From: a virus
IMG/VR virus record: IMGVR_UViG_3300017770_000107
Location: 1-29,312 of that record
DNA length: 29,312 bases
Strand: one strand, 5' to 3'
Part shown: piece by piece, positions 1 to 29,312 of the stretch
Layout: each line of letters begins with the position of its first letter
Numbering within the stretch: position 1 is the stretch's first letter
The notes under the pieces: model-generated
Told to the model about the DNA's origin: nothing
What the model saw: only the letters and a program-made list of their open reading frames with translations
The model's database searches: none
Program-made: the position numbers and the translations under genes

Positions 1-2
1 CT

Positions 3-3000
3 AATTTAGTAGGATTGGCTCAGGACGCATCTAAGACTTGGGAGATTTCTAGTAAAGGTCTTGAAGAGGGCGGCTCGAACATAAATATTGTAATAGGCCC
101 TTATAATTCATCATATAAATCTAGACATAAATACGGTCCTTATGATGGACAATTCAATGTAGCTGGAAATTACAACAGAGATACCAATGGTCAAGATAGT
201 CATGGAACCGATAGAGAAACATTTCAAATAAATCAACTAGTAAAATATCCGACTCCAGTTGACGAAGCAGGACAAAGTTCTTTTTGCGGAACTAAAACTG
301 GAGGAACTAATGGATACCCTCAAATAACATTTGCTTTTTACTACGGTGATATTGAGACTTCTGAAAATCAAATAGTAAACATAAATGCTAGCGCAAGATT
401 TGCTTGCAGAGTTCAAAATCCAGGTAATTTGATTACAAGAGATAGAGTTCAAGATAGTAAGGTACATATAATTGATATTCAGAAATCAATAAACACCGCA
501 TCTTCTGGAATAGATTTTTCCGATGATGCTTCTGGATTAGACCAACAAATGATTTATGTAGCTGAGCAATTAGGAGCAACCTATTCAAAATACTCCTCTA
601 TATCGGATAAGCCTGACAATGGAGACTACGCATGGTTACATGGTCCTTACGTTGATACAGAAAAAAAGATTTTAGTATTGCCTCTTATATCAAATACTAA
701 AAATAATTTTATTGATATTGATGAAGTTCCTCAAGGAGATGACGGTAGAAAATTTAGATTAATATGTGTTGAAGAGCATGTTCATCCAGATGCTGATGGT
801 GAGATATTTGACAGTGGTAAAAAAGCTGGTATATCATTAAACTTTAATAACCCTACATTCGCTAATGAAGACCCACAGTTGAGCGGAGCAAATAAAGACA
901 ACACTTTTGCTATGGAGGTTATAGGTATTGGCGGTGGAGACGGAAAGTCTGGTAGCTTTAAAGCTGGTGCTTTTCACGACTTTGGAATAATTTATTATGA
1001 CGGAAAAGGAAGAAATTCTACTGTAGCTATAGATAGCGAAAATGGAACATCTAAGTGTTATGTTAAATTTTTTAGTGAAAGAGGTTTTAATGCTGACGAA
1101 TCTATAAATCCTGGTCAAAGCAACAACTACGGAAAGGCCAGAATAGACTGGTCGGTAAATCATCAGCCTCCTGTGTGGGCTAAGTATTGGAGTTGGGCAT
1201 ATTCTAAGAATACATCTGTTGATGAGTTTATACAGTTTATATGTCCTGGAGCTTTTACATCAACAATTCCAGCTACTGGAGAGTCTAGAATATTTTTATC
1301 ATTACAATCTTTAAAAGGTTCTCCTGACTCTTATAGAACTCAAAACAATCCATTAATAGATTATAGTTATGTTGAGGGGGATAGAATAAGGTTTATAACC
1401 TCTCCTTGGAATTACGATACGCCAACTGCTCATACAGACGTATATGTAGATGTTGCTATTACTGGATACGACCTTTATAATGGCTCAACTGAACTAGGAG
1501 AACCTTTAGAGGAGCAAGGATACTTCATAACTATAGACAGTATAGATTTATCTGGAGGAACTTATGACCATGTATCAACGTCAGGCAGCACAGCAAACTT
1601 TTTTGGTGATGGTTTGTTTGAAATATACAGACCTTTGAAAGAGTCTGAAGATGAGTCAACTAGAGTTTATTATGAGTTTGGGTTTAAACACACTATAGCT
1701 AATCCTCATGAAAATAGTAGAGCTCATAGAGGAATGACTCAAACTCAAGTAGTTGGGGTATCTCCAGCAAGAGGATATTTTGATGAGGGTGATGTATTCT
1801 TTAAAAGGAGAATAATGAGAAACTCTAATAACGATACTGAAGGGCTTAGATTTACCACTTCTTTTGTAGAAGATTATCATTTGAATGATTTTTATCCTAC
1901 TAATCACATAAACATAGGTAGGCCAAATGTATTCAATCCTTACGCTAGAGAAGAATTGAAGGAATCTAGTATTACTTATTCTGAACCTTTTCAACCTGAT
2001 GTAAATTATAATGGTCTAAGCACTTTTGAATTGTTTAGTTATTCTGATTTAGATAAGGCTGATGGCTCAATACAAAAAATACATTCTAGAGATACTGACA
2101 TGGTTGTCATACAGGAAGATAGGACTTATAAGGTTTCTATAAATAAAGATATTATAACTAATGCTGATGGTAGCGCAAATGTAGGATTATCTTCTAATGT
2201 ACTAGGAAATCCTATAGCTTTTTCAGAGCACTACGGTATAAGTAAAAATCCTGAGTCTTTTGATTTTAATGGAAATATATTATACTGGGTAGACATAAAG
2301 AAAGGTGCTGTTTTAAGATTAAAAGGTAATGAGCTTAAACCTATATCTAAAGTTAACATGTTAGACTATTTTAGAGATAAATCGGAGTTGTATAGAGAGG
2401 CAAATCCTACAGCAGGATTTACGTATAATATTAGTAACTGGTATGATGAGCCATTAAGTCACACAATGCCAGAGCAATTTAATTTAGTAAACTATTCCTT
2501 TAGAATATTAGGAGCTTATAATCCTAAGCACAATGAATATGTTATTACATTTCCTAGAGTTTATACAGATAATAATAGATATGACAATGACAATGTTAAA
2601 TGGGAAGCAAAAGGGAAAAAACCTGAAGAGCAAGGACCTGTCTACACTATTACCGCTCCTTATGATACTATAGTGTGGTCAGAAGTAAATCAAAGGTGGA
2701 CTTCTTTTCATAGTTATGAGCCAGAGATGTATGGTAAGATAAATAGAAGATTTTTCTCTTTTAAAGATGGTGAGTTATGGCATCATGACTCAAGCTCAGA
2801 CCACTCTACATTTTATGGTGAAACTTTTGAAACTAAATTAAAGTTTCCTTTTAATGGATTACCTAATAAAGTAAAAACATATCAATCTCTAACTGTGGAT
2901 GGTACTTTTGCTGAAGATACTACTGCTGATGGAGTTAACTCTGGAACTAAGACATCATACGACACGACATTAGATACAAATCTATCTTCTACTAGTATAG

Positions 3001-3443
3001 ATAAAACCACATACAATAGAAAAGAAGGATTATTGTATTCTGACATTCCTTTTGCTACTGGAGATATTGATGGAGAACCTGGTAATAGTGAGTTTTTTGG
3101 ACTAGGAAACATAACTACAGCTGTAGATTCAACTACTGTTACTTTAGCGGATACTCCAAATAATGGAGTTAATGTAGGAGATAATATATATTTTAGTCAA
3201 GCAGGTGGTCACACTCTAATTGGAACTATACAATCAATAGGAGCTACCACATATACGTTGACATCAAATGCAAACTCAGCATTAACAAGCAGTTTTGCCT
3301 ATGTTATTAAGTCAGGAGAAGCTGAAGGGGATAGAATGAAAGGTAACTTTATGAATGTTACTTTAACTAAGAGGACTAAGAAGCCAATAGAGATATATAG
3401 TGTTAATTCTAACAACTCTAAAAGCGAGCTTAGTGAAGAATAA
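3..3443 (+). CDS. tail/portal stabilisation-type virion protein, 5' partial
   Basis: The reading frame is open from base 3 with no in-frame stop before the window edge, so the N-terminus is missing. The TTG at 15 is only an internal codon. About 1,146 residues remain. The protein is soluble and rich in Asn, Asp, Ser, Thr and aromatic residues, as expected of a beta-rich virion component. The middle (nt about 1910-2500, with the segment RPNVFNPYAREELK) and the end (GDRMKGNF...KPIEIYSVNS) resemble the stabilisation or tail-tube-connector proteins of crAss-like and other Bacteroidetes podoviruses. This is recalled family resemblance, not a search result. Near the C-terminus (nt about 3105-3310) a small Thr/Gly-rich beta module, VNVGDNIYF followed by IGTIQSIG, appears inserted before the conserved tail. 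It is the first of the + strand virion genes. Function is inferred; a different tail protein is possible. Confidence 0.6.
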   Translation, partial: NLVGLAQDASKTWEISSKGLEEGGSNINIVIGPYNSSYKSRHKYGPYDGQFNVAGNYNRDTNGQDSHGTDRETFQINQLVKYPTPVDEAGQSSFCGTKTGGTNGYPQITFAFYYGDIETSENQIVNINASARFACRVQNPGNLITRDRVQDSKVHIIDIQKSINTASSGIDFSDDASGLDQQMIYVAEQLGATYSKYSSISDKPDNGDYAWLHGPYVDTEKKILVLPLISNTKNNFIDIDEVPQGDDGRKFRLICVEEHVHPDADGEIFDSGKKAGISLNFNNPTFANEDPQLSGANKDNTFAMEVIGIGGGDGKSGSFKAGAFHDFGIIYYDGKGRNSTVAIDSENGTSKCYVKFFSERGFNADESINPGQSNNYGKARIDWSVNHQPPVWAKYWSWAYSKNTSVDEFIQFICPGAFTSTIPATGESRIFLSLQSLKGSPDSYRTQNNPLIDYSYVEGDRIRFITSPWNYDTPTAHTDVYVDVAITGYDLYNGSTELGEPLEEQGYFITIDSIDLSGGTYDHVSTSGSTANFFGDGLFEIYRPLKESEDESTRVYYEFGFKHTIANPHENSRAHRGMTQTQVVGVSPARGYFDEGDVFFKRRIMRNSNNDTEGLRFTTSFVEDYHLNDFYPTNHINIGRPNVFNPYAREELKESSITYSEPFQPDVNYNGLSTFELFSYSDLDKADGSIQKIHSRDTDMVVIQEDRTYKVSINKDIITNADGSANVGLSSNVLGNPIAFSEHYGISKNPESFDFNGNILYWVDIKKGAVLRLKGNELKPISKVNMLDYFRDKSELYREANPTAGFTYNISNWYDEPLSHTMPEQFNLVNYSFRILGAYNPKHNEYVITFPRVYTDNNRYDNDNVKWEAKGKKPEEQGPVYTITAPYDTIVWSEVNQRWTSFHSYEPEMYGKINRRFFSFKDGELWHHDSSSDHSTFYGETFETKLKFPFNGLPNKVKTYQSLTVDGTFAEDTTADGVNSGTKTSYDTTLDTNLSSTSIDKTTYNRKEGLLYSDIPFATGDIDGEPGNSEFFGLGNITTAVDSTTVTLADTPNNGVNVGDNIYFSQAGGHTLIGTIQSIGATTYTLTSNANSALTSSFAYVIKSGEAEGDRMKGNFMNVTLTKRTKKPIEIYSVNSNNSKSELSEE

Positions 3444-3456
3444 TTTATTATATTTG
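3439..3456 (+). promoter_or_regulatory. putative late promoter, TATATTTG with upstream AATAATT
   Basis: TATATTTG at 3449-3456 fits the Bacteroidetes -7 consensus TAnnTTTG. It lies in the 26-nt gap before the gene at 3470 and is followed by TAAAAA. No TTTG sits 18-21 nt upstream. Instead AATAATT occurs exactly 3 nt upstream (3439-3445), an arrangement repeated at 15815-15832. Confidence 0.6.
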
Positions 3457-3469
3457 TAAAAATTTAGAA

Positions 3470-4558
3470 ATGAAAAAATCTAACAAGAAATCTAAAAAGA
3501 AATACAGACCAAAGATTAAGTACAGTATCGGAGGTAATGTTGTAAGAGGTATACAGGCTGGTAAACTTCAACAAGAATTTGAACAAAAGGCTGCTCAAAC
3601 TCAGTCTGATATAGATGCTTTCGATAAGAGCTCACTTCAAATGAAAGGTTCTACCACTCTTCAAAAGATGGTTGACGAGCCAATATCACAAAGTTTAGTT
3701 GAGGCTAAACAAGAGGCTCAAAAAACCACTGAAGCTACAGCAATGGGTGCTGCTCAAAAAGGTGGAGCTAAATCAGCAATGGCTGGCCTTTCTGCTATAC
3801 TAGCTTCTGGACAATCAGCTGACTTGGCTGCTATGGATAAATCTCAAGCTGCTTTGACTTCAGCTCAACAAGCTAAAGCTTCTGAAGAAGGCTCTCAAGA
3901 TGTGGTTAGAAGAGGATTAGCTACGGAAGAACTAAAAGGAATGCAAACATCTTTAAAAGAATCTAAGGATTCAGCATTAGCAGCTAGAATGGCTAAACAA
4001 CAAGCTTTTGTTTCTGCTGGTGAAGACGCATATGAGGTAGGTAAAGAGGCTGTAAAGGCTGCGGCTACTGGTGGAGCATCACTTGCTGTTGCTAAAGAAG
4101 GAATGATAACTCCTGAAAAAGGAAAGCCTCAAGTTAGTAGAGGTAAATTTGACCACGATAAAAATCCTATAGATATTATGGATAAGGGTGGAGTTTCTGA
4201 TGTAGAGCAGGATGGAGAGAAAGTAGGAGAGCTTACTGGAGGTGAGTCTATATTTAACCCTGAAGATACTAAGAAAATGCAAGACTTAGTGAAAGATGGT
4301 GATGAGAAAGGATTGATGAATCATATGGCTATGTTATTTGATAGGTTTGAAAAGCAGGACCTAGAACACATGGAAAATGAAGCTGAAGAGCAAATGGCTA
4401 AGAAAGGAATTATGTATAAAGATAGCGGAAAAATTCCTAGCAAGATGAAAGGCTTTTCAAGTCTTCCTGAGTCTGTTCAAGAAAAGATGAGCTCTGAGCT
4501 TGCTAAAAAGTATATGAGTGGAGGCTCCTATAAACCTAAATTCAAATTTAAAAAATAA
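3470..4558 (+). CDS. Ala/Lys/Gln-rich internal virion protein candidate
   Basis: A 362-residue protein with a very basic N-terminus (MKKSNKKSKKKYRPK), then a long helical region rich in Ala, Gln, Lys and Ser (about residues 25-200), a block containing GELTGGESIFNPEDTKKM near residues 255-275, and a basic C-terminus ending KPKFKFKK. It has no clear transmembrane segment. Composition and position, just after a connector-type protein and before two larger proteins, suit an ejection or internal core protein comparable to T7 gp14 in order. A link to genome ejection is inferred from order only. Its stop overlaps the next start (TAATG at 4556-4560), so the two are translationally coupled. The promoter at 3439-3456 precedes it. 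Confidence 0.6.
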   Translation: MKKSNKKSKKKYRPKIKYSIGGNVVRGIQAGKLQQEFEQKAAQTQSDIDAFDKSSLQMKGSTTLQKMVDEPISQSLVEAKQEAQKTTEATAMGAAQKGGAKSAMAGLSAILASGQSADLAAMDKSQAALTSAQQAKASEEGSQDVVRRGLATEELKGMQTSLKESKDSALAARMAKQQAFVSAGEDAYEVGKEAVKAAATGGASLAVAKEGMITPEKGKPQVSRGKFDHDKNPIDIMDKGGVSDVEQDGEKVGELTGGESIFNPEDTKKMQDLVKDGDEKGLMNHMAMLFDRFEKQDLEHMENEAEEQMAKKGIMYKDSGKIPSKMKGFSSLPESVQEKMSSELAKKYMSGGSYKPKFKFKK

Positions 4559-6339
4559 TGTCAAAGTATATTTATTATCAGGCAGCTGAAACTCCTAAGT
4601 TTGCTGAAATAGTCAACAAACAAAAGGCTAACTCTAATCTTAATAATGGTTTGGATAATTCAAGAAAAACTCCTAAACCAAAATTAAGTAAGGTTACTGG
4701 AGAGTTTGATAAGCCTTATATGAATATAAGAAAAAATCTCCTTGAGAAGCTCAATCAATATGAGGTTGATATGGCTGGCAGATATGATGAGCCTGAGGTA
4801 AATGCTACCATAGAGGATTATAAGAGACAGATAATAGATTTAGGAAAGTTTTCTAGTGGAGAGGCTCAAGCCTATGAGTTTTTAAGTACTTCTGTTCAAA
4901 ATCCTTATGATGATGAAGGAAATTTATTGTACGATGTAGATTCTTTAAAAAAAGTTCCTAAGCTGTTGACTCCTGAAGATGTTTTTTCAGCTAGTTCAAA
5001 CATAGAAACCGAACAAGATTTATTGTATTTATTTGGAGAGCAATCACCAATGAAAGATGAAGAATCAGGAGAATATATATTAGATGATGATGGTTATCTT
5101 ATTGATGAGGATGGGAAAAGAATAGTAGCTCATAATTCTGACGGCTCTACAGTAGACTCAGATGTATATGAATTTGAAAAGAGGAGACAATACATAGACT
5201 CCTTAGACCCAAATGGATTTGATTTTGGTAAAAATGAAGCTGAATATAATGGGGTTCCTGTAAGTACAATTCCTGAATTAAACTTTGAAAAGTCTGAAAT
5301 TATTAAAAAATCAGAACCTCAGGATTGGGTTAGTTTAGTTGGTAGTAGCATTAGAGTATCAGATGCTGTTCTTTTTGACGAAAACTCTAACTATAAAGAA
5401 AATGGCTTAAAAATAGCTAAAGATTTAATTAGAAAAAAAATTCAAAAACAAAACTTAGGAGATAAAATTCAATTTAAAGATGACAATATTGAGCCTGCCT
5501 TACAGGTTTTAGCTTCTGAATATGCCTTAGAAGTTGAAGGTGTTGACAATCCAAAACCTGAATATATTAATTATCTTTTAGATAACATGAACTCTGAGGA
5601 TGGTGAAGGAAATACATTTGAGGATTACGCTGTAGATAAAATATTTGAAAGCAGATTCTCTGGAAGAGGAGTAAAAGTTAGGAATTACAATATAACAACA
5701 CCAGGAAGTAGTCGTGATTATTTTATAGGAAGAAAAGCAACTGAAGATGAATCTATAATTAATGATTACACGATAGATATTGATGGTGGTTCTGTTAATA
5801 TAGAGACCATAGCTTACTCTAAGCAAATGTTAAATAGAGATGTGTCAAAATCTGTTGTAGATATAACAAGAAATGTAATTTTCCCTCAAGCTATATCTGG
5901 AATAGATAATATATACGGCAAAGGAACATTTAGTGTAAAATCAGATGAAATTAGAATACATGCTATAGATACTAGAAATAATCAAATAGCAACTAGAAGT
6001 GATATAGAAAGTAAAAATCCTAATATAGTTTTCAAGCCTTTTGTTTTAGGTACAGCTTCATCTAATATGGATGATGAGGATTTCAATAAAAATTTAGCTA
6101 AACTAGAAAGCAAGGAGGAAAAAGAAAGTTATAACACTTTTGAGAGATTATTATTAGAAACTAAAGGTTTGAAGAAAAAACAAATTTTAGTACCTTTGGA
6201 TGAGTTTTTTAATACTAACGAATTAAAGCAGTTTAGTTCTGTTATTAATATGGCTGAGAAACTTAACAAAAAGAACAGCTCCAATCAAGAAATGACACAA
6301 GAAGAAATGCGTTTAATTAGAGAAGAATTAGGATATTAG
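4558..6339 (+). CDS. acidic virion/ejection protein candidate, unrecognised
   Basis: A 593-residue, strongly acidic and mostly helical protein without a signal peptide or membrane segment. An Asp/Glu-rich stretch (about residues 160-190, with YILDDDGYLIDEDGKR) resembles repeated short beta turns. The C-terminal third is charged and coiled-coil-prone (KNLAKLESKEEKES...). I do not recognise a catalytic motif. It sits between the Ala-rich protein (TAATG overlap) and the giant protein (3-nt gap), so a role as the second member of an ejection-protein set, like T7 gp15 by position, is plausible but inferred. The start ATG at 4558 is supported by the overlap. Confidence 0.6.
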   Translation: MSKYIYYQAAETPKFAEIVNKQKANSNLNNGLDNSRKTPKPKLSKVTGEFDKPYMNIRKNLLEKLNQYEVDMAGRYDEPEVNATIEDYKRQIIDLGKFSSGEAQAYEFLSTSVQNPYDDEGNLLYDVDSLKKVPKLLTPEDVFSASSNIETEQDLLYLFGEQSPMKDEESGEYILDDDGYLIDEDGKRIVAHNSDGSTVDSDVYEFEKRRQYIDSLDPNGFDFGKNEAEYNGVPVSTIPELNFEKSEIIKKSEPQDWVSLVGSSIRVSDAVLFDENSNYKENGLKIAKDLIRKKIQKQNLGDKIQFKDDNIEPALQVLASEYALEVEGVDNPKPEYINYLLDNMNSEDGEGNTFEDYAVDKIFESRFSGRGVKVRNYNITTPGSSRDYFIGRKATEDESIINDYTIDIDGGSVNIETIAYSKQMLNRDVSKSVVDITRNVIFPQAISGIDNIYGKGTFSVKSDEIRIHAIDTRNNQIATRSDIESKNPNIVFKPFVLGTASSNMDDEDFNKNLAKLESKEEKESYNTFERLLLETKGLKKKQILVPLDEFFNTNELKQFSSVINMAEKLNKKNSSNQEMTQEEMRLIREELGY

Positions 6340-6342
6340 AAC

Positions 6343-9300
6343 ATGGAAGAGACTGAAGAAGAAAAAAGATTAAGAGAATACAATGAGTACATTAAATCAC
6401 TTCCAGAGGGAGACCCTAGAAAAGAAAGCGGTATAGATACTCCATTAGTGCCTGAAGAAAAAATAGAAATAGAAGACTTTAGCAACGATGAAGAATTAAT
6501 GAATGCTTACAACAATGGGGAGCTATCTGCTGAGTCTACTGAAAGAATGAATCTTCTTACTAAAAACGCTGAAGATGCTAAAGTTGATTCTAAAGATTTA
6601 ATACTATCAGATGATAATATATCAAGACTAGATGCTATTGTTTTAAAAATGAGGTCTAATCCTGAAAAATACACTATTGATATTCAAAAATCTGTTGTAA
6701 ACGACTTTAAACTAAAATACGGTAAAAAAAAAATTTCGGATACGGATGGCTCTACATCAGGTTTGGAAGATGGTGCTTCGGATTCAAGCGTTTTTGATTA
6801 CAACTTACAAACACAAGTATGGCTTAAAGATGGCTCTGTAGTAGACGCATCTCAAGTTCCTGACTTTGAAAAAGAAAAGGTATACAGTGAGCAGCAGCCA
6901 ATTAAAGAATCTGAAGATGATATTGCAGCTCAAGTAAATTTAGGTAAAGATGCTATAGTTCACTCATATCCAGTAGGATTAGGAGATGACGGAGAGTACC
7001 TATCTACTATAAGATTTGGAGAAGATGATACTCTTGTATATGTTGATAGTGAAGGGCAAGAACTCAACAAAACTTATAACACTTTAAAAGAAGAGTTAGA
7101 TAGTTTGAAGTCTAGATATAATAGAATGTCTGAGGCTCCACAATTACCAGGGAAAGTTTCAAAAGAAATATTGAAACAATTATCAGAAAAGCAATCTGAG
7201 TTCGATTTAGTAGACCAGCAAATAAAACAAAACATAGATAAAAATAAAACTATACAATTAAACAATAGTTTAAATTCATTTAGAGGCAATGAAAAGGACT
7301 GGGATGCAAAGATAATATACTCTTTACCTTCAGAGCACTTTTACAATGAAGACGCTACAAAAATATTTGGAAGAGGATTAACGACTCAAGAATTACTAAA
7401 CTATCAAGGAGAGTTGCTTTCTGATAGAGCTAACAATAATTACGGAATAGTTGGTAATACTATTAGCGAGTTTGGATTTTCTGAATACAGTAAAGAAGAT
7501 TTAACTAATAATATTATATTTAATTTTGAATCTGACTTAGAGGACAATGCCAAGAAATATCTTACTGATGAAGATATACAGAAAGCTAAGCTAAGTAATA
7601 GAGCTTACGAAATAGAAAAAGAATTAGAGAATAATCCTAGAGCTGAGAACGCCAATGAACTTCGTAAAGAGCTAAGACAAATAAAACGTGGTATAGGTAG
7701 TATAAATATAACTACACCTATGTTTAATGTTGACGGAGAAAGAATTGATAGAGAGTTTGCTAATAAAGAGAATGTACAATCATTTAATCAACAGGTAGAA
7801 TTAAACTATCAAATGTTTGACCAGACCGATAGAGGTGAATTAATGACTGTATATGAAAGGTACTCATCTATTAAAAAACAACTAGAGAACGATTTTGAGA
7901 CATTAACATTTAAAGACTTATTAGGTCAGCCAATATCTATTAAAGATGCTTTTGAAAAAAAGAATATTGATAGAATGGGTGTTCTTGGAGGTACTATAGA
8001 TGATGCTATTGGATATTTAGGATTAGAGCCAGAATCTGAAAAAAATATTAGAAGAGTTGTAGGTAACTACAAAAGACTATATGAGGAGAATGAATCTAAA
8101 CTTATAGCAGCTACTAGAGTTTTGGCTACAAACACAGACCCAGGCTCAATAGATAAGGGTGGATTTGCTAATCTAAAATTATTTGCTGAAGGTTTTGGAG
8201 AAGGCTTTCTAGATATATTTGTTGATAATCCTGATATTAAGACTGATGCCGATTTTATAGCTACGTTTGGTCAGATTATGCAAGAGAATGGTATTGAGAT
8301 GACTGAAGACCAGATTAAACAAACCACTACAGATATATCTGATATGGTTGCTAGCGGTCTAGGTACTTCTTTACCTATAATGGCTCAGATAATGTTAACA
8401 AGAAAGATTCCTTTATCTTTGATAGGTAAGTTAAGACAGACATCGAGATACAAGGCTTTAACGGCATATGCTAATAGCTATGGAACTACTGGTAAATTTG
8501 CTTTAAAATTATCAGAAGATATACTTACTGGTGCTACTTCTTTCGGTCTTGTTCCTTCAGACAATATAAGTGTAGCTATGGGCGTTGGTGAGGGTACAGC
8601 TGGTGCTGTTTTTGAGACATTCTTTCCTCAATCCAAAGCGTATCATATTATAAGGAGAGCATTTGAAAGTGCTGGTGCTAAAGGAATAAATATAGGAGCA
8701 TATTCTATTAGAATTTTAGGCGGTGGAGCAGGAGAGACTATTGCTGAATATTCTGGCGACATGCTTAACAATCTAACTAAAAATGGATTTGATTGGGAAA
8801 ATGCACTGGAGCAAACATTTGGTAGAACTGGTGATGAAGTTTTAGATAAGTTAGTTGCTACGGCTTTGACATGTACTATGTTCTCTTCTGCATTCAATGC
8901 AGGTATGCTTAATCTTACGATAGATGAGATTAATCAAAAGTATGGAGACCCTAATCAAGATAAAAAAATAAAAGAGGCTTTAGCTAAACTAAACCTACTA
9001 ATAGAAAAACATAAACAAAGCGAACCTGGAACTCAGTTATCTTTACTTGATAATGAAGCTTTCGTTGAAGGAACAGCTTTAGTTGATGATGAGTCTATTA
9101 AACAAAGAGGCGGAGAGGCAACATTAGTTCGTGAAGGCTCCAAACTGTTTAACGCCCCTGTAAAAGAAACAGCTTTGATAGCTGATGAATATCTACAGAA
9201 CAACTCTGAAGGCTTAGGTGTAACTCCTACTGGTGCTAGACCTATTCCAGAGATAGACATAGAAAATTCTAAACGTATAGCTGATGCTTTCGATGCTATG

Positions 9301-12300
9301 AAGCACGACCCTACAAATCCTGAGGTTGTAGCAGCTTATGAGGCTATGGCTAAGGAAACTATAGACCAGTTTAACTTAGTGTCTAACAAAGGATATAAAG
9401 TAGAAATATGGAAGGGTGAGGGAGAACCTTACGCTAACTCAGCAGAGATGATTAAGGATGTTAGGGACAACAAACATATGTATATCTATTCTACTGAGTC
9501 TGGTTTTGGTCAAGAAGGAATTACTAAAGAGCAGAGAGCAGAAAATCCTTTACTATCTGAAACAGAGTTTACCGATATTAATGGAGAGCCATTGGTGGTC
9601 AATGACTTATTTAGATTTGTCCATGACTTTTTCGGTCATACAGAGCTAGGAAATGGATTTGGACCAAAGGGTGAGGAGAACGCTTGGGTCAATCATTCTC
9701 GTATGTATAGTCCTGAGGCTAGAAGAGCTATGACAACAGAGACTAGAGGGCAAAACTCTTGGGTTAACTTTGGCAAGCAGATAAGAAGAGAAGATGGCTC
9801 CATACCTAAGAAAGGCGACCCTGACTACGTTCCTCTATCTGAAAGAGAATATGCAGACCAAAAGATAGGATTACTTCCTGATGATATAGTTAATCAACTG
9901 CCTGACATGCAGACAGTTATAACTGAAGATGTTGACATTGAACCTACTATAGAGTTTAGTGAAGAATCTAATACGTTTGTTTCTGAGCAAATAGAAAACG
10001 CTTTATCTAATAAGGTAGACGGAAAGAATAACAATAAATTAGGTAGACTTGACCTAGGCATGAGTACAGTTAATATTCAAAAGGGTATTAGCGATTACGT
10101 CAATAATGTAGAGAGTGATGAAAGAGCTCAACTAGAAGACGCACTAAGAACTATGTATGATTCTGGTGAGATTAAATTTTTAGGGGTAGACGGAAAGAAA
10201 GTAGTTAGAACCAGTGTTTCTGTATCAGACTCACAGAACTTAAAAGAAGATATAAAGGTAACTAAGGATACACCTTATGTGTTCAATAAGCCTGAGCTAA
10301 ATAAAGAGCAGTTTGAGCTCAACATGGAAAGAACTCAAAACGGAACTGTAGAAGGAGGAACTACATTTAATGAAGAAATAGGAAATCTTGACGGAAAAAA
10401 ATTATTTTCTGTAAGTATATTCCCTGAAATTTCTGTAGTAAAAGAATCTGGGGAAACATTTACTCAACAAGAGATTGAGGCCTTTAAGGTAAAGCATAAG
10501 GATATATTAGATAGAAGTAAAAACTTAGCGGTAGGAACATTTACTAGCGGTTTATCTGGAAAGTCTTATCTAGATATAGTTGCTTTAGTACCATCCTCTA
10601 ATGCTGTTCAAGCTGAGCAATTAGCTATAGCTTACAATCAGGAATCTTTTTATGATTTGGAAAAAGGTAAAGTTATTGAAGTTGGAGGCACTGGAGAAAC
10701 TGTAGAGGGTCTTCCTGATATTACAGAGAGATTGTCTGAGATTGAGACAGCTAATGTAACAGAGTCTTACACAGATAGACTAATAGGAAAACTTGAAGGC
10801 ATTCGTGATGGAATTGATGATGGCATGATGATGGCAGACCCATTCTTAGTAACCGCTACCGTCAAAGCTGGTCTTGATATAACAATAAAAGCTATAAAAG
10901 CTGGAGTAGCTATTTCTAAAGCTGTTGAACAAGGTATTGAATACATAAAATCAAACAAACCTTCAAATGAAGATTTCAATGAAGAGTCTTTTAGAAGATA
11001 CATGGACTCAGGCTATAGTGAAGTAAATGTTAACGCACCAAATAGAAACTCTGATGGAATTATAGAAGTCAATGAAACAGAATTAGAGTCAGAGCCTGTT
11101 AATAGTAAAGAGGTTAATGTTGAAGAAGAAACAAGACAATCTAATAGACCTGGAGATTCTAGTGTTGCACGTTCTGTAAATGAAAGAAGAAAAGAAGAGT
11201 TCAATAGAAAAAAGAAATTAACTGTTGAGGAACTTAAAATAAAAATGAATCAATGGTTTTTTGATGAGAATTACAGATTCAAAAATGAGTTAATTAAACT
11301 TGGAGAAGAATACAACCTAAGTGTTGAATCCTTAGAAGCTATAGCCTTCAGAAATCTTATAAACGGAGCTTCAGCATCAGCTAAATCAAAATCTCGAAAA
11401 GTAGTAAGAGAGATGGATGGGGGTATAGGTAAGTCTCATTTAAGTAAAAGCGAAAGAAGATTAAGTGATGAAATAATAGAGTTTCAGCGTGTTATATCTT
11501 TAGATGCTCATTATGACAGAATAAAACTACAAACAGATGGGCTTATCAAGGAGTTGTCATCTATGGATACCGATTCTGATTTATATAAAGATACGTTAAA
11601 AAAGATAAATAATTTGTCAGATAAAATGGGATTAACATTTGATTCTGAAAACGGAAATCTTATGATGGGTGAAGAGACTGTTCCAGAAGGTTTAGATACT
11701 GAAACATTTCCATGGAGAATTAAACATACAACATCTAAAGATGGTATAATGTTAACATCAGCTGATGCTCAAGCTTTTTTAAATGAAAATGTTGATAATC
11801 CTGACTACAAGAGAGCTAAAGAAAGAGCTGATATTTACTTTGAATCTACTAGAAATCTATTAAAGCTCAAGTATGAAAGTGGATTAATAAGCAAGGAAAC
11901 TTACGAAAGGTTAAAGGATATGGATTATTCTCCTAGAGTATTTTTAAATAAAATTCTTAATGGGGCGGAGCAAAATCCTAGTGTTCTTGATGGGGCTTCA
12001 ACAGAAAAAAATATAGAATCTATAGACGGAATACTTTCATCTTTAGAGGGAGGTTCATCAGACGTGCTATATAACAACGCCACAGACCTAATACAAAAGC
12101 AAATTTTAGCTACTGAAAAATTATTATTTTTAAATGATTCTAGAAAATCTGTATTGAACTTCATTAATGAAGCTACAAAACAAGGTAAAGATGTTAGCGA
12201 TTTTGGATATGTTATAGACAGAAAAAATCCTAAGCAAGAAGGATATGAGGTTATGGATGTTATGGTTGATGGAGAGGTAGTTAAAATTGCTATAGACAGT

Positions 12301-14283
12301 GAAATAGCGTCTTCTTTTTCTAGTAAGACGACAGGCTCTAATTTTGCAAGAATTATGAGTGGTACTGGTATTCTCAAAACTATGGCAACTGGAACCAATC
12401 CTCTTTTTGCACTTACTAACTTTCCTAGAGACTTTCAGCATGTATTGATGAGTACGGATGTTTACTCATCTGTTTTACCTGTAGGAGCAGCACAATTAAC
12501 TTCAGACATAAATTCTGTATTAATTACCTCTTTAAATAGAGGTCCAGAATATCAGAAGGCTATTGAACAAGGAATGGGTATGGATTTTTTATCTACTCAG
12601 GGGAAAGTAAAAATAGGAGAAGGAGAAGGTAGATTTAAGAAATCAATGAACTCTATATCTAACGCTATGTCTTGGACTGGAGAAACTTCTGAGATTTTAA
12701 TTCGTATGGCTGTTAGAAATAGACAAATAAAAAATAGAACCGCTGAATTTGAAAGTTCAAATGGCAGAAAACCCAACGATAAAGAATTATATAAAATAGA
12801 AAAATTAGCAACTGAAGACGCTAGGGCAACTATGGATTTCTCTCAAGGAGGAACCATTTCTAAAAAGATGGATTCTTATATGCCTTACTTAAATGCTTCT
12901 CTTCAAGGATTTAGAGTAGGGGCAAAATATATGATAAATAATCCTGTAAAATCTACATTTAAAATATCTCAATTAGGTATTGCTGCTATGAGTCTAACAG
13001 CTGCAAACTTATCTAGATACAGAGAGGATTATGATAAAATTAGTCAATATGAGAAAATAAATAATTATATACTTATTTTGCCTTTTAAAAATGAACAAGG
13101 AGAAAGTCAATATCTTAGAATAAGAAAAGACCACTTTATGATTCCTTTTACAACTTTGTTTGAAGATTTTTCTTATCTTCAGCAAACAGGAGTAAATCCT
13201 AATTTTTCAGGAGAATTTGGCAACTATATTGACGAAGACACAAAGAGTAATATGCAGATAGCTTTTGAATTGTCTAATCCAATAACTGGACTTGCAGATA
13301 TAAAAGAGATAATAACTGGTCCTCCTATTGTAGATGCTGCTATTGCTTATATAGCAAACTATGACACGTTTAAAGATAAGGAAGTTTACAGAAGTCCTTA
13401 TGATGATATAGACCCAGAAACAGAAATTGTGTACGGAGAGACTATGCAAGTTTTTCAAGACATCGGAAAAGCAACAGACATGTCTCCAGCAAGATTGCAA
13501 TCTGTTGTTTCTAAATTCCTTACAGACCCTAGAAAAAATATTTGGTTACAAGGATTTTCTACTGTTTATAATGAGTTGACTCAAGATATGGATAAGTATG
13601 AAATAAAAGAATTTGATAGACAGTTAAACAGAGGGTTTGTACAAGCTTTAGGAGAATCTGTTGAAGGAACTGTTCTTCGTTCTGTTCCAAGTTATAGTAG
13701 AGACCCTAGAACAGATGCAATATTGAAGGGGAAAACTAAGGATTTAACTAGAAAAAACACTTCATCTAAACTTAAAAAAGAGTATTCTAAAATATACAAT
13801 CAAATCATGATGGATGAAAAATCTAGTGATGAAGATAAAAATAGATTTATGGATAACTCTTGGGATGAATACAAAATGAGACTTAAAGAAAATCTTGGTG
13901 ATGATTATGATATTGATGATACTTTTATAGATAACGAAGAATCAGAAGATAAACCATCTTTTGAAACTAAAAAAGATTTTGTTAAATACTTGCAAAATGA
14001 GCTCATGGAAGAAATGACTAAGGAAGCTTTTGACGATGGTTATGAATATGGAACTAATAATGCTTTAAACATGATAAATGATTTTAAAAGTTACACTCCA
14101 GAAAATGCTGCATCTGCATATATAAGTCTTTATAACTTATACTTAAATAAATATGGTAAGGATAGTGAAGAATTAAATAAGTTTGTTGAACTATCTAGAA
14201 ATAAAGGAGTTATAGAGCCAGGAAAAGATAGTAAGTTTAATAATTTTTTAATGATATTAGAAAATAAAAGAGAAGAAGAATAA
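6343..14283 (+). CDS. giant polyvalent-type virion protein with LPD38-like region
   Basis: A 2,646-residue uninterrupted protein. Parts in order: an acidic N-terminus and coiled-coil-prone helices (about 1-600); a Gly/Ala-rich hydrophobic stretch (about 610-855), typical of membrane-penetrating ejection proteins; a conserved globular block (about 967-1160) starting PIPEIDIENSKR, with VNDLFRFVHDFFGH (H1094, D1095, H1099), GEENAWVNH (E1111, H1118) and TETRGQNSWVNFG (1133-1144); further helices; and a C-terminal half whose segment NPLFALTNFPRDF (about 2019-2031) and surroundings resemble LPD38, the large polyvalent protein-associated domain 38. The His/Asp/Glu spacing suggests a metal-binding enzyme, but I cannot name the activity. 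Polyvalent proteins are known to be delivered with phage DNA. This one probably is too, based on size and position (T7 gp16-like). No classic lysozyme motif was seen. Confidence 0.7.
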   Translation: MEETEEEKRLREYNEYIKSLPEGDPRKESGIDTPLVPEEKIEIEDFSNDEELMNAYNNGELSAESTERMNLLTKNAEDAKVDSKDLILSDDNISRLDAIVLKMRSNPEKYTIDIQKSVVNDFKLKYGKKKISDTDGSTSGLEDGASDSSVFDYNLQTQVWLKDGSVVDASQVPDFEKEKVYSEQQPIKESEDDIAAQVNLGKDAIVHSYPVGLGDDGEYLSTIRFGEDDTLVYVDSEGQELNKTYNTLKEELDSLKSRYNRMSEAPQLPGKVSKEILKQLSEKQSEFDLVDQQIKQNIDKNKTIQLNNSLNSFRGNEKDWDAKIIYSLPSEHFYNEDATKIFGRGLTTQELLNYQGELLSDRANNNYGIVGNTISEFGFSEYSKEDLTNNIIFNFESDLEDNAKKYLTDEDIQKAKLSNRAYEIEKELENNPRAENANELRKELRQIKRGIGSINITTPMFNVDGERIDREFANKENVQSFNQQVELNYQMFDQTDRGELMTVYERYSSIKKQLENDFETLTFKDLLGQPISIKDAFEKKNIDRMGVLGGTIDDAIGYLGLEPESEKNIRRVVGNYKRLYEENESKLIAATRVLATNTDPGSIDKGGFANLKLFAEGFGEGFLDIFVDNPDIKTDADFIATFGQIMQENGIEMTEDQIKQTTTDISDMVASGLGTSLPIMAQIMLTRKIPLSLIGKLRQTSRYKALTAYANSYGTTGKFALKLSEDILTGATSFGLVPSDNISVAMGVGEGTAGAVFETFFPQSKAYHIIRRAFESAGAKGINIGAYSIRILGGGAGETIAEYSGDMLNNLTKNGFDWENALEQTFGRTGDEVLDKLVATALTCTMFSSAFNAGMLNLTIDEINQKYGDPNQDKKIKEALAKLNLLIEKHKQSEPGTQLSLLDNEAFVEGTALVDDESIKQRGGEATLVREGSKLFNAPVKETALIADEYLQNNSEGLGVTPTGARPIPEIDIENSKRIADAFDAMKHDPTNPEVVAAYEAMAKETIDQFNLVSNKGYKVEIWKGEGEPYANSAEMIKDVRDNKHMYIYSTESGFGQEGITKEQRAENPLLSETEFTDINGEPLVVNDLFRFVHDFFGHTELGNGFGPKGEENAWVNHSRMYSPEARRAMTTETRGQNSWVNFGKQIRREDGSIPKKGDPDYVPLSEREYADQKIGLLPDDIVNQLPDMQTVITEDVDIEPTIEFSEESNTFVSEQIENALSNKVDGKNNNKLGRLDLGMSTVNIQKGISDYVNNVESDERAQLEDALRTMYDSGEIKFLGVDGKKVVRTSVSVSDSQNLKEDIKVTKDTPYVFNKPELNKEQFELNMERTQNGTVEGGTTFNEEIGNLDGKKLFSVSIFPEISVVKESGETFTQQEIEAFKVKHKDILDRSKNLAVGTFTSGLSGKSYLDIVALVPSSNAVQAEQLAIAYNQESFYDLEKGKVIEVGGTGETVEGLPDITERLSEIETANVTESYTDRLIGKLEGIRDGIDDGMMMADPFLVTATVKAGLDITIKAIKAGVAISKAVEQGIEYIKSNKPSNEDFNEESFRRYMDSGYSEVNVNAPNRNSDGIIEVNETELESEPVNSKEVNVEEETRQSNRPGDSSVARSVNERRKEEFNRKKKLTVEELKIKMNQWFFDENYRFKNELIKLGEEYNLSVESLEAIAFRNLINGASASAKSKSRKVVREMDGGIGKSHLSKSERRLSDEIIEFQRVISLDAHYDRIKLQTDGLIKELSSMDTDSDLYKDTLKKINNLSDKMGLTFDSENGNLMMGEETVPEGLDTETFPWRIKHTTSKDGIMLTSADAQAFLNENVDNPDYKRAKERADIYFESTRNLLKLKYESGLISKETYERLKDMDYSPRVFLNKILNGAEQNPSVLDGASTEKNIESIDGILSSLEGGSSDVLYNNATDLIQKQILATEKLLFLNDSRKSVLNFINEATKQGKDVSDFGYVIDRKNPKQEGYEVMDVMVDGEVVKIAIDSEIASSFSSKTTGSNFARIMSGTGILKTMATGTNPLFALTNFPRDFQHVLMSTDVYSSVLPVGAAQLTSDINSVLITSLNRGPEYQKAIEQGMGMDFLSTQGKVKIGEGEGRFKKSMNSISNAMSWTGETSEILIRMAVRNRQIKNRTAEFESSNGRKPNDKELYKIEKLATEDARATMDFSQGGTISKKMDSYMPYLNASLQGFRVGAKYMINNPVKSTFKISQLGIAAMSLTAANLSRYREDYDKISQYEKINNYILILPFKNEQGESQYLRIRKDHFMIPFTTLFEDFSYLQQTGVNPNFSGEFGNYIDEDTKSNMQIAFELSNPITGLADIKEIITGPPIVDAAIAYIANYDTFKDKEVYRSPYDDIDPETEIVYGETMQVFQDIGKATDMSPARLQSVVSKFLTDPRKNIWLQGFSTVYNELTQDMDKYEIKEFDRQLNRGFVQALGESVEGTVLRSVPSYSRDPRTDAILKGKTKDLTRKNTSSKLKKEYSKIYNQIMMDEKSSDEDKNRFMDNSWDEYKMRLKENLGDDYDIDDTFIDNEESEDKPSFETKKDFVKYLQNELMEEMTKEAFDDGYEYGTNNALNMINDFKSYTPENAASAYISLYNLYLNKYGKDSEELNKFVELSRNKGVIEPGKDSKFNNFLMILENKREEE

Positions 14284-14284
14284 T

Positions 14285-14599
14285 ATGGCAAAATTAGTAA
14301 AAAAAGATAAGTTCTCTGCTGCTAGAGCAACAATGAAGAGGTTAGGTTTAAGTGGATTTAATGTTCCTAAGCGTACCCCTAATCATTCTAAGAAGTCTCA
14401 CGTTGTTATGGCTAAGGAAGGAGATAAAACTAAATTAATTAGATTTGGAGAGCAGGGTGCTAGCACAGCAGGTAAACCTAAATCAGGAGAGTCATCTAAG
14501 ATGAAGAAGAAGAGAGCTTCATTCAAGGCTAGACATGGCAAGAATATTGCTAAAGGAAAGATGAGTGCTGCTTACTGGGCTAACAAAGTAAAGTGGTAG
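14285..14599 (+). CDS. small basic phage protein, SFKARHxKNIAKGK family
   Basis: A 104-residue, strongly basic protein. It contains VVMAKEGDKTKLIRFGEQG (about 41-59) and a C-terminal block SFKARHGKNIAKGKMSAAYW followed by ANKVKW. I recognise the pattern as a small family common in marine and other environmental phages, without an established function. The charge suggests DNA or RNA contact or packaging inside the virion, which is inference. Its ATG follows the giant gene stop after 1 nt (TAATATG), and it opens a run of three basic genes. Confidence 0.65.
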   Translation: MAKLVKKDKFSAARATMKRLGLSGFNVPKRTPNHSKKSHVVMAKEGDKTKLIRFGEQGASTAGKPKSGESSKMKKKRASFKARHGKNIAKGKMSAAYWANKVKW

Positions 14600-14603
14600 T
14601 ATT

Positions 14604-14807
14604 ATGAAATTAGTAAAAGAATATAAAAAAGGTGGTAAGTCTACAGTAAATAAAGCTGGTAACTATACTAAGCCTGGGATGAGGAAAAGAATATTTCAAA
14701 GAATAAAAGCTGGTAGCAAAGGTGGACCTCCAGGTAAATGGTCAGCTCGTAAGGCTCAAATGTTAGCTGTAGCATATAAAAAAGCTGGAGGAGGTTATAC
14801 AAATTAA
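14604..14807 (+). CDS. small basic protein with GGxPGxWSARKAQ motif
   Basis: A 67-residue basic protein with GNYTKPGMRKRIFQRIKAG followed by KGGPPGKWSARKAQMLAVAY. The GG-x-PG-x-WSARKAQ motif recurs in short phage proteins or domains of unknown role. The product is Lys/Arg/Gly-rich, probably nucleic-acid associated (inference). It lies 4 nt after the preceding gene and 1 nt before the next, so it is co-transcribed with its basic neighbours. Confidence 0.65.
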   Translation: MKLVKEYKKGGKSTVNKAGNYTKPGMRKRIFQRIKAGSKGGPPGKWSARKAQMLAVAYKKAGGGYTN

Positions 14808-14808
14808 T

Positions 14809-15183
14809 ATGGCAAATTTAAAAAAATCACAGAAGAGTCTAAAGAATTGGACAGAGCAAGAATGGGATAATGTATCAGGAACTAAGGGTGGAAGATACTT
14901 GCCTAAATCTGTTAGAGATTCATTAACTCCAGGTCAAAAGGCTGCTGAAAATAAAAAGAAAAAAGATGCTACTGCATCAGGTAAACCAAGTGCACCATAC
15001 AATAAAGAACTAGCTAAAAAAGTTAGAAACGCTAAGGATGGCATGATGGTTAAAGCTCCAGCTGGTTATCATTGGATGAAACATAAAGGCGGATACAAGT
15101 TAATGAAACATACAGGAAAGTTTGTTGAGCATGATGGAGGAAGTTTAAAGGCAGAATTTAAAATACAAAAGAATCATGGCTAA
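14809..15183 (+). CDS. basic protein resembling DUF5872
   Basis: A 124-residue basic protein. The N-terminal half, SLKNWTEQEWDNVSGTKGGR then YLPKSVRDSLTPGQKAAENK, follows the pattern I recall for DUF5872 (a Trp-containing start, then YLP and an Ala-rich helix). The C-terminal half has GYHWMKHKGGYKLMKHTG, two similar KH-G turns in tandem. Function is unknown. Its stop overlaps the next gene by 8 nt (ATGGCTAA at 15176-15183). It starts 1 nt after the previous stop. Confidence 0.6.
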   Translation: MANLKKSQKSLKNWTEQEWDNVSGTKGGRYLPKSVRDSLTPGQKAAENKKKKDATASGKPSAPYNKELAKKVRNAKDGMMVKAPAGYHWMKHKGGYKLMKHTGKFVEHDGGSLKAEFKIQKNHG

Positions 15184-15823
15184 ATTAAACAAAAGAGATG
15201 TTAGCTCTAGGTTAATAAAAAGGTATAGCAACGGAGGAAATAATGATGGATACAAAAAAATGGATTCATACAAAAAAATAATTCCAGCAAATATCCCTGA
15301 CGAAAAAACATATAAGGCTCAGATGTTTGATAAACTTAAAGTAGGTATATCTCAGGTTGAGTCTTTAGGTGGTGTTCTCATGATTAATCCTGAAAGCACT
15401 GCTACTGGAAAGTACGGACAGAGATTTAGTGAGATAGAAGATATGGACCTTCCAGGTCCTACTAGAATGTCTAGATTAACTAGAGATGATTTTGCTAAGG
15501 ACATCAGTCTTCAAGATAGATTTTTTGAAAAAAGGTTTGAAGGAACATTAAAGAAAGATGTTCCAGGCCTATATAGAAATGCCAAGGAGCTATCTAAGGA
15601 ATATAAAAGCGTTATTGAAGGCCTTTATACGGAGGATGAGGTGGCAGCACTATCTCACTTCTTAGGTAGGCAAGGAGCTAGAGAATACTTTGGAAATGTT
15701 TTGAGAGATGGTAAATCTTTAGAAAGTGTATTTCCTAAAAAATACGGACCTAAAAAAGAACAAAGCAACAAAACTCCTGAAGAATATATCAGAGAGTACA
15801 GAAAGGCTTTAAGAAATAATTAA
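15176..15823 (+). CDS. lysozyme/lytic-transglycosylase-like protein candidate
   Basis: A 215-residue protein with a basic N-terminal tail (about 1-40) and a helical globular part. QVESLGGVLMINPESTATGK (60-79) followed by YGQ resembles the active-site region of GH23-type lytic transglycosylases, where a catalytic Glu in an E-S motif is followed by an A/S-x-x-G...Q segment. E62 would be the catalytic residue. A later segment, EVAALSHFLGRQGAREYF, also fits peptidoglycan-degrading proteins of Bacteroidetes phages. If correct, it cleaves peptidoglycan either from the virion during entry or during lysis. The assignment rests on motif pattern only. Confidence 0.5.
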   Translation: MAKLNKRDVSSRLIKRYSNGGNNDGYKKMDSYKKIIPANIPDEKTYKAQMFDKLKVGISQVESLGGVLMINPESTATGKYGQRFSEIEDMDLPGPTRMSRLTRDDFAKDISLQDRFFEKRFEGTLKKDVPGLYRNAKELSKEYKSVIEGLYTEDEVAALSHFLGRQGAREYFGNVLRDGKSLESVFPKKYGPKKEQSNKTPEEYIREYRKALRNN

Positions 15824-15832
15824 CTATATTTG
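15815..15832 (+). promoter_or_regulatory. putative late promoter, TATATTTG with upstream AATAATT
   Basis: TATATTTG at 15825-15832 is followed by TAAAAAA and lies 17 nt before the ATG at 15849. AATAATT is exactly 3 nt upstream (15815-15821), as at 3439-3456. No -33 TTTG is present. It overlaps the end of the preceding gene and would give the next two genes their own transcript. Confidence 0.6.
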
Positions 15833-15848
15833 TAAAAAATAATTTAAA

Positions 15849-16235
15849 ATGGCTACATTAACACCAACATTATCACTTTTAAGCACTGATGCTTCATCTG
15901 ATAGTTTAAATTTCTCGGTGAATACTGGACTTACTACAACTCATACTAGCTCAGGACCAGGAAAAATATCTTGTGCAACCTCATCAGGTACTGCACTATT
16001 GACTACTGCACAAACTTCTATCGCTTATGTTTATTTTAAAAACACAGGTAAATTAGCTGCTGACGGAGCTACAACTGCAAACATAATAACTTTGCAAGAT
16101 GCAGCTGGAAACACCTTTTTAGATTTAGGTGCTGAAGAGTTTGCATTCTTTCCTTTGAAGGGAGCTAAAGGATTAACTGCTGTTTCTGCTACTGCTGCTG
16201 TTGTAGGAGAATTTGCATTCTATACTAAGGGATAG
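15849..16235 (+). CDS. small Ser/Thr/Ala-rich virion protein (decoration or fibre type)
   Basis: A 128-residue protein rich in Thr, Ser and Ala with alternating hydrophobic patterns typical of beta-sandwich virion proteins. AYVYFKNTGKLA and NTFLDLGAEEFAFFPLKG look like paired beta strands of a small capsid-decorating or fibre domain. It has no signal peptide or Cys. It has its own predicted promoter, which suggests a product needed in high amounts. I do not recognise a specific family; decoration, head fibre or tail spike accessory are all possible. The next ATG follows its stop after 1 nt (TAGTATG). Confidence 0.6.
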   Translation: MATLTPTLSLLSTDASSDSLNFSVNTGLTTTHTSSGPGKISCATSSGTALLTTAQTSIAYVYFKNTGKLAADGATTANIITLQDAAGNTFLDLGAEEFAFFPLKGAKGLTAVSATAAVVGEFAFYTKG

Positions 16236-16236
16236 T

Positions 16237-16704
16237 ATGAGATTAGAAGTACTCAGATTCAGTAGCGGAGAAGATTCAACATCTGGATTACTTTTTGATG
16301 TAACTAATCGTGACCTCAAAAGTTTTCTTGCGTATACATTAGAAGATGAGTACAGATACAATAAGGTTCTTGGTGAGACTCGTATTCCTGATGGCATTTA
16401 TGAGATTGGCTTTCGTAAAGAGGGCGGTTTTCACTCTAAGTACCAGAAAAGGTTTGCTGACATCCACAAAGGAATGCTACAGATTAATAATGTTCCTGGC
16501 TTTGATTATATTCTTATTCATTGCGGAAACACAGACGAGCATACCGCTGGTTGTCTCCTTGTTGGGGACACCCAAGTTAATAACTTGGTACAAAAAGACG
16601 GATTCATTGGTCAGTCTACGCAGGCTTACAAAAGGATTTATCCTTATATTGCTAAGGCTTTGGAACAAAAAGAATCGGTAACAATAAGATATAAAAGTAT
16701 ATAA
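16237..16704 (+). CDS. DUF5675 family protein, probable lysis-associated
   Basis: A 155-residue protein. The conserved core includes LGETRIPDGIYEIGFRKEGG (about 47-66), FDYILIHCGNTDEHTAGCLL (about 95-114) and a downstream SQAYKRIYPYI helix. This is the layout of DUF5675, a phage-enriched family. The H-C-G-N and G-C pair recall the His/Cys arrangement of YkuD-type L,D-transpeptidases, suggesting a cell-wall enzyme (inference). The start at 16237 is preferred over an upstream ATG at 16213 because it follows the previous stop by 1 nt and begins at the conserved strand MRLEVLRFSS. It is the last + strand gene; two terminators follow. A holin candidate lies just across them on the other strand. 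Confidence 0.75.
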   Translation: MRLEVLRFSSGEDSTSGLLFDVTNRDLKSFLAYTLEDEYRYNKVLGETRIPDGIYEIGFRKEGGFHSKYQKRFADIHKGMLQINNVPGFDYILIHCGNTDEHTAGCLLVGDTQVNNLVQKDGFIGQSTQAYKRIYPYIAKALEQKESVTIRYKSI

Positions 16705-16714
16705 CTTCTTTCTC

Positions 16715-16745
16715 GCAGTCGTTCTGACTGCACTTTGTTTTTTCA
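16715..16745 (+). terminator. rho-independent terminator
   Basis: A perfect 6-bp stem, GCAGTC and GACTGC, with loop GTTCT is followed by a T-rich tract (ACTTTGTTTTTTC). It lies 10 nt after the last + strand gene. On the minus strand no T-run follows, so it acts on rightward transcription. Confidence 0.75.
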
Positions 16746-16759
16746 TTGTTTTGTTTGTG

Positions 16760-16793
16760 ATAGGCTCCTTTAATCGGGAGTCTATTTTTTTTT
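16760..16793 (+). terminator. second rho-independent terminator in tandem
   Basis: ATAGGCTCC pairs with GGAGTCTAT (9 bp including one G-T), loop TTTAATCG, followed by nine T. It is stronger than the first. The T-run touches the stop codon of the convergent gene at 16792, so it separates the + and - strand transcription units. Confidence 0.85.
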
Positions 16794-17202
16794 ACTTGTC
16801 ATTATTGTTTGAGCTTCCTCCAAAGAAGAAATCAATAATAGTATTGACCTTACTAGACATAGCTCCAAAAACAGTGGATATAAATCCTATTTCATAGTCT
16901 GATAATTCTATCGTATTAAGTACAAAGTATCTAAACATAATGTATGTTAATCCAAAGTATGCGGCAGTAAAAAGAGTGGCCAATATTTTTTGTATAATAG
17001 CGTCATCTTTATAAAGACTCCTAGCGTCTTTTCTGTCTTCTACTTCTTTAGCAAAAGCTTCACGCTCTGCATCTAATAATAATTTTTGTAAAGCTAACTT
17101 AGCTTTGTCACGTTCTTCATCAGTAGTAATAACTTCATCAAGTATTCCTTCTGCGTTATCTACTATCTTGCTGAATAAACCTCCTAATATATTACCTATC
17201 AT
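16792..17202 (-). CDS. holin candidate, 3TM-holin-like
   Basis: A 136-residue protein. It has an amphipathic N-terminus, a charged helical middle with the sequence EREAFAKEVEDRKDARSLYK, then two clear membrane segments (about 71-96 and 103-124) and a polar tail GGSSNNNDK. The D/E-R-K-DAR segment before the membrane part and the FFFGGSS ending match the GTA/3TM-type holin superfamily as I recall it. It would form lesions in the inner membrane for lysis. It is convergent with the DUF5675 gene, so lysis functions meet at this junction from two transcripts. Its start overlaps the upstream gene by 11 nt. Confidence 0.65.
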   Translation of the reverse strand: MIGNILGGLFSKIVDNAEGILDEVITTDEERDKAKLALQKLLLDAEREAFAKEVEDRKDARSLYKDDAIIQKILATLFTAAYFGLTYIMFRYFVLNTIELSDYEIGFISTVFGAMSSKVNTIIDFFFGGSSNNNDK

Positions 17203-17629
17203 AATTTTTATTTATTAATTTAACAACTTCTTTTACTTGAGCCTGATTTCCAGGCATGTAAAGGTCGTAAAATAAACCATTATCGACAAGGTATTTTTTA
17301 AATAGCTTCCATCTAAGGTCAAAAGCTTCTGTTCTTAATCCTTTAACTTCTATTATCCAACCTTCTTTAAGATTAACGAAATCAGGAAGATATGTTGCAG
17401 CTCTAACTTTATCTGGAGTATACTTTAGAATATTTCTACCCTTACTCTTCTTCTTTTCCAATGATATTGAGTCAAAATTAAAAGGAGGTATCAGTTCAAA
17501 TCTAACTTCCTCATACTGAAATTCTATTTTATTTTTCTTCAGCTCATTGTATGTAAACAGCTCTAGTTTAGAGCGAAAGGTTTTATTTCCTTTCTTAGAT
17601 ACTGTTGCGTTCCTTACTTTTTTGTTCAT
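17192..17629 (-). CDS. PD-(D/E)XK endonuclease, DUF1064/resolvase-like
   Basis: A 145-residue protein with a restriction-endonuclease-like core. KTFRSKLELFTYNEL supplies an early Glu (E23), YLPDFVNL supplies D83, and WIIEVKG supplies E94-x-K96. TEAFDLRWKLFKKY follows. The order E...PDF...ExK and the following F-x-x-KxKLF-type helix match phage DUF1064 proteins and T7 endonuclease I-like Holliday-junction resolvases. The likely role is cutting branched replication or packaging intermediates (inference). It overlaps the upstream nuclease-like gene by 35 nt and the holin gene by 11 nt. Confidence 0.7.
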   Translation of the reverse strand: MNKKVRNATVSKKGNKTFRSKLELFTYNELKKNKIEFQYEEVRFELIPPFNFDSISLEKKKSKGRNILKYTPDKVRAATYLPDFVNLKEGWIIEVKGLRTEAFDLRWKLFKKYLVDNGLFYDLYMPGNQAQVKEVVKLINKNYDR

Positions 17630-18083
17630 AGGTATGATAAAACATTTGAAAGTGGTCTGAATAATCTCTTCTATTAATTAGAACCAGCTCACTTTGATTA
17701 TTATCTCCCCCCATTACGACTTTTAATTCTTTTATGTTTTGTTTTATTAGTTTCTTTAGGTCTTCACATCTTATCATATAAAGCTCATCAAGATTCTTGT
17801 AGTAATATATAAAATAATCTGCAAGAGTATGTGATATTCCGCTAGGATTTCCTTTGTATCTTATTTCTATAGCCATGTTTCCAGTGTCTATACCATAAAC
17901 ATCTGTCTTAACTTCAAAGTAAGTTGTCTTTTTAGTAGATAAACTTTTTACAGATATATCCCATCGCCAGTCTCCATTATACTCTTCATCATAAACACCG
18001 TATTCTTTTTTAAGAAAGTTTACGGCATTCCATTCTCCTTCGTTTCCTACAATTAAATCTGATTTAAACTTAGTATATGTCAT
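17595..18083 (-). CDS. PD-(D/E)XK nuclease-like phage protein
   Basis: A 162-residue protein. The N-terminal helix GNEGEWNAVNFLKK carries Glu residues (E15, E17). WDISVKS supplies D42 and TYFEVKTD supplies E57-x-K59. GIDTGNMAIEIRYKGNPSGI then T-LADYFIYYY follow. The EVKTD...TGN.AIE...G.PSGI..T.AD pattern is shared by a family of small phage proteins considered restriction-endonuclease-like. Substrate is unknown; a structure-specific or host-DNA nuclease is possible. It sits directly upstream of a second PD-(D/E)XK gene with a 35-nt overlap, so the two may act together. Confidence 0.65.
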   Translation of the reverse strand: MTYTKFKSDLIVGNEGEWNAVNFLKKEYGVYDEEYNGDWRWDISVKSLSTKKTTYFEVKTDVYGIDTGNMAIEIRYKGNPSGISHTLADYFIYYYKNLDELYMIRCEDLKKLIKQNIKELKVVMGGDNNQSELVLINRRDYSDHFQMFYHTYEQKSKERNSI

Positions 18084-18354
18084 TGCTCATTCCTAATGAT
18101 TGTTCTTTCGTGTTTTCAATTATAACAATATCAACCTTAGCATCTATTGATAAACCCAACTTATTTCTTATCTTATTCATTATATGTTGGTCTTTAGACA
18201 TTACATCGCCATCTTTCTCTGTGGTTATAATCTCTATAACTTTCTCTCTACTTTTCTTTTCTCTTATCTTCTTCCCTGACGGAGTTTTCTTTGTCTTCCA
18301 CCACCTCACTCTCGTTTCCAGTAGATATATCTCTTTTCTCATAAAGTAAATCAT
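18070..18354 (-). CDS. small basic protein of unknown function, start uncertain
   Basis: Up to 94 residues from 18354; ATG at 18342 is an equally good start. The N-terminal part is very basic (RVRWWKTKKTPSGKK). The C-terminal part, KVDIVIIENTKEQSLGMSND, looks like a strand-helix pair. It shares 107 nt with the upstream gene in another frame. A short version from 18201 would avoid most overlap but leave a gap unusual for this operon, and the sequence VIEIITTEKDGD before that ATG looks coding. It overlaps the next gene by 14 nt. I do not recognise the family. Confidence 0.55.
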   Translation of the reverse strand: MIYFMRKEIYLLETRVRWWKTKKTPSGKKIREKKSREKVIEIITTEKDGDVMSKDQHIMNKIRNKLGLSIDAKVDIVIIENTKEQSLGMSNDIY

Positions 18355-18586
18355 TTATTTGTTCATATATATTCATGTATCCATCAGATAAACCTTCTAT
18401 CTTCTCAAGCTCTTTTATGTACTGCTGAGATGTCTTTACTAATCTATTGTACTTTAATTTTAGTTGATGCCTTTGTATTCCTTCCATACCTTGTATTGAG
18501 TCACAAAAAGCTCTTAAAAGAGCCAACATTATATTTGCTCTGGCTATTCCCTCTTGAGAAACAAATCCTTTTTCTAATTTACTCAT
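18248..18586 (-). CDS. helical protein, paralogue of the 24793 gene
   Basis: A 112-residue protein. LKLKYNRLVKTSQQYIKELE (about 42-61) aligns with VKMKFNRLLRTSDQYEKEII in the protein at 24793-25047, and the flanking helices (MLALLRAFCDS against LLIAIFRCFNE) align too. It carries an extra charged tail (residues about 88-112, EDKENSVREEDKRKEK) that is encoded in DNA also used by the downstream gene. Function is unknown; all-helical, probably oligomeric. The start overlaps the upstream HTH gene by 8 nt. Confidence 0.65.
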   Translation of the reverse strand: MSKLEKGFVSQEGIARANIMLALLRAFCDSIQGMEGIQRHQLKLKYNRLVKTSQQYIKELEKIEGLSDGYMNIYEQINDLLYEKRDISTGNESEVVEDKENSVREEDKRKEK

Positions 18587-18755
18587 CTTCTTTTAAATAT
18601 TCATTAATTCTACTTTCGCTCAATGATAGTTTATTCGCTATCATTTTTAAAGACATTCCTTGAAGTTTCAAGAATTGAGCTAACATAGCTTTCTCTCTTG
18701 TGTCTTTCTTGATAATATCTGTCCATTCTCCTTTCTTACTGTTCCAATTCTTCAT
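18579..18755 (-). CDS. 58-aa helix-turn-helix protein
   Basis: A short gene read directly from the sequence: 58 residues, with MLAQFLKLQGMSLKMIANKL followed by SLSESRINEYLKED, a good helix-turn-helix (second helix around SLSESRINEYL). It is probably a DNA-binding regulator or a small terminase-like HTH. It is coupled on both sides: ATGA overlap with the upstream gene (18752-18755) and 8-nt overlap with the downstream gene. Confidence 0.6.
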   Translation of the reverse strand: MKNWNSKKGEWTDIIKKDTREKAMLAQFLKLQGMSLKMIANKLSLSESRINEYLKEDE

Positions 18756-18892
18756 CTTATTTTTGTTATCATCATAAAATATTCTTGAAATTTTATCTTC
18801 TTATACTCTTCTAGAAGTCTTGCTATTTCATTAATATTACCTTGATGTATTCTACCTTTTGATTTTTTCTTTAAAAATTCTTTTGCTGTCAT
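18752..18892 (-). CDS. 46-aa basic protein of unknown function
   Basis: Starts at ATG 18892, 7 nt after the primase-helicase stop. A longer frame from 18937 would run into that gene and is less likely. The sequence begins MTAKEFLKKKSKGRIHQGNI and continues EIARLLEEYKKIKF, two basic helices. No family is recognised. Its stop overlaps the HTH gene start (ATGA). Confidence 0.55.
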   Translation of the reverse strand: MTAKEFLKKKSKGRIHQGNINEIARLLEEYKKIKFQEYFMMITKIR

Positions 18893-18899
18893 ATGTATT

Positions 18900-20669
18900 T
18901 TATTTAGTATAATAACTACTTCTAGGATTTGTGGCAAATAAAACAGAATGAGTTATACTGACTCTATCCAATGGACAACTGTTACCCAAGTCAAGATACC
19001 TGTTCGACCTCCTATCAAACTTCAGAAGTTGTTCACCAGGTATGCCAACTAACTTTTGGAATTTTACTTTCTGAATATTGAACCTTACGGAAGTGTCAAA
19101 GGTATCTTGTGGGTTATTTCTATGTATACAGACTACATTGTCTGCTTTGTTGAACCAGTTTTGAGAGCCACTAATATCATATGCGGTTGGCATCTTGTAG
19201 TGCATTCCACTCTCATCTTTATCCATTTTTCTAGGGTGAGCTATTACTATGAACTTCAAGTCGTTCACTTGTTCAAATCTTCTAATCTTAGTCAAAGCCT
19301 CTCCTATATAAGTTGTTTCATCTTTACCTCTGAACTCGTGGTCAAGCTGATTGAATGGGTCTATAAGACATCCCTTGATTCCGTAACGCATAACTAAATG
19401 TTTAAATTTTGCTAGTACATTATCTAAGCTGAAATCATCTTCAGGATATATAGCATAGAAGTGCTCATTCAAAAACTGCATAGCACTTTCATATTCATAC
19501 TCATTCATTCTCTTGTCTTTCTCCATGTCAGATGTGTTTCCTACATACATTTCTGCAAGCAAGTCAAACAAATCTCCTACTGGATAATTCTCAGGAGAGA
19601 ATACTCCCCACTTCCAACCATACAGAACAGATGCGTTTAGCATAATCTGCATAGCCATCATTGTCTTACCTGAGCCTGGAACACCAGTCCACACATCTAG
19701 TTCAGATGTTCTAAGTTTGTAATGATTGTCTAATATTTTATAGCCAGTAGTAAGTCCCTTCTTCTTTCCATTATGGAAGACATCAAGCATGTATCCTCTT
19801 TCACTATCAACAGTAAATATTCCTTCAACTGGATAAGGTTGTGAACTCTTCAAACATTCCTCTAATTGAATAGGACCAAGTTCCATTAGCATTTGATTGG
19901 CATCTTTTATGCCCTCTGGAAATGATACTATATTACATCTTTCTCTACCTAATCTCCTACTTATTTCCTCAAGAAGAACCCTACCATTGGTATCATTATC
20001 TGAGCAAATATGTATCTTCTCAACTGTATCAAAGTAACTCCAACAGTTGTCAAGATAACTGAACTTGTTGTCATAGTTTTTTGTGCCTGGATTTGGTGCT
20101 CCATCAGGAACGCTAACACAGTTTGTTATACCAACCTCCTCTAAAGAAAGCTTATCCATCTCTCCTTCTACTATATATACTTCATTACAATCTTGTATAT
20201 CATCTAAACCGTAGAATATCTTCTCGGCATTCTTAGTTTGTTTAAAGTTTTTCTCTGAGTCTCTGTATTTAATATTTATTAATTCATCATCTCTATAGTA
20301 GTTAAAGTTTATGGTATTCCTTTCCTTACCTACTTGAGGCATGTATTCACATGATTGAGTAATCTTGTTTCTTATAATTGTCCCAGCAGATATTCCTCTA
20401 GACTTGAACCATTCATATAATTTATCTGAAAGGTTTGTTGCGTTACTAGCAATAGGCCTCTCATACTTTTGCTCCTTTGAGCCCATTGTTCTATGACTAA
20501 CTATTATTCCTGAGTCTCCACAATGATGACAAATGTAAGCTCCGCTTTCAGCGTTAATTGCTAGGCACTTTTCTTTTGATTTTTTTCTATCTGTAGAGCA
20601 AGACCTACATACGGCTCTTATCTCTCCCTCTGTTTTGTTTATTGTAATTTGGTCGTTGGCTAAACTCAT
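18900..20669 (-). CDS. T7 gp4-like primase-helicase
   Basis: A 589-residue protein. It has a zinc-finger start (C21-x2-C24 and C47-H-H-C50), a TOPRIM primase core (VYIVEGEMDKL with E168; ICSDNDTNG with D224 and D226), then a RecA/DnaB-type helicase (GVPGSGKT Walker A at 329-336; GCLIDPFNQLDH Walker B with D437; FIVIAHPRKMD; SGSQNWFNKADNVVCIHRN near the end). It would unwind the fork 5'-3' and synthesise primers as a ring-shaped enzyme. Length and order match phage bifunctional primase-helicases. It lies 2 nt after a loader-like gene. No DNA polymerase is in the window, so that gene must lie elsewhere on the genome. Confidence 0.92.
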   Translation of the reverse strand: MSLANDQITINKTEGEIRAVCRSCSTDRKKSKEKCLAINAESGAYICHHCGDSGIIVSHRTMGSKEQKYERPIASNATNLSDKLYEWFKSRGISAGTIIRNKITQSCEYMPQVGKERNTINFNYYRDDELINIKYRDSEKNFKQTKNAEKIFYGLDDIQDCNEVYIVEGEMDKLSLEEVGITNCVSVPDGAPNPGTKNYDNKFSYLDNCWSYFDTVEKIHICSDNDTNGRVLLEEISRRLGRERCNIVSFPEGIKDANQMLMELGPIQLEECLKSSQPYPVEGIFTVDSERGYMLDVFHNGKKKGLTTGYKILDNHYKLRTSELDVWTGVPGSGKTMMAMQIMLNASVLYGWKWGVFSPENYPVGDLFDLLAEMYVGNTSDMEKDKRMNEYEYESAMQFLNEHFYAIYPEDDFSLDNVLAKFKHLVMRYGIKGCLIDPFNQLDHEFRGKDETTYIGEALTKIRRFEQVNDLKFIVIAHPRKMDKDESGMHYKMPTAYDISGSQNWFNKADNVVCIHRNNPQDTFDTSVRFNIQKVKFQKLVGIPGEQLLKFDRRSNRYLDLGNSCPLDRVSITHSVLFATNPRSSYYTK

Positions 20670-20671
20670 TA

Positions 20672-21160
20672 CTAAAATAATTCTTCGTGGTTAAATTTTT
20701 CTTTCTCTTTCTCTTTCTCTTTTAAAGGCTCATCTTCCCAGTATTTTCCGTTAAGCCAAGTCAAAGGGTTTTTTCTGTACTTTACATCTGGTGTATCCTT
20801 AACATACTTAGGTACTGACTTTATTATCTCACTCATAGTAGATATACCAAACTTCATCCATTTCTCTAGACATTTACTATAACCTATCTTCTTCTGATAC
20901 AACTCCCAGAATGTGTCAAATAGTTCTCTTTTATCATCAGCAGTTGTAGAAGATTTCTTTGTTTTTACTTTGTCTATATCTACAACAGATAGCTTTTTAC
21001 AAATCTTATTAAATTCTTCAATACAATCATCTTCACTTTCAAAAACTATATCATATGTTTCCATTGCTCCACTCAAAGAGATAGTAATGATATAAGTATC
21101 CATTTCGCAAAGTAATATCTTAGTTGTATCAATGAATGTGTTTTTTACCCTCAGTAACAT
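20672..21160 (-). CDS. DnaD/replication-loader-like protein
   Basis: A 162-residue protein. The C-terminal part, FDTFWELYQKKIGYSKCLEK then W, followed by VPKYVKDTPD and KNPLTWLNGKYWEDEPL, matches the domain found at the C-terminus of phage replication initiators and helicase loaders (F-x-x-FW-x-x-YP-x-K ... hPxTWLN-x-x-x-W-x-D). The N-terminal part (about 1-65) is beta-rich, and a Lys/Ser linker joins the two. It probably helps load the adjacent primase-helicase (inference from context). A KEKEKEKEK run near the C-terminus is low complexity. Confidence 0.7.
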   Translation of the reverse strand: MLLRVKNTFIDTTKILLCEMDTYIITISLSGAMETYDIVFESEDDCIEEFNKICKKLSVVDIDKVKTKKSSTTADDKRELFDTFWELYQKKIGYSKCLEKWMKFGISTMSEIIKSVPKYVKDTPDVKYRKNPLTWLNGKYWEDEPLKEKEKEKEKFNHEELF

Positions 21161-21161
21161 A

Positions 21162-21383
21162 TTACTTTAATTTTTTATGATTATCATCTACTTCTATTAC
21201 AGAGTAAGTGTAAGGACATAAATCTTTTATCTTCCTTATGTTTATTCTTATCTCTTTTCTTATTTTTTCTATTTCTGTTTTAGTACTATCAACCCCTAAC
21301 TTAGCGTTAAGAGATGCGTTTTCTCTTAGTAAACCATCTACTCTAGAGATGTATTTTCTTTTTAAATTACTGTTCTGTTTCAT
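21162..21383 (-). CDS. small coiled-coil protein
   Basis: 73 residues from ATG 21383, which overlaps the upstream gene by 17 nt. A longer frame from 21428 would overlap by 62 nt. Residues about 5-60 form one continuous charged coiled-coil candidate (YISRVDGLLRENASLNAKLG, EIEKIRKEIRINIRKIKDL), followed by a short polar end. No family is recognised. It sits between SSB-like and loader-like genes and is probably part of replication. Confidence 0.6.
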   Translation of the reverse strand: MKQNSNLKRKYISRVDGLLRENASLNAKLGVDSTKTEIEKIRKEIRINIRKIKDLCPYTYSVIEVDDNHKKLK

Positions 21384-21570
21384 CCCAATTAAGTTTAAAA
21401 AATCCTTTTTCTTTTGATTTAGGCTCACTGTTTGTGAACTCTATAAATGGAGGTTCTTCATTGACAACCCACTTGTAGCATATATTATATAATCCCTCAG
21501 CTAACAATGATTTTAATTCATCATCAGTAACAGTTTCATCTATTATCTCTATCTCTATCTTAACCTTCAT
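21367..21570 (-). CDS. small acidic protein of unknown function
   Basis: 67 residues from ATG 21570 (MKVKIEIEIIDETVTDDELK). Extending to 21609 would run through a strong hairpin (21581-21620), so the shorter start is preferred. It has an N-terminal beta strand, an acidic helix, CYKWVVNEEPPFIEF and a charged C-terminus. No family is recognised. It is the first gene after the hairpin downstream of the SSB-like gene. Confidence 0.6.
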   Translation of the reverse strand: MKVKIEIEIIDETVTDDELKSLLAEGLYNICYKWVVNEEPPFIEFTNSEPKSKEKGFFKLNWDETEQ

Positions 21571-21580
21571 AATTAATGTA

Positions 21581-21620
21581 ATTAGAAGGGAGGCTACCGA
21601 TGTAGTCACTCCCCTCTAAT
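21581..21620 (-). other. strong hairpin between SSB-like gene and next gene
   Basis: ATTAGAAGGGAG (21581-21592) pairs with CTCCCCTCTAAT (21609-21620) at 11 of 12 positions. The interior GCTAC and GTAGT pair as well, with loop CGAT, giving about 16 bp in 40 nt. No T-run follows on the minus strand, so it is not a standard terminator. It may be an mRNA stabiliser or processing site (inference). Confidence 0.75.
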
Positions 21621-21638
21621 AAACAACAAGGGTATTTC

Positions 21639-21911
21639 TTAGAATGGTAAACCATCGTCTGAAGCAGCAGTTTTTGTTGTAGCTGTCTTCTCTTCAGGCT
21701 TGTAAGTGTTAACCTTTACGTAGTGAGTTTTTCCGTATTCATTCTCTCCATCTCTGTTACCAGCGATTGTAAGATTGATGTACTTTTCTCCTTTGTAGTC
21801 ATAAACATGTTCTTTAATCTTACCTAAAGAAACACTAAAGTTTACAATAGAAGAACCATCTTCAAATACTACTTCCTTTCCGTTTCCACAATAAATCGTT
21901 TCTGATTTCAT
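21639..21911 (-). CDS. single-stranded DNA-binding protein-like
   Basis: A 90-residue protein that is beta-rich for about 75 residues (NFSVSLGKIKEHVYDYKGEK, YINLTIAGNRDG, THYVKVNTYKPEE) and ends in a short linker plus the acidic-hydrophobic tail SDDGLPF. That tail matches the C-terminal protein-interaction tip of bacterial SSBs (DDDIPF type). It is shorter than cellular SSB (about 170 aa) but usual for a phage. It would coat single-stranded DNA and recruit partners through the tip. It lies between a DnaA-like gene and other replication genes. The family is inferred from tail and context rather than a recognised OB-fold motif. Confidence 0.7.
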   Translation of the reverse strand: MKSETIYCGNGKEVVFEDGSSIVNFSVSLGKIKEHVYDYKGEKYINLTIAGNRDGENEYGKTHYVKVNTYKPEEKTATTKTAASDDGLPF

Positions 21912-21922
21912 AATTCAAATAA

Positions 21923-22402
21923 TTAATTATTAATAATATTACAAAGTTTATTATACTTAAAATTAAGTATTGAATACTTGTCTTTGTATTCCAAGCATTT
22001 TTCTTTAAGAAATTCTATTTCTTTATTTAAACTCTCTATGTATGTTATCTGATTAGAGAAATCATACAAGTCTAACTTTTCTTTTATCAATGCCTCACAT
22101 TGATTGTAAACTACCTTATATTCAAAATCAGTTTCTAAGTATCTTTCGTGATTTTTAAGGTAATGTATAACTGTAGCATGGTCTCTCATTATTAGAATAC
22201 CTATTCTGCTCTTGTTATAATTAGTGTACTTTCTTAAAAAGTGAGAGTATAATACCCTTGAGTCTACTATATTTCTGTTTCTTTTTTTACTCTTTATATC
22301 ATCTATAGATACTTGACAAACTACACAGATTACATCCATTATTCTGTCGTGTAATTGCTTTATCTCATCAACATCTATTGATTCCTCGTTTAACTCGGCC
22401 AT
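21923..22402 (-). CDS. DnaA domain IV-like DNA-binding protein
   Basis: A 159-residue protein. Residues about 15-90 resemble the DnaA C-terminal DNA-binding domain: VCQVSIDDIKSKKRNRNIVD at about 28-47 (compare the RSRKREIVxAR pattern), then IGILIMRDHATVIHYLKNHE (67-86), in which RDHATVIH corresponds to the DnaA signature helix. The AAA+ ATPase part of DnaA is absent. The remainder (about 115-159) is a coiled coil. It probably binds DnaA-box-like sites at the phage origin or controls transcription (inference). It lies directly upstream of the SSB-like gene. Confidence 0.8.
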   Translation of the reverse strand: MAELNEESIDVDEIKQLHDRIMDVICVVCQVSIDDIKSKKRNRNIVDSRVLYSHFLRKYTNYNKSRIGILIMRDHATVIHYLKNHERYLETDFEYKVVYNQCEALIKEKLDLYDFSNQITYIESLNKEIEFLKEKCLEYKDKYSILNFKYNKLCNIINN

Positions 22403-22417
22403 ATAACTACTAATTTA

Positions 22418-22513
22418 TTATTCATTATTTTTATTATTTGCGTATGAACCTAGAAGTACTCCTACAAGCAAAACTCCTAAGAACGCTAAAACTGTTATAG
22501 AATCTACCATCAT
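22418..22513 (-). CDS. 31-aa single-pass membrane microprotein
   Basis: Read directly: the sequence starts MMVDSITVLAFLGVLLVGVL and continues LGSYANN before a short polar tail. One transmembrane segment (about residues 5-24), short outside N-terminus, polar C-terminus. Its start shares ATGA with the stop of the upstream HTH gene, supporting translation. Function is unknown. Confidence 0.55.
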   Translation of the reverse strand: MMVDSITVLAFLGVLLVGVLLGSYANNKNNE

Positions 22514-22734
22514 AAAAACATTTTTTTAAATCCGTAATCATCTGAAACATCCATAATTTTATTAATCTTTCTAGCTTGTTTAACACTAAATAATGAAGGC
22601 TCATTCAGATACTTCCTTAATGTTGGTAATGATATGTCGGTCATCTTTGAAAGTTTATTTCTAGATATACCTTTTAATTGCATCTCTGCTGTCAATCCAT
22701 TTTCTTTTCTCATAATTTTGTTTTTATAATTCAT
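22510..22734 (-). CDS. XRE-like helix-turn-helix protein
   Basis: 74 residues from 22734 (11-nt overlap with the exonuclease stop) or 67 from ATG 22713. MQLKGISRNKLSKMTDISLP followed by TLRKYLNEP is a helix-turn-helix: ISRNKLSKMTDISLPTLRKYL fits helices 2-3 of XRE-type repressors. It probably controls phage or host transcription. Ends with ATGA overlap to a membrane microprotein. Confidence 0.65.
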   Translation of the reverse strand: MNYKNKIMRKENGLTAEMQLKGISRNKLSKMTDISLPTLRKYLNEPSLFSVKQARKINKIMDVSDDYGFKKMFL

Positions 22735-23500
22735 CTATCCAAGTAAATTCATAAGGCTCTTTATTCTCTTCAACAAAGTAGTCTTTATACATTCCTAATA
22801 AGTGTTTATACTTAGCTCTTCCTCCAGACATGAAGTCATCACCACAACTATAAACCCCTATGTTGTAAGGAGCAGATTTTTCTATCACTATGAATATAAA
22901 ATTCTTAACTCCGAAGGCATCAGAATAAAATGCAGATTGCCTGTCGTATCCCCACTTGTAAGCGGAGTTTCTAAATCCTTTTGGTGTAGCATCTTGAGTA
23001 GTTTTTATATCCATGATATATCCATCTTCAAGATTAACCCAGTCAGCTTTACACTTGCAAAGAACATTGGTGTCAGGGTCTTCCCAAACCATAACATCTT
23101 CAGGGGTTCCTTTAGATAGCAGTTCGGTAGCCTCATTGCAAGAGTATATTCTGTTTCTCATACCAATTAAACTGTACCATTCAACTGGTGTAAGAATGAG
23201 CTTACCTTCATTCTCTTCAGCAAACTCTTTAGCCATAGCCTTGCCATCTTTGGTGCGCTTATCCATCTTAGGCTCCATAACAACAAGTTCATCGAACTTA
23301 TCTTTTTCTAGGATACATAAGTGGAAAGCTCTACCAAAAATGAGTGCTCTTGTTTCTTCTCTCTCTGAAGGGTTGTCTTTGTAGTGTTGATAGTGAGCTG
23401 GACTCACTGCAATTTTACCTAACTGTGAGTTAGTAACAAAGTCAAAATCAGAGTAGTAAGCCGAGTCATCGACAAACTTCTTGATAAACTTTTCGAACAT
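22724..23500 (-). CDS. RecE/DUF3799-like PD-(D/E)XK exonuclease
   Basis: A 258-residue protein. Diagnostic elements: ISP-like start AVSPAHYQHYKDNP, LIFGRAFH (G56...H60), KADWV (D153), YIMDIKTTQ (D164-x-K166) and YDRQSAFYSDAFG (Q178-xxx-Y182), which is the set of the exonuclease VIII C-terminal domain (DUF3799 / PDDEXK-like). It would resect double-stranded DNA ends to single strands. It is coupled by TAATG overlap to the upstream annealing protein, forming a two-component phage recombination system comparable to RecE-RecT or Red. Confidence 0.88.
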   Translation of the reverse strand: MFEKFIKKFVDDSAYYSDFDFVTNSQLGKIAVSPAHYQHYKDNPSEREETRALIFGRAFHLCILEKDKFDELVVMEPKMDKRTKDGKAMAKEFAEENEGKLILTPVEWYSLIGMRNRIYSCNEATELLSKGTPEDVMVWEDPDTNVLCKCKADWVNLEDGYIMDIKTTQDATPKGFRNSAYKWGYDRQSAFYSDAFGVKNFIFIVIEKSAPYNIGVYSCGDDFMSGGRAKYKHLLGMYKDYFVEENKEPYEFTWIDEL

Positions 23501-24006
23501 TACGCTAAAGCTTGACTAATTAAATCAGACTGAGGTTTAGTCAATGTGTAATTAGAAATCTTACCCTTAACTACATCACCTTTACCATCTTCAATAGCCT
23601 TCAACATAGCCTCCAACTGAGGTGCTGTTAATTTAGGCTTAGGTGAAGACTTAGGTTTTACTGGAGCCTTCTTCTTAGATACGGCAGTTTTAACCTCATC
23701 AGCAGAAGCTACAGATGTGTCTATACCTATACCAAAGTTACCAAGAACTCTACCCCAAGCAGAAGTTTCGCAGTTCTCAATAAAGCTAGTCTTGTTGATA
23801 TAACCATCTGCTTGTGTCTCGTGAGCGTGTGCAGTAGCCATAAGTATTCCATCAGAATTTACTATGCTAGCTTTAAAAACACAATGCTGTTCGGTAGCCT
23901 GAACAAGCTCTGTTACTAAGCAGTAATTAGGATAATTCTGTCTGAAATGTTTGAGTCTTTCGTTTACTGGGATATACTCTTTCCCTTTGATGTTGATTGT
24001 TTTCAT
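23500..24006 (-). CDS. single-strand annealing protein candidate (Rad52/Erf-like)
   Basis: A 168-residue protein. YIPVNERLKHFRQNYPN (about 11-27), then FKASIVNSDGILMATAHAHE and FIENCETSAWGRVLGNFGIG (75-94), match annealing proteins of Bacteroidetes phages usually placed with the Rad52/Sak or Erf group. A Lys/Pro linker (about 112-126) joins to a short C-terminal helical part. It would anneal strands exposed by the RecE-like exonuclease encoded next (TAATG overlap). It is the first gene behind the promoter at 24034-24065. The general role is firmer than the exact family. Confidence 0.75.
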   Translation of the reverse strand: MKTINIKGKEYIPVNERLKHFRQNYPNYCLVTELVQATEQHCVFKASIVNSDGILMATAHAHETQADGYINKTSFIENCETSAWGRVLGNFGIGIDTSVASADEVKTAVSKKKAPVKPKSSPKPKLTAPQLEAMLKAIEDGKGDVVKGKISNYTLTKPQSDLISQALA

Positions 24007-24033
24007 TGTTGTTAAATTAAATTAAATTGTCAG

Positions 24034-24065
24034 CAAATATAATAAAAAAGATTTACATCTGCAAA
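24034..24065 (-). promoter_or_regulatory. canonical Bacteroidetes promoter, TTTG-N20-TATATTTG
   Basis: On the minus strand TTTG (24065-24062) is followed after exactly 20 nt by TATATTTG (24041-24034). The ATG at 24006 is 27 nt on. The -33 element begins just after the stop of the upstream gene (24067). Drives the recombination and replication operon. Confidence 0.8.
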
Positions 24066-24066
24066 A

Positions 24067-24360
24067 TTATTCCGTAGTATTTATTTCTGTTTTTATTTCG
24101 TGTATGATTGAACAAATTTCATACTCTTCAATTTTAGTAAAGTAATCAATCAGATAATTCATTATTATATTTATCTCCTTATCTTTACCAAAGTCATCGA
24201 ATAAAGTTTTAATAGCATCAATGTTATTTACTATATAGATATACATTTCCTCTTCAAGAACATATTCTTCCATGTCTTGATATTCAGAAATTGTGTCCAT
24301 TACTATCCTAAATATTAATGGTCTCAATTTATTCATTGATTTTTGTGTCTCTTTATCCAT
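24067..24360 (-). CDS. acidic helical protein of unknown function
   Basis: 97 residues, all helical and acidic (MDKETQKSMNKLRPLIF at the start; MEEYVLEEEMYIYIV and EYEICSIIHEIKTEINTT later). No membrane segment and no recognised motif. It ends at the promoter for the recombination operon, so it is the last gene of the early block. Overlaps a small membrane gene by 28 nt at its start. Confidence 0.6.
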   Translation of the reverse strand: MDKETQKSMNKLRPLIFRIVMDTISEYQDMEEYVLEEEMYIYIVNNIDAIKTLFDDFGKDKEINIIMNYLIDYFTKIEEYEICSIIHEIKTEINTTE

Positions 24361-24476
24361 GATGTTATTTTAATTAAAGGTAGTAAAAATATCATTGATA
24401 AGAAAGTAAACATAGTTACAAAAAATAAAAAGAAAAAGAATGTATAGGATATTACTGTTACTATTATTTCAAACAT
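24333..24476 (-). CDS. 47-aa hydrophobic membrane microprotein
   Basis: Read directly: begins MFEIIVTVISY, followed by a Phe-rich hydrophobic stretch to about residue 37, then a basic tail (WIKRHKNQ). One long or two short transmembrane helices with positive end inside. It overlaps both neighbours (13 and 28 nt). Function unknown; small phage membrane proteins often block superinfection or lysis, which is speculation here. Confidence 0.5.
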   Translation of the reverse strand: MFEIIVTVISYTFFFFLFFVTMFTFLSMIFLLPLIKITSWIKRHKNQ

Positions 24477-24649
24477 ATTTCCTCTCTCCATTTTACAAAT
24501 TCTATCATATTTTTTAACTTCTTTATATTGTGTGTAGATAACACAATCTTATTCCAATTTCTGTTTTCCTCAATAGAACTATTAAGCATAGCTTTTAGTT
24601 GTAATGACTTAACATTATCTACGTTGTTTGATTTATCTTCCTCTTCCAT
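24464..24649 (-). CDS. 61-aa protein of unknown function
   Basis: Begins MEEEDKSNNVDNVKSLQLKA, then LNSSIEENRNWNKIVLSTHN and a C-terminal helix with WREEICLK. Polar and helical; no motif recognised. Overlaps the upstream gene by 17 nt and the downstream membrane gene by 13 nt. Confidence 0.5.
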   Translation of the reverse strand: MEEEDKSNNVDNVKSLQLKAMLNSSIEENRNWNKIVLSTHNIKKLKNMIEFVKWREEICLK

Positions 24650-24803
24650 CTTTTGTTCTTTGTTTGTGTGTCCAGCCAGTTAATAGGTAATAGTTATCCC
24701 AAGATATTTTATTTTTAAACCTGTTGCTTTTATTGTAGTATTCAATCATATTCTTTACAGTAACATCTTTTCTTTCTACAACTTTATTATATTCATTTTT
24801 CAT
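24633..24803 (-). CDS. 56-aa basic protein of unknown function
   Basis: Read directly: MKNEYNKVVERKDVTVKNMI then EYYNKSNRFKNKISWDNYYL and a basic tail HKQRTKDGRGR. Basic, with several aromatic residues; no recognised motif. Starts 11 nt inside the end of the upstream gene and ends 17 nt inside the next, consistent with a coupled series. Confidence 0.5.
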   Translation of the reverse strand: MKNEYNKVVERKDVTVKNMIEYYNKSNRFKNKISWDNYYLLTGWTHKQRTKDGRGR

Positions 24804-25047
24804 CTTCTAATACTTGTTTTTTGACTTCAATAATTAAGTCCATCATGTTATCATACACAATGTCTATATCATCATTGTTTGTCCAATTAATTATTTCTTT
24901 CTCGTATTGGTCAGATGTCCTCAGTAACCTATTGAACTTCATTTTTACCACTTTGGAGTGAGCTCCCTTTAAGTTATACAGCTGTTCATTAAAGCATCTA
25001 AATATAGCTATTAATAAATTAAGCTCTACTTTTTGTTCTTTTGTCAT
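24793..25047 (-). CDS. helical protein, paralogue of the 18248 gene
   Basis: 84 residues. Aligns along its length with the protein at 18248-18586: N-x-L-x-x-A-x-x-R-x-F in the first helix, then VKMKFNRLLRTSDQYEKEII against LKLKYNRLVKTSQQYIKELE, then an acidic spacer and a helix (DNMMDLIIEVKK against EQINDLLYEKR). It lacks the extra tail of the other copy. Unknown function, probably from gene duplication. Confidence 0.65.
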   Translation of the reverse strand: MTKEQKVELNLLIAIFRCFNEQLYNLKGAHSKVVKMKFNRLLRTSDQYEKEIINWTNNDDIDIVYDNMMDLIIEVKKQVLEDEK

Positions 25048-25322
25048 TCTTCCATTATTTTATAATCTTTATCATTCATACTTCTTAATCCTAATACACA
25101 CCAATCCTTTTCAATTCCGTACTGACCTCCATCTAGTTTGTAGGTTATTACTTTATGAGTTTCACGACCAGTATACTTACAATTAGAATATTCTTCTAGT
25201 ATCATAACATCTCCAACCTTATAATCTCTATCATCAAACCTAGCCTCAAATGACTTTACATCATCAGAAACATCTCTGAAGAATAGTGGTGATATTTTAA
25301 CTTCGTGTACTTTAGGTTTCAT
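25044..25322 (-). CDS. DUF3850 (ASCH/PUA-like) protein
   Basis: 92 residues from ATG 25322; a start at 25346 would overlap the upstream gene by 11 nt. HEVKISPLFFRDVSDDVKSF then EARFDDRDYKVGDVMILEEY and YTGRETHKVITYKLDGG follow the DUF3850 pattern (H-x-x-K-I-x-P-x-F, F-E-x-R, DRD-x-x-VGD, YTGR). That family has an ASCH/PUA-like fold, likely RNA- or nucleotide-binding. Its role in phages is unknown. The stop overlaps the next start by 4 nt. Confidence 0.82.
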   Translation of the reverse strand: MKPKVHEVKISPLFFRDVSDDVKSFEARFDDRDYKVGDVMILEEYSNCKYTGRETHKVITYKLDGGQYGIEKDWCVLGLRSMNDKDYKIMEE

Positions 25323-25335
25323 TATTAATATAGTT

Positions 25336-25572
25336 TTAACTTTCATAATACTCTGGTTTATCGTTAGTTATATCTAGTGTATTCTCTAGTAGTGTTTCTA
25401 CTTCATCATATCTTTCATTGAAGAAATCTTGAGTCTCCTCTGTAAATCCTAGTTCATTCCTTTCTATATCCATATCAAAGGTATCCTCATGAAAGTTTAG
25501 TTCGGTGAGTTGTGTAGCTATCTCGCTAATAAACTCAATCCATTTGTCGTTTGGTATTCTGTGTTTACTCAT
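25336..25572 (-). CDS. acidic small protein of unknown function
   Basis: 78 residues, highly acidic: WIEFISEIATQLTELNFHED then MDIERNELGFTEETQDFFNE and DEVETLLENTLDITNDKPEY. Helical with no recognised motif. The charge would suit a DNA mimic or inhibitor, but nothing shows this. Starts with TAATG overlap to the upstream gene. Confidence 0.6.
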   Translation of the reverse strand: MSKHRIPNDKWIEFISEIATQLTELNFHEDTFDMDIERNELGFTEETQDFFNERYDEVETLLENTLDITNDKPEYYES

Positions 25573-25775
25573 TACTTAAAACTTTTATTAAATTCTGTTA
25601 TTGGTTTATATTCAATATCTTGCTTTAGATTTATGTAATCATCATACATAATTTCAATCTTTCTTATACGATATTTAAAATCATCTGATGTATAGTGATA
25701 CTTTTTATCATCTATTGCTTCCGCTAATTCTTGTAGTCTTTTAACTACTTGATACTTAATTTCTTTTGCTCTCAT
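25572..25775 (-). CDS. 67-aa helical protein of unknown function
   Basis: MRAKEIKYQVVKRLQELAEA then IDDKKYHYTSDDFKYRIRKI and a third helix with YDDYINLKQDIE. Three-helix pattern, charged, no known motif. Starts 8 nt after the upstream stop and ends with a 1-nt TAATG overlap. Confidence 0.6.
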   Translation of the reverse strand: MRAKEIKYQVVKRLQELAEAIDDKKYHYTSDDFKYRIRKIEIMYDDYINLKQDIEYKPITEFNKSFK

Positions 25776-25783
25776 AATTTTAT

Positions 25784-26143
25784 TTATTTAATTTCTAATT
25801 TACATATATGGTTTACATATTCACACCATTCCCCTATCTCAGAGTGTATAACATTATCTTCACCTAAAGCAAACATGAATCCTTTATCGCCTAAGTCATC
25901 AATACATTTATTGACCGCCATAACATCTTCATACTCATCGTACCACTTGAGATAGTCTTCTACCCAAACAATCCAATACTCTGTGTAAGTTATTTTATTA
26001 TTTTTTTTATCAAACTCGCTCCAACTGTAAGTCTTTTCATACCATTTGAATGAGTCTTGTAGGTCATGTTTTTCTAAAACTTTATCCATTTTATCTCTTG
26101 AGTCTTTCTTGGCTCCAAAGATTACTTTACTTCTGTATCCCAT
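25784..26143 (-). CDS. MGYRS-type phage protein, unknown function
   Basis: 119 residues beginning MGYRSKVIFGAKKDS, a start shared by a recurring family of small phage and bacterial proteins without assigned function. The body has alternating strand and helix segments rich in Trp and Tyr (SFKWYEKTYSW, YWIVWVEDYLKWYDEYEDVM) and ends FALGEDNVIHSEIGEWCEYV. The family call is from recall. Starts 1 nt after the upstream membrane gene. Confidence 0.65.
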   Translation of the reverse strand: MGYRSKVIFGAKKDSRDKMDKVLEKHDLQDSFKWYEKTYSWSEFDKKNNKITYTEYWIVWVEDYLKWYDEYEDVMAVNKCIDDLGDKGFMFALGEDNVIHSEIGEWCEYVNHICKLEIK

Positions 26144-26144
26144 A

Positions 26145-26297
26145 TTATTTAATTTTATATTGTCCTAGTGTTAGTACTGCTGATACCCATAGTCCTACAT
26201 ATATCGCTGATTGTTTGTCTCCAAAGAACCATAGTGATAATGATAGGGTTAAACTGAATGTTGCAAATCCTAGTGTGAATAATTTTTGTTTGTCCAT
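26145..26297 (-). CDS. 50-aa two-helix membrane protein
   Basis: Read directly: MDKQKLFTLGFATFSLTLSL then SLWFFGDKQSAIYVGLWVSA and VLTLGQYKIK. Two transmembrane segments (about 7-25 and 31-46) joined by a short GDKQ turn, hairpin-like with both ends inside. Unknown function. It is the first gene after the structured gap 26298-26414. Confidence 0.6.
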   Translation of the reverse strand: MDKQKLFTLGFATFSLTLSLSLWFFGDKQSAIYVGLWVSAVLTLGQYKIK

Positions 26298-26328
26298 AAT
26301 TTAATTTAGTTTAATGTTAATTGTTAAG

Positions 26329-26416
26329 AATAGTAAGGTAAGAGATTGGTGTCGCAACTGACTTTACTCTTATTAAGTGTGTATAGCACAAGCTACTCAT
26401 TACACACCTTACTATT
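26329..26416 (-). other. 88-nt perfect three-way-junction inverted repeat
   Basis: Closing stem AATAGTAAG (26329-26337) with CTTACTATT (26408-26416), 9 bp. Second stem TAAGAG (26339-26344) with CTCTTA (26367-26372). Third stem GTGTGTA (26377-26383) with TACACAC (26401-26407), continued by TAGC (26384-26387) with GCTA (26392-26395), loop ACAA and a 5-nt bulge. All pairs are Watson-Crick. It fills a 117-nt intergenic gap and begins at the stop codon of the 26415 gene. Strand is assumed from transcription. It is not a canonical tRNA; a structured RNA or processing element is likely. Confidence 0.7.
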
Positions 26417-26642
26417 AATTATTTCTTGCTTGTTCTATTAATCCCTCTTCTATTGAGTCAGTCATCATCAAGTCAAAGTACATGTCTGTAATATCTATAC
26501 CATTATATTCGACTTTCTTTATTTCTATATCTTCTTCAGGTGGTTGCTCCCAATTTCCAGTGTCCGAATAATATCTGTAATATATTTCTATCGTATAGGT
26601 TTCTTGCTCTATACAATAGCTATCTTCTACTACTCTTTTCAT
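26415..26642 (-). CDS. acidic small protein of unknown function
   Basis: 75 residues: MKRVVEDSYCIEQETYTIEI then YYRYYSDTGNWEQPPEEDIE, VEYNGIDITDMYFDLMMTDS and a helical end. Beta-rich first half, acidic. No known motif. Starts in an ATGA overlap with a membrane microprotein; its TAA stop lies inside the closing stem of the structured element at 26329-26416. Confidence 0.6.
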   Translation of the reverse strand: MKRVVEDSYCIEQETYTIEIYYRYYSDTGNWEQPPEEDIEIKKVEYNGIDITDMYFDLMMTDSIEEGLIEQARNN

Positions 26643-26749
26643 ATGTTATATATTAAGTTATAAATTATTGATGTTGTCATAGCTACTATACCTAAGTACA
26701 TAACAACGTATCCTAAAATTTCTTTCTTAGTTTGTTTATCTACTTTCAT
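26639..26749 (-). CDS. 36-aa single-pass membrane microprotein
   Basis: Read directly: basic start MKVDKQTKKEILGYVVMYLG, then IVAMTTSIIYNLIYNI. One transmembrane segment (about 12-34) with a positive N-terminus inside. ATGA overlaps on both sides (26746-26749 and 26639-26642) support translation. Function unknown. Confidence 0.55.
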   Translation of the reverse strand: MKVDKQTKKEILGYVVMYLGIVAMTTSIIYNLIYNI

Positions 26750-26940
26750 TTTGCTATTTGTAATAAGGTTAATCTTTTCTCCTTCTCGTGCAAAGATAGG
26801 GTGTCCCAATCGTGTGGCTTTATAATACCATCAGTTGCAAATACTATTCTAGATTTTGCTTTTACTTTACTTTCTCTGTCCTCTACTGACATATCAGTCA
26901 ATAGCATGAACATCTTCATCATATCTAAATTGTTACTCAT
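26746..26940 (-). CDS. 64-aa helical protein of unknown function
   Basis: MSNNLDMMKMFMLLTDMSVE then DRESKVKAKSRIVFATDGII and a C-terminal helix SLHEKEKRLTLLQIAK. Met-rich N-terminal helix and a short basic middle. No motif recognised. Overlaps the upstream gene by 8 nt and the downstream microprotein by 4 nt. Confidence 0.6.
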   Translation of the reverse strand: MSNNLDMMKMFMLLTDMSVEDRESKVKAKSRIVFATDGIIKPHDWDTLSLHEKEKRLTLLQIAK

Positions 26941-27226
26941 TGTTTTTATTGTTTTGGTTAATAAATTCTACTACTGCATTATAGGTTCTACTTAATGATA
27001 TATTAGTCAATCCATCGTATATATCTTGATATATAAAATATTCTCGTTCTGCTTCTCCTATTAAGCATTTCTCTACCACAGGCATAAGCCAATCCCAAGA
27101 TACATTGTAAGATAGTTCGTGTTCTTCGTACCAACTACTATTGAAATAATAGTTTACTTTACCACTCCAGAATACCTCTGTATCTAATCCCATAAATTCT
27201 GCTATTAGTTTATTGTTCTCTTTCAT
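26933..27226 (-). CDS. conserved phage protein with SWDWLMPVVEK motif, unknown function
   Basis: 97 residues. MKENNKLIAEFMGLDTE, then YNVSWDWLMPVVEKCL and an ending NAVVEFINQNN. The order NKLIAEFMG...Y...SWDWLMPVVEKI...FI is one I recall in many small proteins from Bacteroidetes phages and prophages; none has an assigned function. First gene after the 213-nt structured gap 27227-27439. Confidence 0.7.
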   Translation of the reverse strand: MKENNKLIAEFMGLDTEVFWSGKVNYYFNSSWYEEHELSYNVSWDWLMPVVEKCLIGEAEREYFIYQDIYDGLTNISLSRTYNAVVEFINQNNKNNE

Positions 27227-27337
27227 TCATAATTATTATAATTGTTAATAACTTTTATTGTTTGTACTTGTTTTTCTATTGACTTTGTAAATTATATCCC
27301 ATAACTTTGCCTTGCTATTGTGCTGTATAGTATAACA

Positions 27338-27408
27338 CACCGTTTACTTTACACGAGTTCTTTTTTTAAAGATAAAAAAATCTCTCTCAGTGAGCCTTGC
27401 GAACGGTG
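27338..27408 (-). other. long nested hairpin and GC-rich island in intergenic gap
   Basis: Nested pairs on the given strand: CACCGTT (27338-27344) with AACGGTG (27402-27408); CACGAG (27352-27357) with CTCGTG carrying a bulged A (27386-27392); seven T (27361-27367) with seven A (27374-27380). Adjacent 27386-27436 is clearly GC-richer than its surroundings and has a further 4-bp hairpin TGGC-GAA-GCCA (27407-27417). No open frame longer than 14 codons was seen there. The remaining gap sequence (27227-27337) is AT-rich with no gene. Confidence 0.55.
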
Positions 27409-27439
27409 GCGAAGCCATAGTGATGTCCCATTTAACGCC

Positions 27440-27646
27440 CTAGCTATATTCATTTTTTTCCTCTGTATGAATATTCTTTTCTTCTATTCTTATATTGATT
27501 GCCTCTTGTATCTTTCTACCCATATCCAATACGTTTTCAGTTTCCGCCATACTCAAGTTGTAATCTTCTGCAAACTTTTCTGTTGAAAGGTAGTTGTTGA
27601 ACCAATCTAGGTACATATCGTGTAATTGTTCTTTGTTGTAATTCAT
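27440..27646 (-). CDS. 68-aa HTH-like protein
   Basis: MNYNKEQLHDMYLDWFNNYL then STEKFAEDYNLSMAETENVL and a helical end. The middle (STEKFAEDYNLSMAETENVL) fits a helix-turn-helix, in which the FAEDYNLS turn resembles XRE/MerR-like folds. Possibly DNA-binding; identity uncertain. Starts in a 4-nt overlap with the upstream gene; followed by a long structured gap. Confidence 0.55.
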   Translation of the reverse strand: MNYNKEQLHDMYLDWFNNYLSTEKFAEDYNLSMAETENVLDMGRKIQEAINIRIEEKNIHTEEKNEYS

Positions 27647-27873
27647 TTTGTTTTTAGTCTAAGTTTAACAAATTCATCTTGCTTTCTTTCTTCCTCTTCA
27701 ATAATCTCTTCTAGGTAGCTAGCTATCTTATGGCATACTTCTACTTGTGATTGCACTATCATCTCTTCTATTCTACCAGAATGATAACTATCGTAGTGAA
27801 AGTCTCCACTATCTATATTCTCTAGCATTCCTTTTAGTTTGTGTATTCTATCTTGCATGATTGTAGTATTCAT
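27643..27873 (-). CDS. 76-aa helical protein of unknown function
   Basis: MNTTIMQDRIHKLKGMLENI then DSGDFHYDSYHSGRIEEMIV and a helical Glu-rich end (EEIIEEEERKQDEF). A later ATG at 27858 is an alternative start. Helical, no known motif. Overlaps the upstream gene by 26 nt. Confidence 0.55.
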   Translation of the reverse strand: MNTTIMQDRIHKLKGMLENIDSGDFHYDSYHSGRIEEMIVQSQVEVCHKIASYLEEIIEEEERKQDEFVKLRLKTK

Positions 27874-28093
27874 TTTTAAATGTATTAATTAGTCCTCTTC
27901 CGTAGGCGGTATGAAATCCGTATGAATGTGTACCACTCATAGGTTCGTTCTCTATTATAAGATGGAATAAATCCTCCACATCTACATCATATTCGTTAGC
28001 CGTATATTCTAGTGCTAACTCCATACTATCGGCACAATGTTTCATATGTCCGTAGTGTCCTTCTATGTAATCTTGTATTTCTTCTGCTTTCAT
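27848..28093 (-). CDS. His-rich small protein of unknown function
   Basis: 81 residues. MKAEEIQDYIEGHYGHMKHC then YTANEYDVDVEDLFHLIIEN and GTHSYGFHTAYGRGLINTFK. Several His residues and one Cys in the first 25 residues could bind metal, without a recognised motif. TAATG overlap with the gene upstream. Confidence 0.6.
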   Translation of the reverse strand: MKAEEIQDYIEGHYGHMKHCADSMELALEYTANEYDVDVEDLFHLIIENEPMSGTHSYGFHTAYGRGLINTFKNEYYNHAR

Positions 28094-28242
28094 TATAGTA
28101 TAATTTGTTTTAGTTTCTTATATTCTACTGCATATCCATCTTCTACAAATATTAATTCATATCTGTATCTATTTTTGTAGTTGTTTCTGAGCATAAATTT
28201 TCTTGCTCCCTCGTATGTTTTAAAGTATTTTATATCCCACAT
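28093..28242 (-). CDS. 49-aa protein, copy 1 of a duplicated gene
   Basis: Read directly: starts MWDIKYFKTYEGARKFMLRN; the C-terminal part NYKNRYRYELIFVEDGYAVE matches the second copy at 28622-28765 (about 17 of 26 residues identical by eye). Basic start and beta-strand end, unknown function. Ends with a 1-nt TAATG overlap; starts after a structured 140-nt gap. Confidence 0.6.
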   Translation of the reverse strand: MWDIKYFKTYEGARKFMLRNNYKNRYRYELIFVEDGYAVEYKKLKQIIL

Positions 28243-28261
28243 TATAATTTAATTGTTTTAA

Positions 28262-28377
28262 AAACGAGTTTCAGTTGTGGTCGACTGCTTTTGGTGTTGT
28301 TTTGCTACACTTTGCAATAGTGTCAGAATTTTGGTTAGTCAATCTGTGTGACTCCTCTTTTTTCTTTTTTCTCGTTT
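28262..28377 (-). other. cloverleaf-like set of inverted repeats in intergenic gap
   Basis: Closing pair AAACGAG (28262-28268) with CTCGTTT (28371-28377). Inside are three hairpins: CAGT/ACTG (28272-28287, 8-nt loop), ACACT/AGTGT (28307-28323, 7-nt loop TTGCAAT) and AGTCA/TGACT (28337-28353, 7-nt loop). The 7-4-5-5 order recalls a tRNA, but the 19- and 17-nt linkers and the missing T-loop sequence rule out a normal one. The gap 28243-28382 has no gene. Strand is assumed from neighbours. Confidence 0.45.
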
Positions 28378-28382
28378 GTTGT

Positions 28383-28622
28383 TTATATTCTAGGTAAAAA
28401 GTGTTCATCATTTCTACTTAGTCCAGCAATATCGTGCTTGAGGTCAAAGGTGTAGTCGTATAGATTTTGTTCATCTAGCTTGACTAACCTCTCACAAAAG
28501 TCATCGTTATCGAATAGTACGCTAAGTATATCAATACTTCTTGTACCTTTCATCATTTCTTCTGTTAGTCTTATTTGACAAATACTTATAGCTTTATCAA
28601 TATTTTTCCAATTCTTTTCCAT
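28383..28622 (-). CDS. 79-aa helical protein of unknown function
   Basis: MEKNWKNIDKAISICQIRLT then SIDILSVLFDNDDFCERLVK and the end DLKHDIAGLSRNDEHFL. ATG at 28622 is preferred over GTG at 28628 because it forms TAATG with the stop of the upstream copy-2 gene. No known motif. Followed by a structured gap. Confidence 0.6.
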   Translation of the reverse strand: MEKNWKNIDKAISICQIRLTEEMMKGTRSIDILSVLFDNDDFCERLVKLDEQNLYDYTFDLKHDIAGLSRNDEHFLPRI

Positions 28623-28765
28623 TACCACCCAATATTTTTTAGTTCTTTATATTCTACTGCATACTCGTTATCAACGAAAATTACGTTGTATCTGTACTTG
28701 TTCTTGTTTCTAGAAATCCATTTGTCTAAATGTTTTTTCTCTCCAAAATAGCGTGTTATCCACAT
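28622..28765 (-). CDS. 47-aa protein, copy 2 of a duplicated gene
   Basis: Read directly: MWITRYFGEKKHLDKWISRN then KNKYRYNVIFVDNEYAVEYK and ELKNIGW. Homologous to the protein at 28093-28242: identical MW start, YRY-x-x-IFV, YAVEYK and LK. The first half is more divergent. Start codon region contains a perfect DnaA-box-like TTATCCACA on the + strand (28756-28764). Confidence 0.6.
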   Translation of the reverse strand: MWITRYFGEKKHLDKWISRNKNKYRYNVIFVDNEYAVEYKELKNIGW

Positions 28766-28769
28766 AGTG

Positions 28770-28991
28770 TTAGTGTTTAAGTGTTAGTGTTGATAGTGAT
28801 TTTTTCGGCTTGACTACATGTAAGCCCATTACTTGAGAAACATAGTTTATGTGTTTCTGTGTAGTTTTAGACCAATGCCCTAATTGTTTTAGGTTGTCTC
28901 CGGATATTGTTGCAACGTGTGTGTCGTAAGACATTACTTTGTTGCCATCTATCCTTAGGTTTTTTCTGTACTTGCTGTATCTCCTTGTCAT
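28770..28991 (-). CDS. conserved small phage protein (YRKNLRIDG...THVA type), unknown function
   Basis: 73 residues, basic. MTRRYSKYRKNLRIDGNKVM then SYDTHVATISGDNLKQLGHW and SKTTQKHINYVSQVMGL. The pattern K-Y-R-K-N-L-R-I-D-G ... T-H-V-A-x-I ... L-G-x-W-S-x-T-T-x-K-H-I-N-Y-V recurs in Bacteroidetes phages and mobile elements as I recall, without assigned role. Probably DNA- or RNA-associated by charge (weak inference). Confidence 0.65.
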   Translation of the reverse strand: MTRRYSKYRKNLRIDGNKVMSYDTHVATISGDNLKQLGHWSKTTQKHINYVSQVMGLHVVKPKKSLSTLTLKH

Positions 28992-28993
28992 AT

Positions 28994-29188
28994 CTATTTC
29001 TGTTTTAGTTCTTTAATTCTATTTTCTACATCTTCAATACAACTAATTGCTTTTAACTCCTCCAATAATCTTTGATTGGCAAACTCCCATTTCTCTATCT
29101 GCTCGTAAGCAAAAGAAATATGAGAAGCTGGGTAGTTTTCATCATGCTCGATAATTTTTTTCGCTTTTAAATAACATTCTTCAGTCAT
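28994..29188 (-). CDS. 64-aa acidic helical protein, first gene of early operon
   Basis: MTEECYLKAKKIIEHDENYP then ASHISFAYEQIEKWEFANQR and LLEELKAISCIEDVENRIKE. Coiled-coil-like C-terminal half. No known motif. It is the first gene behind the promoter at 29211-29242. Confidence 0.6.
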   Translation of the reverse strand: MTEECYLKAKKIIEHDENYPASHISFAYEQIEKWEFANQRLLEELKAISCIEDVENRIKELKQK

Positions 29189-29210
29189 ATCTATTTAATT
29201 TAATTGTTTA

Positions 29211-29242
29211 CAAATATAGTGAAAATATTTTACATACACAAA
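29211..29242 (-). promoter_or_regulatory. canonical Bacteroidetes promoter, TTTG-N20-TATATTTG
   Basis: On the minus strand TTTG (29242-29239) is followed after exactly 20 nt by TATATTTG (29218-29211), then TAAAC. The ATG at 29188 lies 22 nt further on. The -33 element abuts the stop codon of the upstream gene (29243). Same geometry as at 24034-24065. Drives the early block. Confidence 0.8.
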
Positions 29243-29312
29243 TCATTGTCCATCATCTTGATAGTCATCTTGCTGTTCTGTATCTAGTTCACCTAGTGCT
29301 ATGTACTCATTC
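29243..29312 (-). CDS. C-terminal end of an upstream gene, partial
   Basis: An open frame enters at the right edge and ends at TGA 29243. The visible residues are NEYIALGELDTEQQDDYQDD followed by GQ. Acidic tail only; the rest of the gene is outside the window. Confidence 0.5.
   Translation of the reverse strand, partial: NEYIALGELDTEQQDDYQDDGQ

Follow-up and report, generated by a model that had tools for sequence, protein, structure and literature searches.

The stretch of DNA analysed here (the window) is a virus record of 29,312 bases and, like most records of the protein family described below, a fragment. Its primase/helicase gene (18900-20669, minus strand) has its closest relative, in a search of phage records, in Tenacibaculum phage JQ (37.9% identity), and Flavobacterium phages form the largest group among the 478 records that match it, which together make a Bacteroidota host likely. 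The presumed virion-gene block contains one ORF of 2646 aa (6343-14283, plus strand). The two mini-genes under study, copies A and B, are found about 380 nt apart on the minus strand, within a row of small genes at the upstream end of the minus-strand block, and the genes of this block are presumably early ones. The locus comprises the following features:

27848..28093, minus strand: 81-aa gene coupled to copy A (cluster C23; relatives adjoin an A-like copy in records L083 and L080)
28093..28242, minus strand: copy A, a 49-aa MW-type mini-protein (ORF; E = 6.6e-23 with family model A3, of which A and B are themselves rows; pN/pS; start context)
28243..28382, minus strand: 140-nt gap separating the 79-aa gene from copy A, the putative 'cloverleaf' (fold z-score; tRNA and Rfam scans; ORF clusters)
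28383..28622, minus strand: 79-aa gene between the copies, its start overlapping the stop of B (ORF list; unmatched in Pfam and PHROGs at E <= 0.01)
28622..28765, minus strand: copy B, a 47-aa MW-type mini-protein (ORF; E = 3.2e-22 with the same model A3, which includes it; pN/pS; start context)
28770..28991, minus strand: 73-aa companion gene of the SYxTxVA...TTxKHIN type, directly upstream of B (PHROG matches, recurrence, fusion in L062)

The 4.3-kb end of the window gave no DNA match to the phage collection. Another contig, L001, is 99.6% identical to the window across 5.9 kb and carries identical copies of both A and B; by this near identity the two are one phage species, and L001 thus adds no independent evidence. 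The stretch 28999-29184, nearly the whole of a 64-aa gene (28994-29188, minus strand), is missing from L001, with flanks that are 99.6% and 99.2% identical, and judged by this alignment the difference is an insertion or deletion of a single mini-gene between near-identical phages.

Both ORFs of the mini-gene pair proposed in the initial annotation are present on the minus strand with their 49 and 47 aa at the positions listed, and the likeness of their C-terminal halves (17/26 identical residues) was reproduced on recounting. Over the full length, A and B share 24/47 residues (BLASTP E = 1e-13 in a single comparison), and their local alignment score of 116 compares to 52 at most among 5000 shuffles of B. 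Each gene ends in TAATG, where the stop codon shares bases with the start codon of the following gene, which suggests translational coupling of A and B to the genes behind them. The pN/pS of copy A was 0.315, 0.277 and 0.31 compared to L002, L008 and L009, respectively, while that of copy B was 0.23 compared to L016. Values of 0.23-0.32 against relatives in other phages mark A and B as real genes, and by this measure both are protein-coding and under purifying selection; it was this constraint that relatives displayed, rather than the disrupted or unconstrained frames that would have counted against the pair. That the ORFs are non-coding, having arisen by chance or being in decay, is highly improbable in spite of their very short length and the lack of a family name, in view of the pN/pS ratios, the full-length conservation with start and length fixed across diverse phages, and the presence of an annotated relative in isolates.

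By profile and motif, A and B are members of a so far unnamed family of phage proteins of about 46 residues. The family was defined by a length of approximately 40-52 aa, an MW start, K5, F7 and NNxY[A/G]VE[Y/F][K/R] near the C-terminus, and the relatives retrieved by scans of the viral collection gave the consensus MWxxKxFKT...NNxY[A/G]VE[Y/F]K. A and B carry these features, except that the NN positions are ED in A and DN in B and that position 5 is R in B. Across 56 distinct sequences, several residues are nearly fixed (W2 in 55/56, K5 in 54/56, F7 in 55/56, N35 in 51/56, Y37 in 51/56 and E40 in 53/56), and the net charge is above +0.5 in 52/56 members. The family profile matched 70/70 records, all of which had been preselected as matches of an earlier scan or of BLAST. 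The copy number in relatives, a check suggested in the initial annotation, was one in 66/70 records and two in the other four, namely the window and L001 (A and B), Caulobacter phage C1 (one match in each of two terminal repeats) and G047, where the second match is a 17-column fragment (E = 0.0023). Two different copies are hence present only in the window and L001.

Searches of Pfam, PHROGs and NCBIfam returned no convincing family for the mini-proteins, in line with the earlier suggestion that the family is under-described. Scans with four proteins yielded weak matches only (best E 0.023 in PHROGs and 0.011 in Pfam) and no match at E <= 1 in NCBIfam. With 33 members, 17 PHROGs were matched at E <= 0.1 (the best being phrog_3253, E 0.0021, in 4/33 members) together with five Pfam families, among them DUF1391 in 9/33 members (best E 0.0021); we read these weak matches as shared short motifs. 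In the case of DUF1391 (PF07151), the beta-alpha start of the mini-protein (FKTxxxAxxWxxRN) resembles the end of the profile (E <= 0.1 in the nine members), but the alignments, where printed, cover only the last 16-17 profile positions, with 14 and 15.8 bits compared to a cut-off of 27.3, and leave the NNxYxVEY half of the mini-protein outside the aligned part. Copy A was accordingly rejected as a DUF1391 protein (14 bits, where the gathering cut-off requires 27.3, with the alignment confined to positions 32-47 of the 48-position profile), and copy B was not among the matches to DUF1391 at E <= 1.

Among 50,697 phage records, convincing tblastn matches were obtained, with the queries tried, only in 10 Caulobacter-phage records (Bertelyvirus and related); besides these, 20 Mycobacterium records matched weakly (E 0.3-0.4), as did five records at E 4-9. 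The Caulobacter-phage records encode homologues of CcrC1_gp005, a 46-aa hypothetical protein of Caulobacter phage C1 that matches the mini-proteins over its full length, with 39.1% identity to B (E = 7e-4), 38.3% identity to A (E = 0.05) and 52-55% identity to intermediate family members (E = 2e-8 to 2e-9). Since this relative is annotated as a CDS, the assertion in the initial annotation that such genes are too short for routine gene callers does not hold. Phage C1 is a giant phage with an alphaproteobacterial host and a complete record of 311.5 kb, and it carries one such gene per direct terminal repeat, so that its two copies are identical by virtue of the repeat, unlike the diverged A and B of the window. 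A search of plasmids that used a single member (L034) as query was negative at E <= 1. A scan of genome_contigs with one conserved pattern, an approach that can miss relatives, produced 15 pattern matches, one of which was confirmed; it was rejected as a cellular copy, as it lies in a repetitive 929-residue reading frame that has NNGYAVEYKK in common with the family by chance. A description of the MW mini-protein family was not found in the literature, a result of little weight, since an unnamed family is not searchable by name. Small-gene catalogues in the literature may contain it as an unnamed cluster.

The structure of copy A was modelled with AlphaFold2 from 32 rows (E3-7 H10-20 E26-33 E36-43; pLDDT 84.6, pTM 0.60), giving a predicted beta-alpha-beta-beta fold for the mini-protein. 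From the alternation of conserved residues, the sheet would have an open face carrying conserved aromatic (F/Y32) and charged (E40 and K/R42) residues. The best match among viral models was a Caulobacter CcrSC homologue in BFVD (E 2.5e-3, TM 0.81). A Foldseek search of the PDB gave nothing significant (best E 0.52), and the sequence profile had one match only among solved structures (E = 0.15). The same order of elements is seen in the designed miniprotein gEHEE_06 (5jg9; VIA-align Z 5.4, rmsd 1.9, 43 aligned), in the FliG-interacting domain of FlhF (9en1; VIA-align Z 5.0, rmsd 2.6, 46 aligned) and in the Jag-N-like domain of KhpB/EloR (9lrg; Z 4.6, rmsd 1.9, 44 aligned, one of several tied middling rows), though the identity to the mini-protein is 9-12% and such low Z scores are common by chance, so that a shared function is not implied.

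The 73-aa gene ends 4 nt before copy B begins. Two PHROGs without known function match its product, phrog_4264 (E = 1.6e-7) and phrog_5643 (E = 4.5e-6), and the product gave no Pfam match and no tblastn match to phages at E <= 0.01; the structure model (pLDDT 80.0) gave no useful fold match. When a profile of this companion was run against 48 records, which are part of the 70 described above, 13 of them matched, always on the strand of the mini-protein and within 4.2 kb of it. Four of the 13 matches cross in-frame stops, and phrog_4264 itself was found in 9/48 records, all among the same 13. With G001 dropped as a duplicate, 12/12 companions share the strand of the mini-protein gene and are 8 to 4160 nt away from it. 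Random placements were as close in 17 of 200,000 cases (single-record probabilities 0.007 to 0.38), a statistic that overstates independence, since some of the 12 records come from related phages and small non-virion genes tend to lie together in phage genomes. In the remaining 35/48 records, including the complete Caulobacter phage C1 and the 160-kb record G013, the companion was not found. A natural fusion is present in the 129.6-kb contig L062, where a 780-aa ORF combines a mini-protein domain (residues 243-286) with a phrog_4264 domain (384-458, E 2.8e-20), and this fused protein does match phages by tblastn, mostly via the companion domain among the matches listed. The ORF (L062:2275-4617) looks like a mosaic of small domains and has no Pfam match at E <= 0.01. 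Judged by position and fusion, the family of the 73-aa gene is a recurrent companion of the mini-protein. Two other families of the window recur near mini-protein genes as well: a 119-aa family (MGYRSKV...; 25784-26143, minus strand) at 11 clustered loci, whose protein in the window has no match in Pfam or PHROGs at E <= 0.01, and a 78-aa family (25336-25572, minus strand) at nine.

According to the initial annotation, the two copies flank a cloverleaf-like gap and a 79-aa gene. The latter exists, with an ATG at 28622 and a stop at 28383 (a longer GTG form has 81 aa), and no relative of it was found outside L001. The cloverleaf proved weaker: folding of the 140-nt gap gave a branched structure (z = -1.95), and 6/200 shuffles were at least as good. 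A tRNA or known RNA was rejected for the gap, as ARAGORN found no tRNA anywhere in the window and Rfam gave no match at E <= 1 within 26000-29312. The gap also contains the greater part of a 46-aa ORF (28271-28411), which otherwise occurs in L001 alone, and a terminator-like site (28272-28287, plus strand; one observed compared to 0.4 expected in shuffles).

The flanking position of A and B had been taken to suggest a tandem duplication that included the intervening DNA. In a tree built from 46 columns, with 13 of its 53 inner branches well supported, the single-copy gene of L016 is joined to B (support 99/97), and A falls in a clade of 14 rows that takes in copies from other phages but not B (support 97/94). 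Forcing A and B to be sisters made the tree 19.2 log-likelihood units worse, with an AU test p = 0.067; separate lineages are thus strongly preferred, while sisterhood is not rejected at the 5% level, which leaves room for an older duplication. The nearest relative of A is found in L002 (39/49 identical residues) and that of B in L016 (32/47), compared to only 24/47 between the two copies, whose synonymous sites are near saturation (pS 0.733, dS approximately 2.8). Between the stretches of 540-560 nt flanking A and B, the best DNA match is a 77-nt segment inside both genes. Gene order gives each copy relatives of its own: L016, which has further gene families in common with the window, opens at its cut end on the final residues of an orthologue of the 73-aa gene, immediately upstream of the B-like gene, and the family of the 81-aa neighbour of A is found right beside the A-like copies of L083 and L080, on their opposite side. 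A recent tandem duplication is therefore disfavoured by the tree, by synteny and by synonymous divergence, with the reservation that the AU test stops at p = 0.067, and the unlike flanks count further against the copying of intervening DNA. On these comparisons, A and B look like two old lineages placed side by side.

The 3' ends of A (28102-28137) and B (28631-28660), both on the minus strand, have unusually many codons in common. Of the last nine codons for the same residue, eight are identical, compared to 6/13 elsewhere (Fisher p = 0.052), and codon usage would predict 4.4 (post hoc P = 0.015). Chance or a short tract of gene conversion might account for this.

A possible, if doubtful, alternative is an old duplication in place, in an ancestor of the phage group, followed by divergence and by loss of one or the other copy elsewhere. 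Such an origin would fit the spacing of about 380 nt on one strand, the failure of the AU test to reject sisterhood at 5% (p = 0.067) and the excess of identical codons at the 3' ends (8/9 compared to 4.4, post hoc P = 0.015), which gene conversion may also produce. It is at odds with the well-supported branches that part A from B in a best tree 19.2 log-likelihood units better, and with the separate syntenic relative of each copy; that two different copies occur only in the window and the near-identical L001, out of 70 records, also speaks against it, although most of these records are fragments and missing second copies are weak evidence. With A and B read as two old lineages, each with its own neighbours, the copies may have come together here as early genes were shuffled, or an older duplication may have left both in place.

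None of the relatives has an annotated function. The reading we prefer, with a probability of roughly 0.5, is that A and B are diverged members of a mini-family with a beta-alpha-beta-beta fold, not recent duplicates of each other, which would act through binding, together with the 73-aa companion, in early host takeover or in countering host defence. As a best guess, both would be binding proteins expressed early in infection, and the open sheet face of the small basic domain might contact host nucleic acid or protein, with the companion as partner. The two copies may each have a target of their own, or may pair as a heterodimer. An early takeover role fits the small size and basic charge of the proteins, the run of small genes ahead of the replication block, and the terminal repeats of phage C1 and of Bacillus phage Grass, the latter containing a homologue of the companion. 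In phage SPO1, according to PMC10531801, the terminal redundancy contains a host-takeover module, the proteins of which block replication, transcription and division of the host; large direct terminal repeats are described for PhiCbk-like phages in PMC9437464, and small phage proteins are reviewed in PMC11323111. The likeness to the SPO1 modules lies in the clustering of small early genes and in the location of the Caulobacter relative and the Grass companion homologue in terminal repeats, and by this analogy the mini-protein genes would have an early or takeover context. The difference is that neither family has a match at E <= 1 within the initial 14 kb of SPO1, and that the genes of the window are known from a fragment. 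More speculatively, and with rather low probability, the mini-protein and its 73-aa companion could be a two-part early complex that has spread among phages of very different hosts, as two genes or fused, and captures one conserved host target, the two versions in the window forming a heterodimer or addressing two targets.

The mini-proteins might instead bind nucleic acid for the phage's own use, for example in replication or transcription, without being directed at the host. We regard this as unlikely: the basic charge of 52/56 members, the conserved aromatics on the predicted sheet and the replication block on the same strand, including the primase/helicase at 18900-20669, are what it would predict, but the small size and patchy presence of the proteins, the placement of the Caulobacter phage copies in terminal repeats and the lack of a known nucleic-acid-binding family in Pfam count against it. 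A specialised role as a small anti-defence protein, inhibiting a host defence system, seems less probable again; the genes are small and move between phages with changing neighbours, as is typical of accessory genes, but the sequence holds no pointer to a defence target.

Small phage proteins form a numerous and mostly unexplained class, one member of which here gains a family, a predicted fold, near-fixed residues, a recurrent companion and a natural fusion. As an annotated homologue is encoded by cultured Caulobacter phages, its function is directly testable in a laboratory system. What is new is the family, not the kind of system.
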